Part shown: positions 1-64,000 of the stretch, piece by piece
Numbering within the stretch: the stretch's first letter is position 1
How the letters are laid out: each line of letters begins with the position of its first letter
Source of the DNA: Streptomyces seoulensis
GTDB lineage: Bacteria > Actinomycetota > Actinomycetes > Streptomycetales > Streptomycetaceae
Direction: 5' to 3'
Length of the DNA stretch: 64,000 nt
NCBI RefSeq assembly: GCF_004328625.1
Contig: NZ_CP032229.1
Span: forward strand, 496,001 to 560,000
Notes under the pieces: generated by a model
Databases searched by the model: none
What the model was told of the DNA's origin: nothing
The model's input: the letters and a program-made list of their open reading frames with translations, nothing else
Translations under genes and position numbers: made by a program

Positions 1-48
1 GCGGACGGCACCGTCCACGTGGTCGACGTAGACGAGGACTTCAGCCAT
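1..48 (-). CDS. etfA: Electron transfer flavoprotein alpha subunit, N-terminal fragment
   Basis: Only the first 16 codons lie in the window, reading MAEVLVYVDHVDGAVR. This is the usual beginning of EtfA (a short strand ending in V-Y-V followed by an acidic loop). An ATG at 48-46 is preceded by GGAGAG with seven bases of spacing. It follows etfB by 54 bases on the same strand, the standard etfB-etfA order. EtfA would bind the FAD that passes electrons from acyl-CoA dehydrogenases to the respiratory chain. The identification rests mainly on context because the fragment is so short. Confidence 0.85.
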   Translation of the reverse strand, partial: MAEVLVYVDHVDGAVR

Positions 49-102
49 GGGATTGCTCTCCTGCGTAACGAAGTTGAGGGGCGGTCGGCGGGGTGCGGGT
101 CC

Positions 103-888
103 TTAGATGAACTTCTGGCCCGCGAGGTACTCGGCGAGCTGCTTGCCGCCCTCGCCCTCGTCCTTGACGATCGTGCCCGCGGTGCGCGCCGGGCGCTCGG
201 TCGCGGTCTCGACCTTGGTCCACGCGCCCTCGAGGCCGACCTCCTCCGCCTCGATGTCGAGGTCGGACAGGTCCCAGGACTCCACCGGCTTCTTCTTGGC
301 CGCCATGATGCCCTTGAACGAGGGGTAACGCGCCTCGCCCGACTGGTCCGTCACGGAGATCACGGCCGGCAGCGAAGCCTCCAGCTGCTCGGAGGCGGCG
401 TCGCCGTCACGGCGGCCCTTGACGGTGCCGTCCTCGACCGAGACCTCGGACAGCAGCGTCACCTGCGGCACACCGAGACGCTCGGCGACCAGCGCCGGGA
501 CGACACCCATGGTGCCGTCGGTGGAGGCCATGCCGGAGATCACCAGGTCGAAGCCGGCCTTCTCGATGGCCTTGGCCAGCACCAGCGAGGTGCCCAGCGC
601 GTCCGTGCCGTGCAGGTCGTCGTCCTCGACGTGGATCGCCTTGTCGGCACCCATCGAGAGCGCCTTGCGCAGCGCGTCCTTCGCGTCCTCGGGGCCGACG
701 GTCAGCACGGTGACCTCGGCGTCGTCCGCCTCGTCCGCGATCTGAAGAGCCTGCTCCACCGCGTACTCGTCGAGTTCGGAGAGCAGACCGTCCACGTCGT
801 CGCGGTCGACGGTCAGGTCATCGGCGAAGTGCCGGTCGCCAGTGGCGTCGGGCACGTACTTCACAGTGACAACGATCCTCAAGCTCAC
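103..888 (-). CDS. etfB: Electron transfer flavoprotein beta subunit
   Basis: A 261-residue protein of the usual EtfB length, beginning MSLRIVVTVKYVPD. It contains an AMP-binding alpha/beta fold and, near residues 155-180, the family signature VKGRRDGD...LEASLPAVISVTD (basic-acidic stretch followed by P-A-V-I-S). EtfB forms a heterodimer with EtfA and carries electrons from acyl-CoA and amino-acid dehydrogenases to the quinone pool. It is co-oriented with etfA 54 bases downstream, so the two are presumably one transcript. The C-terminus ends in the typical hydrophobic LAEYLAGQKFI. No oddity is seen. Confidence 0.96.
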   Translation of the reverse strand: MSLRIVVTVKYVPDATGDRHFADDLTVDRDDVDGLLSELDEYAVEQALQIADEADDAEVTVLTVGPEDAKDALRKALSMGADKAIHVEDDDLHGTDALGTSLVLAKAIEKAGFDLVISGMASTDGTMGVVPALVAERLGVPQVTLLSEVSVEDGTVKGRRDGDAASEQLEASLPAVISVTDQSGEARYPSFKGIMAAKKKPVESWDLSDLDIEAEEVGLEGAWTKVETATERPARTAGTIVKDEGEGGKQLAEYLAGQKFI

Positions 889-996
889 GCCGGCTCTCCT
901 ACTGCATCGTCTTTTCCGGGCTGCCTCTTGAAGTGCAGCATAGGCGCCTCAAGCGGCTGATCCCGCTCGGGGCGTCGGTGCGCTCCGACCGAAATA

Positions 997-1010
997 TTAC
1001 TCACCAGTAC
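997..1010. promoter_or_regulatory. Candidate operator upstream of etfB
   Basis: TTACT-CACC-AGTAC is an imperfect inverted repeat (TACT/AGTA arms, four-base spacer) about 110 bases upstream of the etfB start, in an otherwise GC-rich spacer. Short TACT/AGTA dyads are the sort of site bound by TetR-type regulators of acyl-CoA metabolism, but the match is short and could be chance. Confidence 0.22.
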
Positions 1011-1109
1011 ATCCAGTTCATGCCCGCTAAGCAAGCGCTTTGAACTGTGACCTTCGCAACGCAGCGTAACCGGAACTCGACGGCACCGCGGAGCCGGGGC
1101 CCAACCCGC

Positions 1110-1619
1110 TCAGTCCCGCAGGGCGTTGAAGCGTCCCTGGTGATAGAGCAGCGGGCGGCCGTCGCCGGAGGGATCGCCGAGCAGCACTTCGGCGAGCACG
1201 ATCCGGTGGTCCCCGGCCGGTACCCGGCCCACGATCCGGCACACCAGCCAGGCGAGCACGTCGTCCAGCACGGGCACGCCCCCGGGCCCCTCGCGCCACG
1301 CGGTGGACGCCCCGAAACGGTCGGCGCCGCTGCGGGCGAAGGTGGCCGCCAGCTCGCTCTGGTGCTCGGCGAGCAGGTGCACGCCGACGTGGTCGGTGCG
1401 CTCGATGGCAGGCCAGCTCGACCCGCCGGTGCCTATGCCGAAGGAGATCATCGGGGGCTCGGCGGAGACGGAGCTGAGCGAGGTGGCGGTGAAGCCGACC
1501 GGGCCGTGCTCGCCGCGCGCGGTGATCACCGCGACACCGGCCGCGTGCCGGCGGAAGACGGAACGCAGCAGGTCCGGAGAGGCGGGCTGCCGGGAACCGA
1601 GGCCGTAAGTGGCCGTCAT
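1110..1619 (-). CDS. Flavin reductase family protein
   Basis: A 169-residue single-domain protein of the HpaC/flavin-reductase FMN-binding barrel family. The N-terminal part has the typical FRRHAAGVAVITA strand, followed by G-F-T-A-T-S-L-S-S-V-S near residues 42-52, which forms the FMN phosphate loop, and a C-terminal region with G-D-H-R-I-V-L-A-E-V, where the conserved GDH motif sits. Such enzymes reduce free FMN or FAD with NAD(P)H, usually to supply a two-component monooxygenase. No partner oxygenase is adjacent; the ssu monooxygenase in this window is 46 kb away. Downstream of the thioredoxin-like gene on the same strand, separated by about 195 bases. Confidence 0.85.
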   Translation of the reverse strand: MTATYGLGSRQPASPDLLRSVFRRHAAGVAVITARGEHGPVGFTATSLSSVSAEPPMISFGIGTGGSSWPAIERTDHVGVHLLAEHQSELAATFARSGADRFGASTAWREGPGGVPVLDDVLAWLVCRIVGRVPAGDHRIVLAEVLLGDPSGDGRPLLYHQGRFNALRD

Positions 1620-1814
1620 GAGGTCGTCCTTCTGCTGACGGGGGCGAGCTGGTGGGGTCCGGTGCTGTTCAACGGCCCCGGCAGCGGGCGCTCCCGAGGC
1701 GGGCCGGGCCGCGGGCGGCGGCCGGTCCGGCGAGAAGGTGTTCGATCGGCACCGGGCCAGGCTGACGACCGACGGCGGGCGCAGTCAAGTCGCCGCCGGT
1801 GCGCCCGGGAGCGC

Positions 1815-2303
1815 TCAGCCATCGTGCCGCCCCCGCACGGCCTCGCCCAGCGCGGCGATGACATCGGCCCTGCGCGGCTGCCCCTGGGCCCGCCGCACGA
1901 CCGCGCCGCCGGCGTCGAGGACGAGCACGGTGGGGGTCTTCAGGATGCCGAGTTCGCGGACGAGCTCCAGCCGGGCCTCCGCGTCGATCTCGACATGGGC
2001 GACACCGGGCACCATCCGGGCGACCTCGGCGAGGGTGCGCCGGGTGGCCCGGCAGGGCGCGCAGAAGGCGGAGGAGAACTGCACGAGGGTGGCCCGCTCC
2101 CCCGGTTCGCCGCCGAGGTCGGCCGCCGTCAGCCGCCGTACGTCGTCCGCCCCGCGCACCTGTGTCCTCCGCCCTGCCGCCACCGCGGCACCGCTCGTCC
2201 GATCCGTCCTCAACACCAGCACATCGAGGGCCGAATGGATTCCCCGCCTCCGAAAGAGTGGGTCGAGGGCGGACGTGACGAGGATCTCGCCGCCACCGGG
2301 CAC
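1815..2303 (-). CDS. Thioredoxin-like protein with CAPC active site
   Basis: A 162-residue protein with a poorly conserved 60-residue N-terminal region and a thioredoxin fold from about residue 68. The motif VQFSSAFCAPCRATRR carries the CxxC redox pair (CAPC), and LGILKTPTVLVLDAGG supplies the cis-proline segment. It has no signal peptide, so it should be a cytoplasmic disulfide oxidoreductase. The start used is a GTG at 2303 with a weak ribosome-binding site; an internal GTG about 26 codons later is possible. It is divergent from the acyltransferase at 2424. Confidence 0.78.
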   Translation of the reverse strand: MPGGGEILVTSALDPLFRRRGIHSALDVLVLRTDRTSGAAVAAGRRTQVRGADDVRRLTAADLGGEPGERATLVQFSSAFCAPCRATRRTLAEVARMVPGVAHVEIDAEARLELVRELGILKTPTVLVLDAGGAVVRRAQGQPRRADVIAALGEAVRGRHDG

Positions 2304-2356
2304 CAGGACTGGTCACCCGCCCGTTCTTGGGGCACGATCTGCGAGAGCCGTAAACC

Positions 2357-2368
2357 TACGGCTCCGTA
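2357..2368. promoter_or_regulatory. Palindrome TACGG-CT-CCGTA upstream of plsC-like gene
   Basis: A perfect five-base inverted repeat with a two-base spacer sits 56 bases upstream of the acyltransferase start, in the short divergent spacer shared with the thioredoxin-like gene. The flanks (AAC-C on the left, AAC-TT on the right) are partly symmetric. Similar TACGG/CCGTA dyads occur upstream of lipid genes in Streptomyces as far as I recall, so a lipid-responsive repressor site is a reasonable guess. Confidence 0.35.
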
Positions 2369-2385
2369 ACTTCCCGCCGGGAGCC

Positions 2386-2411
2386 CCCTTTCCCGAGCAG
2401 AGCAGAAAGGG
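2386..2411 (+). promoter_or_regulatory. 5' UTR hairpin over the plsC-like ribosome-binding site
   Basis: CCCTTTC at 2386-2392 pairs perfectly with GAAAGGG at 2405-2411 across a 12-base loop. The right arm contains the AAAGGGA stretch that would be the Shine-Dalgarno sequence of the gene starting at 2424. If formed in the mRNA it would reduce translation. The stem is only seven pairs. Confidence 0.3.
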
Positions 2412-2423
2412 ACCACCCCGAAC

Positions 2424-3152
2424 ATGGCAGAACTGGTCTACCGTCCCGTCGTCGGTCTCGCCAAGACGATGTTCAAGGTCTGGGACCTCAAGATCGACTG
2501 CCAGGGGTCGGAGAACATCCCGCGTACCGGCGGCGCCGTCCTGGTGAGCAATCACATCAGCTACCTGGACTTCATCTTCAACGGTCTGGCCGCGCTGCCG
2601 CAGAAGCGCCTGGTGCGCTTCATGGCCAAGGAGTCGGTGTTCCGGCACAAGGTGTCGGGTCCGCTGATGCGCGGCATGAAGCACATCCCGGTCGACCGCG
2701 AGCAGGGCGAGACGGCGTACGCGCACGCGCTGGCGTCGCTGCGCGCCGGGGAGATCGTCGGGGTGTTCCCCGAGGCGACGATCTCGCAGTCCTTCACGCT
2801 GAAGGGCTTCAAGTCCGGTGCCGCGCGCCTGGCGCAGGAGGCGGGCGTCCCGCTGGTGCCGATGGCGCTGTGGGGCACCCAGCGGCTGTGGACCAAGGGC
2901 CAGCCGCGCAACTTCAAGCGCAGCCACACCCCGGTCACCATGCGGGTCGGCGAGGCGCTGGAGGCGTCGCGCGAGCAGTACGCGGGCGCGATCACCCGCC
3001 GGCTGCGTGAGCGCGTCCAGGAGCTGCTGGACGCGGCCCAGCGTGCCTACCCGGCCCGCCCGAGGGGCGCCGAGGACTCCTGGTGGCTCCCCGCCCACCT
3101 GGGCGGCACGGCCCCGACGAACGAGCAGCTGCGCGCGGCCGAGGCCCACTGA
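2424..3152 (+). CDS. 1-acyl-sn-glycerol-3-phosphate acyltransferase family protein
   Basis: A 242-residue PlsC/LPLAT-family enzyme. The catalytic HX4D motif is NHISYLD (His44, Asp49), and the phosphate-binding block is GVFPEATIS (about residues 113-121), where Ala replaces the more usual Gly of FPEGTR. It likely transfers an acyl group to the sn-2 position of lysophosphatidate or a related lysolipid at the membrane. The C-terminal 45 residues are a Streptomyces-type tail rich in Ala and Pro. An AAAGGGA ribosome-binding site lies about 12 bases upstream of ATG. It is a single-gene unit closed by a strong hairpin. Confidence 0.9.
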   Translation: MAELVYRPVVGLAKTMFKVWDLKIDCQGSENIPRTGGAVLVSNHISYLDFIFNGLAALPQKRLVRFMAKESVFRHKVSGPLMRGMKHIPVDREQGETAYAHALASLRAGEIVGVFPEATISQSFTLKGFKSGAARLAQEAGVPLVPMALWGTQRLWTKGQPRNFKRSHTPVTMRVGEALEASREQYAGAITRRLRERVQELLDAAQRAYPARPRGAEDSWWLPAHLGGTAPTNEQLRAAEAH

Positions 3153-3159
3153 GACGACG

Positions 3160-3197
3160 ACGGCCCGGCCGGACGGTTCCCCGTCCGGCCGGGCCGT
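3160..3197. terminator. Bidirectional terminator hairpin
   Basis: A perfect 17-base-pair stem (arms 3160-3176 and 3181-3197) with a TTCC loop lies between the convergent acyltransferase and threonine aldolase genes. It can serve both strands. Confidence 0.85.
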
Positions 3198-3218
3198 TCG
3201 CGTGTCCCGAGGAGGCCC

Positions 3219-4289
3219 TCAGCGGGCCATCTCCTCCTTGAGCGCCGCCACGAAGGTGTCGACGTCGTCCTCGGTGGTGTCGAAGCCGCACATCCAGCGG
3301 ACGTCACCGGCCGCCTCGTCCCAGAAGTAGAAGCGGAACCGCTTCTGCAGCCGGACGCTCACGTCGTGCGGGAGCCGGGCGAAGACGCCGTTGGCCTGCA
3401 CCGGGTGCAGGATCTCCACGCCGTGCACCGCGCGGACGCCCTCGGCGAGCCGCTGGGCCATCTCGTTGGCGTGCCGGGCGTTGCGCAGCCAGAGGTCCTT
3501 GGCGTACAGGGCCTCCAACTGCACGGAGACGAAGCGCATCTTGGACGCGAGCTGCATGGACAGCTTGCGCAGGTGCTTCATGTGGGAGACGGCGTCCTGG
3601 TTGATGACCACGACCGCCTCGCCGAACAGGGCACCGTTCTTCGTCCCGCCCAGCGACAGGATGTCGACGCCGACCGCGTTGGTGAACGCCCGCATGGGGA
3701 CGTTCAGGGAGGCGGCGGCGTTGGATATCCGGGAGCCGTCCAGGTGCACCTTCATGCCGTGCGCGTGGGCGTGTTCGCAGATCGCGCGGATCTCGTCGGG
3801 CGTGTAGAGGGTGCCCAGCTCGGTGGACTGGGTGATCGAGACGACCTGGGGCATCGCCCGGTGCTCGTCGTCCCAGCCGAACGCCTGCCGGTCGATCAGC
3901 TCGGGGGTGAGCTTGCCGTCCGGGGTGGGCACGGTGAGCAGCTTCAGCCCGCCCATCCGCTCGGGCGCGCCACCCTCGTCCACGTTGATGTGCGCGCTCT
4001 CGGCGCAGATCACCGCGCCCCAGCGGTCGGTGACCGCCTGGAGCGCGACCACGTTGGCCCCGGTGCCGTTGAACACCGGGAACGCCTCGGCGGTCGCGCC
4101 GAAGTGGCTGCGGATGATCCGCTGGAGGTTCTCGGTGTACTCGTCCTCGCCGTACGCGACCTGGTGGCCGCCGTTGGCCAGGGCCACGGCGGCGAGCACC
4201 TCGGGGTGCGCCCCGGCGTAGTTGTCGCTGGCGAAACCGCGGACCTGCGGGTCGTGGTGACGACGGGCGTCGGTCCTGGGAGGGTTCAC
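3219..4289 (-). CDS. Low-specificity L-threonine aldolase-type PLP enzyme
   Basis: A 356-residue fold-type I PLP enzyme of the beta-eliminating lyase/threonine aldolase family. It has the N-terminal DNYAGAHPE segment, NGTGANV near residue 75, HLDGSR at 182-187, and the PLP lysine in GGTKNG (Lys217). It would cleave L-threonine or allo-threonine to glycine and acetaldehyde. I chose the GTG at 4289 because its GTGA overlaps the stop codon of the upstream SDR gene (translational coupling) and because the reading frame further upstream has no family similarity. Last gene of the DUF6421-SDR-aldolase unit. Confidence 0.9.
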   Translation of the reverse strand: MNPPRTDARRHHDPQVRGFASDNYAGAHPEVLAAVALANGGHQVAYGEDEYTENLQRIIRSHFGATAEAFPVFNGTGANVVALQAVTDRWGAVICAESAHINVDEGGAPERMGGLKLLTVPTPDGKLTPELIDRQAFGWDDEHRAMPQVVSITQSTELGTLYTPDEIRAICEHAHAHGMKVHLDGSRISNAAASLNVPMRAFTNAVGVDILSLGGTKNGALFGEAVVVINQDAVSHMKHLRKLSMQLASKMRFVSVQLEALYAKDLWLRNARHANEMAQRLAEGVRAVHGVEILHPVQANGVFARLPHDVSVRLQKRFRFYFWDEAAGDVRWMCGFDTTEDDVDTFVAALKEEMAR

Positions 4290-5032
4290 GGCTTCTCGGT
4301 CAGCCACAGACGGTTTCCGTTCACTTCGGCGGCGGGCCTGCCCCAGACGCCCTCGATGGCCTCGGCCAGCTCCTTGACGTCCGTGAAGCCCGCGAACTTC
4401 GCGTTGGGGCGCTCCGCGCGCATCGCGTCGTGCACCAGCGCCTTCACCACCAGGATGGCAGCCGCGGCCTGCGGGCCGTCCTCGCCCCCCGCCTTGCGGA
4501 AGCCGTCGGCCATAGCCAGCGTCCACGCCTCGGCCGCGGCCTTGGCGGCGGAGTACGCGGCGTTGCCCGCGGTCGGCTTGGACGCGCCGGCGGCGCTGAT
4601 CAGCAGGTAACGGCCGCCCCCGGCGCGCTGGAGGGCGTCGTAGAAGGCGAGCGAGGTGTGCTGGACGGTGCGGACGAGCAGTTTCTCCAGCAGGTCCCAG
4701 TCGGCGAGGTCGGTGTCGTCGAACTTGGCGCCGCCGCGCCAGCCGCCGACCAGGTGGACCAGGCCGTCGACGCGGCCGAACTCCTTCTCGATGCCGGCGG
4801 CCCAGGCGCGGGTGGAGTCCAGGTCGAGCAGGTCGACCGTCTCGCCGGTGACCGTGGCGCCGCCGTTGGCGTAGCGGGCCGCGTCCACGGCCTCCGCCAG
4901 CCGGGCGGGGTCGTTGTCCGCGCCGACCACGGTCGCGCCCGCCTCGGCGAGCCTGATCAGGGTGGCCCGTCCCGCCGGTCCGCCCGCACCGGCGACCGCG
5001 ATCACCGCGCCCCGAAGAGCCCCGTTCTGCAT
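4286..5032 (-). CDS. SDR family NAD(P)-dependent oxidoreductase
   Basis: A 248-residue classical short-chain dehydrogenase. The cofactor loop is GAGGPAG (residues 15-21) and the catalytic residues are Ser146, Tyr160 and Lys164 (AAYSAAK). The substrate is unknown. The ATG at 5032 is chosen because the family's first beta strand starts seven residues later. The open frame extends upstream, but that part is the complement of the neighbouring gene. It starts 41 bases after the DUF6421 gene and its TGA overlaps the aldolase GTG by three bases, so the three genes should be co-translated. Confidence 0.9.
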   Translation of the reverse strand: MQNGALRGAVIAVAGAGGPAGRATLIRLAEAGATVVGADNDPARLAEAVDAARYANGGATVTGETVDLLDLDSTRAWAAGIEKEFGRVDGLVHLVGGWRGGAKFDDTDLADWDLLEKLLVRTVQHTSLAFYDALQRAGGGRYLLISAAGASKPTAGNAAYSAAKAAAEAWTLAMADGFRKAGGEDGPQAAAAILVVKALVHDAMRAERPNAKFAGFTDVKELAEAIEGVWGRPAAEVNGNRLWLTEKP

Positions 5033-5073
5033 CGTCTTCCCTTCTCCCACTGCCGTGTCGTCCCGGCGGTCGC

Positions 5074-6471
5074 TCACGCGGCGATCCGCTCGGCGCCGTC
5101 CGCGGTGATGCCCTTGGTCTCGGCGATCACATTCTTCAGCTTCTTGGCCAGCGCCTCGTAGAACATGCTCAGCGGAAACTCGTCCGGGAGCACGTCGTCC
5201 ACCAGCTTGCGCGGCGGCAGGCCGAGGTCGAGGGCGTCGGGGCCCTTGGCCCACTTGGAGCCGGGGTGCGGGGAGAGGTAGGTGGCGACGAGTTCGTACC
5301 CGGCGAACCAGTGCACCAGCTTGGGGCGGTCGATGCCGTCGCGGTAGAGCTGCTCGATGTCGGCGCAGAGCTGGTTGGTGACCTGCGGGGCGCGCTCCCA
5401 GTCGATGGCGAGCTTGTTGTCGGTCCAGCGGACCACGTCGTGCTTGTGCAGGTAGGCGAAGAGGAGCTGGCCGCCGAGCCCGTCGTAGTTGCGGACGCGG
5501 TCGCCGGTGACCGGGAAGCGGAACATCCGGTCGAAGAGCACCGCGTACTGCACGTCACGGGCCTGCGGGACGCCGTCGGCCTCCAGCTTCACGGCCTCCT
5601 TGAAGGCGGTGAGGTCGCAGCGCAGCTCCTCCAGGCCGTACATCCAGAAGGGCTGGCGCTGCTTGATCATGAAGGGGTCGAACGGCAGGTCGCCGTGGCT
5701 GTGGGTGCGGTCGTGGACCATGTCCCAGAGCACGAACGCCTCTTCGCAGCGCTTCTGGTCGTGCACCATCGCGGCGATGTCCTCGGGCAGCTCCAGGCCC
5801 AGGATGCCGACGGCGGCGTCGGTGACCCGGCGGAAGCGGGCGGCCTCGCGGTCGCAGAAGATGCCACCCCAGGAGAAACGTTCCGGCGCCTCACGGACGG
5901 CGATGGTCTCCGGGAAGAGGACGGCGGAGTTGGTGTCGTACCCGGCCGTGAAGTCCTCGAAGGTGATGCCGCAGAACAGCGGGTTGTCGTACCGGGTGCG
6001 CTCCAGCTCGGCCAGCCAGTCCGGCCAGACCATGCGCAGCACGACCGCCTCCAGGTTGCGGTCGGGGTTGCCGTTCTGCGTGTACATCGGGAAGACGACC
6101 AGGTGCTGGAGGCCGTCCGCGCGGTCGGCCGCCGGCTGGAACGCCAGCAGCGAGTCCAGGAAGTCCGGCACCTCGAAGCCGCCCTCGGCCCAGCGGCGCA
6201 GGTCGGCCACCAGCGCGCGGTGGTACTCCGCGTCGTGCGCGACCAGCGGGGAGAGCTGCTCCACGGCGTCCACGACCCGGTCCACGGCCGCCTCCGCCTC
6301 GGCGCGCCCGGGGGCGCCCTCGGCGGTGAAGTCGATCGAGCCGTCCTTCGACTGCCATGGCCGGATCTGCTCCACCGCGGCCTTGAGGACGGGCCACGCC
6401 GGGTGCTCGACCACCCTGGTCAGCGAAGGAAGGTGTCCCTCCGGACCGGCCTGCACAAGAATTTCCGTCAT
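5074..6471 (-). CDS. DUF6421 family protein
   Basis: A 465-residue soluble protein that I recognise as the Streptomyces DUF6421 family. It has no signal peptide or membrane segment. Noticeable conserved-looking blocks are VFPMYTQNGNPDRNLEAVVLRM near residue 125, HDRTHSHGDLPFDPFMIKQ near residue 255 (several histidines and acids that could bind metal) and a C-terminal FAYLHKHDVVRW block. The biochemical role is unknown. It is first in an operon with an SDR and a threonine aldolase, which suggests a small-molecule enzyme. ATG at 6471 is preceded by GGAGG at good spacing. Confidence 0.75.
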   Translation of the reverse strand: MTEILVQAGPEGHLPSLTRVVEHPAWPVLKAAVEQIRPWQSKDGSIDFTAEGAPGRAEAEAAVDRVVDAVEQLSPLVAHDAEYHRALVADLRRWAEGGFEVPDFLDSLLAFQPAADRADGLQHLVVFPMYTQNGNPDRNLEAVVLRMVWPDWLAELERTRYDNPLFCGITFEDFTAGYDTNSAVLFPETIAVREAPERFSWGGIFCDREAARFRRVTDAAVGILGLELPEDIAAMVHDQKRCEEAFVLWDMVHDRTHSHGDLPFDPFMIKQRQPFWMYGLEELRCDLTAFKEAVKLEADGVPQARDVQYAVLFDRMFRFPVTGDRVRNYDGLGGQLLFAYLHKHDVVRWTDNKLAIDWERAPQVTNQLCADIEQLYRDGIDRPKLVHWFAGYELVATYLSPHPGSKWAKGPDALDLGLPPRKLVDDVLPDEFPLSMFYEALAKKLKNVIAETKGITADGAERIAA

Positions 6472-6812
6472 GTCCCATCCTCCACGGGAGAACCTCGCGT
6501 ATGGACACCGTATGCATACCCCGTTTCGCCTAACAAGAGGGGGCTCGGGAAATTATTCTGCGCGGCCGCATGGTCACCGCTGTTTTTGCGGCCTCAAACC
6601 GTGACCGCGCTCACTTTCGCTGCGGGTGCCGAGGCGGTCCGGGAGCGTGACCGGACGTTCCGTTCCGGCCACCGAACCTCCGGTGCCGCGCCGTGCACCA
6701 CGGATCGCCCAGGTGAGGGCATCGCCGTTAGGCTGCGAGCCAGGCGTGCGGACGACGACACTCCGTCCCGTCCGCGAAAGCCGATCCGCCGTCGACGGAA
6801 GCGAGTTGAACC
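6472..6812. other. Divergent intergenic region with GTATGCATAC palindrome
   Basis: A 341-base gene-free spacer between the DUF6421 operon and the GDPD gene. A perfect ten-base palindrome GTATGCATAC lies at 6510-6519, with a second GTATG half at about 6499, roughly 40 bases upstream of the DUF6421 start, where an operator or -10 region would be. A locally AT-rich patch (GGAAATTATTCT) lies at 6548-6560. The rest holds no gene that I can support. Confidence 0.4.
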
Positions 6813-7496
6813 TTGAACTTCCTTACCATCGGGCACCGTGGGGTCATGGGTGTCGAGCCCGAGAACACGCTTCGTTCCTTCGCCGCCGCCGAGCAGGCCG
6901 GGCTGGACCTGATCGAACTCGATCTGCACCTGAGCAAGGACGGTGCGCTGATCGTCATGCACGACGCCTCGGTGGACCGCACCACGGACGGCACCGGGCA
7001 GATCGCCGAGAAGACCCTCGCGGAGCTGCGCGCGCTGGACGCGGGGCGCGGCGAGCGGGTGCCGGTGTTCGAAGAGGTGCTGGACGCGGTCCGGGCGCCG
7101 GTCCAGGCCGAGATCAAGGACGTGGCCGCCGCGAAGGCGCTGGCGGAGGTGATGCTCCGGCGGGACCTCGTCTCCCGCGTGGAGGTCATCTCCTTCCACG
7201 ACGAGGCGCTCGCCGAGATCTCCCGGCTGGTGCCGGGGGTGCGCACCGCGCTGGTGGCCGAGCACTACGGCCCCGAGGTGGTGGCCCGCGCGGTGGCGGT
7301 CGGCGCGGCGACCCTCTGCCTGGACGTCCGCCGGCTGACGCTGGAGGTAGTGGAGAAGGCGCGCGCGGCGGGCCTGAGGGTCTTCGCCTGGGTGGTGAAC
7401 ACCCAGGACGAGCTGCGGCTGGTGCGCGCCCTCCAACTGGACGGCGCGACCACCGACCTGCCGGACATCAAGCGCACGGGCCGCTTCACGGCCTAG
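6813..7496 (+). CDS. Glycerophosphodiester phosphodiesterase
   Basis: A 227-residue GDPD-family TIM barrel. The diagnostic HRG is at residues 8-10, followed by EPENTLRSF, and the metal ligands sit in ELDLHLSKDGALIVMHD (about residues 34-50). It hydrolyses glycerophosphodiesters to glycerol-3-phosphate and an alcohol. There is no signal peptide, so it is the cytoplasmic form. The start is TTG at 6813, required because the first strand FLTIGHRG follows at once; a GGAAG stretch lies about 11 bases upstream. It is convergent with the GNAT gene three bases later. Confidence 0.92.
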   Translation: MNFLTIGHRGVMGVEPENTLRSFAAAEQAGLDLIELDLHLSKDGALIVMHDASVDRTTDGTGQIAEKTLAELRALDAGRGERVPVFEEVLDAVRAPVQAEIKDVAAAKALAEVMLRRDLVSRVEVISFHDEALAEISRLVPGVRTALVAEHYGPEVVARAVAVGAATLCLDVRRLTLEVVEKARAAGLRVFAWVVNTQDELRLVRALQLDGATTDLPDIKRTGRFTA

Positions 7497-7499
7497 GTC

Positions 7500-8036
7500 T
7501 CAGACCAGCGGCTTGACCAGCAGCTCGAAGCAGAGGTCGGGGCGGCGGGGGATGCCGAAGCGCTCATCGCCGTACGGGAACGGGGTCGTCTCACCCGTAC
7601 GGCGGTAGCCCCGGCGCTCGTACCAGCCGATCAGGTCGTCGCGGACCGAGATCACCGTCATGTGCATCTCGGTGACGCCCCAGTCCGCCCGTGCCAGCCG
7701 CTCCGCCTCGGCCAGGACCGCCTTGCCGAGGCCCGCTCCCTGGACGGTGGGGCTGACCGCGAACATGCCGAAGTAGGCGTGCGTACCCCGGTGTTCGAGC
7801 TGGCAGCAGGCGACGATCCGGCCCTCCCGCTCCACCACCAGCAGCCTGCTGTCGGGCGTCTTGATGACCTGGCGCACGCCCTCGGGGTCGGTGCGCTGCC
7901 CGTCCAGGATGTCCGCCTCGGTCGTCCACCCGGCCCGGCTGGCGTCCCCCCGGTACGCCGACTCGACGAGCGCGACGAGGGCGTCCACATCGACGTCGGT
8001 GGCGTCTCGGAACGTCGGTCCGGTGGGGGTCTCCAT
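7500..8036 (-). CDS. GNAT family N-acetyltransferase
   Basis: A 178-residue acetyltransferase. The acetyl-CoA pyrophosphate loop is seen in SPTVQGAGLGKAVL (Q-G-x-G-L-G-K), followed by the helix AEAERLAR and the C-terminal WYERRGYRRTGET strand typical of GNATs. The substrate is unknown. ATG at 8036 is chosen because GGAG stands nine bases upstream and the N-terminus METPTGPTFRDAT matches the first GNAT strand; the frame continues upstream without similarity. It is divergent from the VOC gene with a 70-base spacer. Confidence 0.88.
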   Translation of the reverse strand: METPTGPTFRDATDVDVDALVALVESAYRGDASRAGWTTEADILDGQRTDPEGVRQVIKTPDSRLLVVEREGRIVACCQLEHRGTHAYFGMFAVSPTVQGAGLGKAVLAEAERLARADWGVTEMHMTVISVRDDLIGWYERRGYRRTGETTPFPYGDERFGIPRRPDLCFELLVKPLV

Positions 8037-8092
8037 GGCGGTGTACTCCGATCTGGGGCGCGGCTGAACAGGGACGAGCGTAGCCGGGCGGC

Positions 8093-8098
8093 TAGGCT
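8093..8098 (+). promoter_or_regulatory. Candidate -10 of a leaderless VOC transcript
   Basis: TAGGCT ends eight bases before the ATG at 8107 and no Shine-Dalgarno sequence precedes that ATG. This is the geometry of a leaderless actinobacterial promoter. A match of this kind can occur by chance. Confidence 0.4.
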
Positions 8099-8106
8099 CC
8101 GCTCGC

Positions 8107-8499
8107 ATGGTGCATGTACTGAGCAGCCGTACCCTCGTCCGCCCCACGGACCCCGAGCGCTCCCGGGCCTTCTACGGGGGGCAGCTCGGGCTCGCCGTCT
8201 ATCGCGAGTTCGGGGAGGGGCCCGAGCGCGGGACCGTGTACTTCCTGGGCGGTGGCTTCCTCGAACTCTCCGGGCGCTCCGAGACCCCGCTCGCGCCCTC
8301 GGTGCGGCTGTGGCTCCAGGTGCCGGACGCGGCCGCCGCGCACGACGAGCTGCTGGCCGAGGGCGTGGAGATCGTCCGGGCGCCGGTCCGGGAGCCGTGG
8401 GGGCTGATCGAGCTGTGGATCGCCGACCCGGACGGCATCCCGGTCGTGCTGGTGGAGACCCCGGCGGACCATCCACTGCGGTACCGGCCGGGCATCTGA
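8107..8499 (+). CDS. VOC/glyoxalase family protein
   Basis: A 130-residue vicinal-oxygen-chelate protein with two beta-alpha-beta-beta-beta modules. The N-terminal part VLSSRTLVRPTDPERSRAF matches the first module, and the second ends in LWIADPDGIPVVLVETP, where the DPDG turn and the metal-ligand glutamate are typical. It could be a dioxygenase, glyoxalase or a drug-binding protein; the sequence does not decide. No ribosome-binding site is seen before ATG, consistent with a leaderless transcript. Convergent with the MarR gene ten bases later. Confidence 0.85.
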   Translation: MVHVLSSRTLVRPTDPERSRAFYGGQLGLAVYREFGEGPERGTVYFLGGGFLELSGRSETPLAPSVRLWLQVPDAAAAHDELLAEGVEIVRAPVREPWGLIELWIADPDGIPVVLVETPADHPLRYRPGI

Positions 8500-8509
8500 C
8501 AACACCACC

Positions 8510-9040
8510 TCAGCCGCGCAGGGCGCCCAGCCGGCCTTCGAGACCGTCGAGGAGACCGGCGAGCAGCCCGGACAGCTCATCCTGGCGGCCGGGGGTCAGT
8601 ACGGACAACACGGCCTCCTCGTAGGCGAGTTGCTCGGGCAGGATGCCGTCCACGAGGTCGCGTCCGGCGTCGGTGAGGCGGAGGTGGGAGACGCGGCGGT
8701 CGCGGGTGTCGCCGCGCCGCTCGACCAGTCCGCGCCCGGTGAGCTGCTTGACCCGCTTGGTCACGGCCGCCCCGGAGGAGAAGGTCTCCCGCGCCAGCTC
8801 CCCCGGCGTCAGCTCGTGCCCCGTCCGGCGGAGCGCGCCGAGCAGGTCGAACTCCGCCCGGCTGAGCCCGGCCCGGCGCAGCGGGGCGTCCTCGGCCTGC
8901 TGGAGGAGGGCGGCGCAGCGGTTGATCCGGCCGATGACCTCCATGGGCCCGGTGTCCAGCGCGGGGTGCACGGCACGCCACTGCCGGACGACCGAGGCGA
9001 CGGTGTCCGCCCTCGGCTGCTGGTCTGCCGTGTCCGTCAT
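8510..9040 (-). CDS. MarR family transcriptional regulator
   Basis: A 176-residue winged-helix regulator. The recognition helix lies in SSGAAVTKRVKQLTGRGLV and the wing in RRGDTRDRRVSHLRLTDAGRDLV, the classic MarR D-x-R-D-x-R-x-x-x-L-T block. Its ATG overlaps the stop codon of the FUSC gene by ATGA, so exporter and regulator are translationally coupled. It probably represses its own operon through the palindrome at 10621-10643. It has a longer N-terminal part (about 35 residues) than minimal MarR proteins. Confidence 0.9.
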   Translation of the reverse strand: MTDTADQQPRADTVASVVRQWRAVHPALDTGPMEVIGRINRCAALLQQAEDAPLRRAGLSRAEFDLLGALRRTGHELTPGELARETFSSGAAVTKRVKQLTGRGLVERRGDTRDRRVSHLRLTDAGRDLVDGILPEQLAYEEAVLSVLTPGRQDELSGLLAGLLDGLEGRLGALRG

Positions 9041-10611
9041 GGCCGCGTGTCCTCCGTGGTGCCGTGTCGGTCCTGCTTCAAGGGTGCGGCTTCCCGGTGC
9101 CGCACCGCAGCCGCGAGCGTACGGTGTCCGGCCTGCTCGGCGAGCGCGAGGCGTTCGGTGGGGAAGGGTCGCTGCCACCACTCCCCCCGCGCGGCGTCGG
9201 CGGTGGCGCGCAGGTCGGTCAGCGCACGGGCGAGGGCTCGGCGGGCCTCGGGCAGGGCGTGGGGCGCGGGGCGGGCCAGCAGGTGTTCGGTGTGCGCGCC
9301 GGCGTTCTCGACGGCGGTCAGCGCTTCGTGCACGCGGTCACCGGCCCGGCGGTTGGTGACGAGCACGGCGGCGGCGAACCCGGCCGACGCGCCGACAAGG
9401 GTGTCCAGCACCCGCTGGGTGATCAGCAGGCCGGGGTCCTGGAGGTGGGTGAACTCGGTGATGAGCAGCGCCATGGGGGTTACGCAGACCGTGCCGAGCC
9501 AGTAGTTGCGGGCGATGAGCGCCTCCGCGCCGAAGCTGCACGCGAGGCAGCACAGGACGAGCGTGACGGGGTGGAGGTGGGTCAGCGGGGTGAGCGCGGC
9601 GAAGACGAGCACGCCGAGGAGGTTGCCGACGACGCGCTGGACGCTCCGGTTCCAGGTGAGGGTGACGTTGGCCTGGTAGAGGGAGGCGGCGGTGACCAGG
9701 GCCCAGTAGGGGCGGCCCACGCCGAGGGAGAGGGCGGCCAGACCGGCCAGCGCGCAGCCCAGGGCGGTGCGGGTGGCCACGGGGGCCAGGTGGCTGAAGG
9801 GGACGCGGGCGGGGCGGGGGTGTGTGCCGGCCTCGTGGGCGGCTTCCGCCTGCGGCACCGGGCCGGTGCCGCGCAGTGCCCCGGCCCAGGCGCGGAGTTG
9901 CTCCGGGTCGGCGTCGGCGGACTCGGCGCGCAGCAGCAGGTTCTCCAGGGCGCGCCGGGTGGAATCGGAGCGGGTGCCGGGGGAACGCAGGGTCTGCCAG
10001 GCGGTGTGCAGGGCGGCATGGGCGGGCGCGTGGCTCTGGTCGGCGAGGCCGGCGGCGGCGTGCAGAGCGGCGGCGACGGCCCGGCGCTCGGGTCCGTGCG
10101 GGCGGAGCAGCCCGGGGGCCATGCAGACGAGCCAGGCCCAGGCTCCGGCGGCGAGGGTGAGGCCGAGGTGGGCGGGGACCTGGCCGGGCGTCTGCGGGAT
10201 GAACAGCGCGGCGGAGCTGATGAAGGTGACGACGACATTGCCGGGGGGGCCGACGCGGGTGGCCTCGCAGACCGTCTTCTGCGCGGCGGCCAGCAGGGCG
10301 CCGACGAGCACCAGGACGACAGGGCCCGGGGTGAGCGCCGAGGCGAGCAGGGCGACGGCGAGTCCGGCCGTCATGCCGAGCACGACACCGGTGAGGACGC
10401 GGGCGCGGGCCGCGTAGGGGCGCTGATGGGCGTAGAGCGCGCAGAGGGACCCGGCCATCGCGTAGAGGGCGAGGTCGAGGCGGCCGAGGGCCAGCAGGAG
10501 GAGGTTGGGCGGGGCCGCCGACACGACCACGCTCAGCGCGGGCTTGAACCAGATCGCGGAGGGTCCTTGGAGGCGGAGCGCCTGGACGAGGGGAAGGCGG
10601 CGGCTGCTCAT
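9037..10611 (-). CDS. FUSC family (aromatic-acid exporter-like) membrane protein
   Basis: A 524-residue protein with two blocks of hydrophobic segments (about residues 25-170 and 285-420) separated and followed by soluble helical regions, the FUSC/ArAE architecture. Members export aromatic acids or fusaric acid-like compounds. It is the first gene of a MarR-linked operon. The start ATG at 10611 has no clear ribosome-binding site, and a 23-base inverted repeat lies only nine bases upstream, so initiation and repression are probably linked. A second FUSC gene with a different regulator lies at 29893. Confidence 0.85.
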   Translation of the reverse strand: MSSRRLPLVQALRLQGPSAIWFKPALSVVVSAAPPNLLLLALGRLDLALYAMAGSLCALYAHQRPYAARARVLTGVVLGMTAGLAVALLASALTPGPVVLVLVGALLAAAQKTVCEATRVGPPGNVVVTFISSAALFIPQTPGQVPAHLGLTLAAGAWAWLVCMAPGLLRPHGPERRAVAAALHAAAGLADQSHAPAHAALHTAWQTLRSPGTRSDSTRRALENLLLRAESADADPEQLRAWAGALRGTGPVPQAEAAHEAGTHPRPARVPFSHLAPVATRTALGCALAGLAALSLGVGRPYWALVTAASLYQANVTLTWNRSVQRVVGNLLGVLVFAALTPLTHLHPVTLVLCCLACSFGAEALIARNYWLGTVCVTPMALLITEFTHLQDPGLLITQRVLDTLVGASAGFAAAVLVTNRRAGDRVHEALTAVENAGAHTEHLLARPAPHALPEARRALARALTDLRATADAARGEWWQRPFPTERLALAEQAGHRTLAAAVRHREAAPLKQDRHGTTEDTRP

Positions 10612-10620
10612 ACGAATAAC

Positions 10621-10643
10621 TTAACAGGTGTTTCACCAGTAAA
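10621..10643. promoter_or_regulatory. Probable MarR operator of the FUSC-marR operon
   Basis: Arms TTAACAGGTG and CACCAGTAAA (8 of 10 pairs) around TTT, immediately upstream of the FUSC start and in a locally AT-rich patch. Length and symmetry fit a MarR dimer. An autoregulated operon is the simplest reading. Confidence 0.6.
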
Positions 10644-10785
10644 AGACTTATCGTGGGCCCGCAACCGCCCTGGTCACACGCCGTGCTCCGGTGAACGCTC
10701 CCCGTACACCCCCTTGCGCTCGCGTGCGCTGCGCGTGGCATGGGCATCGCATCCCTCGACATGGCGTCGAACGGGGGTGGTGCGC

Positions 10786-11331
10786 GTGCACGGACCGGTG
10801 TCACCGGCCTGGCTGCTGGTCGCGCTCTGCGCGGCGACCGGCGCCTACTGCCTGCTGCGGATGCGCAGCGGGGTCGAGGAGCAGCGCCGCGCGGCGGGCG
10901 GCGAGGCGCTGATGGGCTTCGGGATGGCGGCGATGGCGGTACCCGCCGCGGTGTTCGCCCCGCCGCGCTGGGTGTGGCCGCTGTACGCGGCGGTCTTCGG
11001 GCTCGCCGCCCTGCGCGCGCTGTGGTCGGCGCGGCGGAGCGCCCACCATCTGCACCATCTGCTGGGCAGTACGGCGATGGTGTACATGGCGGTGCTGATG
11101 GCCGCCGCCCCGGCTCCCCACCACCACACGGGCGGCTCGGGCCCGGCGTGGCTGACGGGCGCGCTGCTGCTGTACTTCACCGGCTACGTCCTGCTGACCG
11201 GCGCCCGTCTGGTGCCGGTCACCGTACGGGGCGGCCCCGGCGCGGTGCGGTGGGGCGACCGGCCCGAGCTGTCCCGGGTGTGCCGGCTGTCGATGGGGAT
11301 CGGCATGCTGGCGATGCTCCTGACGATGTGA
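10786..11331 (+). CDS. DUF5134 domain membrane protein
   Basis: A 181-residue protein with about five predicted membrane segments, the first at WLLVALCAATGAYCLLRM. A histidine-rich stretch (SAHHLHHLLGST, later PAPHHHTGG) lies between helices, and similar His pairs are typical of DUF5134 proteins that I recall from Streptomyces. The start is uncertain: three GTG codons occur at 10777, 10780 and 10786; I chose 10786 because GGGGG stands eight bases before it. It precedes an M56 metallopeptidase by 84 bases on the same strand, a common pairing. Function unknown. Confidence 0.72.
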   Translation: MHGPVSPAWLLVALCAATGAYCLLRMRSGVEEQRRAAGGEALMGFGMAAMAVPAAVFAPPRWVWPLYAAVFGLAALRALWSARRSAHHLHHLLGSTAMVYMAVLMAAAPAPHHHTGGSGPAWLTGALLLYFTGYVLLTGARLVPVTVRGGPGAVRWGDRPELSRVCRLSMGIGMLAMLLTM

Positions 11332-11415
11332 CACCTCAAGCGGCGTGCGGCGCACGGGAGTTGCCTGCGTCACTTCGGCGCCGGTGAGCGGTCCGCTGCT
11401 CATAGGGTGCTGCCC

Positions 11416-12348
11416 ATGACCGTCCCCGTGGCACTGCTGCTGCTCGGCATCCTGACCTCCGTCGCCGCCCCGCGCCTGCTGGGCCGGGCCGACTGGCCGG
11501 ACCGGGAGCCGGTGGTGGCGCTGTGGGCCTGGCAGTGCGTGGTGGCCGCCGTCCTGCTGTGCTGCGCGCTGTCGATGACGCTGAGCGCGGCGGCGGCCTG
11601 GCAGGAGGTGCGCGGGCATCTGTTCGGCGGGGCCCCGCACGGGGTCGTCGAGGCGTACGCCCTCGGCGCGGCGGGTCCCTGGGCCGCGCCGACCGCCGTG
11701 GCGCTCGCCTGCGGCGGGCTGTGGACCCTGACGATGCTGGCCGGTGAGGTGCTGCGCGCGCGGCGCCGCCGGCGGGCGGGCCGGGCCGAACTCCTCCGGC
11801 GGGCGCCCCTGTTGCAGGGCGAGGAGCCGGGCGGACGGCTGGTGGTCGTGGAGGCCGACCACCCCGACGCCCACTGGCTCCCCGGCGCCACCCCTCAACT
11901 CGTCGTCACCACGGCCGCCCTCCGCCGCCTCAAGGGCAGCCGCCTGGACGCCCTGCTGGCCCACGAACAGGACCACGCCCGCTTCCGCCACGACTGGCTG
12001 CTGCACTGTTCCGCAGCTCTGGCCGGCGGCTTTCCCCAGGTGCCGGTCTTCGCCGCCTTCCGTAACGAGATGCACCGCCTGGTCGAACTGGCCGCCGACG
12101 ACACCGCCTCCCGCCGCTTCGGCCGCGTCACCACCGCCCTCGCCCTGGTCGACCTCAACGAGCACCGCGGTGTCTTCGGCCCGTCCCCCACCCCCGAGGC
12201 CCAACTACCCCACCGAGTGAACCGCCTCCTGGCCGCCCGAACCCGCCTCCCGGCCCCCCAACGCCTCCGGCTTACGGCAACAGCCGCCCTGGTACCGGCA
12301 CTTCCGGTGCTCGTCGCTTTCGTCCCGGGGTTGCGGGCGCTGCATTAG
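11416..12348 (+). CDS. M56 family membrane metallopeptidase
   Basis: A 310-residue integral membrane peptidase of the BlaR1/MecR1-like M56 family, without a sensor domain. The zinc motif HEQDH (His183, Glu184, His187) lies in LLAHEQDHARFRHD, and a downstream AADDTASRR block supplies the third ligand region. Hydrophobic segments flank the domain on both sides. Such peptidases often work with a BlaI repressor, but none is adjacent here; the neighbours are DUF5134 and a PAP2 phosphatase. ATG at 11416 was preferred to a GTG nine bases upstream. Confidence 0.87.
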   Translation: MTVPVALLLLGILTSVAAPRLLGRADWPDREPVVALWAWQCVVAAVLLCCALSMTLSAAAAWQEVRGHLFGGAPHGVVEAYALGAAGPWAAPTAVALACGGLWTLTMLAGEVLRARRRRRAGRAELLRRAPLLQGEEPGGRLVVVEADHPDAHWLPGATPQLVVTTAALRRLKGSRLDALLAHEQDHARFRHDWLLHCSAALAGGFPQVPVFAAFRNEMHRLVELAADDTASRRFGRVTTALALVDLNEHRGVFGPSPTPEAQLPHRVNRLLAARTRLPAPQRLRLTATAALVPALPVLVAFVPGLRALH

Positions 12349-12416
12349 GGTCTGTCGTCCGCGATGGGCCGACGCGTCGGGTGATGCTCCGCGTCTTCAT
12401 GGACGAGGATCGCCCC

Positions 12417-13049
12417 ATGCCCCGCCGACCCACCCTTCTGCTCGCCCTCCCCTCCGCCCTCCTCCTCGCCCTCGTCGCCCTCCACTGGTCCCCTCTCCTC
12501 GCGATGGACGAGGGCATCGCCCGCACCACCCACCGCTGGGCCGTGAGGGAGCGGGGGGTCACGCAGACCGTTCGGGTGCTGACCGACTGGGTCTGGGACC
12601 CGGTGACGATGCGGCTGTTGTGTGCCGGGGTCGCGGTGTGGCTGGGGTGGAGGAGGGCGGCCTGGGGGACGGCGGTGTGGCTGTTGGTCACCTGTGCCGT
12701 GGCGGCCATGGTGCAGCAGGCGGTCAAGGCGGGTGTCGCGCGGCCGAGGCCGGTGTGGCCGGACCCCGTGGACAGTGCGCGGTTCGCCGCGTTTCCGTCC
12801 GGGCACGCCATGACGGCCACCGTGGTGTGCGGGCTGCTGCTGTGGCTGGTCCGCGAGAGCGGGGTGCGTGGGCCCCGTTGGTACGGTGCGGTCGTCCTGG
12901 CCGTCGTCTCCGTGCTCGGTGTCGGTCTCACCCGGGTCTGGCTGGGGGTGCACTGGTTCTCGGACGTGCTCGGGGGCTGGCTGTTCGGGGCCTTGGTGGT
13001 GGCCGTCGCCGTACGGGTCCATGAGCGCCGGAGTAGGGTCCGCCCATGA
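12417..13049 (+). CDS. PAP2 family phosphatase
   Basis: A 210-residue membrane phosphatase with all three PAP2 motifs: KAGVARPRP (KX6RP), PSGHAM, and TRVWLGVHWFSDVLGG (SRX5HX3D type, with Thr instead of Ser at the start). It likely dephosphorylates a lipid phosphate such as undecaprenyl pyrophosphate or phosphatidate on the outer membrane face. ATG at 12417 is preceded by GAGGAT with six bases of spacing. Its last four bases (ATGA) are the start of the HAD gene, so the two are translationally coupled. Confidence 0.9.
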   Translation: MPRRPTLLLALPSALLLALVALHWSPLLAMDEGIARTTHRWAVRERGVTQTVRVLTDWVWDPVTMRLLCAGVAVWLGWRRAAWGTAVWLLVTCAVAAMVQQAVKAGVARPRPVWPDPVDSARFAAFPSGHAMTATVVCGLLLWLVRESGVRGPRWYGAVVLAVVSVLGVGLTRVWLGVHWFSDVLGGWLFGALVVAVAVRVHERRSRVRP

Positions 13050-13756
13050 CCGCTGTGCTGTTCGACTTCTCGGGCACCCTGTGCCGCGTCGAGTCCACCG
13101 AGTCCTGGCTCCGCGCCACCCTCACAGCGACCGGCATGACGATGGAGGAGCCTCAACTCCTGCAAGCCGCAGCCGCGTTGGAGAAGGCGGGCGCACTGCC
13201 CGGCGGTGCCGAACCGAGCACCGTACCGGAGGAGCTGGCCGGGACGTGGGCCGGGCGGGACCTCGACGCCGCCTCGCACCGGGCCGCGTTCACCGGCCTC
13301 TCCCTGCAGGTGCCGCTGCCCGAGGAGACCCTCCACGACGCGCTGTACGACCGGCACATGACCCCCGCCGCGTGGACCCCGTACCCGGACGCGGCCCACG
13401 TCCTCGGAGAACTGCGGCAGCGCGGGATCGCCGTGGGCGTCGTCAGCAACATCGGCTGGGACCTGCGGCCGGTCTTCCGCGAGCACGGGCTCGACGCGTA
13501 CGTGGACGCGTACGTGCTGTCGTACGAGCACGGTGTGCGCAAGCCGGACCCGCGCCTGTTCGCCGCCGCCTGCGCGGAGTTGGGGGTGGAGCCCGAGCGC
13601 ACGGTGATGGTCGGGGACAGCAGGGTGGCCGACGGAGGCGCCGCCGTGCTCGGCTGCCGGGTGCACTTCGTGGAGCATCTGCCGGCGCACGAACGCCCGG
13701 ACGCCCTGCTGGCGGTGCTGGACCTGCTGCCGGACGCGGAACTGCCGTCCGTCTGA
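13046..13756 (+). CDS. HAD superfamily hydrolase with altered motif I
   Basis: A 236-residue HAD-fold protein. Motif I is LFDFSGTLCR: the nucleophile Asp7 is present but the second Asp of DxDxT, the general acid of phosphatases, is Ser9. Motif II is VVSNIGWD, the motif III lysine is in RKPDPRLF, and motif IV is MVGDSRVADGG. A C1 cap lies between motifs I and II. A missing second Asp is known in haloacid dehalogenases and some non-phosphatases, so a simple phosphatase call is unsafe. Coupled to the PAP2 gene by an ATGA overlap. Confidence 0.85.
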   Translation: MTAVLFDFSGTLCRVESTESWLRATLTATGMTMEEPQLLQAAAALEKAGALPGGAEPSTVPEELAGTWAGRDLDAASHRAAFTGLSLQVPLPEETLHDALYDRHMTPAAWTPYPDAAHVLGELRQRGIAVGVVSNIGWDLRPVFREHGLDAYVDAYVLSYEHGVRKPDPRLFAAACAELGVEPERTVMVGDSRVADGGAAVLGCRVHFVEHLPAHERPDALLAVLDLLPDAELPSV

Positions 13757-13835
13757 GGCGCTCCCCCGCGGCGCTCAGACGAACGGCAGCCCTGAGAAGG
13801 CCCCGCGCGATGCGGTGCCTCACGCCTTGAGTATA

Positions 13836-13856
13836 GTTGGCTGACAGCCAGTCAAC
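13836..13856. promoter_or_regulatory. Probable TetR operator overlapping a -10 box
   Basis: A 21-base dyad with arms GTTGGCTGAC and GCCAGTCAAC around a central A (8 of 10 pairs) begins inside TATAGT (13832-13837), a good -10 hexamer. It lies 15 bases before the TetR start and is well placed for autorepression. Confidence 0.65.
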
Positions 13857-13870
13857 GCAGGAGTTCGACA

Positions 13871-14533
13871 ATGTCCCCGCGCAGCGCCTCGGTCAATGAA
13901 GAGCTGCGGCGGCGTTCGCGCGAGCGGCTCCTCCACGCAGCGGTCGAACTGGTGGACGAGCGCGGGTTCGAGGCGACGACCCTCGGCGACATCGCGGACC
14001 GCGCCGGATCGGCGCGCGGACTGGTCTCGTACTACTTCCCGGGCAAGCGTCAGCTCGTCCAGTCCGCCGTGCACCGGCTGATGCACCGCACGCTGGAGGA
14101 GGCGCTGGAGCGGGAGCCGCGTACCGAGGACGGGCGGGAGCGGCTGGCCCGTGCCATCGACGCGATCCTGGGACTGGCGCGGGAGCGGCCGGTGCTCATG
14201 CGCCAGCACATGGCGGGCCTGCTGCACGAGGAGGGCTTCGTGCAGTGCCCGGAGCAGCAGCGCCTCTCCGAACTCCTCGGCGACACGATCGCCCGCAGCG
14301 GCGCGGAGGACGGCACGGCCGGCTATCCGATGCTCCGGGCGCTGCTGATGGGCGCGGTGTACGCGGCGCTGGTACCAGGCGTACCGATGCCGATACCCGT
14401 ACTGCGCGCGGAGCTGTTCGAGCGGTACGGACTCGACGGCGAGCCGGGTCTCCCGGCGGACGGCGAGCCGGACCGGGGCGACCTCTCCCGCTTCTTCGCC
14501 ACGGAGAGGCGGCCTGAGGGCCCGGGCGAGTAG
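13871..14533 (+). CDS. TetR/AcrR family transcriptional regulator
   Basis: A 220-residue regulator. The HTH spans about residues 13-60: RERLLHAAVELVDERGFEATT, then GDIADRAGSARGLVSYYFPGKRQLVQ, with the S-Y-Y-F-P-G-K segment closing the DNA-binding domain. The C-terminal ligand domain is not family-specific. Directly upstream is a 21-base dyad over a TATAGT box, indicating autoregulation. It is followed by the FprA-like reductase 86 bases downstream in the same direction, which may be a target. Confidence 0.92.
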   Translation: MSPRSASVNEELRRRSRERLLHAAVELVDERGFEATTLGDIADRAGSARGLVSYYFPGKRQLVQSAVHRLMHRTLEEALEREPRTEDGRERLARAIDAILGLARERPVLMRQHMAGLLHEEGFVQCPEQQRLSELLGDTIARSGAEDGTAGYPMLRALLMGAVYAALVPGVPMPIPVLRAELFERYGLDGEPGLPADGEPDRGDLSRFFATERRPEGPGE

Positions 14534-14619
14534 TCCGCTCCCCTGCCGACCCCGCCGCGCGGTGCCATGCTGGAGCCGTCAGGGCTGTCTCCCGATGCCC
14601 ACGGGGTGAGGAGTACGCC

Positions 14620-15960
14620 GTGCTGCGGGTCGCCGTCGTCGGCTCCGGACCGAGCGGGTGCTACACCGCGCAGAATCTGGTGGAGCGCCACCCCGACGTG
14701 CACGTGGACGTGCTGGACCGGCTGCCGGCCCCCTTCGGGCTGGTGCGCTACGGCGTCGCCCCGGACCACGAGAAGATCAAGTCGCTCCAGGGCGGCCTCC
14801 GGACGGTGCTGGAGCACGACCGGGTCCGGTTCCTCGGCGGAGTCGGGGTGGGCGGCCCGGACGGGGTGCCGGTGGAGCGGCTGCGGGAGCTGTACCACGC
14901 GGTGGTGTACTGCGTGGGCGCGGCGGCGGGCCGCCCGCTGGGGATTCCGGGCGAGGAACTGCCGGGGAGCTGGTCGGCGTCGGAGTTCGTGTCCTGGTAC
15001 AGCGCGCATCCGGACGCGGCCGACGAGGGTTTCCTGCGCGACGTGCGCTCGGCGGTGGTCATCGGGGTCGGCAATGTGGCCGTGGACGTCACACGGATGC
15101 TGATGCGCGGCGCAGCCGAGCTGCACGGTACGGACATGCCGCAGGCCGCGCTGGAGATGCTGGCCGGGGGCGGGGTCGGCGCGGTGACGATGGCCGGGCG
15201 GCGCGGGCCCACCCAGGCCCGGTTCACCACCAAGGAGCTGCGCGAGCTGGGCCGTCTGCCGGGCGTCGGGGTCTCGGTCGACACGGCGGAGCTGGCCCTC
15301 GACCCCGGCTTCGTGGACCTCGCGGCGCTGCCCGCCGCCCGGCGCCGTAACGCGGAGGTGCTGCGGGACTGGGCCGCCGTCTCGCCCCCGGACACCGGTC
15401 GGACGATCAGCCTGCGGTTCTTCCTGCGTCCGGTTCAGGTGCTGGAGGCGGACGGCCGGGTGGGCGGGGTCCGCTTCGAGCGCACCGAGCCGGACGGGCG
15501 GGGCGGGGTGCGGGGCACGGGCGTGTTCGAGGACGTCCCGGCGCAGCTGGTGCTCCGCTCGGTGGGGTACCGGGGGATGCCGCCTCAGGGGCTGCCGTCC
15601 GACCCCGAGACCGGGATGGTGCCGCATCTGGCGGGCCGGGTGCTGAGCGACGGCGTGCCGGTGCCCGGGGCGTACGTGGCCGGGTGGATCAAGCGGGGCC
15701 CGACCGGGGTCATCGGCAGCAACCGCTCCTGCGCCAAGGAGACGGTGACCTCGCTGCTGGAGGACGCCCCCGCGCTGGAGTCCCGCGAGGTGCCCGGGGA
15801 CCCGCTGCCGGGGCTGCGGGCGGCGGGCGCGGACCCGGTGGCGTGGCCGGGCTGGCTGGCGATCGAGCGGGCCGAGGCGGAGCTGGGCGCGAGCCTGGGC
15901 CGGAACCCGGTCAAGCTGTCCGACTGGGAAGCGCTGTGGGCGGCGGCGCGGTCGGAGTAA
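14620..15960 (+). CDS. FAD-dependent ferredoxin/adrenodoxin-type NADP reductase
   Basis: A 446-residue protein of the FprA/adrenodoxin reductase family. The FAD loop is VVGSGPSGCYTA (residues 7-18), followed by DRLPAPFGLVRYGVAPDH, the hallmark of this family. The NADP site is VVIGVGNVAVD near residues 148-158, and GWIKRGPTGVIGSN near residue 360 is the conserved C-terminal FAD segment. It passes electrons from NADPH to a ferredoxin, often for cytochromes P450. GTG start at 14620, with GAGGAG six bases upstream. No ferredoxin is adjacent. Confidence 0.92.
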   Translation: MLRVAVVGSGPSGCYTAQNLVERHPDVHVDVLDRLPAPFGLVRYGVAPDHEKIKSLQGGLRTVLEHDRVRFLGGVGVGGPDGVPVERLRELYHAVVYCVGAAAGRPLGIPGEELPGSWSASEFVSWYSAHPDAADEGFLRDVRSAVVIGVGNVAVDVTRMLMRGAAELHGTDMPQAALEMLAGGGVGAVTMAGRRGPTQARFTTKELRELGRLPGVGVSVDTAELALDPGFVDLAALPAARRRNAEVLRDWAAVSPPDTGRTISLRFFLRPVQVLEADGRVGGVRFERTEPDGRGGVRGTGVFEDVPAQLVLRSVGYRGMPPQGLPSDPETGMVPHLAGRVLSDGVPVPGAYVAGWIKRGPTGVIGSNRSCAKETVTSLLEDAPALESREVPGDPLPGLRAAGADPVAWPGWLAIERAEAELGASLGRNPVKLSDWEALWAAARSE

Positions 15961-16107
15961 CGCGGCGGAGGGCGTCTCCGCGTGTCCCCACCGTTCACGT
16001 GGGCATGACACACAGCGGCAACGCACCGGAAATCAACAGATTGTTCAAGGCCCCTACGGTCTCGTGCTGTCCCGTTGCCGCTCCCCGCCCGCCGCTGAGG
16101 AGGCCCC

Positions 16108-17451
16108 ATGGCCACGACCGCCGAAGTGCACCCCGTCGACGAGATACCCCCGGTACGGCAGCTCGCGGCCTTCGGGCTCCAGCATGTGCTGGCCATGTAC
16201 GCGGGCGCCGTGGCCGTCCCGCTGATCGTGGGCGGCGCCATGCGGCTCTCCCCCGCCGACCTGGCGTATCTGATCACCGCCGACCTGCTGGTGTGCGGGG
16301 TGGCGACGCTGATCCAGTGCGTCGGCTTCTGGCGGTTCGGGGTACGGCTGCCGATCATGCAGGGATGCACCTTCGCGGCCGTCTCGCCGATGGTGCTGAT
16401 CGGTACGACGGGCGGCGGCCTGCCCGCGATCTACGGCTCGGTGATCGTCGCGGGGCTGGCGATCATGCTGCTGGCGCCGGCCTTCGGCCGGCTGCTGCGG
16501 TTCTTCCCGCCGCTGGTCACCGGCACGGTCATCCTGATCATCGGGGTCTCCCTGCTGCCGGTGGCGGGCAACTGGGCGGCCGGCGGGGCGGGCGCGAAGG
16601 ACTTCGGGGCGCCCCGGAACCTGGCGCTGGCCGGGTTCGTCCTGCTGGTGGTGCTCGCCGTGCAGCGCTTCGCCCCGCCCTTCCTGGCCCGGGTGGCCGT
16701 ACTGACCGGCATCGTGGTGGGTCTGGCCGTCGCGGTGCCGTTCGGCTTCACGGACTTCGGCGGGGTCGCGGACGCGGACTGGGTGGGGATCAGCACCCCG
16801 TTCCACTTCGGGGCGCCCGAGTTCCGGGTGTCCGCGATCGTGTCCATGCTGGTGGTGGCGCTGGTGACGATGACGGAGACCACCGGTGACCTCATCGCGG
16901 TGGGCGAGCTGACCGGCCGCGAGGTCGAGCCGCGCTCCCTGGCGGACGGGCTGCGCGCGGACGGCCTGTCGACCGTGCTGGGCGGCGTCTTCAACACCTT
17001 CCCGTACACCGCGTACGCGCAGAACGTGGGCCTGGTCGGGATGACGCGGGTCCGCAGCCGCTGGGTGGTCGCGGCCGCGGGTGCGCTGCTGGTCCTCCTC
17101 GGGCTGCTGCCCAAGCTGGGCGCCGTCGTGGCGGCCGTCCCGGCGCCGGTGCTCGGCGGGGCGGGGCTGGTCATGTTCGGCACGGTCGCGGCGAGCGGTC
17201 TGCGCACCCTGGCCCGCGTGGACTTCCGGGACAACCACAACCTCACCGTCGTCGCCGTCTCGGTCGCGGTCGGCATGCTCCCGGTGGGCGTGCCGACGGT
17301 GTACGCGAAGTTCCCGGACTGGTTCCAGACGGTGATGAACAGCGGCATCAGCGCGGGGTGCCTGACGGCGATCGTGCTGAACCTGCTGTTCAACCACCTG
17401 CCTGGCCGGAAGGCCGAGGAGGCTCCCGTACAGGTCGGGGAGCGTGTCTAG
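16108..17451 (+). CDS. NCS2 family nucleobase:cation symporter
   Basis: A 447-residue permease with about 14 membrane spans. Family marks are LQHVLAMYAGAVAVPLIVGGA at the N-terminus, VRLPIMQGCTFAAVSPM (the Q-G motif), and MTETTGDLIAVGELTG, where the conserved Glu of the xanthine/uracil site lies. It probably takes up xanthine, uric acid or uracil. GAGGAGG lies upstream of ATG. Its stop codon overlaps the convergent ATPase stop by four bases. Confidence 0.9.
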   Translation: MATTAEVHPVDEIPPVRQLAAFGLQHVLAMYAGAVAVPLIVGGAMRLSPADLAYLITADLLVCGVATLIQCVGFWRFGVRLPIMQGCTFAAVSPMVLIGTTGGGLPAIYGSVIVAGLAIMLLAPAFGRLLRFFPPLVTGTVILIIGVSLLPVAGNWAAGGAGAKDFGAPRNLALAGFVLLVVLAVQRFAPPFLARVAVLTGIVVGLAVAVPFGFTDFGGVADADWVGISTPFHFGAPEFRVSAIVSMLVVALVTMTETTGDLIAVGELTGREVEPRSLADGLRADGLSTVLGGVFNTFPYTAYAQNVGLVGMTRVRSRWVVAAAGALLVLLGLLPKLGAVVAAVPAPVLGGAGLVMFGTVAASGLRTLARVDFRDNHNLTVVAVSVAVGMLPVGVPTVYAKFPDWFQTVMNSGISAGCLTAIVLNLLFNHLPGRKAEEAPVQVGERV

Positions 17452-20400
17452 GCCGCTTCCTCCGTCGGCACCAGTCCCGCGACGATCTCCTCCAGCCGGG
17501 GCAGCGTCCGCTGGGCCGCGAGTGCGGCGGCGATGGCCACGGCGACGCCCGCCCAGGCCATCGGGCCGAGCGGGGTGCAGCCGACCAGGCGGCTGACGGC
17601 GGGGGTCTGGATGACGGCCACCAGGACCCCGGCGGAGCCGAGGGCGGTGACCCGGACCAGGGTGCTGTCGCGGCGGTCGAGGAGGGTCTGGACGAGCTGG
17701 GTGCCGACGACGCCGCACAGGGCCATGGTGCTGGCGCGGCGGGCGGTGCCGGGGGTGTAGCGGCCGATGAGCCAGGCGGCGATGGCGCCCAGCGCGGTGG
17801 TCAGGGCCCGGTGCCGGATCTGCCGGATCAGCGGGGTGCCGAGGACCCCGCCCGCCGCGTCCTCCGGGGAGGCGGTGCGGTCGCGTGCCCCGGCTTCGTC
17901 GCCGTCCTTGGGGGTCACGGCCACCGCCATGGCCGGGAAGAGGTCGGTGAACAGGTTGACCAGCAGCATCTGCCGGGTGGACAGCGGGGCGGTGCCGGAG
18001 AGCAGGGTGCCGAGGATGCCGAAGCCGACCTCGCCCGCGTTGCCGCCGATGAGGATGGCGATGGCGTCCGCGACGCTGTGCCACAGCGAACGCCCTTCGC
18101 CGATGGCGTCGATGAGGACGGTCAGGTCGTCGTCGGTGAGAACGATGTCGGCGGCGTTGCGCGCGGCGGCCGAGCCCCGTGCGCTGATGCCGACGCCGAT
18201 GTCGGCGGCCCGGATCGCGGCGGCGTCGTTCGCACCGTCGCCGACCATGCCGACCACCCGGCCCGCGTCCCGCAGCGCCTCCACGACCTGGAGTTTCTGC
18301 TCGGGCGCGACACGGGCGACGACCCCGGCGTCCCGCAGCATCCGGGCGCGGGTGCGCCGGTCGGCGGCGGCCAGTTCGTCGCCGGTGACCACCTCGGTGT
18401 CCTCGGGCCAGCCGAGTTCCCGGGCGATGGCGCGGGCGGTCTGCGGGTGGTCGCCGGTGAGCATGACGGGCCGTACGCCCTCCTCGTAGAGGCCGCGCAC
18501 CAGCGCCTTCGAGGTCTCCCGGGGTACGTCGGAGAGCGCGAGCAGACCGGTGAACTCCAGTCCGTTCAGCGGGCCTTGGAGGGCGTCGGCCTCCGACTCG
18601 CCCTCGTCGAGGCGCCGCATCGCCACCGCGAGGACGCGCAGGCCGGCGCCGGCGAGGGAGTGCGCGGAGTCGTCGGCGCGGCCGGAGAGGTCCGCGCAGC
18701 CGGGCAGGACGGTCTCGGGGGCGCCCTTGACGACCAGGGTCCGGGGGCCGTCGCCGTCGCGGCCCACGGCGGCGGCGTATCCCCGCGCGGCCTCGAAGGA
18801 GAGGCCGCCGAGCTGGGTCCAGCCGGGGTCGGGGGCGGCCGCGTCGATGACGGCCTCGTCGGTGGCGTGCACCGGGCGCCCGGAGCCGCCGTTGACGCGG
18901 GGGCAGGCTCGGGCGGCGCGGCGCAGGGTGGCGGCGGGGCCCGCCTCGCCCGCGTCACCGGCCGCCCACTCGATGCCCTCGGCGTCGGTCACCCGCACGA
19001 CCCGGAGCCGGTTCTCGGTGAGGGTGCCGGTCTTGTCGAAGCAGAAGGTGTCGACCCGGCCCAGCGCCTCCAGGGTGCGCGGGGTGCGGACCAGGACGCC
19101 GTCGCGGCTCAGCCGGCGGGCGGCGGCGAGCTGGGCGACCGTGGCGACCAGCGGCAGCCCCTCGGGCACGGCGGCGACCGCGACGGCCACGCCCCCGCTG
19201 ACCGCCTCGCGCACCGGGGTGCCGCGCAGCAGGGCGAGCCCGGTCACGGCCGCGCCGCCGGCGAGGGTCAACGGCAGTGCCTTGCGGGTGAGTTCCTGGA
19301 GCCGGGCCTGCACCCCGGCGGCCGGGGGCGTGCGGGCGGCGAGGTGGACGGCGCGGGCGGCCTCGGTGCGCTCACCGGTGTCGACGACGACTGCCTGCGC
19401 GGTGCCGGCGACGACGGTGGTGCCCTCGAAGACCATGCAGCGCCGGTCGGCGACGGCCGCGTGCGGGGTGACCCCGACGTGCTTGTGCACGGGCAGGGAC
19501 TCACCGGTCAGCGCGGACTCGTCCACCTCAAGACCGTCCTGCCGGAGCAGCCGGGCGTCGGCGGGGACCACGTCGTCGCCCTTCAGCTCGATCACGTCGC
19601 CGGGCAGCAGCTGTCCCGCGTCCACGGTGCGGGTGCCGCCGGCGGGCGCCTCCTCGGGCGGGGGCGCGACCCGTGCCTTGCGCTGCTGCTCGGCGTGCAG
19701 CCCGGACAGCGCCCGCTCGGCGCGCAGCCGCTGGACCCCGCCGACCAGCGCGTTCAGGTCGAGGGCGCCGACGACGAGCAGGGCGTCCACGACCGAACCG
19801 AGGATCGCGGAGGCGGCGGAGCCGACGGCCAGCACCGGGGTGAGCGGGTCGTCCAGCTCGCCGCGTACCGCCCGGCCGAGCTGCCAGGTGAAGCGTGCGG
19901 GGGCGAGCGCGGGGACGCGGGCGATCCGGCCGGCTCTCTTACGGGCCTCGGTGGCGGCCCGCTCCAGCATGCCCGGCTCGGGGGGTGCCTCGCGGTCCAG
20001 GCGTTCCACCGCCTCGTCGGGGTCGAGTTCGTGCCAGCGCACGCGGGCGTGCGGGTGCGGGGCGCGGGCGACGGCCACCTTGAGGGCGGCCCAGACGCCG
20101 TACACCAGGGCGGTGAGCGCGCCGGTGTCGACGGGGGCGTGCCGCATCCCGGGCAGGACCGAGCGGCTCCCCCGGCCGCGCCGGGCCTCGCCGACGGCCA
20201 CCAGCAGGCCGGAGAGCGCGGCGCCGGAGCGGGCCAGGACCTGGCCCCGGCTGCCGACGGCGCGGGCGGCCGGGATCGCGGTGAGCAGCCGCCACACGTC
20301 GGGCAGGCCGTGCGGGGCGAGGATGTCGGCGCCCCAGATGACGGCGCCCTCCAGGTCGGTGAGCGCGACGGCGATGTCGGCGGCGTCGAGCCCGGCCAGG

Positions 20401-21806
20401 ACGTCGGCCTCGGCCAGGGCACGCGGCCGGGCGACGGTGATGACGACGCGTTCCTCGCCGCCCGCGCCGCTCTCGGCGTCCTCCGCGTCCAGTTCTCCGC
20501 GCAGGGCGTGCACGACGTCGTCCAACGGCCTTCTGGCGTCGACCACTTGGTCCGCGAGCCCGGCGAAGTCCTCCAGCGCGGGGTCGTCGACGAGGACGAC
20601 GCGCAGCCGGGCGCGGCGGGCCGCGTCGAGCACGGCCTCGGTCCACGGGTCGGGGAGCCCCTCGCCGGTGCGCAGCGCACTCGGGTGCAGCAGGAGGGTC
20701 CCGGCCATCTCCAGCTGTCTGAGCCGCTCCGGATCGCGGACCAGCACGTCGGCGCGGGCGAGGGCGGTGCCGAGTACGGCGTGGAAGGCGGCCGGGGCGT
20801 AGCGGGCGGCCTTGGGCGAGCCGGAGAGGGCGGCCTCGGCGGCCGAGTTCAGGTTCCGCTTGACCAGCAGCGCGGCCACGGCGCCGAGCACGCTGCCCGC
20901 CGAGGCGTGGGCGGCGTACACCTGGGCCGGGGACTCGCGCAGCGGCGGGCGCGGGCAGCCGGTGGGGGCGACGCTGAGGCGCTCGGGTCCGCACAGTTCG
21001 TCGTGCAGGGAGTCGAAGGCGGCGGCGCGGGCCATGGTCTCGGTGAGCTGGAGGGAGCGCAGGGTGCCGTCCAGGACGAGGGAGGTGGGGGTCTGTCCGG
21101 CGGCGTGCACGAGCGCGTTGGCACTGGCCAGCAGGAGATCCATGCGGGCGGCGCCGATCCGGGCGCGCAGCAGGGCGCGGACGCGCGGGTTCTCCCGGAG
21201 CAGGGTGACGCAGGCGGTGACCGCGCGGGGGGTCGGGGGCAGCCGCAGCAGGTAGCCGGTGAGGGCGGCGGTGATGCCGATCAGGTCGACGCCGAGGGTG
21301 GTGGCGGCGGCACGCACGCCGGCCGGGTCGGCGGGGTGGTCGTACTCCTCGGGGTCGCCGCCCGCCACGAGCAGGCCGTGGTGTTCGGCGAGTTCGGCGG
21401 CGCGGTCCACGACGCGGTCGCCGACGGCGTCCTCGGTCAGGGTCACGACCAGGCGGGCGAGGCCGTCGTCCCAGTAGGCGAGGAGGACGTCGGGCCGCTC
21501 GGCGAGGGCCACCGCGATCCGGCGGCCCAGGTGGGCGCGGCCGCCCGCCTCCCGGACCCGGTCGGGTTCGGCGGCGCGCAGCGGGAGGTGGACGCGGGCG
21601 CCGGAGCGCCAGTGGGCGGGGCCGCCGGGCAGCGCGGTGCGGGCGACGCGGCTCACGCGTACGGCCGCGTCCGCGCCGCGTACGCCGGCCCGCGCGGTGC
21701 CCGCGGCGGCGCCGGCCGCCGCGCCGATGAGGGGGGCGGCGGCCTCGGCGAGGAGCCGGGGCAGGCGGACGGCGGCGGACGGGGCGGTGAGGAGGTTGAG
21801 GACCAT
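17448..21806 (-). CDS. Large CtpI-like P-type cation-transporting ATPase
   Basis: At 1,452 residues this is far longer than typical P-type ATPases. The C-terminal half is a standard pump: TGESLP phosphatase loop, phosphorylation site FDKTGTLT (Asp near residue 923), KGAPE nucleotide-binding segment, and GDGANDAAAI hinge. The N-terminal 700 residues form an extension with low-complexity Ala/Arg segments and a degenerate repeat of pump-like domains, as in mycobacterial CtpI. The membrane sequence does not tell the ion. It starts eight bases after a small His/Lys-rich membrane protein, probably its operon partner. Confidence 0.9.
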   Translation of the reverse strand: MVLNLLTAPSAAVRLPRLLAEAAAPLIGAAAGAAAGTARAGVRGADAAVRVSRVARTALPGGPAHWRSGARVHLPLRAAEPDRVREAGGRAHLGRRIAVALAERPDVLLAYWDDGLARLVVTLTEDAVGDRVVDRAAELAEHHGLLVAGGDPEEYDHPADPAGVRAAATTLGVDLIGITAALTGYLLRLPPTPRAVTACVTLLRENPRVRALLRARIGAARMDLLLASANALVHAAGQTPTSLVLDGTLRSLQLTETMARAAAFDSLHDELCGPERLSVAPTGCPRPPLRESPAQVYAAHASAGSVLGAVAALLVKRNLNSAAEAALSGSPKAARYAPAAFHAVLGTALARADVLVRDPERLRQLEMAGTLLLHPSALRTGEGLPDPWTEAVLDAARRARLRVVLVDDPALEDFAGLADQVVDARRPLDDVVHALRGELDAEDAESGAGGEERVVITVARPRALAEADVLAGLDAADIAVALTDLEGAVIWGADILAPHGLPDVWRLLTAIPAARAVGSRGQVLARSGAALSGLLVAVGEARRGRGSRSVLPGMRHAPVDTGALTALVYGVWAALKVAVARAPHPHARVRWHELDPDEAVERLDREAPPEPGMLERAATEARKRAGRIARVPALAPARFTWQLGRAVRGELDDPLTPVLAVGSAASAILGSVVDALLVVGALDLNALVGGVQRLRAERALSGLHAEQQRKARVAPPPEEAPAGGTRTVDAGQLLPGDVIELKGDDVVPADARLLRQDGLEVDESALTGESLPVHKHVGVTPHAAVADRRCMVFEGTTVVAGTAQAVVVDTGERTEAARAVHLAARTPPAAGVQARLQELTRKALPLTLAGGAAVTGLALLRGTPVREAVSGGVAVAVAAVPEGLPLVATVAQLAAARRLSRDGVLVRTPRTLEALGRVDTFCFDKTGTLTENRLRVVRVTDAEGIEWAAGDAGEAGPAATLRRAARACPRVNGGSGRPVHATDEAVIDAAAPDPGWTQLGGLSFEAARGYAAAVGRDGDGPRTLVVKGAPETVLPGCADLSGRADDSAHSLAGAGLRVLAVAMRRLDEGESEADALQGPLNGLEFTGLLALSDVPRETSKALVRGLYEEGVRPVMLTGDHPQTARAIARELGWPEDTEVVTGDELAAADRRTRARMLRDAGVVARVAPEQKLQVVEALRDAGRVVGMVGDGANDAAAIRAADIGVGISARGSAAARNAADIVLTDDDLTVLIDAIGEGRSLWHSVADAIAILIGGNAGEVGFGILGTLLSGTAPLSTRQMLLVNLFTDLFPAMAVAVTPKDGDEAGARDRTASPEDAAGGVLGTPLIRQIRHRALTTALGAIAAWLIGRYTPGTARRASTMALCGVVGTQLVQTLLDRRDSTLVRVTALGSAGVLVAVIQTPAVSRLVGCTPLGPMAWAGVAVAIAAALAAQRTLPRLEEIVAGLVPTEEAA

Positions 21807-21814
21807 CGAGGCCG

Positions 21815-22336
21815 TCAGAGGCTGGTGCGTTCGGGGCGGGCGGTGGGCCCGAGCTGTCCGGTGGCGCCCTTGGAGTGCTTGCCGGACTTCTTGCCGTGCT
21901 TCTTGTGCGACTCAGGGTGCGCGGACTCAGGATGCGCGGACCCCGTGTCCGTCGCCTTCACCGGGCCGGGGGCGTCGTGGTGCCCGGCGTGCAGTGCCGC
22001 GTCGCCCACCTCGGCCTCGCCGGCGGGCGCGGGCTCCTCGATCACGACCTCCGTGGTCTCGGCCACCGGGGTCACGAGCGGCGGGCGGGGCTGGGTCAGC
22101 CAGGCGATGGCGGCGCCGGTCAGCGCCACGGGCCACTCCACCACCCCGGCGACGCCGAGCACCCCCGCCCCGGTGTACACCGCCAGGCGCCGTCCTCTGG
22201 GTGAGATCACGCCGATCACGTCCAGCGTGTCCTGGGCCGCCCTGTTGACCGCCGACGCGCCGGGCACCTTGCTCAGGAGCGAGGCGGCGCCGCGCAGGGG
22301 CGCGGTGAGGACCGACGACGACGTGTGCTCAGCCAT
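21815..22336 (-). CDS. Small membrane protein with His/Lys-rich tail
   Basis: A 173-residue protein with no recognised family. Residues about 55-90 contain one or two hydrophobic segments (YTGAGVLGVAGVVEWPVALT). The C-terminal half is hydrophilic and has clusters such as HAGHHDAPG, then HPESAHPESHKKHGKKSGKH, a composition that could bind a transition metal or nucleic acid. Start ATG at 22336 has GAGGAG upstream. Its stop lies eight bases before the start of the giant P-type ATPase, so the two are almost certainly co-transcribed and a role in that pump is a fair inference. Confidence 0.7.
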   Translation of the reverse strand: MAEHTSSSVLTAPLRGAASLLSKVPGASAVNRAAQDTLDVIGVISPRGRRLAVYTGAGVLGVAGVVEWPVALTGAAIAWLTQPRPPLVTPVAETTEVVIEEPAPAGEAEVGDAALHAGHHDAPGPVKATDTGSAHPESAHPESHKKHGKKSGKHSKGATGQLGPTARPERTSL

Positions 22337-22465
22337 GACTCTCCTCGGGCGAGATCGCCTGCCGTGCCCCACCCGGTGCCCGGAGGCACGCGCACGCTGG
22401 TCACCCCCTCCACTCCCCAGGAGACGCCAAGCACCGGACCCTCGCCACTCGGCCCGACCGCCGGC

Positions 22466-23230
22466 CTACGACGTGGCCAGCTCCCGCTGATAACCGGCGT
22501 AGGCCGTCCGGAGCGCCTCGCCGGGCCAGTCGGCGGGCAGCAGGGGGGCGGGCAGCACCGGGTCGGTGAGGAGATGGCGTACGACGGCCGCGTAGGCGGT
22601 GAGGCGGTCGGCGGGGTGGCGGGCAGCGGTCGCCCGGCCGAGGAGGGCGCGTGCCTCGGCCGCCCAGTTGTCCAGGGGCCACAGGCGGGCCACGAGGTGG
22701 GGGGCCGGCTCGTCGGGGCGGGCGGTGTACGTCAGGGCCACCCCGGCCAGCTCCCCGGGCAGCGGCCGGACGAGGTTGGCGGGACGCAGCCAGACGCCCT
22801 CGCGGAGTTCGGCCAGGCGCAGCGCGGTCAGCCGGGCGCGCAGCTCGGCGCGCTCGGCCGGGCCGCGTCCGGTCGCCGTGATCACGACCATCTCCCAGGC
22901 GCCGTCCCACGCGCGCGTGCGCGGCGCCACGGCCTCGTCCTGGCGGCGCTGGCGGGCCAGCAGGCGGTCGCTGAGCCCGTACACCGCGTCGGTGCGGCAC
23001 AGGTCGCCCGCGGCCACCATCCGGCTGAGCGCGGCCCGCAGCGTGGAGCCGCCCACGCCGAACGGCTCGACCAGGCGCACCAGTTCCCGTACCGGCAGCC
23101 GGGGCGGGTGCGCGCCGAGCAGCAGGCTCAGTACGACCGACCGCGCGGACAACGGCCTGGTCACCGGCTCGGCCGACGGGTTGATGCCCATGGGGACGTA
23201 CTGTACGTGCGCCGATCCGTGTTGCGTCAT
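22466..23230 (-). CDS. PaaX family transcriptional regulator
   Basis: A 254-residue protein with the PaaX layout: an N-terminal winged helix (TRPLSARSVVLSLLLGAHPPRLPVRELVRL, then GVGGSTLRAALSRMVAAGDL), a central domain (WEMVVITATGRGPAERAELRARL), and the C-terminal WPLDNWAAEA block. PaaX proteins repress catabolic genes and respond to an aryl-CoA. Here it is divergent from an AidB-like acyl-CoA dehydrogenase with only 34 bases between the two start codons, so it probably controls that gene and itself. The start could also be the internal ATG at 23191. Confidence 0.87.
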   Translation of the reverse strand: MTQHGSAHVQYVPMGINPSAEPVTRPLSARSVVLSLLLGAHPPRLPVRELVRLVEPFGVGGSTLRAALSRMVAAGDLCRTDAVYGLSDRLLARQRRQDEAVAPRTRAWDGAWEMVVITATGRGPAERAELRARLTALRLAELREGVWLRPANLVRPLPGELAGVALTYTARPDEPAPHLVARLWPLDNWAAEARALLGRATAARHPADRLTAYAAVVRHLLTDPVLPAPLLPADWPGEALRTAYAGYQRELATS

Positions 23231-23255
23231 TGCTACAACCGTACGGAGAGTGCAA
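23230..23255. promoter_or_regulatory. Candidate PaaX operator between divergent starts
   Basis: TTGC at 23230 and GCAA at 23252 frame a central perfect palindrome CCGTACGG (23239-23246). The element fills the entire gap between paaX-like and aidB-like start codons, so any protein bound here would affect both. Confidence 0.4.
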
Positions 23256-23264
23256 CATGGCCGT

Positions 23265-24917
23265 ATGGACCCGATGCCCGAGCAGTCGCCGTCGTCCGCC
23301 ACCCACGACGTCACCAACCAGCCCCCGCCGCTGGCTCCCTACGACGCGTCCGCCGACGCCGCCCTGCTGGAGGGGCTGCGCCGGGAGGGCGCCGGGTGGG
23401 CCGAGGAGGACGTCCGGCTGCTGGGGCTGCGGGCGGGCGGCGCCGAGGCGCAGGAGTGGGGCGAGCTGGCCAACCGGCACGAGCCGGAGCTGCGCACCCA
23501 CGACCGGTACGGCAACCGCGTCGACGAGGTCGAGTTCCACCCGAGCTGGCACCACCTGATGCGCACCGCCGTCGCCGAGGGCCTGGCCGGCACCCCGTGG
23601 GCGGAGGACCGCCCCGGCGCGCACGTGGCCCGTACGGCGGGCGGCCTGGTCTGGGGGCACACCGAGGCGGGGCACGGCTGCCCGACCTCGATGACGTACG
23701 CGGCCGTCCCCGCCCTGCGCGCCCAGCCGGACCTGGCCAAGGTGTACGAACCGCTGCTCACCAGCCGGGAGTACGAGCCGGGGCTGCGGCCGCCCACCGA
23801 GAAGCGGGGGCTGCTCGCCGGGATGGGGATGACCGAGAAGCAGGGCGGCTCCGACGTCCGCACCAACACCACCGTGGCCACGCCGACGGACGAACCCGGC
23901 GCGTACACGCTGCGCGGGCACAAGTGGTTCACCTCGGCGCCGATGTGCGACGTGTTCCTGGTGCTGGCGCAGGCTCCGGGCGGGCTCTCCTGCTTCCTGG
24001 TGCCCCGGGTGCTGCCGGACGGCACCCGCAACACCTTCCGCATCCAGCGCCTGAAGGACAAGCTCGGCAACCGCTCCAACGCGTCCTCCGAGCCGGAGTT
24101 CGACCGTACGGTGGCGTGGCTGGTCGGGCCGGAGGGGCGCGGGGTGAAGACCATCATCGAGATGGTCAACTGCACCCGGCTGGACTGTGTGATGTCCTCG
24201 GCGACGCTGATGCGCAAGACGCTGGTGGAGGCCGGCCACCACGCCCGGCACCGCAGCGCCTTCGGCGCCCGGCTGCTCGACCAGCCCCTGATGCGGAACG
24301 TCCTCGCCGATCTCGCGCTGGAGTCGGAGGCGGCGACGACGCTCACCCTCCGCCTCGCGGGCGCGGCGGACCGGGCGGTGCGCGGCGACGAGGGCGAGCG
24401 CGCGTTCCGCCGGATCGCCACCGCCGTGGGCAAGTACTGGGTCACCAAGCGCGGCCCGGCCTTCACCGCCGAGGCGCTGGAATGCCTCGGCGGCAACGGC
24501 TACGTCGAGGACTCCGGCATGCCCCGCCACTACCGCGAGGCCCCCCTCCTCTCCATCTGGGAGGGCTCGGGCAACGTCAACGCCCTCGACGTGCTGCGGG
24601 CGTTGGGCCGGTCACCGGAGAGCGCGGAGTCGTTCTTCGGCGAGCTGGCCCTCGCACGCGGGGCGAACGCCCACCTGGACACCGCGGTGGCCTCGCTGAA
24701 GGGTGAGCTGGCGGAGGCGGACCAGTTGAGCGCGCGCCGGGTGGTGGAACGGATGGCCCTGACCCTCCAGGCGTCCCTCCTGGTCCGTCATGCGCCTGCA
24801 GCGGTGGCGGACGCGTTCTGCGCGACACGGCTGGGGGGCGACTGGGGGCACTCCTTCGGGACGCTGCCCTCCGGGACGGATCTGTCGGCGATCGTGGATC
24901 GGGCGCTGCCGGTCTGA
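23265..24917 (+). CDS. AidB-like acyl-CoA dehydrogenase
   Basis: A 550-residue flavoprotein that closely resembles E. coli AidB rather than ordinary acyl-CoA dehydrogenases. Shared blocks include KRGLLAGMGMTEKQGGSD, GHKWFTSAPMCDV, AQAPGGLSCFLVPRVLPDG, RLKDKLGNRSNASSE and EAPLLSIWEGSGN. AidB binds FAD and DNA and is part of the adaptive response to alkylating agents; whether this protein does so is inference. ATG at 23265 is used; an ATG nine bases later is also possible, and no ribosome-binding site is well placed. Its divergent neighbour is PaaX. Confidence 0.88.
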   Translation: MDPMPEQSPSSATHDVTNQPPPLAPYDASADAALLEGLRREGAGWAEEDVRLLGLRAGGAEAQEWGELANRHEPELRTHDRYGNRVDEVEFHPSWHHLMRTAVAEGLAGTPWAEDRPGAHVARTAGGLVWGHTEAGHGCPTSMTYAAVPALRAQPDLAKVYEPLLTSREYEPGLRPPTEKRGLLAGMGMTEKQGGSDVRTNTTVATPTDEPGAYTLRGHKWFTSAPMCDVFLVLAQAPGGLSCFLVPRVLPDGTRNTFRIQRLKDKLGNRSNASSEPEFDRTVAWLVGPEGRGVKTIIEMVNCTRLDCVMSSATLMRKTLVEAGHHARHRSAFGARLLDQPLMRNVLADLALESEAATTLTLRLAGAADRAVRGDEGERAFRRIATAVGKYWVTKRGPAFTAEALECLGGNGYVEDSGMPRHYREAPLLSIWEGSGNVNALDVLRALGRSPESAESFFGELALARGANAHLDTAVASLKGELAEADQLSARRVVERMALTLQASLLVRHAPAAVADAFCATRLGGDWGHSFGTLPSGTDLSAIVDRALPV

Positions 24918-24932
24918 GCGCCGGGTGCGTCG

Positions 24933-25547
24933 TCAGCCCGTCATGCGGCCCCATTGGGGGCCCAGGCGGGACCACTCCGTGTCCCAGCGGGACAGGCGGT
25001 GGCGTGCCAGGCGGGCGAGGAGGAGGCGGCCGCCGGCGTAGGGGACGGCGGCCGCGGCGGCGCCGGCCAGGGTGCCGATGAAGGCGGCGCGGACGGCGGC
25101 CTCGGTGGGGGTGGCGGGGCGGCCCGCGAGGCGGCCGCGCGCGTCGGTCCAGACGGCGACCGGTGCGCCGGTGGCCGCGCCGGGCGTGACCCGGACCTGG
25201 CCGGTGCGGGGTGAGCCGTCGGCGGCGGTCCAGCGGACCTCCGCCCAGACCCGTTCGCCGCTGGAACTGCGGGCGCCGGAGCGGCCGGGGGCGTGCGCGA
25301 CGACGTAGGCGACCATGGGGCGCGAGGCGGCCCGTTCCTGGGCGAGGCCGTGCTCGACCGTCCGCGCCGACACCAGGCCCAGGGCCGCCCCGGCCAACAG
25401 GGTCAGCAGCCAGGCGCCCAGCAGTACCCACCCCTCCACCACGTCGGCACGGCGGCGCAGCGGATTCCTCCGCCACCGCCAGAGCCACCGATGCCGACGC
25501 TGCCGCCGACCACGGAACGCCTCCAAAGCCAGCCTCCTCCCGAGCAC
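24933..25547 (-). CDS. Rv1733c-like transmembrane protein
   Basis: A 204-residue protein with an Arg/Trp-rich cytoplasmic N-terminus, one membrane span at about residues 40-62 (WVLLGAWLLTLLAGAALGLVS), an extracellular domain with V-R-W-T-A-A-D-G-S-P-R-T-G, and a second span at about residues 150-172. This pattern matches the Rv1733c family, whose mycobacterial founder belongs to the dormancy regulon; the function is not known. The N-terminal Arg-rich part is unusually basic. Convergent with the AidB-like gene. Confidence 0.7.
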   Translation of the reverse strand: MLGRRLALEAFRGRRQRRHRWLWRWRRNPLRRRADVVEGWVLLGAWLLTLLAGAALGLVSARTVEHGLAQERAASRPMVAYVVAHAPGRSGARSSSGERVWAEVRWTAADGSPRTGQVRVTPGAATGAPVAVWTDARGRLAGRPATPTEAAVRAAFIGTLAGAAAAAVPYAGGRLLLARLARHRLSRWDTEWSRLGPQWGRMTG

Positions 25548-25700
25548 ACCGAAAGACCGGACCGTCCTCCGATACGGACACCCGCCGCCCGTTGCTCAGG
25601 GTCACTGTCAGTGGCGGGGTGCAGACTGGGCGGAATCGGAACATGCCGCGTCCGACGCCGGTGCGGCACAGTGGACAACGAAGTCCCGGAGGTGGTCGTC

Positions 25701-26786
25701 ATGACCGAGGTACTGCTCGCCGTGGGAACCCGCAAGGGCCTGTTCATCGGCCGACGGCGCGGCGGCGCCTGGGAGTTCGACGACGGCCCCCGCTTCAACG
25801 CCCAAGCGGTCTACGCGGTCGCCATCGACACACGCGGCGCGGTTCCCCGGCTGCTGGCCGGCGGGGACAGCTCGCACTGGGGCCCGTCGGTGTTCCACTC
25901 CGACGACCTGGGCCGCACCTGGACCGAGCCCGTCCAGCCCGCCGTCAGGTTCCCCAAGGACACGGGCGCCTCGCTGGAGCGCGTCTGGCAGCTGCACCCG
26001 GCCGCCGCCGAACCGGACGTGGTGTACGCGGGTACGGAACCGGCCGCGCTGTACCGCTCCGAGGACCGGGGCGAGAGCTTCGCGCTGGTACGCCCACTGT
26101 GGGAGCACCCGACCCGCTCGCGCTGGGTGCCGGGAGGCGGCGGCGAGGGGCTGCACACGGTGCTGACCGACGCCCGCGATCCGCGCGCGGTGACGGTGGC
26201 GGTCTCGACGGCCGGGGTGTTCCGCACGGCGGACGGCGGCGAGAGCTGGGCCCCGTCGAACTCCGGGGTGTCCGCCGTGTTCCTCCCCGACCCCGACCCG
26301 GAGTTCGGCCAGTGCGTGCACAAGGTCGCCCGGGACGCGGACGACCCCGACCGCCTGTACCTCCAGAACCACTGGGGCGTGTACCGCAGCGACGACGCGG
26401 GCGCCCACTGGACCGACATCGGCGCGGGCCTCCCCTCGACCTTCGGCTTCGCCGTCGCCGCGCATCCGCACCGGGGCGGCACGGCCTACGTCTTCCCCAT
26501 CAACGCCGACTCCGACCGCGTCCCCGCCGACCACCGCTGCCGTGTCTTCCGCACCCCCGACGCCGGCAAATCCTGGGAACCCCTCTCGCGGGGCCTCCCC
26601 CAGGACGACCACTACGGCACCGTCCTGCGCGACGCCCTCTGCACCGACGACGCGGACCCGGCGGGCGTGTACTTCGGCAACCGCAACGGCGAGGTGTTCG
26701 CCTCCGCCGACGACGGGGACACGTGGGAACAGCTGGCGTCGCATCTGCCGGACGTGCTGTGCGTGCGAGCGGCGGTGGTGGCCTGA
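25701..26786 (+). CDS. Sialidase-like/Asp-box beta-propeller protein
   Basis: A 361-residue beta-propeller without a signal peptide. It has at least six Asp-box repeats of the S-x-D-x-G-x-T-W type: SDDLGRTW, SEDRGESF, TADGGESW, SDDAGAHW, TPDAGKSW and SADDGDTW. The RIP motif and arginine triad of true sialidases are not evident, so this is better called a BNR/Vps10-like repeat protein. ATG at 25701 is chosen because GGAGG stands eight bases upstream and the first strand LLAVGTRKGLF follows. Cytoplasmic location would be odd for a glycosidase. Function unknown. Confidence 0.82.
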   Translation: MTEVLLAVGTRKGLFIGRRRGGAWEFDDGPRFNAQAVYAVAIDTRGAVPRLLAGGDSSHWGPSVFHSDDLGRTWTEPVQPAVRFPKDTGASLERVWQLHPAAAEPDVVYAGTEPAALYRSEDRGESFALVRPLWEHPTRSRWVPGGGGEGLHTVLTDARDPRAVTVAVSTAGVFRTADGGESWAPSNSGVSAVFLPDPDPEFGQCVHKVARDADDPDRLYLQNHWGVYRSDDAGAHWTDIGAGLPSTFGFAVAAHPHRGGTAYVFPINADSDRVPADHRCRVFRTPDAGKSWEPLSRGLPQDDHYGTVLRDALCTDDADPAGVYFGNRNGEVFASADDGDTWEQLASHLPDVLCVRAAVVA

Positions 26787-26856
26787 GGAGCACGTCCTGC
26801 GCGGCCGGAGGGGGCGCGGCGGGCCGACGCGAGACGGCGGCCCACCGCGCGGTGCC

Positions 26857-27534
26857 CTACGGCAGGCGCCAGTCCACCGGCTCCGCGCCCTGGCTCGTCA
26901 GCAGCTCGTTGGCCCGGCTGAACGGCCGGGAGCCGAAGAAGCCCCGGTCGGCCGACATGGGTGAGGGGTGGGCGGACTCGATGGCCGGGTAGTCGCCGAG
27001 GAGGGGACGGAGGTTGCGGGCGTCGCGGCCCCAGAGGACGGACACCAGCGGCTTGCCACGGGCGGCGAGCGCGCGGATGGCCTGCTCGGTGACCTCTTCC
27101 CAGCCCTGGCCACGATGGGCGCCGGGCTTGCGGGGCGCGGTGGTGAGGGCCCTGTTGAGCAGCAGGACGCCCTGGGAGGTCCACGGGGTCAGATCACCGT
27201 TGGAGGGCCGGGGCAGGCCCAGGTCGGTGTTCAGCTCCCGGTATATGTTCTCCAGGCTGCCCGGCAGCGACCGCACCTCCGGCGCCACCGCGAAGCTCAG
27301 CCCGATCGCCATGCCGGGCGTCGGGTAGGGGTCCTGACCCACGATCAGGACCCGCACATCGTCGAAGGGCTGCTGGAAGGCCCGCAGGACGTTCGCCCCG
27401 GACGGCAGATAGGTCCGTCCCGCCGCCACCTCGGCACGCAGGAAGTCCCCCATGGCCGTGATGCGATCGGCCACCGGGTCCAGGGCCTTCGCCCAGCCGG
27501 CCTCTACAAGTTCGTTCAACGGTCGTCGTGCCAC
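26857..27534 (-). CDS. ung: Uracil-DNA glycosylase, family 1
   Basis: A 225-residue family 1 UDG. The catalytic Asp68 is in [10 protein letters not shown] and the catalytic His189 in [18 protein letters not shown], with LLLNRALT between (uracil-binding Asn near residue 127). It removes uracil from DNA as the first step of base-excision repair. The length is normal. It lies between the Asp-box protein and a sugar kinase and appears to be a stand-alone gene. Confidence 0.96.
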
Positions 27535-27659
27535 GTCAAGTCACTCTACTGGCCATCACTGACATCGCCCGAACGGCTGTGGACAGACCTCCCCGCACCC
27601 CCTCTCCCCCGCTACCCTGCCTGCGTCGTACGCGCTCCGGCGAGAAGAGGGGAACTCCG

Positions 27660-28667
27660 TTGCTCCCAGACGGCAGCTCGGCCCACCCGCACAACTCCGG
27701 TTTCCTCGCGGTCGACTCGGGAGGCTCCGGCCTGCGCGTGGCCGTGGGGACTTACGACGGAGCGCCACCGGCCGAGGGCAGGTCCGCCGAGCCGGTACGG
27801 ACCGGGGAACGGGGCATCGACCCGGGCCATCTGCTGGAGCGGGTACTGCCGTTGGCCCGGACCCTCGCGGCCGACGCCGGGGTGGAGCGGCTGACCACGG
27901 CCGTGATCGGCGCCGCCGGCTTCGCCACCCTGGGCGACGCCCTGCGCGCCGAACTGCCGGACGCGCTGACCGGGGCGCTCGGCGTACGGCAAGTGGCCCT
28001 CGCCGCCGACGCGGTCACCGCGTACATCGGTGCCCTCGGGCCCCGGCCGGGCGCCGTGCTCGCGGCCGGCACCGGCCTGATCGCCATCGGCACGGACCTG
28101 ACCGCCTGGCGCCGCGCTGACGGCTGGGGCCACCTGCTGGGCGACTGCGGCGGCGGCGCCTGGATCGGCCGGGCCGGTCTGGAGGCGGCGCTCCGGGCGT
28201 ACGACGGCCGCACGGGAGGCTCCGTACCGCTGCTGGAGCGGGCGCGGGAGCGGTTCGGGCAGCCCCCGGAGCTGCCGGGCCTGATCTATCCCCGGCCCGA
28301 CCGCGCGGCCCTGCTGGCCTCCTTCGCCCCGGACGTCGCCGCGTGCGCCCCGCACGACCCCGTCGCCACCGGCATCCTGCGCGCGGCGGCCCGGCACATG
28401 GCCGAGTCGGCCGCCGCAGCCTGCCCGGCGTCCGGCATGCCCGAAGTGGCCTGCACCGGGGGCCTGTTGAATCTGGCCGATCCGCTCCTCACCTTCCTGC
28501 ACGAGGAGTTGACCCGACAGGTGCCGCACGCCCGGCAGACGGTGGCCGAGGGCGACCCCCTGCACGGCTGCGTCCGGCTCGCCGTCGCGCTGGCCGCGGG
28601 GGAGGCCGTATGGCCGGAGGACCCGTACCTGTTGCATGTGACCGGCGCGGACAACAGGGCGACATAA
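27660..28667 (+). CDS. BadF/BadG-type ATPase, probable N-acetylglucosamine kinase
   Basis: A 335-residue ASKHA-fold kinase. Phosphate-1 motif is FLAVDSGGSGLRVAVG, phosphate-2 is AGTGLIAIG in the middle (about residues 138-146), and ACTGGLLNLADPL near residue 265 is the adenosine motif. The family includes N-acetylglucosamine kinases. I chose a TTG start at 27660 because GAGGGG lies seven bases upstream; the open frame further upstream is not family-like. The substrate is inferred from the family only. Confidence 0.82.
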   Translation: MLPDGSSAHPHNSGFLAVDSGGSGLRVAVGTYDGAPPAEGRSAEPVRTGERGIDPGHLLERVLPLARTLAADAGVERLTTAVIGAAGFATLGDALRAELPDALTGALGVRQVALAADAVTAYIGALGPRPGAVLAAGTGLIAIGTDLTAWRRADGWGHLLGDCGGGAWIGRAGLEAALRAYDGRTGGSVPLLERARERFGQPPELPGLIYPRPDRAALLASFAPDVAACAPHDPVATGILRAAARHMAESAAAACPASGMPEVACTGGLLNLADPLLTFLHEELTRQVPHARQTVAEGDPLHGCVRLAVALAAGEAVWPEDPYLLHVTGADNRAT

Positions 28668-28821
28668 AGGGAAATCCGGCACAGCGGGGCCCTCAACCAC
28701 CCATTACGGGACCGGATCAGCCGCCCCATGTACGCAACTCATCCGACAAAACCGGACGGATACCGCTCACCTGCACCCTCCCCGAACAGGGGCGCTCGGG
28801 AAACCAGTAACATGCGGCGCC

Positions 28822-29742
28822 ATGAGCTCCCCCACTGGACCCGAGTCCGGCCTGCCAGTACGAATGCCGCGACCCCGCCAGCCCGGACGGCACCGCCGTC
28901 CGGAGCCGCTGGTGGCTCCCGAGGACGCGCCCGCGTTCGTCCTCGCGGTGCCCGGTGCGCCCAGCGCCGCCACGCGCAGCCTCGCCGAGGAGGTCGTGAG
29001 CATCGCCCGCTCCGAGCTGCCCGGCCTCGACGCGCGGATCGGTTACCTGGACGGGGACGACGACGAATTCCCGACCCTGAGCGCCGTCCTGGCGCGCGCC
29101 TCCGAGGAGCGCACGGCCCGCCACGAGCAGGCCGTCGCCGCCGGTTCCGACGCCAAGGCGCCGGACGGTCCGGTGGCCGTGGTCGTGCCGCTGCTGGCCG
29201 GTCCCGACAACGCCCTGCTGCGCCAGACCCGCCAGGCCGTCATGGACAGCCGGGTCGCCGCCGAGCTGACCGACGTCCTCGGCCCGCACCCGCTGCTCGC
29301 GGAGGGGCTGCACGTGCGGCTGTCGGAGGCGGGCCTCGCCCGCGCCGACCGCGCCCGCCTCTTCACGGTGGCGACCGCGGCCGACGGCATCATCCTGGCT
29401 TCCGTGGGCGGCGAAGAGGCCGTGCAGGCCGCCGGCATCACCGGCATGCTGCTCGCCGCGCGTCTCGCCGTGCCGGTGATGGCCGCCGCGCTCGACCAGG
29501 AGGGCTCCATCGCCTCCATCGCCGAGCAGCTCCGCGCCTCGGGTTCGCAGCAGCTCGCGCTCGCGCCGTACCTGATCGGCCCGGAGATCGACACCGCGCT
29601 GCTGACGGCCGCCGCCGCCGAGGTCGACTGCGCGACCTCCGAGGCGCTCGGCGCGTACCCGGCCATCGGCAAGCTGGCCCTCGCCAAGTACACGGCCTCC
29701 CTGGGCATCGCCCAGCAGCCCCAGGGCGCCCCGGCCTTCTGA
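28822..29742 (+). CDS. CbiX/SirB-like protein lacking the usual His residues
   Basis: A 306-residue protein with the two-domain CbiX arrangement and a family-like C-terminal segment (YLIGPEIDTALLTAAAAEV). However, the normal GHGS metal-binding start is replaced by AVPGAPSA (residues 42-49), and the usual PLFLxxGxH segment is VVVPLLAGPDNALL, without His. Both chelatase histidines thus appear absent, so iron or cobalt insertion into sirohydrochlorin is doubtful. About 35 N-terminal residues are a basic Pro/Arg extension. A strong terminator follows. No other cobalamin or siroheme gene is near. Confidence 0.7.
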   Translation: MSSPTGPESGLPVRMPRPRQPGRHRRPEPLVAPEDAPAFVLAVPGAPSAATRSLAEEVVSIARSELPGLDARIGYLDGDDDEFPTLSAVLARASEERTARHEQAVAAGSDAKAPDGPVAVVVPLLAGPDNALLRQTRQAVMDSRVAAELTDVLGPHPLLAEGLHVRLSEAGLARADRARLFTVATAADGIILASVGGEEAVQAAGITGMLLAARLAVPVMAAALDQEGSIASIAEQLRASGSQQLALAPYLIGPEIDTALLTAAAAEVDCATSEALGAYPAIGKLALAKYTASLGIAQQPQGAPAF

Positions 29743-29769
29743 CCAGGCCACCCCGCCCCAGCACAAAGG

Positions 29770-29804
29770 AAGGGCCCACCCCGGCAACCCCGGAGTGGGC
29801 CCTT
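29770..29804 (+). terminator. Terminator after the CbiX-like gene
   Basis: AAGGGCCCAC at 29770-29779 pairs perfectly with GTGGGCCCTT at 29795-29804, and the stem extends with CCGG inside (14 of 15 pairs) around a CAAC loop. It lies 27 bases after the stop codon. Confidence 0.85.
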
Positions 29805-29847
29805 CGCACTACTTGAACTTCTCAGCAAACCTCATCCACACCCACCC

Positions 29848-29885
29848 AGGGGCGCGGGGAACCGCGCGACCAGCCACAACGCACC
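29848..29885. repeat. Streptomyces-type intergenic repeat
   Basis: The stretch beginning AGGGGCGCGGGGAACCGCG and continuing through GACCAGCCACAACGCACC matches a dispersed intergenic repeat that I know from many Streptomyces genomes. It contains a small hairpin (GCGCGG at 29852-29857, CCGCGC at 29862-29867, GGAA loop). It lies between the terminator of the CbiX-like gene and the end of the FUSC gene. Confidence 0.7.
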
Positions 29886-29892
29886 CGCACCC

Positions 29893-31386
29893 TCAGGCCC
29901 CCACAAGGCGCCCCGACCCCGCGACCCCCCGAAGCGGCTCCGCCAGATCGGCCAGAGCGTGCTCCAGCCCATGCATATGAACCAGCGCGGGCTCCACGGG
30001 AGCCTCCCCGGGCCGGTGCAACGGCTCGGAACCCCCCACGGTGAGCGCCTCCACAGCGGCCTCCACCCGCCAACAGGCGGCGGCCAGCCGAGCATCGTGG
30101 GACGCCTCGGGATCAGCCGCGACGGCGACCAGCCCCCGGACCTCCCGCGCACACTCGTCCAACAGCACCAGCACCCGCCGAGCCCGCCCCTTGCGCCCCA
30201 CCAGCGGGTTCAGGGGATGCACCAACGGCGCCACGGACATCCGCACCCGCCCGAGCAACAGCTCCAGCTCGGCCACCAGCAGCGCGGGGTCAGCCGTGGC
30301 CGACCCGGCGAGCCGGGCCGCCGCCTCAGCCGTGCACGCGTGCACGCACCGCAACGCCCGCTGGATCCACGCGTCGGTGGTGACATGCGTGGTCACCGGC
30401 AACACCACCAGTACGGCCAGCATCGCCCCCACCGCCCCGACCGCCGTCTCGGCCACCCGCAGCGCCAGCAGCGCGGGGGTGAGCACTCCGAGCAGCCCGT
30501 ACAGCACCTCGGCCAGCAGCGTCACCCAGAGCATCATCCAGGTGTAGGACACGGCGGCCGAGTAGAAGATCCCGAACACCGCGACCGCGACCAGCACCAC
30601 GGACGGCACGACGGCCCCGTCCACCGGCAGCGCCACCAGCAGCCCGAGCCCGATCCCCAGCACGGTCCCGAGCACCCGCCGGAACCCCCGTACCAGCGTC
30701 TCCCCGCGTGAGGCGGTGTTGACGAAGACCCACCAGGTCGCCCCGACGGCCCAGTACCAGCGCTGCCCGGACAGCACCTGCCCGAGGACCAGCGCGAACC
30801 CGGCGCCCACGACCGCCTGCGCGGCCTGCCGGGTGGTCACGCGGGCCAGCCCGGAGCCCCCCGGCGGGACGGGCACCGTGGGCACGGGCAGCCCGCGCTC
30901 GTAGCACCAGGCCCCGAAGCGCACCACGGCGGCGGTGAGCAGGGACAGCAGGACGGCGGCGTACAGCGCGGGCAGTTGCGCGGGGGTGACGTGCAGGAAC
31001 TGTCCGACGAAGAACATCATGAAGGCGAACACCCCGAGGCTGTGCCCGCGCGGCCCCCACCGGCGCGCGTACACGCCGGCGCCGACGACCGCGAGGAACG
31101 CCAGGTCCCGCGCGACCGGGTAGGCGTGCAGCTCGGCGGCGACCGCCAGCACCAGCACGCCGGCCCCGGGGAGCAGCGCCGTGGTGACGGCCTGCCCGCG
31201 CACGGTGGTGTCCGCGACGGTGAACAGGGCGAGCAGCGCGGCGAGACCGCCCGCGACCATGCCCGGCAGCGACTGCCCCGCGAGCCCGCACACCACGACG
31301 GCCAGCCCGATGCCGAGCACGGCCCGCGCGGCGAAGCGCAGCCGTATCCGTCCCGGGTCCGGCGCCATGAACACCTTCTTCAGCAC
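29893..31386 (-). CDS. FUSC family membrane protein, second copy
   Basis: A 497-residue protein with two hydrophobic blocks (about residues 13-150 and 190-330) and a long cytoplasmic C-terminal helical domain, the FUSC/aromatic exporter architecture. It shares little obvious sequence with the FUSC protein at 9037. The start is taken as GTG at 31386 (giving V-L-K-K-V-F-M); the ATG at 31368 is an alternative. It is divergent from an Lrp/AsnC regulator, and two inverted TGGGCCAWTGG elements lie between, so amino-acid or aromatic ligand control is likely. Confidence 0.83.
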   Translation of the reverse strand: MLKKVFMAPDPGRIRLRFAARAVLGIGLAVVVCGLAGQSLPGMVAGGLAALLALFTVADTTVRGQAVTTALLPGAGVLVLAVAAELHAYPVARDLAFLAVVGAGVYARRWGPRGHSLGVFAFMMFFVGQFLHVTPAQLPALYAAVLLSLLTAAVVRFGAWCYERGLPVPTVPVPPGGSGLARVTTRQAAQAVVGAGFALVLGQVLSGQRWYWAVGATWWVFVNTASRGETLVRGFRRVLGTVLGIGLGLLVALPVDGAVVPSVVLVAVAVFGIFYSAAVSYTWMMLWVTLLAEVLYGLLGVLTPALLALRVAETAVGAVGAMLAVLVVLPVTTHVTTDAWIQRALRCVHACTAEAAARLAGSATADPALLVAELELLLGRVRMSVAPLVHPLNPLVGRKGRARRVLVLLDECAREVRGLVAVAADPEASHDARLAAACWRVEAAVEALTVGGSEPLHRPGEAPVEPALVHMHGLEHALADLAEPLRGVAGSGRLVGA

Positions 31387-31508
31387 TGCTCGTCCGCCCC
31401 CTAGTGGCCGTTCGCACGAAAAAGGCGCCGCGGAATCCGCAGCGCCATCGACACCCCTATGACAACACCTCAGGGCCGTTTGGCTCAACTGCCTCCCTTT
31501 TTGCTGAG

Positions 31509-31604
31509 CCATTGGCCCATGCCGTCCGTGCCGGGAAAGCGGCCTCGGAGACCAACGGTCCAGGTCGCCCGGCATGCGCCCACCGGGAGACACTGGGCCA
31601 TTGG
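31509..31604. promoter_or_regulatory. Two inverted TGGGCCAWTGG sites upstream of the Lrp gene
   Basis: CCATTGGCCCA at 31509-31519 and TGGGCCATTGG at 31594-31604 are the same 11-base word in opposite orientation with one mismatch, 85 bases apart. The second is followed directly by TACAGT (31605-31610), a -10-like hexamer. Spaced paired sites in a divergent promoter suit a multimeric Lrp regulator. Confidence 0.5.
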
Positions 31605-31647
31605 TACAGTCACGCTGGTCGACGAACCGCGAGGAGGCCGGAACGCG

Positions 31648-32127
31648 ATGGCCGTGGACGAGCTGGACACCCGTATCCTGCGGCTGCTGCTGGAGCAGCC
31701 GCGCACCAGCGTGCGCGAGTACGCGCGCCTCCTCGGCATCGCGCGAGGCACCCTCCAGGCCCGGCTGGACCGGATGGAGCGGGACGGGGTGATCACCGGC
31801 ACGGGCCCCTCCCTCTCCCCCGCCGCGCTCGGCCATCCCGTGCTGGCGTTCGTGCACATCGAGGTCACACAGGGCCACATGGACGACGTCGGCGAGGCAC
31901 TGGCGGCCGTTCCGGAGATCGTCGAGGCGTTCTCCACCACGGGTGGCGGGGATCTGCTGGCGCGGGTGGTGGGCCGGGACAACGCCCATCTGGAGGACGT
32001 GATCCAGAAGCTGATCAGCGTGCCCGGCGTGGTGCGCACCCGTACCGAGGTGGCCCTGCGGGAGCGGGTGCCGTACCGGCTGCTGCCCCTGGTGGAGTCG
32101 GTGGGCCGGTCGGCGGCGAAGCCCTGA
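31648..32127 (+). CDS. Lrp/AsnC family transcriptional regulator
   Basis: A 159-residue regulator. The N-terminal HTH is VDELDTRILRLLLEQPRTSVREYARLLGIARGTLQARLDRMERDGVITG, and the C-terminal RAM domain includes HPVLAFVHIEV and FSTTGGGDLLARVVGRD. Length and order are standard. ATG at 31648 with GAGGAGG ten bases upstream. It is divergent from a FUSC exporter and upstream of an MFS exporter in the same direction; either may be its target. Confidence 0.93.
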   Translation: MAVDELDTRILRLLLEQPRTSVREYARLLGIARGTLQARLDRMERDGVITGTGPSLSPAALGHPVLAFVHIEVTQGHMDDVGEALAAVPEIVEAFSTTGGGDLLARVVGRDNAHLEDVIQKLISVPGVVRTRTEVALRERVPYRLLPLVESVGRSAAKP

Positions 32128-32188
32128 CGGCCCGCGCGGACCCGTTTCCCGTAGTGCGGACATAAAGGTCACTGCATAGCGTGACCCC

Positions 32189-33679
32189 ATGACTACAGTC
32201 CAGACCCGCCCTGCCGCCGCCGGTGACCGACGGCGGTGGCAGGCGCTCGCGGTCTGTCTCGTGGCGGGCTTCATGACGCTGCTCGACAGCTCGATCGTGA
32301 ACGTCGCGCTGCCCTCGATGGAACGCGGCCTCGGCGCCGACGCGGCCGACGTGTCCTGGGTGGTGTCGGGCTACGCGCTCACCTTCGGCCTCGCCCTCGT
32401 CCCGGCGGGCCGTCTCGGTGACGTGCGCGGGCGCCGGGCGGCGTTCCTGTTCGGGCTCGCGCTGTTCACGGTCGCCTCGGTGGCGTGCGGGCTGGCGCCG
32501 AGTTCGGGCTGGCTGGTGGTGTTCCGGCTGTTGCAGGGCGCCGCCTCGGGCATCGTCGCGCCGCAGACGACGGGGCTGATCCAGCAGATGTTCCAGGGCG
32601 CCGACCGGGCGCGCGCGTTCGGCATGCTGGGCAGCGTGGTCGGGATCTCCACGGCGGTCGGACCGCCGGCGGGCGGCCTGCTGATCCAGGCGTTCGGCGT
32701 CGACGACGGCTGGCGCTGGGTGTTCTACGTCAACCTGCCCATCGGCGTGGCCGCGTTCTGCGCGGCGCTGCGGCTGCTGCCGCGTACCCCGGTGGCGGAG
32801 AAGCGGCGCGAGGGCGCGGATCTGACGGGCGTCCTGCTGCTCGGCACGGGTGTGCTGGCGCTGATGCTGCCGCTGGTGCAGGAGCAGCAGTGGACGGGCC
32901 GGGCCAAGTGGGCCCTGGTGCCGGTGGCGGCACTGCTGCTGGCGGCGTTCTGGCGGTGGGAGCGGCGTCAGGGCCGGCGCGGAAACGATCCGCTGATCGA
33001 CCTGGAGCTGTTCTCCCTGCGCTCCTTCACCCTGGGCGTGCTGCTGAACCTGGTGTACTTCGGCGGCTTCACCACGGTGTTCTTCGTCTACACCCTGTAC
33101 TTGCAGAACGGCCTCGGCTACGGCGCGCTCGCGGCGGGGCTGGCCTCGCTGCCGTTCGCCATCGGTTCGGCGGTGGGCGCGGCGCTGGGCGGCCGGCTGG
33201 TGGTACGGCATGGGCGGAAACTGGTGGTCGTCGGGCTGGTCGGGGTGGCGGTGGGCCTGCTCGCCGTGATCGGCGCCGTACAGCTCGTCCAGGGGCCCGG
33301 CGCGGCGTGGGCGGCCGCGCTGCCGCTGCTGCTCGCGGGGGTGGGCTCCGGCGTGACGATCTCTCCCAACACCACACTGACCCTCACCCGCGTCCCGGTG
33401 CGCCGGGCCGGGGCGGCGGGCGGCATCCTGGTGACGGCCCAGCGCATCGGCTCGGCGGCCGGGATCGCGGCCGTGGGCGCGGTGTACTTCGCCCATCTGG
33501 CCAACCACGGCACCTCAGTACGGGCGCTCCAGCTGGGCCTGCTCACGGCGGTCGGGATCATCCTGGTAGCGCTGGTGCTGGCCATCGCCGACCTGCGGGA
33601 ACGGCTGGCGCACCCGGAGCCGCCGATGGGCGACGGGCCGGCGCCGGAGCCGGTGGAGCGCACACCGACGAAGGCGTGA
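32189..33679 (+). CDS. DHA2 family MFS drug transporter
   Basis: A 496-residue, 14-helix major-facilitator protein. Motif A/D1 marks are FMTLLDSSIVNVALPSM (DHA2 helix 1), GRLGDVRGRRAAFLFG between helices 2 and 3, and VVGISTAVGPPAGGLL (motif C of antiporters). It probably exports a toxic compound by proton antiport. ATG at 32189 has no ribosome-binding site, but TAGCGT ends six bases before it, so the transcript could be leaderless. The gene follows lrp by 61 bases. Convergent with the LysR-like gene. Confidence 0.92.
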   Translation: MTTVQTRPAAAGDRRRWQALAVCLVAGFMTLLDSSIVNVALPSMERGLGADAADVSWVVSGYALTFGLALVPAGRLGDVRGRRAAFLFGLALFTVASVACGLAPSSGWLVVFRLLQGAASGIVAPQTTGLIQQMFQGADRARAFGMLGSVVGISTAVGPPAGGLLIQAFGVDDGWRWVFYVNLPIGVAAFCAALRLLPRTPVAEKRREGADLTGVLLLGTGVLALMLPLVQEQQWTGRAKWALVPVAALLLAAFWRWERRQGRRGNDPLIDLELFSLRSFTLGVLLNLVYFGGFTTVFFVYTLYLQNGLGYGALAAGLASLPFAIGSAVGAALGGRLVVRHGRKLVVVGLVGVAVGLLAVIGAVQLVQGPGAAWAAALPLLLAGVGSGVTISPNTTLTLTRVPVRRAGAAGGILVTAQRIGSAAGIAAVGAVYFAHLANHGTSVRALQLGLLTAVGIILVALVLAIADLRERLAHPEPPMGDGPAPEPVERTPTKA

Positions 33680-33688
33680 GCACCCGGC

Positions 33689-34435
33689 TCAGGACTTGCG
33701 GCGGGGCTTACCCGGACGCCCGCCGGAGCGCCCGCGCACCGGCCGTCCGGTGGGCTTGCCGCCCTTCTGCTTGGCGGCGCCCTGCGCGGGCTTCTTCTTC
33801 TGCTGCTTGGGCTCCGGGGGCGTGGCACGGCCCCGGGTGCTGTTGACGGTGCGGCCCCGGACGATGCCGATGAAGTCGTCCACCCGGTCGGTGGTCGCCT
33901 CCTCCGGCCAGGCCAGCGCGATCTGGGACCGGGGGGCGTCGACGATCGTCCGGTAGGTGAGGTCCTTGCGGTGGTAGAGGCGCGCCAGGGACTGCGGGAC
34001 GATCAGCAGGCCGACGTCGGCCGCGACCAGTTCCAGCGCGTCCGGGGTGGTGGCGGGCCGCTCGAAGCCGGGCTCACCGGGCGGGGCGTCCCAGTCGAAG
34101 ACGTCGTCCAGCGGGTGGAAGAGCACCTCGTCGGCGAGGTCGGCGAGCGTGACCTCCTCGGCCGCGGTGATCACATGGTCCTTGGGGACCACGACCACCG
34201 TGTCCTCGGTGTACAGGGGGATCGCGCTGAAGAAGTCCCGGTCGACGGGCAGCCGTACGAAGCCCGCGTCCGCCTCTCCCGCGCGCATCAGGGCGTCCGC
34301 CTCGGCGGCGGGGACCTGGGTGAGGACGAGGGGGGTGCCGGGCAGGCGCTCGTTCCAGATCCGCACCCATTTGGCGGGCGTCACTCCGGGGACGTACGCG
34401 AGCCGGAACGACGGTGATTCTTCCGAGCCTGTCAC
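33689..34435 (-). CDS. LysR substrate-binding domain protein without HTH, with basic tail
   Basis: A 248-residue protein. Residues about 9-190 are the LysR effector domain (FRLAYVPGVTPAKW at the start; IPLYTEDTVVVVPKDHVI; LVAADVGLLIVPQSLARL). There is no N-terminal winged helix. Instead the last 55 residues are a Lys/Arg/Gly/Pro-rich disordered tail, with KQQKKKP and RGRSGGRPGKPRRKS. The tail might contact nucleic acid. The start is GTG at 34435, only six bases after TAGCCT on the minus strand, so it may be leaderless. Divergent from DUF5997. Confidence 0.83.
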   Translation of the reverse strand: MTGSEESPSFRLAYVPGVTPAKWVRIWNERLPGTPLVLTQVPAAEADALMRAGEADAGFVRLPVDRDFFSAIPLYTEDTVVVVPKDHVITAAEEVTLADLADEVLFHPLDDVFDWDAPPGEPGFERPATTPDALELVAADVGLLIVPQSLARLYHRKDLTYRTIVDAPRSQIALAWPEEATTDRVDDFIGIVRGRTVNSTRGRATPPEPKQQKKKPAQGAAKQKGGKPTGRPVRGRSGGRPGKPRRKS

Positions 34436-34441
34436 CAGGCC

Positions 34442-34486
34442 AGGCTACCGGCCGTGGTCGGCTGCCACGCACACGGCCGATACCCT
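34442..34486. promoter_or_regulatory. Divergent pair of leaderless-type promoters
   Basis: TAGCCT on the minus strand (34447-34442) ends six bases before the GTG of the LysR-like gene, and TACCCT on the plus strand (34481-34486) ends seven bases before the ATG of the DUF5997 gene. Neither start codon has a Shine-Dalgarno sequence. The two -10 boxes are 33 bases apart, so the promoters must overlap. Confidence 0.5.
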
Positions 34487-34493
34487 TGACCTC

Positions 34494-34886
34494 ATGAGTT
34501 CGCAGCAGAGCCCCCAGACGATGAAGCCCGCCACCGCGGCGAAGAAGCTGGGTGTGTACCTCCCCGCCACCCCCGCCGCCTTCCAGGAGGGTGTGGTCTC
34601 GCGCGCCGAGCTGAACGAGCTCCAGACCAACCCGCCCGAGTGGCTGCGCGAGCTGCGTCAGAACGGCCCGCACCCGCGTCCGGTGGTCGCGGCCCGCCTC
34701 GGCATCTCCATCGCGGGTCTCGCCCGCGGCGGTGTCACCGAGCCCCTGACCACCGCGCAGATCGAGGACCTCCGCGAGGAGGGCCCCGAGTGGCTGGAGA
34801 AGGAGCGCGCCACCCAGGCCGAGGTCCGCAAGGAGACCGCGCGCATCAAGAAGCTGCACGAGGAGAAGGACGCCAAGGAGAGCTGA
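34494..34886 (+). CDS. DUF5997 family protein
   Basis: A 130-residue soluble, charged protein that I recognise as DUF5997, common in Streptomyces. It includes KPATAAKKLGVYLPATPAAFQEG and LNELQTNPPEWLRELRQNGPHPRPVVAARLGISIAGL, the latter resembling a helix-turn-helix, and ends in a Lys/Glu-rich coiled-coil-like helix. A DNA- or RNA-binding role is possible. Its divergent partner is the HTH-less LysR-type protein, and both seem to be leaderless. A strong hairpin follows 23 bases after the stop. Confidence 0.75.
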   Translation: MSSQQSPQTMKPATAAKKLGVYLPATPAAFQEGVVSRAELNELQTNPPEWLRELRQNGPHPRPVVAARLGISIAGLARGGVTEPLTTAQIEDLREEGPEWLEKERATQAEVRKETARIKKLHEEKDAKES

Positions 34887-34909
34887 CGCTCCTCCCGTAC
34901 GTGCTGACG

Positions 34910-34938
34910 ACGCGGCCGCGCCCTGGGTGCGGCCGCGT
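34910..34938 (+). terminator. Terminator after DUF5997
   Basis: ACGCGGCCGC and GCGGCCGCGT form a perfect ten-base-pair stem around a nine-base loop, 23 bases after the stop codon. Confidence 0.8.
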
Positions 34939-34943
34939 TCCGT

Positions 34944-35002
34944 ATTGCGTCGAGGGGCGTTCTTTGTCGCGTCGATGGTCATCGCGACGGTAATTGCGTC
35001 GA
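34944..35002. repeat. Short direct and inverted repeats before a methyltransferase gene
   Basis: ATTGCGTCGA occurs at 34944-34953 and again at 34993-35002. Between the copies, GTCGCG (34966-34971) and CGCGAC (34983-34988) form a dyad. The cluster lies 35-95 bases upstream of the methyltransferase GTG and could be an operator region. Confidence 0.35.
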
Positions 35003-35036
35003 CAATCCCCCGCCGCCCCCGGCAGAGTGGCCGCCC

Positions 35037-35777
35037 GTGACGAGCAGCGAGCTGTGGGACCGTGCCAGTGCCGAGCGCTACGACGCCGAGGAGACGGAGA
35101 TGTCCTCGGCGGGGGTGCTCGGGCCGACCCTCGATTTCCTCGCCGGGCTCGCCGGTGAGGGACGGGCGCTGGAGTTCGCCGTCGGTACCGGGCGGGTGGC
35201 GGTGCCGCTGCGGGAGCGCGGGGTGCCGGTGGCGGGGATCGAGTTCTCCGCGCACATGGCTGCGGTGCTGCGCCGCAAGGTGGACGAGGAGACGCTGCCG
35301 GTCACGCTCGGGGACATGGCCACGACGGTCGTGCCGGGCGAGTTCAGCCTGGTGTACCTCGTCTACAACACGATCTCCAACCTGCTGACGCAGGACGAGC
35401 AGGTGGAGTGCTTCCGCAACGCCGCCCGGCATCTGGCGCCCGGTGGGCGGTTCGTCGTCGAGCTGGGGGTGCCTCCGCTGCGGCTGCTGCCGCCCACACA
35501 GGTGGCGGTGCCGTTCGATGTGTCGGCGCACCATGTCGGCTTCGACACCTTCGACCTGGTGGGGCAGATCCTCGTCTCGCACCACCTCACCCGGGACGGC
35601 GAGGACGGCCGGTACCGCCGCTCGGCCTCCCGCCACCGCTACGCCTGGCCGGCGGAGCTGGACCTGATGGCCCGCATCGCCGGCCTGGAGCTGGAGCGGC
35701 GGGTGGCGGACTGGACCGGGACCCCGTTCACGCACGACTCGGCCAAGCACATCTCCGTCTGGCGGAAGCCGTTCTGA
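35037..35777 (+). CDS. Class I SAM-dependent methyltransferase
   Basis: A 246-residue Rossmann-fold methyltransferase. The SAM-binding motif I is ALEFAVGTGRVAVPLRERG (residues 43-61), motif II is VAGIEFSAHM, and GGRFVVELGVP is motif IV-post. Homologues methylate small molecules; the substrate cannot be told. A GTG at 35037 is used, without a clear ribosome-binding site. It is a single gene between the DUF5997 terminator and the VanX-like gene 46 bases later in the same direction. Confidence 0.87.
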   Translation: MTSSELWDRASAERYDAEETEMSSAGVLGPTLDFLAGLAGEGRALEFAVGTGRVAVPLRERGVPVAGIEFSAHMAAVLRRKVDEETLPVTLGDMATTVVPGEFSLVYLVYNTISNLLTQDEQVECFRNAARHLAPGGRFVVELGVPPLRLLPPTQVAVPFDVSAHHVGFDTFDLVGQILVSHHLTRDGEDGRYRRSASRHRYAWPAELDLMARIAGLELERRVADWTGTPFTHDSAKHISVWRKPF

Positions 35778-35823
35778 GCGGGTACTTCCCCACCCGGGTC
35801 CGCGCCTGATAGACGCAGGAGGC

Positions 35824-36633
35824 ATGACACGACTCTCCCGCGCCGCACGCGGTGTCATCACCGCCGTGGCCGCCCTGCTGACCGTCACCGCCGCCTCCGC
35901 CCCGGCCCGCGCCACGCCGGACCCGAGGGCGCCGAAGGACTTCGTGGCCCTGAGCACGGTGGACCCGACGATCATCCAGGAGATGCGCTACTTCACGCCG
36001 CACAACTTCGTCGGCGAGCGCGTCGACGGCTACCGGCAGCCGATCTGCGTCCTCACCCGCCCCGCCGCCGAGGGCCTGCACCGGGCTCAGCGCCAACTCC
36101 TGCGCCACGGCTACAGCTTGAAGGTGTACGACTGTTACCGGCCGCAACGCGCCGTCGACCACTTCGTCCGCTGGGCCGAGGACCTGGACGACGAGACCAT
36201 GAAGGCCGAGTTCTACCCGGAGGTCGACAAGACCCGCCTCTTCGCCGACGGCTACATCGCGGAGAGGTCCGGCCACAGCCGGGGCTCCACCATGGACCTG
36301 ACCATCGTCCGCCTCCCGGCGCGGCCGACCCGCCCGTACACGCCCGGCCGGCCCCTCGTCCCCTGCTTCGCCCCCGAGCGGGAGCGCTTTCCCGACAACT
36401 CCCTGGACATGGGCACCGGTTTCGACTGCTTCGACCCGCTCGCGCACACCCTGGACCCGCGCGTCCAGGGCCAACAGCGGGCCAACCGCCTGCTGTTGAA
36501 GAACACCCTGGAGAAGCTCGGGTTCGTGAACCTGGCGGAGGAGTGGTGGCACTACACGTACAAGCCGGAGCCGTACCCGGACACGTACTTCGACTTCCCG
36601 GTGGCGTGGAAGTCGCTGTCCGCCAGGCGCTGA
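35824..36633 (+). CDS. Secreted VanX-like M15 D-Ala-D-Ala dipeptidase
   Basis: A 269-residue M15D peptidase. A Sec signal peptide occupies residues 1-30 (two Arg, hydrophobic core AVAALLTVTAASA, cut near ARA-T). The zinc motif SGHSRGSTMDLT supplies His151 and Asp158, and AEEWWHYTY supplies the catalytic Glu240 and third ligand His243. DCYRP near residue 103 carries the conserved Arg. It should hydrolyse D-Ala-D-Ala or related muropeptides outside the cell, unlike the cytoplasmic VanX of vancomycin resistance. No vanH or vanA is nearby, so resistance is not implied. Confidence 0.92.
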   Translation: MTRLSRAARGVITAVAALLTVTAASAPARATPDPRAPKDFVALSTVDPTIIQEMRYFTPHNFVGERVDGYRQPICVLTRPAAEGLHRAQRQLLRHGYSLKVYDCYRPQRAVDHFVRWAEDLDDETMKAEFYPEVDKTRLFADGYIAERSGHSRGSTMDLTIVRLPARPTRPYTPGRPLVPCFAPERERFPDNSLDMGTGFDCFDPLAHTLDPRVQGQQRANRLLLKNTLEKLGFVNLAEEWWHYTYKPEPYPDTYFDFPVAWKSLSARR

Positions 36634-36733
36634 CGCGGGCCGCCCCGGAACGGACCGACCGGCCCCCGGAGGGCGGCCCGTTCCAGGGCGGCGGACAATG
36701 GGCCGCACGGGGAGACTCCAGTGAAGGGGAAGC

Positions 36734-37939
36734 GTGACCGAGACCAGCAGCACCCCATCCACCGCCGGTGACGCGCACGAAGCGCCACGCGGCCGACTGC
36801 AACGCCTGATGCGCTACATCCCCCTGGTCGCCCCGGTCCTGCTGTGGGCCGTGCCGTGCGGGGTGCTCCTGTACACCGGCCAGCACTGGCCGCTTCCGGT
36901 GACCCTGACCGCCACCGCGCTGTTCGTCCTCGGCCTGGTCGGCATGCCGCTGGCGATGGCGCGCGGCCACGGGCGGCGCCAGCAGGACTGGGCGGCGATC
37001 ATCGGCGACACGCTGCTGGGCGGCGCGTGGGTGCTGTTCGTCTGGTCCGCCCTGCTGGGCATCCTGCTACGGCTCGCCCTGACCGTGGCCGGAGTGGGCG
37101 ACGGCCAGGACCGGGCGCGCATCGTCACCTGGGCGGTCCTCGGGGTGACCGCCGCGCTGCTCACCTGGGGGTACTACGAGGCCCGGCGTGTACCGCGCGT
37201 GCGCCGGCTCGACGTGGAACTCCCGCGTCTGGGAGCCGGGTTGGACGGCACCCGGGTCGTGCTGATCACCGACACCCACTACGGCCCGCTCGACCGCGCC
37301 CGCTGGTCGGAACGCGTCTGCGAGACGGTGAACACCCTGGAGGCCGACCTCGTCTGCCACACCGGCGACATCGCGGACGGCACGGCCGACCGCCGCCGCG
37401 CCCAGGCCGCCCCGCTGGGCACCGTCGAGGCGACGCGGGCCCGCGTCTACGTCACCGGCAACCACGAGTACTACAGCGAGGCCCAGGGCTGGGTCGACCT
37501 GATGGACCGGCTGGGCTGGGAGCCGCTGCGCAACCGCCATGTGCTGCTGGAGCGCGGCGGCGACACCCTCGTGGTGGCCGGCGTGGACGACGTCACCGCC
37601 GAGTCCTCCGGCCTGGCGGGGCACGGCGCTGACCTCGCCGAGGCCCTGACCGGCGCCGACCCCGACCTGCCCGTCCTGCTCCTCGCCCATCAGCCCAAGT
37701 TCATCGACCGCGCGGCGGCCCACGGCGTCGACCTCCAGCTCTCCGGCCACACCCACGGCGGCCAGATCTGGCCCTTCCACCATCTGGTCCGCCTCGACCA
37801 GCCCGCGCTCGCCGGCCTCACCCGCCACGGCTCCCGCACCCAGCTCTACACGAGCCGGGGCACGGGCTTCTGGGGGCCGCCGTTCCGGGTCTTCGCGCCC
37901 AGCGAGATCACGTTGCTCGTGCTGCGCTCGGCGTCATAG
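36734..37939 (+). CDS. Membrane-anchored metallophosphoesterase
   Basis: A 401-residue protein with four N-terminal membrane helices (about residues 27-155) and a C-terminal calcineurin-like phosphoesterase. All metal motifs are present: LITDTHYGPLD, HTGDIADG, TGNHEYY, LAHQPKF and LSGHTHGGQIWPF. Similar proteins (YkuE/YaeI type) may act on phospholipids or lipid A-like substrates. The catalytic domain would face the cytoplasm or the outside depending on helix number; I count four, favouring the cytoplasm. Convergent with the kinase gene six bases later. Confidence 0.9.
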   Translation: MTETSSTPSTAGDAHEAPRGRLQRLMRYIPLVAPVLLWAVPCGVLLYTGQHWPLPVTLTATALFVLGLVGMPLAMARGHGRRQQDWAAIIGDTLLGGAWVLFVWSALLGILLRLALTVAGVGDGQDRARIVTWAVLGVTAALLTWGYYEARRVPRVRRLDVELPRLGAGLDGTRVVLITDTHYGPLDRARWSERVCETVNTLEADLVCHTGDIADGTADRRRAQAAPLGTVEATRARVYVTGNHEYYSEAQGWVDLMDRLGWEPLRNRHVLLERGGDTLVVAGVDDVTAESSGLAGHGADLAEALTGADPDLPVLLLAHQPKFIDRAAAHGVDLQLSGHTHGGQIWPFHHLVRLDQPALAGLTRHGSRTQLYTSRGTGFWGPPFRVFAPSEITLLVLRSAS

Positions 37940-37945
37940 GGCGGG

Positions 37946-40168
37946 TCAGCCCGCTCGCGGCGGCTTCCTGGTGTCGAAGGCGAAGAGCGTGTTCTTCGCG
38001 GCGGCCACGATCACCGCACGCCCCGCCACGGTCACGCGCGGACTCGCCCCCTGTTCGCCGGTCAGGCCGTCGGCCCGCGGCCCCGTCGTCCACAGGGTCG
38101 CGCCGTCGTGCGGCGACAGGGCGACGACCCGGCCGGTGGCCGAGCTGAAGTACAGCCTCCCGCCTCCCGCCACCGGCCCGGACGCCCCTTCCACGTCGGT
38201 CTGGCGTGACCACCGCTGCCGCCCGGTCGAGGGGTCGATCGCGGTGACCAGCCCGGTCTGCCCGCTCACATAGACGGTGCCGTCCGCCATGCCCGGCGTC
38301 CCGGCGTACGTCCTGCCCAGCCGGGAGTACGTGACCTCGCGCGACGCCGGGTCGACCCGCGCAACCGAGTCGTACCCGTCCCAGGCGACTCCGTCCAGGT
38401 GCTCCCGGAGCAGGACGAGCGTGCCGCCCGCGACGCCCATCGGGACGGCCGGCCCGTCGACGGCGATGGGCGCGCCCAGCTTCCCCGAGGCCCGGTCGAC
38501 CTCGTACAGCGTGGGATGGCGCACCGCCACGGCGTCGATCTCCGCGCGTGTCGCACACATCGCGAAGAGTCGCGGGCCGGCCGGGACGGGGGCGCACTGC
38601 GTACCCCCGGGGAACGGCGTCGCCCAGCGGACCGCGCCGCTGTGCGCGTCCCGCGCCTCCAGGCGGGAGTCGGGACCGTCCACCATCACGACGGCGGAGC
38701 CCAGCACGACGGCGTCCTGGGTCCGGCCCGTGACGGCCTGGGACTGCGCGCCGGACGGCGCGGACCACAGCTCCCGGCCGGACGTGGCGTCGACGGCGAC
38801 CACCTCGGTGGGAGGCGAGCCGGGGTCGTCCTCGGCGGCGATGCGGTAGCCGAGCACCGCGTCGCCGGTCGCGCCCACCAGATGGACGCCCTGGGCCGGG
38901 ACACCCGGACTCTTCACGGTCCACACCCGCGAGCCGTCATGGGCCCGCAGACGGGCCGCGACCACGCCGCCGCCCCCGCAGTAGACCGCGTCGCCGCGCG
39001 CCACGCAGCGCAGTTCGTCGGGGATGTCCTCGCGGCCGCCCAGCACGACCTTGCGCCAGGGCCTGAACCCGTCGGGGAGGGGGGCTTCCGATGCCGCGAC
39101 GCTCTTGCCCCGGTCGTCGCCCCCGGAGCGGACCGCGTTCAGCGCGGCGACGGACCCGCCGATGGCCGCCACCGCGACGGCGACCGCGAGCGCGGGCCGC
39201 CACCGGTGACGCGGGCGGCGACCGCCGAGGGTGCTCGCCGCGCCGGGACCGACCGGCGTCGGGGACAGGTGCTGGGTGGCCATGTCACCGGGCCTGCCCG
39301 CGCCGGGTCCGGCCGCGTCGGCGCCGCCGAGGTCCACCGGCAGGTTGCGCAGCAGCACGAGGAGTTCGTCCGACGAGGGGCGCTCCCCCGGCTCCTTGGC
39401 CAGGCACGGCTCGACGACCGCGCGCAGCGCCTCCGGCACGGCCCCGAGCGACGGCTCCTCGTGCACCACCTGATACGCCATCAGGTAAGGGCTGTCGGCC
39501 CCGAAGGGCCCGCTGCCCGTCGCCGCGTACACCAGCAGGGTGCCCAGCGAGAAGACGTCCGACCGCGGCCCCACATCACGCGGCGACTGCAACTGCTCCG
39601 GCGACATGAAGGGCGGCGTCCCGATGATCCGCCCCGTCATCGTGAGCGTCTCCTGGTCCGCGGCTCGCGAGATGCCGAAGTCGATGACGCGCGGGCCCTC
39701 GGGCGAGAGGACGACGTTCGAGGGCTTGAGGTCACGGTGGACGACCCCGGCCCGGTGGATGTCGCGCAGCGCCTCCGCCAGTCCGATGGCGAGGTTCCGC
39801 AGCTTCGCCCCGCTCAACGGGCCGTCCGCCGCGCAGTGCTGGGCGAGCGTGCGCCCCTCGATGTACGCCGTCGCCATCCACGGCTGGTCCGCCTCCGGAT
39901 CGGCGTCGACCACGGCGGCGGTGAACGCGCCGCTCACCCGCCGGGCCGCCGCCACTTCCTGACGGAAGCGGATACGGAACTCGTCGTCCTCCGCGAAGTG
40001 CCGGTGGATCAGCTTGACGGCGACGGGCCGCCCCGAAGCGGTACGGGCCAGGAACACCGTGCCCATGCCGCCCGAGCCGAGCCGCGCCTCCAGGGGATAG
40101 CCACCGATCTCGGCCGGATCACCCGCGCGCAGCGACACCGCTCCCGATTTCCCGCTCTCCACGTGCAC
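37946..40168 (-). CDS. Ser/Thr protein kinase with C-terminal PQQ-like propeller
   Basis: A 740-residue receptor kinase. The cytoplasmic kinase has GSGGMGTVF glycine loop, VAVK lysine (Lys52), HRDLKPSN (catalytic Asp146), and DFGISRA with a TMTGRIIGTPPFMSPEQ activation segment. A membrane helix at about residues 325-345 (WRPALAVAVAVAAIGG) is followed by an outside PQQ-type beta-propeller (repeats such as GRELWSAPSG, GRQRWSRQTD, GATLWTTGP). The ligand is unknown. The start is the GTG at 40168; the GTG at 40162 and upstream codons are also possible. Confidence 0.9.
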   Translation of the reverse strand: MHVESGKSGAVSLRAGDPAEIGGYPLEARLGSGGMGTVFLARTASGRPVAVKLIHRHFAEDDEFRIRFRQEVAAARRVSGAFTAAVVDADPEADQPWMATAYIEGRTLAQHCAADGPLSGAKLRNLAIGLAEALRDIHRAGVVHRDLKPSNVVLSPEGPRVIDFGISRAADQETLTMTGRIIGTPPFMSPEQLQSPRDVGPRSDVFSLGTLLVYAATGSGPFGADSPYLMAYQVVHEEPSLGAVPEALRAVVEPCLAKEPGERPSSDELLVLLRNLPVDLGGADAAGPGAGRPGDMATQHLSPTPVGPGAASTLGGRRPRHRWRPALAVAVAVAAIGGSVAALNAVRSGGDDRGKSVAASEAPLPDGFRPWRKVVLGGREDIPDELRCVARGDAVYCGGGGVVAARLRAHDGSRVWTVKSPGVPAQGVHLVGATGDAVLGYRIAAEDDPGSPPTEVVAVDATSGRELWSAPSGAQSQAVTGRTQDAVVLGSAVVMVDGPDSRLEARDAHSGAVRWATPFPGGTQCAPVPAGPRLFAMCATRAEIDAVAVRHPTLYEVDRASGKLGAPIAVDGPAVPMGVAGGTLVLLREHLDGVAWDGYDSVARVDPASREVTYSRLGRTYAGTPGMADGTVYVSGQTGLVTAIDPSTGRQRWSRQTDVEGASGPVAGGGRLYFSSATGRVVALSPHDGATLWTTGPRADGLTGEQGASPRVTVAGRAVIVAAAKNTLFAFDTRKPPRAG

Positions 40169-40265
40169 CTCTGCCCCACGGACCTGCCCACCTGACCCGC
40201 CCAAGCTAACCAGAGCGGCCGCGCCACGCCGAAGCTGATCCCCACCCGGGCAGGGACGTCACGGC

Positions 40266-40742
40266 TCAGGAACGCGTCCGCTCCGTCGACGGTACCGCCG
40301 TGCGCGAGCGCGGAGTGGGGGGCAACGGCCGGCGTTCCGTGGGAGTTGTCGAGGGGACGGACGAGGGCGAGGCGGTGGCCGCCGACGGGGTCTGCGTACG
40401 GGTCGAGGGGCGGTCGGGGCGCGGCGAGGGGCTCACGGGAACCGACGCGGCCGGGGTCGGCGGGGCCGTGGGGCTGCTCGCGGGGGGCGGCGCGAGCGGG
40501 ACCGTCCGCTGGGTGGGGTCCGGAGAGGCACCGCGCAGAAACGGTACGGCGAGAAGGCCGGCGACCGCGCAGGCCGCACCGGCCACGACAGCGGTACGCA
40601 GGACACGGCGGCGGGCCGCGCCACGGCGGATCTCCTCGTACCGGCCGGGCGGAGGCGCGAGGTGTCCGGAGGGGGGCCGCATGATGACGGCGAGCGGGTC
40701 GTCGGGTTCGAAGTCAGGACCGTCGTCACTGAATGTGATCAA
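40266..40742 (-). CDS. Membrane protein co-translated with the ECF sigma factor
   Basis: A 158-residue protein. Residues 1-48 are cytoplasmic and begin with acidic MITFSDDGPDFEPDDP; one membrane helix lies at about residues 50-70 (AVVAGAACAVAGLLAVPFL); the outer part is Pro/Ser/Thr-rich, like a cell-wall-spanning region. It overlaps the end of the sigma gene by 17 bases. Position and topology suit an anti-sigma-type or accessory membrane protein, but there is no zinc-binding anti-sigma motif (HX3CX2C). Function is inferred from context only. Confidence 0.6.
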   Translation of the reverse strand: MITFSDDGPDFEPDDPLAVIMRPPSGHLAPPPGRYEEIRRGAARRRVLRTAVVAGAACAVAGLLAVPFLRGASPDPTQRTVPLAPPPASSPTAPPTPAASVPVSPSPRPDRPSTRTQTPSAATASPSSVPSTTPTERRPLPPTPRSRTAVPSTERTRS

Positions 40743-41220
40743 GGCTTCTCCTCAGATGGGCGCGGAGCAGTTCACGGGCCGCGTGCAGGTCGGCCTTGAC
40801 GGTCCCTTCCTTGCGCCCGGTCAGCACGGCCACCTCCCGGATCGGCAAGTCAGCGTAGTAGTGCAGGAGGGTCGGTACGCGCAGTCGTTCGGGGAGCGCC
40901 TGGACTAGCAGGCGGACCGACGGATCGCTCTGCTCCGCGGGCGGGAGGACGGACGCCTCGACGGTGGCGCGGCGCATGGCCCGGCGTTCGCGCTCCAGGC
41001 GGCGCCAGTGGTCGCGGACGATGTTGGCGGCCGTGACGTAGAGGAAGCCCCGGGGCTCCGACACGGACGTCCAGCGGGCCCAGAGCCGGGTGAACGCCTC
41101 CGAGGCGATCTCGTGGGCGGTCTCGTCGTCGTCCACCAGACGGCGGCACCAGCCGGCCAGGCGCGGGTAGAGAACGGCGAACAGCTCCGCTGCCGCCTTC
41201 TCACGGGACCGTTTCAACAC
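40726..41220 (-). CDS. ECF (SigE-type) RNA polymerase sigma factor
   Basis: A 164-residue ECF sigma factor. Region 2 includes LYPRLAGWCRRLVDDDETAHEIASEAFTRLWARW and PRGFLYVTAANIVRDHWRR; region 4 includes LPERLRVPTLLHYYADLPIREVAVLTGRKEGTVKADLHAARELL. I place the start at GTG 41220 (TTG 41217 possible, GGAG just upstream). A start further upstream is unlikely because the frame there runs into a 13-base-pair terminator hairpin at 41283-41334. Followed by an overlapping membrane protein gene. Confidence 0.88.
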   Translation of the reverse strand: MLKRSREKAAAELFAVLYPRLAGWCRRLVDDDETAHEIASEAFTRLWARWTSVSEPRGFLYVTAANIVRDHWRRLERERRAMRRATVEASVLPPAEQSDPSVRLLVQALPERLRVPTLLHYYADLPIREVAVLTGRKEGTVKADLHAARELLRAHLRRSLDHIQ

Positions 41221-41282
41221 TCTCCATGGGGGGTGGGGGGTATTCCTGGCGCCCCGGACATCCGGGGCCACCCTGGGGAAGA

Positions 41283-41334
41283 CCCCGGACCGGGGCCGTA
41301 CGCTCCACACGGCGTACCTTTCCCCGGTCCGGGG
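41283..41334 (-). terminator. Terminator between sortase operon and ECF sigma gene
   Basis: CCCCGGACCGGGG (41283-41295) and CCCCGGTCCGGGG (41322-41334) are exact reverse complements, giving a 13-base-pair stem with a 26-base loop. It lies just after the sortase stop and before the sigma factor start. Confidence 0.7.
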
Positions 41335-41354
41335 CCGGGGCGGGCGGCGACCGG

Positions 41355-41954
41355 TCAGTGACGCGCGGGGTGCGCCGCGGCGAAGACGATCACGTTGTCG
41401 CGATAGCCGTCGCCGGTACGGGGGCCGCCGCAGGTGATGAGCCGCAACTCCGGCCGGCTGACGTCCCCGTACACCGCCTTCGTCGGAAACTCGGCCTTGG
41501 CGACGGTCCGTACGGAGGTCACCGCGAACTCGGCCGAGGTGCCGTTCTCCAGGCGCACCGTGATCTCGTCACCCCGGCGCAGACGGTCGAGCCGGCGGAA
41601 GACGCCGTCCCCGTAGGCGCCGACCGTGACATGACCGAGGATCACCGACGGGCCCGTACGGCCCGGTGTCGGGGAGCCCTGGTACCAGCCCGCCTGGTCG
41701 TGCGCGGTGATCGGGGGCACCTGCACGGTGCCGTCCTGTGCCAGCCCGAGCCGCATGACCGGGGTGTCGACGCCGATCCCGGGAATCCGCAGCCGCACCG
41801 GGACCGAACGGCCGGGCGTCGTCGGCGGGTTCGCCGAGGGGGTGGTCACGTGCGGGCGAGCGGCGGACGTCTTGTCGTCACTGTGCCCGGCACAGCCCAC
41901 GAGCAGCGAGGCCACGGCCACGGTGACGAACGCGCGCCTGGAGAGGTGGGTCAT
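41355..41954 (-). CDS. Class F sortase
   Basis: A 199-residue sortase. The catalytic Cys175 is in LRLITCGG, the His108 in VILGHVTV, and Arg185 in GDGYRDNVIVFA, the full catalytic triad. The N-terminal membrane region ends LLVGC (Cys21), which fits a lipobox, so it may be a lipoprotein rather than an anchored helix. It would link surface proteins to peptidoglycan. Its ATG overlaps the stop of the upstream gene (ATGA), whose product has a PDTG sorting-like tail, so the pair is enzyme and substrate. Confidence 0.92.
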   Translation of the reverse strand: MTHLSRRAFVTVAVASLLVGCAGHSDDKTSAARPHVTTPSANPPTTPGRSVPVRLRIPGIGVDTPVMRLGLAQDGTVQVPPITAHDQAGWYQGSPTPGRTGPSVILGHVTVGAYGDGVFRRLDRLRRGDEITVRLENGTSAEFAVTSVRTVAKAEFPTKAVYGDVSRPELRLITCGGPRTGDGYRDNVIVFAAAHPARH

Positions 41955-42343
41955 GCCCCGGCGGCCCGTCGGCGGCGGACCAGGAAGACCGCCGCGCCGC
42001 CCACGGCCAGCACGCCGGCCGAACTGCCGCCGATCAGCGCGCCGTCGGAGCTGCCGGAGCCGGTGGCGACACCGGTGTCGGGCGCGCCGCTCGGCACGAC
42101 GCCGACCTGACGGCGCCCCTCGCCCGGAGCCACGGACGGCACCGGGGTGGCCGCCCGTCCCGGCACCCGGGAGGGAACCGCACTCGGCTCCGCACTGGCC
42201 GGCACGCTCGGCCGGGTTGAAGGCGCCTCGCTGGCGGGGCGCGGGGTGGGAGACGAGTCCGCCCCACCGGCGAACGCGGGCACCGCACTCGCCAGCACGG
42301 CGACGCACGCGACTGCCGCGGCACTGAGGACTGTTCGACGCAT
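41951..42343 (-). CDS. Cell-wall sorted surface protein with PDTG-type signal
   Basis: A 130-residue secreted protein. The signal peptide is residues 1-25 (cut after AFA). A Pro/Ser/Ala-rich wall-spanning region of about 55 residues follows. The C-terminus has APDTG (87-91), a hydrophobic helix (about 102-122) and RRRR, the three parts of a sortase signal, with PDTG in place of LPXTG. There is no folded domain. It is translationally coupled to the class F sortase. Start ATG at 42343; weak ribosome-binding site. Confidence 0.72.
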   Translation of the reverse strand: MRRTVLSAAAVACVAVLASAVPAFAGGADSSPTPRPASEAPSTRPSVPASAEPSAVPSRVPGRAATPVPSVAPGEGRRQVGVVPSGAPDTGVATGSGSSDGALIGGSSAGVLAVGGAAVFLVRRRRAAGA

Positions 42344-42409
42344 GTATCGCTCTCTCTCGTCGACCGGTCCGACGGGGTGGCCGGGCCGGTGTGATGGATC
42401 GAGCGAAGA

Positions 42410-42435
42410 GACGAGACAGGCCGGGCGGGGGTTGT
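42410..42435 (-). promoter_or_regulatory. Putative ECF-type promoter of the sortase operon
   Basis: On the minus strand ACAACC (42435-42430) is followed after 16 bases by CGTC (42413-42410). AACC-N16-CGTC resembles the general class of ECF sigma promoters in streptomycetes. It lies about 67 bases upstream of the surface protein start, and an ECF sigma gene is the next gene after the sortase. Confidence 0.45.
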
Positions 42436-42508
42436 AAAGGATTGGCAAAGTCAGACGGAGGCTCCGGCACCGGCGACCTCGTCGGCGACGAGCCGCCCAC
42501 CCGGCGTG

Positions 42509-42612
42509 CTGAATTTTCAGTCAAACAAGCTTGCCCCCCGCAATCAGAACTTCCCCGGCACAGAAGGGTTCTCCTCGCGGTCCCACCCTCATTTCTTGAC
42601 TGAATTTTCAGT
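42509..42612. promoter_or_regulatory. Duplicated CTGAATTTTCAGT operator sites
   Basis: The 13-base word CTGAATTTTCAGT occurs exactly at 42509-42521 and 42600-42612, in an AT-rich context unlike the surroundings. Each is a dyad (CTGAA, TT, TTCAG). The copies are 91 bases apart, upstream of the agmatine deiminase start at 42729. A TetR gene lies convergent to that gene. The region 42344-42728 (385 bases) otherwise holds only the promoter of the surface protein gene. Confidence 0.65.
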
Positions 42613-42728
42613 TCATGTCAGAGTCGAGAAATCGGTTCGGTCCGCCAGGGCTGCCCCGTCGCGCTCCCACCGCGCGGCTCACTCTGTCGGCGGATACCTT
42701 GACCCCCATACGAAAACCGGAGCTGCTC

Positions 42729-43886
42729 GTGCCTCCTCTTCCCCCCACCCGCCGTACCGCCCTGAGGACACTCGCCGGAATCGGTGCCGTCGCCCTCGGC
42801 GCCTCGGCGTGCGGTCCGGGCGACGAAATGACGGGGATCGCGAGTGTCCCCGACGGTGAGGACACGGCGACGAGCGGACTGCGCATGGGCGCCGAGTGGG
42901 AGAGCCACGCCCGCACCTTCATGTCCTGGCCGGCCCTCGAGTCGGTCTGGGCCGAAGACCTGCCCTACGTCCGCGAGGACATAGCCCGAGTCGCACGCGC
43001 CATCGCGGAGTACGAGTACGTCGTGATGATGGCCAGGCCGGAACAGCAGAAGGCCGCCCAGAAGGCGTGCGGGCGTGATGTCGAGGTCATCCCGCTCGAG
43101 GTCGACGACCTGTGGGCCCGGGACACCGTGCCGGTGTTCGTGGCGGACGGCGGCAAGGTGACCGGCGTCGACTTCAACTTCAGCGGGTGGGGCAACAAGC
43201 AGGTACATAACAACGACGCGCGCGTGGGAGCCACCCTCCTGACGAAGTACGGCATCCCCCGCCGGACGGCTCCGCTGGTCGCCGAGGGCGGCTCCTTCGA
43301 GACCGACGGTGAGGGAACGCTCCTCGTCACGGAGAGCTCGATCGTCAACGACAACCGCAACCCCGGAAAGAGCCGGGACCAGATCGAGGCCGAGCTGAAG
43401 CGGACGCTGGGCATCCAGAAGGTGATCTGGCTGGCCGGTGTGCGCGGCCAGGACATCACCGACGCACACGTGGACAGCCTCGTACGGTTCACCGCGCCCG
43501 GAGTGGTGCTGCTGGACACGGCACACCCCGACACGCCACCGGACTCCTGGTCGCGTTCGTCCGACCAGGCGAGGGCCGTCCTCAGCAGGGCGACCGACGC
43601 CAAGGGCCGGTCCTTCGAGATCATCGACCTGCCGCAGCCCGACCTGTACGAGATCACCGGCGAGGGCGACGACTTCGTGTCCACCTACGCCAACTTCTAC
43701 GTGGCCAACGACTCAGTCTTCATGCCCAAGTTCGGAGACCGGAAGGCCGACAACCGCGCCCGGAGCATCCTGCGGGAGCACTTCCCCGAGCGGGACGTCG
43801 TACAGGTGCAGATCGACACGATCGCCTCCGGTGGCGGCGGCATCCACTGCTCGACGCATGATGAACCCGGCAAGCCGGTGGACTGA
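42729..43886 (+). CDS. Agmatine deiminase family Tat lipoprotein
   Basis: A 385-residue guanidino-modifying enzyme of the agmatine deiminase/bacterial PAD family. WARDTVPVF is the W-x-R-D-x-x-P-x-F motif, GGSFETDG the second, and GGGGIHCSTHDEP holds the catalytic Cys374. The N-terminus is PTRRTALRTLAGIGAVALG followed by ASAC, a twin-arginine signal with lipobox (Cys28), so the mature protein is a surface lipoprotein. GTG at 42729 is preferred to an upstream ATG at 42615: GGAG stands six bases before it and it gives a normal Tat n-region. Confidence 0.9.
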   Translation: MPPLPPTRRTALRTLAGIGAVALGASACGPGDEMTGIASVPDGEDTATSGLRMGAEWESHARTFMSWPALESVWAEDLPYVREDIARVARAIAEYEYVVMMARPEQQKAAQKACGRDVEVIPLEVDDLWARDTVPVFVADGGKVTGVDFNFSGWGNKQVHNNDARVGATLLTKYGIPRRTAPLVAEGGSFETDGEGTLLVTESSIVNDNRNPGKSRDQIEAELKRTLGIQKVIWLAGVRGQDITDAHVDSLVRFTAPGVVLLDTAHPDTPPDSWSRSSDQARAVLSRATDAKGRSFEIIDLPQPDLYEITGEGDDFVSTYANFYVANDSVFMPKFGDRKADNRARSILREHFPERDVVQVQIDTIASGGGGIHCSTHDEPGKPVD

Positions 43887-43893
43887 CGGGGGG

Positions 43894-44472
43894 TCAGCGC
43901 CCCAGGCGCTCGACCTCGGCTTCGATGCCCTCGCTCATCAGAGTCCGCGCGTGGTCGATCCGGAGCATGCCGCTGAGCCATCGCATGCTCAGACCTTCCA
44001 CCAGAGCGGTGAGCCGCTCCGCCGCTGCCGCCAGCGCTGCCGCGGGGGCCATGGGCCGAACCTGCCCCAACAGGGCCGCGACGTCCTGGATCCACACCAG
44101 AGTGGCCCTCGCGAGGTCTTCCCGCAGGACTTCGTCGAAGACCGCGCTTGCCCGCAGCTCACCCCAGGCGCTGCTGTTCTCCCTGACCTCCGTCGTGTCC
44201 TGGAGTTCCAGCAGCAGCATCTGGTCCAACTCCTCGCGCGGACTCAGCGGTTCACCGTCCGGGGCCAGGTGAGTCGTGTAGCGCTCGGCCCGGTCGCTGA
44301 TGAACTCCAGCGTCTTGCGCAGGACTCCGGTGCGGTCCTTGAAGTGGTAGTAGATCAGCGCGGTGGAGACGCCCGCCTCTTCGGCCAGCTCCTCCACGCG
44401 CAGACCACGGACCCCGCGGCGGGCGATCACCCGGGCCGCGGCTTCCAGGATCTGAGTACTGCGAGATGCCAT
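43894..44472 (-). CDS. TetR/AcrR family transcriptional regulator
   Basis: A 192-residue regulator. HTH: STQILEAAARVIARRGVRGLRVEELAEEAGVSTALIYYHFKDRTGVL, followed by a helical ligand domain with DTTEVRENSSAWGELRA, similar to regulators of BetI/polyamine type. ATG at 44472 chosen; the upstream extension is not family-like. It is convergent with the agmatine deiminase gene (seven bases between stops), so it may sense a substrate of that enzyme and bind the twin CTGAATTTTCAGT sites. That link is inference. Confidence 0.88.
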   Translation of the reverse strand: MASRSTQILEAAARVIARRGVRGLRVEELAEEAGVSTALIYYHFKDRTGVLRKTLEFISDRAERYTTHLAPDGEPLSPREELDQMLLLELQDTTEVRENSSAWGELRASAVFDEVLREDLARATLVWIQDVAALLGQVRPMAPAAALAAAAERLTALVEGLSMRWLSGMLRIDHARTLMSEGIEAEVERLGR

Positions 44473-44558
44473 GCCCAGAACCCTATCCGGCATGTTCACG
44501 GACCCGGTCACGCCCTGCGGGCCCGCGCCGCAGCCGCCCCAGGGCCGAGGGATCATGG

Positions 44559-44608
44559 GCCGCCCCGGCTCTCCGTCCTGACCAGCCGCCCCGGCTCTCC
44601 GTCCTGAC
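44559..44608. repeat. Tandem 24-base direct repeat
   Basis: GCCGCCCCGGCTCTCCGTCC plus TGAC occurs at 44559-44582 and again at 44585-44608, 26 bases apart. The second copy touches the stop codon of the yjbQ-like gene. It looks like a local duplication of the 3' end. Confidence 0.75.
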
Positions 44609-45030
44609 TACCCGAGGAAGCTCAGCCGCACCTGACGGTTCGGGTTGTCCCTGTTCGTGTCCACCAGGCACACCGACTGCCAGGTGCCCAGTTCCAGGCT
44701 GCCGCCGATGACCGGGAGTGTGGCGTGGGGCGGGACGATCGCCGGGAGGACGTGGTCGCGGCCGTGGCCGGGGCTGCCGTGGCGGTGCTGCCAGCGGTCG
44801 TCCGCCGGGAGCAGGGTGTGCAGGGCGGTGAGGAGGTCGTCGTCGCTGCCGGCGCCGGTCTCGATGACGGCGACGCCGCAGGTCGCGTGGGGGACGAAGA
44901 TGTTGAGCAGGCCGTCGCGGCCCGCCGCGACCTCGCCCAGGAAGTGTTCGCACTCCTGAGTGAGGTCCACGACCCGCTCACGGGACCCGGTGGCGACGTC
45001 GAGCACGCGTGTGGTGAAGGCATCTGGCAT
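44608..45030 (-). CDS. YjbQ/UPF0047 family protein (secondary thiamine-phosphate synthase)
   Basis: A 140-residue single-domain protein. Family blocks are present: LNIFVPHATCGVAVIETG, HRHGSPGHGRDHVLPAIVPPHATLPVIGG and LGTWQSVCLVDTNRDNPNRQVRLSFLG, with metal-ligand histidines in the HG-x-x-G-H segment. Members have weak thiamine-phosphate synthase activity; the physiological role is unclear. ATG at 45030 is used with GAGGA upstream. It is divergent from the leader peptide and ssu operon. Confidence 0.9.
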   Translation of the reverse strand: MPDAFTTRVLDVATGSRERVVDLTQECEHFLGEVAAGRDGLLNIFVPHATCGVAVIETGAGSDDDLLTALHTLLPADDRWQHRHGSPGHGRDHVLPAIVPPHATLPVIGGSLELGTWQSVCLVDTNRDNPNRQVRLSFLG

Positions 45031-45115
45031 GCCTCCATCCTCGCCCACCGTCCGCGTTTCACGCCTTTCGGCACGGCTGTCCGCCGAGACGGGAAGTCCA
45101 CTGACCGAGACACCG

Positions 45116-45145
45116 TTGACCGGCGAACGCCCGCCTGGCTACGTT
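45116..45145 (+). promoter_or_regulatory. Promoter of the ssu leader/operon
   Basis: TTGACC (45116-45121) and TACGTT (45140-45145) are separated by 18 bases. The predicted transcription start falls at or within a base or two of the leader peptide ATG at 45153, giving a leaderless mRNA. Confidence 0.65.
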
Positions 45146-45152
45146 CACCGGC

Positions 45153-45236
45153 ATGTCGCGTTCAGCCCTGCTCACCACGCGCGGTCACATCGACCTGCTC
45201 CGGGTGGCCTCCGCCGCGTGTCGCCCCGGCCGCTGA
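45153..45236 (+). CDS. Cys-containing leader peptide of the ssu operon
   Basis: A 27-residue open reading frame beginning MSRSALLTTRGHIDLL and ending RVASAACRPGR. It matches a pattern I know from Streptomyces leader peptides upstream of sulfur genes: an L-L-T-x-R-H/GHIDL-like core and a Cys codon close to the C-terminus (TGT, position 23). No Shine-Dalgarno precedes the ATG; a -10 box ends seven bases before it. It is followed by a 143-base region of paired segments before ssuC. Ribosome stalling at the Cys codon when sulfur is low would be the expected sensor. Confidence 0.85.
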   Translation: MSRSALLTTRGHIDLLRVASAACRPGR

Positions 45237-45304
45237 CGCCCTTCCCCCGCTTCACCTTCGCCCTTTCTCCGGGCCGCCTCGCGTTCCCCGCCCGCCGCAC
45301 CTGA

Positions 45305-45374
45305 CCCTCCGCTGAGCCGAGGGCGCCGTGGCGGCGACGGGCGCACCCTCGTTCCCGCTCTCCACCCTGTGGAG
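45305..45374 (+). promoter_or_regulatory. ssu attenuator region with RBS-sequestering hairpin
   Basis: Two layers of pairing are visible. CGAGGG (45318-45323) can pair with CCCTC (45305-45309) or with CCCTCG (45346-45351), so the two are mutually exclusive. Downstream, CTCCAC (45360-45365) and GTGGAG (45369-45374) form a perfect six-pair hairpin with a three-base loop, and GTGGAG is the ribosome-binding site of ssuC, five bases before its ATG. Together with the leader peptide this suggests translational attenuation. Confidence 0.55.
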
Positions 45375-45379
45375 CACCC

Positions 45380-46249
45380 ATGAGCATCAGCCATGCCCCG
45401 CCGCACCCGTCCGGCGCGGCGGGCGCAGCCGAGCTGCCCGCCTCCCCCGCCCTGCAACGCCTCGTCCCCGCCTCCTCCCGCCGCACCCGGCTCCCCCGCT
45501 GGCTGCGGCGCACGACCGGCCCGGCAGCCCTCCTGATCCTGTGGCAAGTCCTCAGCGCAACTGGGGCGTTGGCACCTGATGTACTCGCCTCACCGGGCCG
45601 GATCGCCCATGTCGCCGGTGATCTCATGGCCGACGGTTCACTGCCCTCCGCGATGGGCATCTCCCTGCAACGCGTCGCCGGCGGTCTGGTCCTCGGTACC
45701 GTCGTCGGCACCGGACTCGCCCTGGTTTCCGGGCTGTTCCGCATCGGCGAGGACGTGATCGACGCTCCCGTGCAGATGTTGCGCACCGTGCCGTTCGTGG
45801 GCCTGATCCCGCTGTTCATCATCTGGTTCGGTATCGGCGAGACACCCAAGATCGCCATCATCACGCTGGGCGTGACCTTCCCGCTCTATCTGAACGTCTA
45901 CGCGGGCATTCGCGGCGTCGACTCCCAGCTCATCGAGGCCGGCGAGTCGTTGGGCCTGTCCCGCCGGGGGCTCGTCCGCCATGTGGTGCTGCCGGGTGCC
46001 CTGCCGGGCGCGCTCACCGGTCTGCGCTACTCCCTCGGCATCGCCTGGCTCGCCCTGGTCTTCGCGGAGCAGGTCAACGCCGATTCCGGCATCGGCTTTC
46101 TGATGGTCCAGGCCCGCGACTTCCTGCGGACCGACGTGATCGTGGTCTGCCTGATCGTCTACGCCTTCCTCGGCCTCCTCGCCGACTTCGTCGTCCGCTC
46201 TCTCGAAAGGCTGTTGCTGCGATGGCGACCGACGTTCACGGGCCGTTGA
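45380..46249 (+). CDS. ssuC: Aliphatic sulfonate ABC transporter permease
   Basis: A 289-residue permease of the SsuC/TauC family with about six membrane helices after a 45-residue Pro/Ala-rich N-terminus. The cytoplasmic EAA loop is seen as EAGESLGLSRRGLVRHVVLPGALPG, which docks to the ATPase. It takes up sulfonates as a sulfur source with SsuB and SsuA. The ssuB start lies 28 bases inside its 3' end. Translation is probably gated by the hairpin over its ribosome-binding site. Confidence 0.88.
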   Translation: MSISHAPPHPSGAAGAAELPASPALQRLVPASSRRTRLPRWLRRTTGPAALLILWQVLSATGALAPDVLASPGRIAHVAGDLMADGSLPSAMGISLQRVAGGLVLGTVVGTGLALVSGLFRIGEDVIDAPVQMLRTVPFVGLIPLFIIWFGIGETPKIAIITLGVTFPLYLNVYAGIRGVDSQLIEAGESLGLSRRGLVRHVVLPGALPGALTGLRYSLGIAWLALVFAEQVNADSGIGFLMVQARDFLRTDVIVVCLIVYAFLGLLADFVVRSLERLLLRWRPTFTGR

Positions 46250-46968
46250 GCCCCGCGACCACCCAGGCCGTGCATGTCGAGGGGCTGACCCGTGCCTTCG
46301 ACGGCCGCGCGGTCATCGACGACGTTCATCTCGACCTGGCGCCGGGCGAGTTCGTCGCCCTGCTCGGCCGCAGCGGGTGCGGCAAGTCCACGCTGCTGCG
46401 GGTGCTCGCCGGGCTCGACCGGGACATCGACGGCACGGTACTGGTCCCCCGCCGCCGCGCGGTCGCCTTCCAGGCACCCCGGCTCATGCCGTGGAAACGG
46501 GTGTGGCGCAACGTCCTGCTGGGGCTGCCCGGCAGGCCCGAACGCACCCTCGCCGAGCAGGCGTTGGAGGAGGTCGGGCTGGGCCATCGGGTGAACGCCT
46601 GGCCCAAGACCCTCTCCGGCGGCGAGGCCCAGCGCGTCTCCCTCGCGCGTGCCCTGGTCCGCGAGCCCGATCTCCTGCTGCTGGACGAGCCGTTCGGCGC
46701 GCTGGACGCACTGACCCGGATCAACGCGCAGCGTCTGGTGGGTGAGCTGTGGCAGCGCCGGGGCTGCGCGGTCCTGCTCGTCACGCACGACGTGGAGGAA
46801 GCCGTACTGCTGGCCGACCGGGTGCTGGTGATGGACGGCGGCCGCATCGCGCACGAGCAGCGCGTCGAACTCGACCGGCCCCGCGAACTCACCGACCCCC
46901 GCTTCGCCGCGATCCGAGCCGATCTGCTGGCCCGCCTCGGCGTCACGCCGGCGGCCGAAGCGGCCTGA
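46222..46968 (+). CDS. ssuB: Aliphatic sulfonate ABC transporter ATP-binding protein
   Basis: A 248-residue ABC ATPase. Walker A is GRSGCGKST (49-57), Q-loop VAFQAPRLMPWKRV, signature LSGGEAQRV, Walker B LLLLDEPFGALD, and H-loop VTHDVEEA. The MPWKRVWRN and FGALDALTR blocks are typical of the nitrate/sulfonate/taurine subfamily. It overlaps ssuC by 28 bases, showing coupling. A DPRF-containing tail is normal. Confidence 0.92.
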   Translation: MATDVHGPLSPATTQAVHVEGLTRAFDGRAVIDDVHLDLAPGEFVALLGRSGCGKSTLLRVLAGLDRDIDGTVLVPRRRAVAFQAPRLMPWKRVWRNVLLGLPGRPERTLAEQALEEVGLGHRVNAWPKTLSGGEAQRVSLARALVREPDLLLLDEPFGALDALTRINAQRLVGELWQRRGCAVLLVTHDVEEAVLLADRVLVMDGGRIAHEQRVELDRPRELTDPRFAAIRADLLARLGVTPAAEAA

Positions 46969-47004
46969 ACCTCCCCTCGCCCTCACCGAATGAACGGACC
47001 CTCC

Positions 47005-48018
47005 ATGCGACGACTCCTGGTCCCCGCAGCGCTGCTCCTCCCCCTTACCCTCGTGCTCACCTCCTGCGGTGGGAACTCCGCCGCCGACACGGGTGCGCAG
47101 ATCGACGGCTCGGGCTCCGTCACCCTCGCCGTCGGCGACCAGAAGGGCGGCTCCGAGGCCATCCTGCGGGCCGCCGGGGAGCTGAAGAACCTGGACTACC
47201 GGATCAAGTGGTCGACCTTCACCTCCGGACCACCCCTGCTGGAGGCGGTCAACGCCGGGGCCGTGGACGTCGGCGGCGTCGGCAACACCCCGCCCGTCTT
47301 CGCGGCGGGCGCCGGCTCCAAGATCTCGGTGGTGGCCGCCTGGCACGGCACGTCCCGGGGCGACGCCATCCTCGTACCCGACGACTCCGAGCTGACCGGC
47401 CCCAAGCAGCTCAAGGGCAAGTCCGTGGCCGTCGCCCAGGGCTCCTCCGCCCACTACCAACTGGTCGCCTCCCTCGAAGCCGCCGGGCTCCAGCTGAAGG
47501 ACATCAAAGTCAAGTACCTCCAGCCGGCCGACGCGCTCGCCGCTTTCAACTCCGGCAAGGTCGACGCCTGGGCGGTCTGGGACCCGTACACCTCGCAGGT
47601 TCTCCAGGGCAAACAGGGGCGCGTGCTCACGACCGGTGACGGTGTCACCAACGGCCTCTCCTTCCAGGTCGCCTCGCCCGCCGCGCTGCGGAACTCCAAG
47701 AAGGCCGCCGCCGTCAAGGACTACCTGGCCAGGCTGCGGCGCGCGCAGGACTGGGTGCACGGCCACCAGGAGGAGTGGGCCAAGGTGTGGGCGAAGGACA
47801 CCGGACTGCCGTACGACGTGGCGCTCGCCTCCGTACACCGGACCAACGCCACCCGGGTCGCCGTCGCCGTGGACAAGCCCCTGGTCGCCTCCGAGCAGCG
47901 GATCGCAGACACCTTCACCGAGCTGCACCTCATCCCGAAGAAGGTCGACTTCGGCGACTTCGTGGACCCGCGCTTCAACGGCGGCCTGCCGCCCTCCACC
48001 ACTCCGGCCAAGCACTGA
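47005..48018 (+). CDS. ssuA: Aliphatic sulfonate ABC transporter substrate-binding lipoprotein
   Basis: A 337-residue SsuA-family binding protein. The signal is MRRLLVPAALLLPLTLVLTS with lipobox LTS-C (Cys21). The mature part has LAVGDQKGGSEAILRAAGELK, then GVGNTPPVFAAGAGSK and SSAHYQLVASLEAAGL, the blocks that form the sulfonate pocket in this family. An in-frame ATG at 46990 would add five residues; 47005 was chosen for the shorter signal and GGA upstream. Third gene of the operon. Confidence 0.9.
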   Translation: MRRLLVPAALLLPLTLVLTSCGGNSAADTGAQIDGSGSVTLAVGDQKGGSEAILRAAGELKNLDYRIKWSTFTSGPPLLEAVNAGAVDVGGVGNTPPVFAAGAGSKISVVAAWHGTSRGDAILVPDDSELTGPKQLKGKSVAVAQGSSAHYQLVASLEAAGLQLKDIKVKYLQPADALAAFNSGKVDAWAVWDPYTSQVLQGKQGRVLTTGDGVTNGLSFQVASPAALRNSKKAAAVKDYLARLRRAQDWVHGHQEEWAKVWAKDTGLPYDVALASVHRTNATRVAVAVDKPLVASEQRIADTFTELHLIPKKVDFGDFVDPRFNGGLPPSTTPAKH

Positions 48019-48034
48019 CACGGGAGGCCCCCTC

Positions 48035-49192
48035 ATGACCGTACGACTCCACTGGTTCCTGCCGACGGGCGGCGACGGCCGCACCCTCATCGACCGGCAC
48101 GCCTACGGTTCCAACATCGGCCGCGAGACCCGCGGCCTGCGCACCCCCGACATCGAGTACCTGGCGCAGATAGCCAAGGCCGCCGAGCAACTGGGCTTCG
48201 AGGCGGTGCTCACTCCGACCGGCACCTGGTGCGAGGACGCCTGGCTTACCACGGTGGCCCTCGCCCAGCACACCGAACGCCTGAAGTTCCTGGTCGCCTT
48301 CCGCCCCGGCCTTCTCTCCCCCACCCTGGCCGCCCAGATGGCCGCGACCTACCAGCGCCTCACCCGAGGACGGCTGCTGCTCAACGTCGTCACCGGCGGC
48401 GACTCCGCCGAACAACGCCGCTTCGGCGACCATCTCGACCACGACCGGCGCTACGAACGCACCGACGAGTTCCTCTCCGTCGTACGCGGTGTCTGGCAGG
48501 GCGAGCCCTACGACTTCCACGGCGCCCACTACGAGGTGCACGGCGGCCTCACCTCCCTCCCGCCGAACCCGGTACCGGAGATCTTCTTCGGCGGCTCCTC
48601 CCAGGCCGCCGGTCCGGTGGCCGCCCGCCACGCCGACGTCTATCTGACCTGGGGCGAGCCGCCGGCCCAGGTGAAGGAGAAGATCGACTGGATCCGGTCG
48701 CTGGCCGAGCGGGAGGGGCGCACGGTCCGGTTCGGCATCCGGCTGCACACCATCTCCCGCGACTCCTCCGCCGACGCCTGGTCGACGGCGAACCGGCTCC
48801 TCGACGACCTCGACTCCGACACCATCGCCGCCGCCCAGGCCGCCCTGGGACGCAGCGAGTCGGTCGGCCAGCGGCGGATGCTGGAGCTGCACGGCGGCTC
48901 CCGCGACCATCTGGAGATCTACCCCAACCTCTGGGCGGGTGTCGGCCTGGTCCGCGGTGGCGCCGGCACCGCCCTGGTCGGCAGCCACGCGGAGGTCGCC
49001 GACCGGATCGAGGAGTACCACTCCCTCGGTGTCGAACACTTCGTGCTCTCCGGATATCCGCATCTGGAGGAGGCGTACTGGTTCGGCGAGGGCGTGATCC
49101 CCGAACTGTCCGCCCGTGGGCTGCTCTCCCCCGGCACGGCGTCCCGGGCCACCGGGCGTCCGGCCCCGCTCCTGGTCGCGCGCGGCCGCTGA
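48035..49192 (+). CDS. ssuD: FMNH2-dependent alkanesulfonate monooxygenase
   Basis: A 385-residue LLM-class flavin monooxygenase close to E. coli SsuD in length. It has MTVRLHWFLPTGGDG at the start, TPTGTWCEDAW (Cys66, equivalent to the SsuD active-site Cys), LLNVVTGGDSAEQRRFGDHLDHDRRYERT and IFFGGSSQAAG (phosphate binding). It desulfonates alkanesulfonates, releasing sulfite. The partner reductase SsuE is not in the operon. The GGGAGG upstream of ATG is seven bases away. Last gene of ssuCBAD. Confidence 0.92.
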   Translation: MTVRLHWFLPTGGDGRTLIDRHAYGSNIGRETRGLRTPDIEYLAQIAKAAEQLGFEAVLTPTGTWCEDAWLTTVALAQHTERLKFLVAFRPGLLSPTLAAQMAATYQRLTRGRLLLNVVTGGDSAEQRRFGDHLDHDRRYERTDEFLSVVRGVWQGEPYDFHGAHYEVHGGLTSLPPNPVPEIFFGGSSQAAGPVAARHADVYLTWGEPPAQVKEKIDWIRSLAEREGRTVRFGIRLHTISRDSSADAWSTANRLLDDLDSDTIAAAQAALGRSESVGQRRMLELHGGSRDHLEIYPNLWAGVGLVRGGAGTALVGSHAEVADRIEEYHSLGVEHFVLSGYPHLEEAYWFGEGVIPELSARGLLSPGTASRATGRPAPLLVARGR

Positions 49193-49216
49193 GCCCTCCG
49201 GCCGCCGCTCATCCCT

Positions 49217-49245
49217 GGCCGCCCCGGCCGCTCACTGGGGCGGCC
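49217..49245. terminator. Terminator between ssuD and the mltG-like gene
   Basis: GGCCGCCCC (49217-49225) and GGGGCGGCC (49237-49245) form a perfect nine-base-pair stem with an 11-base loop, shared by the convergent genes; it overlaps the end of the minus-strand gene. Confidence 0.6.
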
Positions 49246-50110
49246 GGGTGACCGGGGTGTGGCTCCCGGACGGCGTACCCGAACCGGCGGCGGCCCTGTG
49301 CTGGGCGTTGAAATCGGCAACGTTGCGCAGGTGCTGGGTGTAGTCGGCGGTGAAGCGCGTGTCGCCGGGCTTGACGGTGACGAAGTACAACCAGTCCCCT
49401 TTCGGCGGGTTGGTCACCGCCCGCATCGCGTCCTCCCCGGGATTGTCGATGGGCGTCGGCGGCAGCCCCATGCGCTGGTAGGAGTTGTACGGGCTCTCGA
49501 TCCGGGTGTCGTCGATGCTGGTGTGGACGGTGTTGCGTTTCAGGGCGTAGTTGAGGGTGGAGTCCATCTGGAGCGGCATCCCACGCTCCAGCCGGTTGAA
49601 GACGACGCGGGCCACCTTCCCCATGTCGCTCTTGGTGGCCGCCTCGGCCTGCACGATGCTCGCGACGGTGACGGCTTCGTAGACGTTCATCGTGTTCCGC
49701 TGCGCTCCGGCCGCGACCGGTGCGCCGTTGAACCGCCGGTTGGCCGTCTCGACCATCTGCCGGAGCAGCGACTCGGCGGTCGTGTCGTCGGTGAGGGTGT
49801 AGGTCGCCGGGAAGAGGTAGCCCTCGGGGTTTCCCTCCGCGGCGGACTCCAGCTTGAGACCCGCCTTGGCGACGGTCTTGCGGGCGCTGCCGGGCGGCAG
49901 TGCGAGCGCCTTGTCGATCGCGTCGTAGATCTGGCTCGCGCGCCAGCCCTCCGGGATGAGGAGGGTGGTGGTCTCGTCGTCCCTGAACACTCCCAGGCTC
50001 AGCGGCACCACCACGGCAGTGCCGGCCAGGACGGCGCCGACCCCGACGAGGGCGAGCCTGCCCCGGCGCGTCAGGCGGATCATGCTCCGTGACCGAGTCT
50101 TCGTCTGCAT
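49232..50110 (-). CDS. MltG-like endolytic transglycosylase
   Basis: A 292-residue YceG/MltG protein with one N-terminal membrane helix (residues 19-40, LALVGVGAVLAGTAVVVPL). Conserved marks are LIPEGWRASQIYD (LysM-like subdomain), EGYLFPATYTL, ASIVQAEA with the catalytic glutamate (Glu156), and SPYNSYQRMGLPPTPIDNPG. It cleaves nascent glycan strands and may set their length. It is shorter than the usual ~350-residue form because the LysM-like region is reduced. ATG at 50110 is used; 50083 is an alternative. It is a second-type paralogue, not near other cell-division genes. Confidence 0.88.
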   Translation of the reverse strand: MQTKTRSRSMIRLTRRGRLALVGVGAVLAGTAVVVPLSLGVFRDDETTTLLIPEGWRASQIYDAIDKALALPPGSARKTVAKAGLKLESAAEGNPEGYLFPATYTLTDDTTAESLLRQMVETANRRFNGAPVAAGAQRNTMNVYEAVTVASIVQAEAATKSDMGKVARVVFNRLERGMPLQMDSTLNYALKRNTVHTSIDDTRIESPYNSYQRMGLPPTPIDNPGEDAMRAVTNPPKGDWLYFVTVKPGDTRFTADYTQHLRNVADFNAQHRAAAGSGTPSGSHTPVTRPPQ

Positions 50111-50192
50111 GCGGGCACGGTAATACGCATATGACCGTAAACCCGGCATATCTTCAGTTTGTCGACTCCTGATCGCCCGTCATGACGGCACG

Positions 50193-51995
50193 TCAGCCGG
50201 TGGGTTCGAGCTGAGCGTCCCGGCGCACCAGTGCCGCGTAGCGTCCCTCGCGCTCCAGCAGTTCGTCGTGCGTGCCCAGTTCGGCGACCCGGCCGGAGTC
50301 GAGGACGGCTATCTGGTCGGCGTCCCGGACGGTCGAGAGCCGGTGGGCGATGGTGATGGTGGTCCGGTCGGCCGACAGGGCGTCGATCGCGTCCTGGACC
50401 GCCGCCTCGGTGCGGGTGTCGAGGGCGCTGGTCGCCTCGTCGAGGATGAGGACGGGCGGGTCGCGCAGGATGGTGCGGGCGATGGCCAGGCGCTGCTTCT
50501 CCCCGCCGGAGAACCGATGGCCGCGTTCGCCGACGACGGTGTCGTATCCGTCCGGCAGGGCGGTGATGTGGTCGTGGATCTGAGCGGCGCGGGCCGCCGT
50601 GTGCAGCTCCTCGTCGGTGGCGTCGGGCTTGGCGAAGCGGAGGTTGTCGGCGACGGAGGCGTGAAAGAGGTAGGTCTCCTGCGCGACGACACCGACCGCG
50701 CGGGCAAGGGTGTCGAAGTCGAGGTCGCGCACGTCCACGCCGTCCACGGTGACGCGGCCCCCGGTGACGTCGTACAGCCGGGGCACCAGGCAGCCGAACG
50801 TCGACTTGCCGGCTCCGGTCGGTCCCACCACGGCGAGGCTCCCCCCGGCGGGCACGGTGAGGTCGATGCCGTCGAGGACCGGGCCGCTCTTGTCGTCGTA
50901 GCGGAACTCGACCCCCTCGAAGCGGACCTCGCCCTTGATCTCGTCGAGGTGGACGGGGTCCACCCGCTCGGTGATGTCGATGGGCAGGTCGAGGTACTCG
51001 AAGATGCGCTGGAAGAGCGCGAGGGAACTCTGGATCTGGACGCCGGTGGAGAGCAGGCTCACGGCGGGCCGGAACAGGCCCTGCTGGAGCGAGACGAAGG
51101 CGACCAGCGTGCCCAGCGAGACCTCGGGTCCACCGAACTGGAGGGCCAGACCCGCGGCCCAGTAGATGAACGCGGGCATCGCCGCCATGACGATGGAGAT
51201 CACCGCCATGCGCCAGCGGCCCGCCATGCTCGCCCTGACCTCCAGGTCGACCAGGCGCTCGGACTCCTCGGCGAAGCCGGCGGTCAGCGAGTCGGAGCGG
51301 CCCATGGTGCGGCCGAGCAGGATGCCACTGACGGACAGCGACTCGGTGACGGTGGCGGCCATGACGGCCATCTGTTTCTGCCGCCGCGTGGTGATCTTCT
51401 TGCGCTCGTCACCGACCCGGCGGCTGATCCACACGAACACCGGGAGGAGGACCAGCGAGACCAGCGTGAGCCGCCAGTCGAGGGCGACCATGGCCACGAT
51501 CGTGGCGACCACGCTGGTGGTGTTGGAGACCAGGGAGGTGGCGGTGGAGGTGACGGTCGCCTGCATCCCGCCGATGTCGTTGGCGATGCGGGACTGCACC
51601 TCGCCGGTGCGGGTGCGGGTGAAGAAGGCGAGGGACATCCGCTGGAGGCGGCCGTAGACGGCGGTGCGCAGGTCGTGCATGACGCGCTGGCCGACGGTGG
51701 TCGAGATCAGTGTCTGGAGGACGCCGAAGACGCTGGAGAGGACCGCGCTGAGGATCATGCCGAGCGCGAGCAGGCTCAGCAGTCCGGTGCGGCCCTGTGG
51801 GATCGCGACATCGAGGATCTCGCGCAGCAGGAAGGGGGTGGCCACCGAGACCAGCGAGGAGGCGCCGACCAACAGGCCGACGACGGCGAGCCGGCCACGG
51901 TAGGGACGGAAGAGGGTGAGGATGCGGCGCACCTGCCGGGGCTGGCCCCCGGTGTCGGGTGGCGGCATCCAGGTCGTTTCTCGTTCGGGGTTCAA
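50193..51995 (-). CDS. ABC exporter with fused membrane and ATP-binding domains
   Basis: A 600-residue half-transporter, probably a homodimer. Six helices occupy about residues 35-330; the ATPase has VVGPTGAGKST, VVAQETYLFHASV, HRFSGGEKQRLAIAR, PVLILDEATSALD and IAHRLSTV, all intact. Substrates are likely drugs or lipids. It is divergent from a MarR regulator across a 114-base spacer with CTCATTG-type repeats, so exporter expression is probably MarR-controlled and inducible. Confidence 0.92.
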   Translation of the reverse strand: MNPERETTWMPPPDTGGQPRQVRRILTLFRPYRGRLAVVGLLVGASSLVSVATPFLLREILDVAIPQGRTGLLSLLALGMILSAVLSSVFGVLQTLISTTVGQRVMHDLRTAVYGRLQRMSLAFFTRTRTGEVQSRIANDIGGMQATVTSTATSLVSNTTSVVATIVAMVALDWRLTLVSLVLLPVFVWISRRVGDERKKITTRRQKQMAVMAATVTESLSVSGILLGRTMGRSDSLTAGFAEESERLVDLEVRASMAGRWRMAVISIVMAAMPAFIYWAAGLALQFGGPEVSLGTLVAFVSLQQGLFRPAVSLLSTGVQIQSSLALFQRIFEYLDLPIDITERVDPVHLDEIKGEVRFEGVEFRYDDKSGPVLDGIDLTVPAGGSLAVVGPTGAGKSTFGCLVPRLYDVTGGRVTVDGVDVRDLDFDTLARAVGVVAQETYLFHASVADNLRFAKPDATDEELHTAARAAQIHDHITALPDGYDTVVGERGHRFSGGEKQRLAIARTILRDPPVLILDEATSALDTRTEAAVQDAIDALSADRTTITIAHRLSTVRDADQIAVLDSGRVAELGTHDELLEREGRYAALVRRDAQLEPTG

Positions 51996-52044
51996 AGGAC
52001 TCCTAGGAAGAGAGAAGGGCCGGACCGACGGGCGGCCGACTCTG

Positions 52045-52085
52045 GCTCATTGAGCATAGCTCATTGTTACCTGTACTCACAATGA
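52045..52085. promoter_or_regulatory. Candidate MarR operators in the divergent ABC/MarR spacer
   Basis: A perfect dyad GCTCA-T-TGAGC lies at 52045-52055. A second dyad has arms TCATTGT (52061-52067) and ACAATGA (52079-52085) with an 11-base spacer. A TCATTG word thus occurs three times. The cluster ends 24 bases before the MarR ATG. Confidence 0.6.
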
Positions 52086-52109
52086 ATGGCGTCCTGATAT
52101 TGTTCCCGC

Positions 52110-52556
52110 ATGACGACCCCAGATCCCGAGGGTGTACTCGCCGAGCAGTTGCTGCGGCTGACCCGCCGGGTGCACCGCATCCAGAAGCGCCATCTCGAAT
52201 GGCGTGATCTGGGCGTCACTCCCGCCCAGTCCCGCCTGCTGCGCACTCTGGCGCACTACGACTCGCCGCCGCGCATGGCCGACCTCGCCGAGCGCCTCGA
52301 AGTGGTGCCGCGTGCGGTGACGACCCTGGTCGACGGCCTCGAGGCGCACGGCAAGGTCCGACGGGTGGCGGACCCGTCCAACCGCAGGGTCACCCGGATC
52401 GAGCTGACGGACGACGGTCGCGCCACCCTGAGCGAACTGCACGGAGCACGCCGTTCCGCCGCCGAGGAGATCCTCGCCCCGCTGACCGAGAAGGAGCGGC
52501 AGGTGCTGGGTGTGCTGCTGGACACCCTGGTCGACGGCGACATCCCGAACCGGTGA
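52110..52556 (+). CDS. MarR family transcriptional regulator
   Basis: A 148-residue winged-helix regulator. LGVTPAQSRLLRTLAHYDSPPRMADLAERLEVVPRAVTTLVDGLEAHG is the HTH; KVRRVADPSNRRVTRIELTDDGRATL is the wing (D-x-x-x-R-R-V-x-x-x-x-L-T). Length is normal. It is divergent from an ABC exporter, with inverted repeats between. Its likely role is to repress the exporter until a ligand binds. Confidence 0.92.
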   Translation: MTTPDPEGVLAEQLLRLTRRVHRIQKRHLEWRDLGVTPAQSRLLRTLAHYDSPPRMADLAERLEVVPRAVTTLVDGLEAHGKVRRVADPSNRRVTRIELTDDGRATLSELHGARRSAAEEILAPLTEKERQVLGVLLDTLVDGDIPNR

Positions 52557-52764
52557 ATCCGCCACTCGGCCTCCCCGTCATCCGCACGCCGTCGAACCAC
52601 GCGTAGCGGGGCGTCGCCGCCTGGCCGGAACCCGGTGCGGGTCGTGCCACACCGGAAAAACCGTTTGAAATTCACCTCCGCGCAAGGCGAACCTTTCACG
52701 GCTTGCCGCCGCCTCCGGGTGCCGCCGCAGCATGCCCTTCCCTGACACGAGCCACTGGGACGCC

Positions 52765-54618
52765 ATGCAGATCCAAGACCTTCCGTACTCAGATCCAGGC
52801 GTACCCGACGCGCGGTCCGGCCCCCGCCTGCTGTGGTGGCTCGGCCGCAACCAGCTGGGCGGCCAGTGCAGGGCGCTGCTGTGGGGCCTGCTCCACTTCG
52901 CCTCGGTCTGCGCCCTGCCCTTCTGCGTCGGCCTGGCCGTTCAGGCGGCCGTCGACCGCTCCGCCGGCCGGCTCGCCCTGACGGGCGGTCTGATGCTGCT
53001 GTGCGGTACGGCCATCGCGGTGGGCGACACCTTCCTGCACCGCGCCGCCGTCACCAACTGGATCACGGCGGCCGCCCGCCTCCAGCAACTCCTGGCGCGT
53101 AAAGCCGCCTACCTCGGCTCCGCACTGACCCGGCGGGTCGCGGCGGGCGAAGTCGTCACTGTTTCCACGGGTGACGTGGAGAAGATCGGATGGTTCGTCG
53201 AGGCGGTGTCCCGCTTCACCGCGGCCGCGCTGACGGTGGTCGTGGTCTGCGTGGCGCTTCTGGTCTACCAACCCGCTCTGGGGGTGGTCGTGGCCGTCGG
53301 CCTGCCGGTGGTCGCGCTCGCGGTGCTGCCGCTGCTGCCCAGGGCCACCAGCCGGGCCGACGTTCAGCGTGAGAAGGCCGGCCGGGCGACCGAGCTGGCC
53401 TCGGACACCGTGGCCGGACTGCGGGTGCTGCGGGGCATCGGCGGCGAGGACCTGTTCCTCGACCGCTACCGCCGCGCCTCGCAGGAGGTACGGCACGCCG
53501 CCGTGCGCAGCGCCCGGATGTGGTCGGTCATCTCAGCCCTCCAGGTACTGCTGCCGGGCCTGCTCCTGATCGTCGTCGTCCTGCGCGGTGTCCAACTGGC
53601 CCGCGAGGGCCGGATCACGGTCGGTGAACTGGTCACCGTCTACAGCGCGGTCATGATCGTGAACTATCCGCTGCGGCACTTCGTCGAGATCGCCATGGCG
53701 TACTCCTTCTCCCGGCCTTCCGCCCAACGGGCCGCGCGGGTGCTGTCGTTGCAACGCCTCACGAACACCGAGAGTTCGCGCACGAGCGGGGCGCCGGGCG
53801 GCGAACTGTTCGATCCGGCCTCCGGTCTGCGCGCGCCCGCACACGGGTTCACCGCGGTGGTGTGCGGCGACCCCGACATGGCGGGACGCCTCGCGGACCG
53901 TCTGGGTGGCCACGCCGCCGAGCCCGGCCGGTCGGTGCTGCTTGGCGGAGTACCGCTGGACGAACTGTCTCTCGCCCAGGCCCGCACCGCCGTCCTGGTC
54001 CAGGACAAGGACCCGGTGCTGCTGTCCGGCACCCTGCGCGAACTCCTCGACGTACCCTCCTCCGGCACCGTCCGCGCCGAGGACGCGCTGGCGGCCGCCC
54101 AGTGCGCGGATGTGCTGGACGCCCTGGTGCAGGGGTCGCTGGACGCCTCCGACCCGATGGACGCGCGGATCACCGAGCGCGGGCGCTCCCTGTCCGGCGG
54201 CCAACGCCAGCGCCTCGCCCTGGCCCGCTCGCTCGTCACCGATCCGGAGGTCCTGGTCCTGGACGAACCGACTTCCGCCGTGGACTCGCACACCGAGGCG
54301 AGGATCGCGGAGGGTCTGCGACGGCTGCGCCGGGGCCGCACCACCGTGGTGCTCACCTCCTCGCCCCTGCTGCTGGACCGGGCCGACCAGGTCGTCTTCC
54401 TCCACGAGGGCAAGGTCGCGGCGACCGGCAGGCACCGCGAGCTGATCGGTGCCGAACCCCGGTACCGCGCCGTCGTCACCCGCGAGACCGAGGACGAGCA
54501 GCACGCGTCAGGGGACATCGCGGCCCCTGCTCCCCCACGGGAACGTCCGGACCCCTCCGACGGAGCCCCTCTCCTGGGCGCTCTCGAACCGCTCGAAGAG
54601 ATCGAGGAGAGCGCATGA
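52765..54618 (+). CDS. Heterodimeric ABC exporter subunit with degenerate Walker A
   Basis: A 617-residue half-transporter. Six helices lie at about residues 30-320. In the ATPase the place of Walker A is TAVVCGDPDMAGRLADRL (near 53850-53900): the GxxGxGKST loop and its lysine are gone. The signature LSGGQRQRLALARSL and Walker B VLVLDEPTSAVD are intact. This is the partner that lends the signature to the active site. ATG 52765 has GGGA upstream; 52732 is an alternative. ATGA overlap with the next gene. Confidence 0.9.
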   Translation: MQIQDLPYSDPGVPDARSGPRLLWWLGRNQLGGQCRALLWGLLHFASVCALPFCVGLAVQAAVDRSAGRLALTGGLMLLCGTAIAVGDTFLHRAAVTNWITAAARLQQLLARKAAYLGSALTRRVAAGEVVTVSTGDVEKIGWFVEAVSRFTAAALTVVVVCVALLVYQPALGVVVAVGLPVVALAVLPLLPRATSRADVQREKAGRATELASDTVAGLRVLRGIGGEDLFLDRYRRASQEVRHAAVRSARMWSVISALQVLLPGLLLIVVVLRGVQLAREGRITVGELVTVYSAVMIVNYPLRHFVEIAMAYSFSRPSAQRAARVLSLQRLTNTESSRTSGAPGGELFDPASGLRAPAHGFTAVVCGDPDMAGRLADRLGGHAAEPGRSVLLGGVPLDELSLAQARTAVLVQDKDPVLLSGTLRELLDVPSSGTVRAEDALAAAQCADVLDALVQGSLDASDPMDARITERGRSLSGGQRQRLALARSLVTDPEVLVLDEPTSAVDSHTEARIAEGLRRLRRGRTTVVLTSSPLLLDRADQVVFLHEGKVAATGRHRELIGAEPRYRAVVTRETEDEQHASGDIAAPAPPRERPDPSDGAPLLGALEPLEEIEESA

Positions 54619-56396
54619 TCGGCGTAGCGCCACCGGCCTACGACCCGGCGGCCCCGACGACCGCCACCACCCTGCCCGTCGGTGCGGCCTCGACCGTGCG
54701 CGACTACGTGGCGGAGCTGTTCCGCCGTCATCGCCGGGCCTTCCTGTCGCTCATGGGCGTCAACACCGTCGCGGTCGTCGCCTCCATGACCGGCCCGTAC
54801 CTGCTCGGCGGTCTGGTCGAACGCGTCGCCGACCGGACATCCGATCCCCGACTGGGTCTGACCATCGGCCTCTTCGTGGCCGCGTCGGCCGTGCAGGCGC
54901 TCTTCACGCTGCAAGTGCGGCTGCGGGGCGCGATGCTCGGCGAGCAGATGCTCGCCGACCTGCGCGAGGACTTCCTCGTCCGCTCGGTGCGGCTGCCTCC
55001 GGGCGTGCTGGAGCGGGCCGGGACGGGTGACCTCCTCTCCCGCATCACCACCGACATCGACCGGCTGTCCAACGCCATGCGGGAGGCCGTTCCCGAGCTG
55101 GCGATCGGTGTCGTATGGGCGCTGCTGCTGCTCGGTGGCCTCGTCGTCACCGCCCCGCCGCTCGCGGCCGCCGTCCTGCTCGCGGTCCCGGTGCTGGTGG
55201 TCGGGTGCCGCTGGTACTTCAAGCGCGCCCCTTCCGGCTACCGCTCGGAGGCCGCCGGATACGCGGCCGTCGCCGCCGCGCTCGCCGAGACCGTGGACGC
55301 CGGCCGCACCATCGAGGCCCACCGCCTCGGCGCCCGCCGCGTCGCCCTCTCGGACCGGCGGATCAAGGAATGGACCGCGTGGGAGCAGTACACGCTGTGG
55401 CTCCGCTCGGTGCTGTTCCCCGTGATCAACGCCGTGCACGCCATCGTGCTGGGCTCCGTCCTCATGGTCGGCGGGGTCTTCGTCCTGCGGGGCTGGATGG
55501 ACGTGGGGCAGCTCACCACGGGTGCGCTGATCGCCCAGATGCTGGTCGACCCGATCAATCTCATCCTGCGCTGGTACGACGAGGTGCAGGTGGCGCAGGT
55601 GTCGCTGGCCCGGCTCGTCGGAGTACGGGACATCGAGCCGGACGCCGGTGACGCCTCGCTGGTGCCGGCCGGCCGGGACGTGGACGCCGACCGGGTGCAC
55701 TTCGGCTACCGCGAGGGCGTCGACGTGCTGCGCGCGGTGTCCCTGCGGGTCGCGCCGGGCACCCGGCTGGCGCTGGTCGGCCCCTCGGGCGCGGGCAAGT
55801 CCACGCTGGGCAGACTGCTCGCCGGTGTCTACGCTCCTCGGGACGGCCATGTCACCCTCGGCGGCGCCGAGCTGTCCGGAATGCCGGCCGAACGCGTCCG
55901 TACGCATGTCGCCCTCGTCAACCAGGAGCACCACGTCTTCGTCGGCTCCCTGCGGGACAACCTCCTGCTGGCCCGCACCGGGGCGCGCGACGCCGAGCTG
56001 TGGGCGGCACTGGGCGCGGTCGACGCGGACACCTGGGCGCGGGCGCTGGACGCGGGGCTGGACACCGAGGTCGGTTCCGGTGGTCTGCCCCTGACCCCGG
56101 CGCAGGCGCAGCAGATCGCGCTGGCCAGGCTGGTACTGGCCGACCCGCACACCCTGGTGCTGGACGAGGCGACCTCGCTCCTCGACCCGCGCGCGGCGCG
56201 CCACCTGGAGCGTTCGCTGTCCCGTGTCCTCGACGGGCGCACGGTGGTCGCCATCGCCCACCGTCTCCACACCGCGCATGACGCCGACATGATCGCGGTC
56301 GTCGAAGAGGGCCGCATCAGCGAGCTGGGCAGCCACGACGACCTGGTCGCGGCGGACGGAGCCTACGCCGCGCTCTGGCGTTCCTGGCACGGGTGA
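54615..56396 (+). CDS. Heterodimeric ABC exporter subunit with degenerate signature
   Basis: A 593-residue half-transporter. Walker A GPSGAGKST and Walker B TLVLDEATSLLD are intact, H-loop IAHRLHTA too, but the signature LSGGQ is LTPAQ (LPLTPAQAQQIALARL, near 56091-56114). It complements the upstream subunit: one composite ATP site has normal motifs from both, the other has both defects. It is coupled by an ATGA overlap and followed by a strong terminator. Substrate unknown. Confidence 0.9.
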   Translation: MIGVAPPAYDPAAPTTATTLPVGAASTVRDYVAELFRRHRRAFLSLMGVNTVAVVASMTGPYLLGGLVERVADRTSDPRLGLTIGLFVAASAVQALFTLQVRLRGAMLGEQMLADLREDFLVRSVRLPPGVLERAGTGDLLSRITTDIDRLSNAMREAVPELAIGVVWALLLLGGLVVTAPPLAAAVLLAVPVLVVGCRWYFKRAPSGYRSEAAGYAAVAAALAETVDAGRTIEAHRLGARRVALSDRRIKEWTAWEQYTLWLRSVLFPVINAVHAIVLGSVLMVGGVFVLRGWMDVGQLTTGALIAQMLVDPINLILRWYDEVQVAQVSLARLVGVRDIEPDAGDASLVPAGRDVDADRVHFGYREGVDVLRAVSLRVAPGTRLALVGPSGAGKSTLGRLLAGVYAPRDGHVTLGGAELSGMPAERVRTHVALVNQEHHVFVGSLRDNLLLARTGARDAELWAALGAVDADTWARALDAGLDTEVGSGGLPLTPAQAQQIALARLVLADPHTLVLDEATSLLDPRAARHLERSLSRVLDGRTVVAIAHRLHTAHDADMIAVVEEGRISELGSHDDLVAADGAYAALWRSWHG

Positions 56397-56399
56397 GCA

Positions 56400-56444
56400 C
56401 CGGCCCACCGCGCCCGGCCGGAGGCGGGTGGCGCGGTGGGCCGG
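56400..56444 (+). terminator. Strong terminator after the ABC pair
   Basis: CCGGCCCACCGCGCC (56400-56414) and GGCGCGGTGGGCCGG (56430-56444) form a perfect 15-base-pair stem starting three bases after the stop codon. Confidence 0.88.
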
Positions 56445-56639
56445 CGGTCGTCCGTCCCCCGCTGCCCGGCGTTGCCGTTGCGCGGTCCCGAATCGGGGTG
56501 GAAGGCTGGATGGAGGCACCGGACCCGGAATCCGGGGGAAGTTTCCCCGGCCGTTCCCGGGGACAGCAGGGTCCTGTGTGCCCATGGGCCCGCGCCCGTT
56601 CTCACGGCGTCGGGTCGTGCTTACCGGATGGAGGTCCAC

Positions 56640-57109
56640 GTGAACAGCGCCGACGGATGGGGTGACGACGTCTACCAGCCCGACACCGACGAGATCCAGG
56701 AGGACTCGGGGGTGCTCGACGTCGAGGACACGCTGGACACCGACGGTGTCGACGATCCCCTCGACCGGGGCTGGTCCCCTCCCGAGCGGCCCTGGGCGGT
56801 CGAGCACGACGGGGTGACGGCGGCGGAACGCGCGCCGGAGAGACGCTCGACCAGCGCCTCGCCGAGGAACTGCCCGACCGGGCCGCCCCCGACGGCGACG
56901 GCCTGGGCGACATCGAGGGCACCGACGGCGAACTGCTCGACAATGAGGTCGGCCTCCGGCGCTCCGGCCGCCTGGTGGCTCCCGACGAGGGCGCGCACGA
57001 GGACGACGAGAGCGCGCTCGTGGCCACCGACGTCGGCATCGACGGCGCCGCCGCGTCCGCCGAGGAGGCCGCCGTCCACATCGTCGACGAGGACTCCCTC
57101 CCCGGCTGA
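56640..57109 (+). pseudogene. Frameshifted DUF5709 protein gene
   Basis: The first part reads VNSADGWGDDVYQPDTDEIQ, then EDSGVLDVEDTLDTDGVDDP and LDRGWSPPERPWAVEHDGVT in one frame, and the second part reads GETLDQRLAEELPD, then DGDGLGDIEGTDGELLDNEVG and ALVATDVGIDGAAASAEEAAV in another, ending in TGA at 57107-57109. Joined they form one acidic DUF5709 protein of about 155 residues. The shift needs one missing base at about 56828-56842, a GC-rich run. Sequencing error or a recent mutation are both possible. GTG start at 56640 with GGATGGAGG upstream. Confidence 0.75.
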
Positions 57110-57151
57110 TCCGGAAGCCTCCCGCCCTACCGATCCGTGCGAGGAGCCCCC

Positions 57152-57415
57152 ATGCAGCAGGACAAGCAGCCCGCGTACCGTCCGGTCGTCTTCCGCGACC
57201 GCTCCGCGGGCTACGCCTTCCTCACCCGGTCCACCGCCGGGAGCGAGCAGACCATCGAGTGGGACGACGGCGAGACGTACCCGGTGGTCGACGTGGAGAT
57301 CTCCTCGGAGAGCCACCCCTTCTACACCGGCAAGGCCCGCACGCTGGACAGCGAGGGCCGCATCGACCGGTTCGAGCGGCGGTACGGCGGGCAGCGCCCG
57401 GACGCGAGCGCCTGA
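57152..57415 (+). CDS. rpmE2: Type B 50S ribosomal protein L31 (zinc-free form)
   Basis: An 87-residue L31 type B, beginning [20 protein letters not shown] and including [28 protein letters not shown], the family signature. It has no Cys at all, so the zinc ribbon of the other L31 form is absent. Such copies usually replace the Cys-containing L31 in zinc shortage and are repressed by Zur. I see no AT-rich Zur box in the 42 bases upstream, nor before the DUF5709 gene. GAGGAG precedes the ATG at 57152. Confidence 0.92.
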
Positions 57416-57426
57416 CGCTCTCGTCC

Positions 57427-58221
57427 TCAGATGAAGTTGAGCGCCGCCGCGCCGCCCACTCCGCCGAGCAGCATGAACACGGGCATCAGTACCCGCAGCT
57501 CGACCCAGCTCCCGGCGCGGAAGCGCAGCACCTTCGGCGGTCCGACCGGGTACCAGCGCTTGCGGCCGATGGGGATGGGCCACAGGACGGGGCAGCCGGA
57601 GACGGTCAGCGCGTCCCCGATGTCGTGGACCAGGGCGCCCAGCACGACCGGCAGGCCCAGCCACATGTACGCCTGGCCCGGGTCGCTGAACAGCCAGTAG
57701 GCGCCCTGGCCGGGCTTGTCCAGCATCCCCGCCAGAATCCAGGCGCTGGTCGCCGCGAGCAGCCAGACCAGCACATCGCTGCTGGAACCGCGTGCCGCCC
57801 GCCACAACAGGCCTTCGATGGCCAGCACCATGTGCACGAACAGAATGCCCAGCACACCCCAGCGGCCACAGGTGATCGCCACCACGGAGCTGCCCACCCC
57901 GATCAGGACCGCCCACAGCCAGGTGTGCGTGAGGGTGCGGTGACCGCCGGTGCGGCGCGCGTCGCCCGGCTTCCGGGTGGCCTTGTAGACGGCGTACGAC
58001 AGCTTGTCGACGATCTCGCAGACCCAGCGGGACACCGGTCCGAAGGCCCGCGAGATGGTGGCCGCCTTGTGGTCCAGGTCGGGGGCCAGCGCGGCGCCCG
58101 CGCAGACCAGGGAACCCACCAGCAGGACCGGCCAGGGCATCGGGTACCCGAAGGCGGCGGCCGCCGCTCCGACACCGAGCCAGGCCGCGGCCCCCGACAG
58201 TGAGTGTGCTGGTCCCATCAT
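57427..58221 (-). CDS. Membrane metal-dependent hydrolase (YdjM/DUF457 type)
   Basis: A 264-residue protein with about five membrane helices. Metal motifs are LAPDLDHKAATI, GGHRTLTHT, and VHDIGDALT. This matches the YdjM/LexA-regulated membrane hydrolase family. The start is taken at the first ATG of the tandem ATGATG at 58221; an earlier ATG at 58239 is possible. The substrate is unknown. Convergent with rpmE2 and divergent from the helicase. Confidence 0.83.
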   Translation of the reverse strand: MMGPAHSLSGAAAWLGVGAAAAAFGYPMPWPVLLVGSLVCAGAALAPDLDHKAATISRAFGPVSRWVCEIVDKLSYAVYKATRKPGDARRTGGHRTLTHTWLWAVLIGVGSSVVAITCGRWGVLGILFVHMVLAIEGLLWRAARGSSSDVLVWLLAATSAWILAGMLDKPGQGAYWLFSDPGQAYMWLGLPVVLGALVHDIGDALTVSGCPVLWPIPIGRKRWYPVGPPKVLRFRAGSWVELRVLMPVFMLLGGVGGAAALNFI

Positions 58222-58366
58222 GGCCGCGTCCCGCCCCATTCCTCGTGTGCCGCTGTCCAGTTGACCTGCGGTGCTGATGATCCGTCGGCGACACAGCGTA
58301 GCCTCCATGATCTTGACGCCCGCAGCCGATTCCCCGGTTGACGGCATGGGCAGGCAAGATGGGGGC

Positions 58367-60880
58367 GTGACCCTCATCGATCAGCTCCCGCGGACCGCCG
58401 ACCCCGACGCCCTGTACGAAAACTTCGAGTCGTGGGCCCAGGATCGCGGCCTCACCCTCTATCCCCACCAGGAAGAGGCGCTGATCGAGGTGGTCTCCGG
58501 GGCGAACGTGATCGTCTCGACGCCCACCGGTTCCGGCAAGAGCATGATCGCCGCCGGCGCGCACTTCGCGGCGCTGGCCCGCGACGAGGTCACCTTCTAC
58601 ACCGCTCCGATCAAGGCCCTGGTGTCGGAGAAGTTCTTCGAACTGTGCAAGATCTTCGGCACCGAGAACGTGGGCATGCTGACCGGCGACGCGTCCGTGA
58701 ACGCCGACGCGCCCGTGATCTGCTGTACGGCCGAGGTGCTGGCGTCCATCGCGCTGCGGGACGGCAAGGACGCGGACATCGGCCAGGTCGTGATGGACGA
58801 GTTCCACTTCTACGCGGAGGGCGACCGGGGCTGGGCCTGGCAGATCCCGCTGCTGGAGCTGCCGCAGGCCCAGTTCATCCTGATGTCGGCCACGCTCGGT
58901 GACGTGTCCTTCTTCGAGAAGGACCTCACCCGCCGCACCGGACGCCCCACCTCGGTCGTCCGCTCGGCCACCCGCCCGGTACCGCTGTCCTACGAGTACC
59001 GGCTCACCCCGCTCACCGAGACGCTCACCGAACTGCTGGAGACCCGGCAGGCCCCGGTGTACATCGTGCACTTCACACAGGCGCAGGCCGTCGAACGGGC
59101 GCAGGCGCTGATGAGCATCAACATGTGCACCCGCGAGGAGAAGGACCGGATCGCCGAGCTGATCGGCAACTTCCGCTTCACCACCAAGTTCGGCCAGAAC
59201 CTCTCCCGTTACGTCCGGCACGGCATCGGCGTCCACCACGCCGGCATGCTGCCCAAGTACCGGCGCTTGGTGGAGAAGCTGGCCCAGGCCGGTCTGCTGA
59301 AGGTCATCTGCGGCACGGACACCCTCGGCGTCGGCGTCAACGTGCCCATCCGCACGGTGCTGTTCACCGCCCTGACCAAGTACGACGGCAACCGGGTGCG
59401 CACGCTGCGGGCCCGCGAGTTCCACCAGATCGCGGGACGGGCCGGCCGCGCCGGCTTCGACACCGCCGGACTCGTCGTCGCGCAGGCGCCCGAGCACGTC
59501 ATCGAGAACGAGAAGGCCCTCGCCAAGGCGGGGGACGACGCGAAGAAGCGTCGCAAGGTGGTGCGCAAGAAGGCTCCGGAGGGCTTCGTCGGCTGGACCG
59601 AGAACACCTTCGAGAAGCTGATCGCGTCCGAGCCCGAGCCGCTGACCTCGCGGTTCCGGGTGACGCACACCATGCTGCTGTCGGTGATCGCCCGGCCGGG
59701 CAACGCCTTCGAGGCGATGCGTCACCTGCTGGAGGACAACCACGAGCCGCGCAAGCAGCAGCTCCGCCACATCCGCCGCGCGATCGCCATCTACCGCTCG
59801 CTGCTGGACGGCGGCATCGTCGAGAAGCTCGACACGCCGGACGCCGAGGGCCGCATCGTCCGTCTCACGGTCGATCTCCAGCAGGACTTCGCGCTCAACC
59901 AGCCGCTGTCCACCTTCGCGCTCGCGGCCTTCGAGCTCCTCGATCCCGAGTCGCCGTCCTACGCCCTCGACATGGTGTCCGTCGTCGAGTCCACCCTGGA
60001 CGACCCGCGCCAGATCCTCTCCGCCCAGCAGAACAAGGCGCGCGGTGAGGCCGTGGCCCTGATGAAGGCGGACGGTGTCGAGTACGAGGAGCGCATGGAG
60101 CGGCTCCAGGACATCAGCTACCCGAAGCCGATGGAAGAGCTGCTCTTCCACGCCTACGACACCTACCGCAAGAGCCACCCCTGGGTCGGCGACCACCCGC
60201 TGTCGCCGAAGTCGGTCGTCCGCGACATGTACGAGCGCGCCCTGTCCTTCACGGAACTGGTCTCCCTCTACGAGCTGGCCCGCACCGAGGGCATCGTGCT
60301 GCGTTACCTCGCCAGCGCCTACAAGACCCTCGACCACACCATCCCGGACGACCTGAAGTCCGAGGACCTCCAGGACCTCATCGAGTGGCTCGGCGAGATG
60401 GTCCGCCAGGTCGACTCCAGCCTCCTTGACGAGTGGGAGCAGCTCGCCAACCCCGAGGTGATGACCGCCGAGGAGGCCCAGGAGAAGGCCGACGAGGTCA
60501 AGCCGGTCACCACCAACGCCCGCGCCTTCCGCGTGCTGGTCCGCAACGCCCTCTTCCGCCGAGTGGAGCTGGCCGCCCTCGACCAGGTCGAGGAGCTCGG
60601 CGAGCTGGACGCCGAGTCCGGCTGGGACGCGGACGCGTGGGGCGAGGCCATGGACAAGTACTGGGACGAGTACGAGGACCTCGGCACCGGTCCCGACGCC
60701 CGCGGCCCCAAGCTGCTGGTGATCAAGGAGGAGCCGCAGGACAAGCTGTGGCGCGTCCGTCAGATCTTCGACGACCCGAATGATGACCACGACTGGGGCA
60801 TCAGCGCGGAAGTCGATCTCGCCGCATCCGACGCGGAGGGCCGTGCGGTCATCCGGGTCACCGATGTCGGTCAGTTGTGA
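58367..60880 (+). CDS. SKI2-like DEAD/DEAH-box helicase with DUF3516 C-terminus
   Basis: An 837-residue superfamily 2 helicase. Motif I is TPTGSGKS (52-59), motif II DEFH (144-147), motif III MSATL, and motif VI QIAGRAGRAGFD. The C-terminal half from about residue 430 is the DUF3516 region of actinobacterial HelY/SKI2-like proteins. The likely role is RNA unwinding in decay or ribosome assembly. GTG at 58367 is chosen; an ATG at 58346 would add seven residues. The tesB gene follows 19 bases later. Confidence 0.92.
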   Translation: MTLIDQLPRTADPDALYENFESWAQDRGLTLYPHQEEALIEVVSGANVIVSTPTGSGKSMIAAGAHFAALARDEVTFYTAPIKALVSEKFFELCKIFGTENVGMLTGDASVNADAPVICCTAEVLASIALRDGKDADIGQVVMDEFHFYAEGDRGWAWQIPLLELPQAQFILMSATLGDVSFFEKDLTRRTGRPTSVVRSATRPVPLSYEYRLTPLTETLTELLETRQAPVYIVHFTQAQAVERAQALMSINMCTREEKDRIAELIGNFRFTTKFGQNLSRYVRHGIGVHHAGMLPKYRRLVEKLAQAGLLKVICGTDTLGVGVNVPIRTVLFTALTKYDGNRVRTLRAREFHQIAGRAGRAGFDTAGLVVAQAPEHVIENEKALAKAGDDAKKRRKVVRKKAPEGFVGWTENTFEKLIASEPEPLTSRFRVTHTMLLSVIARPGNAFEAMRHLLEDNHEPRKQQLRHIRRAIAIYRSLLDGGIVEKLDTPDAEGRIVRLTVDLQQDFALNQPLSTFALAAFELLDPESPSYALDMVSVVESTLDDPRQILSAQQNKARGEAVALMKADGVEYEERMERLQDISYPKPMEELLFHAYDTYRKSHPWVGDHPLSPKSVVRDMYERALSFTELVSLYELARTEGIVLRYLASAYKTLDHTIPDDLKSEDLQDLIEWLGEMVRQVDSSLLDEWEQLANPEVMTAEEAQEKADEVKPVTTNARAFRVLVRNALFRRVELAALDQVEELGELDAESGWDADAWGEAMDKYWDEYEDLGTGPDARGPKLLVIKEEPQDKLWRVRQIFDDPNDDHDWGISAEVDLAASDAEGRAVIRVTDVGQL

Positions 60881-60899
60881 GCACAGGAGAAACCCACCG

Positions 60900-61766
60900 A
60901 TGACGAATCCGGCCGAGAGCCTGGTCGACCTGCTCGACCTGGAGCAGATCGAGGTCAACATCTTCCGCGGCCGCAGCCCGCAGGAGTCCCTCCAGAGGGT
61001 CTTCGGCGGCCAGGTCGCGGGCCAGGCGCTGGTCGCCGCGGGGCGTACCACGGAGGGCGACCGCCCCGTGCACTCGCTGCACGCGTACTTCCTGCGTCCG
61101 GGCCGGCCCGGCGTGCCGATCGTGTACCAGGTGGAGCGGGTCCGTGACGGGCGCTCGTTCACCACGCGCCGGGTCACGGCCGTGCAGCAGGGCCGCACGA
61201 TCTTCAATCTGACCGCCTCCTTTCACAAGCCTGAGGAAGGACCGTTCGAGCACCAGCTCCCGCCCGCCCGCGTGGTGCCGGACCCGGAGTCCCTGCCGCC
61301 CGTGGCCGAGGAGATCCGGAAGCATCTCGGTGCGCTGCCGGAGCAGTTGGAGCTGATGGCGCGCCGCCAGCCCTTCGACATCCGCTATGTCGACCGGTTG
61401 CGCTGGAACTCCGACGAGATCGACGGTGCCGAGCCGCGCAGCGCGGTGTGGATGCGCGCGGTCGGTCCGCTCGGCGACGACCCGCTGATCCACACCTGCG
61501 CGCTGACCTACGCGAGCGACATGACCCTGCTCGACGCGGTCCGCATCCCGATCGAGCCGCTGTGGGGTCAGCGGAACTTCGACATGGCGTCGCTGGACCA
61601 CGCCATGTGGTTCCACCGCCCGTTCCGCGCCGACGAGTGGTTCCTGTACGACCAGGAGTCCCCGATCGCCATCGGCGGCCGTGGCCTGGCGCGCGGGCGC
61701 ATCTACGACGTGCACGGGCAACTGCTCGTGTCGGTCGTCCAGGAGGGGCTGTTCAGGTCCCTCTAG
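60900..61766 (+). CDS. tesB: Acyl-CoA thioesterase II
   Basis: A 288-residue double hot-dog thioesterase. Blocks are RVFGGQVAGQALVAAGRTT, HSLHAYFLRPGRPGVPIVYQV, LTYASDMTLLDAV (the catalytic Asp region) and SLDHAMWFHRPFRADEWFLY. It hydrolyses medium to long acyl-CoA. AGGAGA stands 11 bases before the ATG. It follows the helicase by 19 bases, so one transcript is likely. It overlaps the convergent DUF6397 gene by 14 bases. Confidence 0.93.
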   Translation: MTNPAESLVDLLDLEQIEVNIFRGRSPQESLQRVFGGQVAGQALVAAGRTTEGDRPVHSLHAYFLRPGRPGVPIVYQVERVRDGRSFTTRRVTAVQQGRTIFNLTASFHKPEEGPFEHQLPPARVVPDPESLPPVAEEIRKHLGALPEQLELMARRQPFDIRYVDRLRWNSDEIDGAEPRSAVWMRAVGPLGDDPLIHTCALTYASDMTLLDAVRIPIEPLWGQRNFDMASLDHAMWFHRPFRADEWFLYDQESPIAIGGRGLARGRIYDVHGQLLVSVVQEGLFRSL

Positions 61767-62730
61767 CGTGATCGCCGGCGCATACGCTCCGGGGGCTTCT
61801 GCGACGCAGCCAGGTCAGCAGCCCCCGGGTCGGTCGCGGCCCTGAGCCCGGCGGCGCGGAAGGCGACGTGTCGGAGCGCGTCCGGCTTGCGGCTGGGTCG
61901 ACCGGTGCTTCTGGGACGACAGGTCTCGGAACTGCCGGTGTGGGGGACCAGGGTGCGCGGGTGGCCTCCAGCTGTCGCGCCAGGTCGGCACTCAGCCAGG
62001 CGATCTCGTCCGCGTCCTGCGCGGTCATGATCTGCTCGCCGAGAAGTGCGCCGGGTGATCCAGGGGCGCCGTGCTCGGGCAGGGATGGCCGCATGCGGTC
62101 CAACCTGGCCCGTTCATAAGGGATCTTGGCGATCGCCGCGACTTCCTCGTTCGGCAGGAAGGCGGCGATGGCTCCGGCTCGCACCCATGGGTCCTCGGCC
62201 TGCCGCAGCAGGAAGCCCAGATGGCGTCCCCGCCAGTTCCTCGGACGCAGGTCGAGCCCGGCCGTCAACTGGCTTCTGAGCGTCTCGGGGGTCCTGCCCG
62301 TGATCAGATCTGCGTGCTCACTGTTCGCCACGAACTCCCTCAGTTCCTCCGCCAGATACAGCCAGACCACGGCTCGGTAGCGGTTGAGGTAGAAGCGCAC
62401 CGGCACCAGCAGTCCCAGTCGGGCGAGCCTGGCGAACCTGCCTTCGGAGACGCCCATGAGTGAGGCGCCCTCCTTGGTGCCCACGACGCGTACGCGTTCG
62501 CGGAGCGTCTGGGGAAAGCCGGCCTGTGCCTGGAGACGGGCGATCTCGGTCCGGGCGACCCGGCGGGCGCCGCTTGCCCTGTCGGACACGACGCGGATGC
62601 GGCCCAGCTCGACGGCGAGGTCGAACTCGTAGCGCTTGAGACCCAGTTCCCGGGCCGCGCGGCTCGGTGCGCAGAGCGCGGGGCGCTCCGGGGTTAGGGT
62701 GGTCACGGATGCGATGGTGGTTCCCGGCAT
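61753..62730 (-). CDS. DUF6397 family protein
   Basis: A 325-residue protein that I recall as DUF6397 of Streptomyces. The N-terminal half has CAPSRAARELGLKRYEFDLAV and GVSEGRFARLARLGLLVPVRFYLNRYRAVVWLY, which look like two helix-turn-helix units of the excisionase/MerR sort. The C-terminus is Pro/Arg-rich and disordered. A DNA-binding role is plausible but not shown. ATG at 62730. Overlaps the end of tesB tail to tail. Confidence 0.65.
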   Translation of the reverse strand: MPGTTIASVTTLTPERPALCAPSRAARELGLKRYEFDLAVELGRIRVVSDRASGARRVARTEIARLQAQAGFPQTLRERVRVVGTKEGASLMGVSEGRFARLARLGLLVPVRFYLNRYRAVVWLYLAEELREFVANSEHADLITGRTPETLRSQLTAGLDLRPRNWRGRHLGFLLRQAEDPWVRAGAIAAFLPNEEVAAIAKIPYERARLDRMRPSLPEHGAPGSPGALLGEQIMTAQDADEIAWLSADLARQLEATRAPWSPTPAVPRPVVPEAPVDPAASRTRSDTSPSAPPGSGPRPTRGLLTWLRRRSPRSVCAGDHARGT

Positions 62731-62857
62731 GGGTCTGCTCCCCCGTGGAGTGGTCGGCTCACGCCCTGCGCGTTCGCCGTGCACACACCGTAGCCATGTC
62801 CGCGCACTCCGTGTCGGGCCTGTGGACAACCCTCCGTTCTACCCCTGAAGTCGCAGG

Positions 62858-63271
62858 TCAGAGTTCGGATACCGGAGACGGTTCGGGCTGCCGGGCATTC
62901 ACTCCGAGGTGTTCGCCGACCCGGTTCACGAGCAGCGTCATCTCGTAGGCGATCTGACCGATGTCCGCCTCCGCACCGCTGAGCAGGCACAGGCAACTGC
63001 TGGGCCCGGCAGCGGTGACGAAGAGTACGGCGTCGTCGTACTCGATCATGGTCTGCCGGACGCGGCCCGCGCCGAAGTGACGGCCCGAGCCCTTTGCCAG
63101 GCTGTGCAGTCCGGAGGAGACGGCCGCCAGATGCTCCGCGTCCTCGCGCCGTAGTCCGGTGCTCGCCCCGGTGACCAGTCCGTCGTTCGAGAGCACCAGC
63201 GCGTGCCGCACGTGGTCCACGCGCTGGGTGAGATCGTCCAGGAGCCAACCCAGTCCCTGGTTCTGCGCCAT
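62858..63271 (-). CDS. Roadblock/LC7 domain protein
   Basis: A 137-residue Roadblock/LC7 protein: GWLLDDLTQRVDHVRHALVLSNDGLV, then EDAEHLAAVSSGLHSLAKG and IGQIAYEMTLLVNRVGEHL. These are the CvnB-type partners of conservon GTPases. A CvnD-type GTPase end lies at 63800 on the same strand, but an F420/PPOX gene on the other strand stands between, so this copy is not in one operon with it. ATG at 63271. It may modulate a GTPase encoded elsewhere. Confidence 0.9.
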   Translation of the reverse strand: MAQNQGLGWLLDDLTQRVDHVRHALVLSNDGLVTGASTGLRREDAEHLAAVSSGLHSLAKGSGRHFGAGRVRQTMIEYDDAVLFVTAAGPSSCLCLLSGAEADIGQIAYEMTLLVNRVGEHLGVNARQPEPSPVSEL

Positions 63272-63363
63272 GTTCGTTCTCCCCGTGTGGCCTCTCCCCC
63301 TGGCTGGAGGAGCTTTCCGCAAGCCTTCCCCACCTCCGGCGTCCGGGCAAGCAGGATGGGCTC

Positions 63364-63792
63364 ATGGCACACAAGATGACCGACGAGGAATGGCGGGCGT
63401 TCGTCTCCGACGGCACCCGGACCGGCAAGCTGGCGACGGTAAGGGCCGATGGAAGCCCTCATATCGCCCCGATCTGGTTCCTGCTCGACGGCGACGAGCT
63501 GGTCTTCAACACCGGTGAGGAGACAGTGAAAGGGCGGAATCTCGCCCGTGATCCGCGGGTCGCGCTCTGCGTGGACGACGACCGGCCGCCGTTCTCGTTC
63601 GTGGTGCTGAACGGGCAGGCCCGGTTGTTCGAGGATCTGGACGAGATCCGCCGCTGGGCCACCCGGATCGCCGCGCGGTACATGGGCGAGGACCGCGCCG
63701 AGGAGTTCGGCGCGCGCAACGGCGTTCCGGGTGAACTACTGGTGAGGGTGCACATCGACCACGTCGTGGCCGTGCGGGACCTCGCGGACTGA
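63364..63792 (+). CDS. PPOX class F420-dependent oxidoreductase
   Basis: A 142-residue split-barrel protein. FVSDGTRTGKLATVRADGSPHIAPIWFLLDGDELVF is the conserved first half, and VALCVDDDRPPFSFVVLNGQARL the second. It probably binds F420 or FMN and reduces a small molecule. It is convergent with the GTPase end (seven bases) and divergent from the LC7 gene. Confidence 0.88.
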   Translation: MAHKMTDEEWRAFVSDGTRTGKLATVRADGSPHIAPIWFLLDGDELVFNTGEETVKGRNLARDPRVALCVDDDRPPFSFVVLNGQARLFEDLDEIRRWATRIAARYMGEDRAEEFGARNGVPGELLVRVHIDHVVAVRDLAD

Positions 63793-63799
63793 GGCGGCC

Positions 63800-64000
63800 T
63801 CAGCTCACCGAGTCGAGAAGCCGGGCGGTGTGCATGCGCCCGGCGTACTCGACGAGGCGGATCAGTACTTCCTTGCCGGAGTCGCGGTCGCGGGCGTCGC
63901 AAAGCACCACGGGCGTGCCCTGGTCCAGGTCGAGGGCGCGGGAGACGTCGTGGGCGCCGTAGGGGCGTGCGCCGGGGAAGCAGTTGACGGCGACGACGAA
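63800..64000 (-). CDS. Conservon-type ATP/GTP-binding protein (CvnD), C-terminal part
   Basis: The last 66 residues of a gene running off the window: VVAVNCFPGARPYGAHDVSR, then ALDLDQGTPVVLCDARDRDS and GKEVLIRLVEYAGRMHTARL. VNCF is the guanine-specificity (N/TKxD-like) block, and CDAR-D-R-x-S-G-K is the family ending. This matches the C-terminus of CvnD GTPases, which act with CvnA kinases and CvnB LC7 proteins in membrane signalling. The rest of the conservon should lie beyond 64000. Confidence 0.85.
   Translation of the reverse strand, partial: FVVAVNCFPGARPYGAHDVSRALDLDQGTPVVLCDARDRDSGKEVLIRLVEYAGRMHTARLLDSVS

Follow-up and report, generated by a model that had tools for sequence, protein, structure and literature searches.

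A probable leaderless leader peptide with a near-invariant UGU cysteine codon upstream of the predicted sulfonate operon of Streptomyces seoulensis

Leaderless, Cys-rich leader peptides of mycobacteria are reportedly the subject of Canestrari 2020. In the accessible portion of Shell 2015 (PMC4633059), such leaders are placed ahead of cysA2 and nirA in mycobacteria, and the available part of Seliverstov 2005 (PMC1262725) describes Cys leaders before cys operons of Mycobacterium and P. acnes and before cbs of B. longum. For Streptomyces, the eight leaders listed in the available text on S. lividans (PMC8079986) relate to Leu, Trp, Ala, Ile, Met, and Thr, with none given there as Cys-dependent or as preceding ssu genes. 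Here we examined a 64,000-nt stretch of the S. seoulensis genome (NZ_CP032229.1, positions 496,001 to 560,000; hereafter the window), in which an initial annotation had proposed a leaderless leader peptide with a Cys codon ahead of the sulfonate operon. As claimed, the leader was found to consist of 27 codons followed by TGA, with TGT as codon 23 and with 143 nt separating the frame from the ATG of ssuC (Table 1). The assignment as a Cys-codon leader peptide, predicted to be leaderless, is well supported by the family match, conservation, and promoter spacing described below. Among the downstream ssu genes, ssuA alone passed an NCBIfam cut-off; the other three had a sulfonate model as their best match at a sub-threshold score. 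A YjbQ/UPF0047 gene (44608-45048, minus strand) is divergent from the leader and scored 64.2 with TIGR00149, narrowly below the cut-off of 67.75.

Table 1. Features of the leader region and the downstream ssu genes (window positions).
Feature	Position	Strand	Basis
-35 element TTGACC (predicted)	45116-45121	+	18-nt spacer to -10
-10 element TACGTT (predicted)	45140-45145	+	7 nt 5' of ATG; conserved spacing
Leader peptide ORF, MSRSALLTTRGHIDLLRVASAACRPGR then stop	45153-45236	+	Translation; NF042934 score; conservation 5' of ssuC
HIDLLR core motif (family HxDLxR)	45186-45203	+	D and R constant in 216/216 leaders
Presumed sensor codon TGT (Cys23, position H+11)	45219-45221	+	TGT in 79/79 ssu leaders
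C-rich, G-poor tract directly 3' of leader stop, possible Rho loading region	45237-45296	+	Composition
Hairpin CTCCAC-CCT-GTGGAG burying ssuC SD (GGAG, 45371-45374)	45360-45374	+	Enriched stem
ssuC, sulfonate ABC permease	45380-46249	+	PF00528; best NCBIfam SsuC, 235.8 bits, below cut-off 347
ssuB, ABC ATPase	46222-46968	+	PF00005; best NCBIfam aliphatic sulfonate ATPase, 250.5 bits, below cut-off 395
ssuA, sulfonate-binding protein	46990-48018	+	TIGR01728 SsuA_fam, 200.1 bits, cut-off 163.5
ssuD-like alkanesulfonate monooxygenase	48035-49192	+	PF00296; TIGR03565, 470.6 bits, below cut-off 518.2

The closest catalogued relative was the NCBIfam model NF042934 (cis_reg_atten, 'putative leader peptide'), for which the leader scored 30.8 bits against a cut-off of 27; when compared by model name and scores, none of the tested defining features failed; the ORF is short and shares the position 5' of a sulfur gene. 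The mycobacterial Cys-rich leader models NF042936 and NF042933 gave 25.6 and 17.1 bits, respectively, below their cut-offs of 45. Mycobacterial leaders carry a run of Cys codons, whereas the ssu leader has one Cys codon in 27; they are leaderless, and the predicted promoter spacing of the ssu leader fits the same organization. The gene types behind the mycobacterial leaders Ms4527A (nirA) and Ms5788A (cysA2) were also found behind two further leaders of this genome (L002 and L004). The leaders described in the available part of Seliverstov 2005 (PMC1262725) resemble the ssu leader in (i) lying near the gene, (ii) having no conserved terminator hairpin, and (iii) having pyrimidine motifs in the spacer, but differ in their Cys-codon runs, and the Cysteine section, as available, includes no Streptomyces cys leader. 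The S. lividans leaders are, in the portion available, likewise from Streptomyces and mostly leaderless, with several Cys in that of metL (PMC8079986). According to the accessible text on uORFC-8-2, which precedes cysS in Rhodobacterales, this Cys-codon uORF is also a presumed Cys-tRNA sensor but differs in its two tandem Cys codons, dominance of UGC, intrinsic terminator, and phylum (PMC8632094). Two traits of trp-type attenuators were absent from the ssu leader, with no intrinsic terminator found within 45040-45500 and a single Cys codon in place of tandem control codons. TnaC-type arrest peptides combine an output through Rho with a conserved nascent-chain motif and a C-rich tract past the stop. 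The last two features are common to the ssu leader, which differs in that its presumed stall codon precedes the stop and its proposed signal is not a free amino acid. It also displays the arrest-peptide trait of amino acid-level conservation upstream of the presumed stall site, where D and R are kept with varied codons.

Conservation of the frame, which had been set as a check on the original proposal, was examined in 81 sequences limited to close relatives, namely the window and the top 80 among 526 relatives of ssuC (ssuC identity within Streptomyces reaching 96%). The leader motif was found 5' of ssuC in 79 of the 81. Of the two misses, one has the leader with Arg replaced by Trp (L116) and the other lies on a contig that stops 27 nt upstream of ssuC and is not assessable (L065); the leader is thus present in every one of the 80 sequences that can be assessed. 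The frame length is 84 nt throughout the 79, the start codon is ATG in 78 and ACG in one, and the Cys23 codon is TGT in every one. At fourfold third positions the mean pairwise difference was 6.6% in the leader versus 35% in ssuC, where the lowest 18-codon block gave 10.1%; the low synonymous variation indicates that the leader is therefore constrained at the nucleotide level as well. The first ssuC codons, ATGAGCATCAGCCATGCC (45380-45397), also seem to be conserved at the nucleotide level in many ssuC loci; the search seeds included the peptide MSISHAPP, and this conservation in part reflects how the loci were selected.

The promoter assignment likewise drew on these loci. One of the 79 ssu leaders has no TAnnnT -10 element; among the other 78, the annotated gap of seven bases between the -10 hexamer and the ATG was reproduced in 76 (6 nt in the other two). 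A TTGACx hexamer was positioned 5' of the -10 at 18 nt in 76 of the 78 and at 17 nt in two. A generic sigma-70 scan returned no promoter at the leader, and the promoter call rests on conservation and spacing for this reason. The reported lack of a Shine-Dalgarno (SD) sequence held throughout, as no SD-like 4-mer was detected upstream of the start in any of the 79 orthologous leaders. The -10 spacing implies that the predicted mRNA is leaderless. No match was found for the leader peptide in Pfam or for the leader region in Rfam. Inspection of the common ssu sequence by eye showed a hairpin at the Cys codon (GCCGCG/CGCGGC), of which the window has a variant with a C-C mismatch.

The leader is a member of a catalogued actinobacterial leader-peptide family that probably senses Cys supply. 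Five places in this genome exceeded the NF042934 cut-off and a sixth scored 19.6 bits; the six leaders precede genes for a cysteine dioxygenase, a sulfite/nitrite reductase, SsuC, a rhodanese, a glutathione S-transferase (GST)-like protein, and a 2OG oxygenase. All 101 same-genus genomes, counting the present one, had a member over the cut-off, and a class-level set of 148 genomes, 11 of them from the same genus, gave such members in 96. A Streptomyces set of 135 leaders was assembled from all 129 matches at E <= 0.01 in 13 complete genomes plus the six of this genome, and the downstream gene was picked mechanically for 133. These genes were assigned to the Pfam families NIR_SIR (14), rhodanese (14), PALP (13), luciferase-like (12), CDO_I (11), ABC permease (11), flavin reductase (9), sodium:dicarboxylate symporter (7), sulfatase (7), GST_C_2 (7), and ROK (5), with others fewer; all 13 PALP genes match cysteine synthase and 9 of the 11 permeases match SsuC. 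Eight of these families (the list above without the symporter, GST, and ROK) can plausibly be linked to sulfur and account for 91 of the 133 genes; together with the NF042934 match this upholds the suggested kinship with leaders before Streptomyces sulfur genes, and across the 14 genomes the leaders mostly lie in front of sulfur genes. Cysteine dioxygenase is an odd neighbor if the response is to starvation. Two divergent leader pairs were also observed, on G120:C251 (3248-3301, minus, and 3429-3485, plus; about 130 nt between core matches) and on G224:C520 (3768-3818, minus, and 3886-3939, plus; about 70 nt).

The most constant feature of the family was the spelling of one codon. With the H of HxDLxR taken as position 0, 125 of the 135 Streptomyces leaders have Cys at +11, spelled TGT in 123, and position +11 was TGT in all 81 non-Streptomyces leaders kept, from 24 GTDB families. 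The pooled 216 leaders, which are mutually related and were collected with a protein profile, have 204 TGT, two TGC, and ten other codons at +11, that is, TGT at 204 of 206 Cys-bearing positions. The non-Streptomyces candidates came from 27 fetched loci and 60 places chosen among the matches listed (high scores first, some skipped); of these 87, 84 matched the pattern and 81 were kept, with a keeping score that gave one point for any Cys irrespective of codon. Left out were L273, L276, and L332 (unmatched), L318, L327, and L334 (dropped), and L252 (Streptomyces). TGT was also found at +11 in 25 of 25 further same-genus genomes (25 of the 30 loci L013-L042, all top-scoring matches) and in the three poly-Cys leaders examined (L247, L249, and L250). 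By comparison, TGT was used at 41 of the 226 further Cys codons that lie past the motif and before the stop (23/112 in Streptomyces, 18/114 in other genera), and it is the rarer spelling in coding-like ORFs, with shares of 13.8% in the window (159 Cys codons) and 10.8% in the 80 loci (554 Cys codons). Among 124 distinct Streptomyces leaders, T occupied the third position in 95% at +11 versus at most 25% at the other 20 tabulated positions. The Asp codons of HxDLxR in the 216 leaders were GAC (169) or GAT (47) and Arg was encoded by all six codons; the constancy of D and R is partly built in, as the profile and patterns required D or D/N and R/K, while the codon variety is not. One tRNA-Cys gene was found among 30 tRNA loci scanned (of 67 tRNA matches), with anticodon GCA, which would read UGU by wobble. 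The near-invariant UGU spelling supports the +11 Cys codon as a putative functional site, and its constancy beside codon-free D and R is read as pointing to selection on UGU decoding plus a nascent-chain role. For specialists, this near-invariant UGU beside a conserved nascent-chain motif should be the surprising part. Neither single-Cys leaders in Streptomyces nor a UGU rule was described in the text covered by searches of the open PMC literature, motif strings included, and as far as these searches show the rule at +11 is new.

Of the ten Streptomyces leaders without Cys at +11, seven (L005, L187, L191, L218, L221, L225, and L233) are of an RVCSA type, L187 reading RVCSS, and have their Cys at +7, encoded by TGC in all seven; six of them lie before genes with N-termini similar to that of the GST-like protein encoded behind L005, and no downstream gene was found for L233. 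This subtype may sense nothing, or something else. Elsewhere, L241 has Cys at both +7 and +11, L190 has zero Cys from motif to stop, and the sensor codon is TGC in L161 and L202. In genome G098, two leaders (L152 and L217) lack the sensor Cys codon, with TGA in its place ahead of cysteine synthase and TAT ahead of ssu, and TGT is retained in the sir leader (L163).

Folding and duplex calculations gave different results for different downstream genes. The nine flavin-reductase leaders (L208, L209, L210, L214, L216, L220, L226, L228, and L231) all carry, by reading, an anti-SD in codons 5-7 (TCCTTCT/AGAAGGA), and in folding their SD is buried by the leader; SD accessibility was 0.12 in free RNA, 0.36 with the leader masked, and 0.30 after synonymous shuffling. 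This anti-SD is perfect and uses the rare Leu codon CTT, and the leaders end 37-46 nt before the gene. In the 14 rhodanese leaders (L004, L189, L192-L199, L201, L203, L205, and L215), masking of the whole leader changed accessibility from 0.34 to 0.36, and a single ribosome at Cys opened the SD (0.51). Their GGGCAGT was seen by eye to complement ACTGCCC just 5' of the SD in 12 of 14, L192 being off by one base and L205 having no SD-side copy. For the sir leaders (n = 13) there was little effect (0.28 to 0.30). The family may have more than one output mode.

Our main reading, which we put at about 70%, is that the ssu leader belongs to the NF042934 family as a leaderless, cis-acting sensor of charged tRNA-Cys, with a stall at UGU raising ssuCBAD; Cys sensing by the leader appears likely from the comparisons above. 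Ribosomes would initiate at the 5' AUG, thread HIDLLRVASAA into the exit tunnel, and reach the lone UGU four codons ahead of the last sense codon, where scarce Cys-tRNA would cause a stall and ssuCBAD expression would rise. The frame and its conservation, the spacing of the promoter, the family match, the sulfur-gene neighbors, and the near-invariance of UGU are displayed by the sequences themselves; stalling, its direction, and the output step we infer. For the output at ssu, we lean weakly toward transcription attenuation through the C-rich tract over SD sequestration. Rho-dependent attenuation in the C-rich spacer, tuned by the position of the leader ribosome, is a tentative explanation to which we give somewhat over one chance in three. 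In the window, C makes up 58% and G 18% of the 60 nt past the leader stop, and mean C-G over this stretch was 0.33 in 79 ssu leaders and 0.20 in the 135 leaders versus 0.03 (sd 0.16) in 166 background 5' regions, though 6.6% of the latter reach the ssu mean. The leader region has no intrinsic terminator, as Rho would suit; however, a UGU-stalled footprint would, by our estimate, end near the stop codon and leave the tract uncovered, so simple occlusion is not obvious, and the tail length past Cys varies between leaders. Rho was suggested for mycobacterial cys leaders in the available part of Seliverstov 2005 (PMC1262725), where the authors rate their own prediction as rather weak. Translational output, in which leader codons 6-9 would sequester the ssuC SD (TGCTCACCACG with CGTGGAGCA) until leader ribosomes free it, we consider unlikely, at one chance in four. 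The nine-pair complementarity averages 8.24/9 over 78 loci (G-U allowed, best register tried), but permuted loci give 8.25, so covariation is absent. Masking the leader in 39 of 77 loci (12 recodings each) left SD accessibility without improvement (0.115 to 0.10; synonymous leaders 0.102), and in the window the SD was closed (0.01) in every state. Recoded leaders gave better leader-SD duplexes than the actual ones (median percentile 0.77, n = 77); a switch at ssu through such pairing was not supported by duplex energy, covariation, or folding. Such pairing draws support from the anti-SD and masking effect of the flavin-reductase leaders, from the rhodanese duplexes, which beat recoded ones (median percentile 0.02, n = 14), and from translation attenuation as cited for M. 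smegmatis Cys leaders in the available text of PMC13236596. Against it, the sir (0.56) and flavin-reductase (0.31) duplexes were unremarkable, and one ribosome at Cys lowered flavin-reductase accessibility to about 0.06 (0.058), so that queued ribosomes would be required. The ssuC SD itself is often buried locally: a stem of at least 4 over GGAG was found in 55 of 78 loci versus 31.3 (sd 3.9) after upstream-base shuffling, and mean accessibility was 0.148 (n = 73) versus 0.340 in 60 other genes, 25% of which were equally low.

The nature of the signal and of the frame invites further alternatives. The amino acid-level retention of HxDLxR would be accounted for if the leader were an arrest peptide sensitive to free Cys or a different thiol instead of tRNA charging, and such motif conservation is not known from ordinary attenuator peptides; a side-chain role, however, leaves the near-invariant choice of UGU over UGC unexplained, and we regard this explanation as improbable. 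Conservation as a peptide would also suit a product that works in trans or an unregulated remnant, which we consider very improbable given the location mostly before sulfur genes and the very low synonymous variation of the leader (0.066 versus 0.35 in ssuC). Nothing except its shortness speaks for a chance ORF in GC-rich DNA, a notion of negligible probability that is ruled out by conservation in all 80 assessable sequences and by the NF042934 match.

Returning to the tRNA-Cys-sensing leader, a bolder form can be proposed in which the HxDLxR chain primes the ribosome and a single UGU decoded by wobble, not UGC, is the functional codon class-wide, hypersensitive to charged or modified (sulfur-bearing) tRNA-Cys, such that a one-codon sensor would run a multi-operon sulfur regulon with no transcription factor; we offer this speculatively, as more probably wrong than right. 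The near-invariance of UGU predicts that a TGT to TGC change would alter regulation with the peptide kept the same, which would separate decoding from peptide chemistry. The leader is likely a direct sulfur-status switch for Streptomyces, and tiny leaders of this kind could control many of its sulfur operons.
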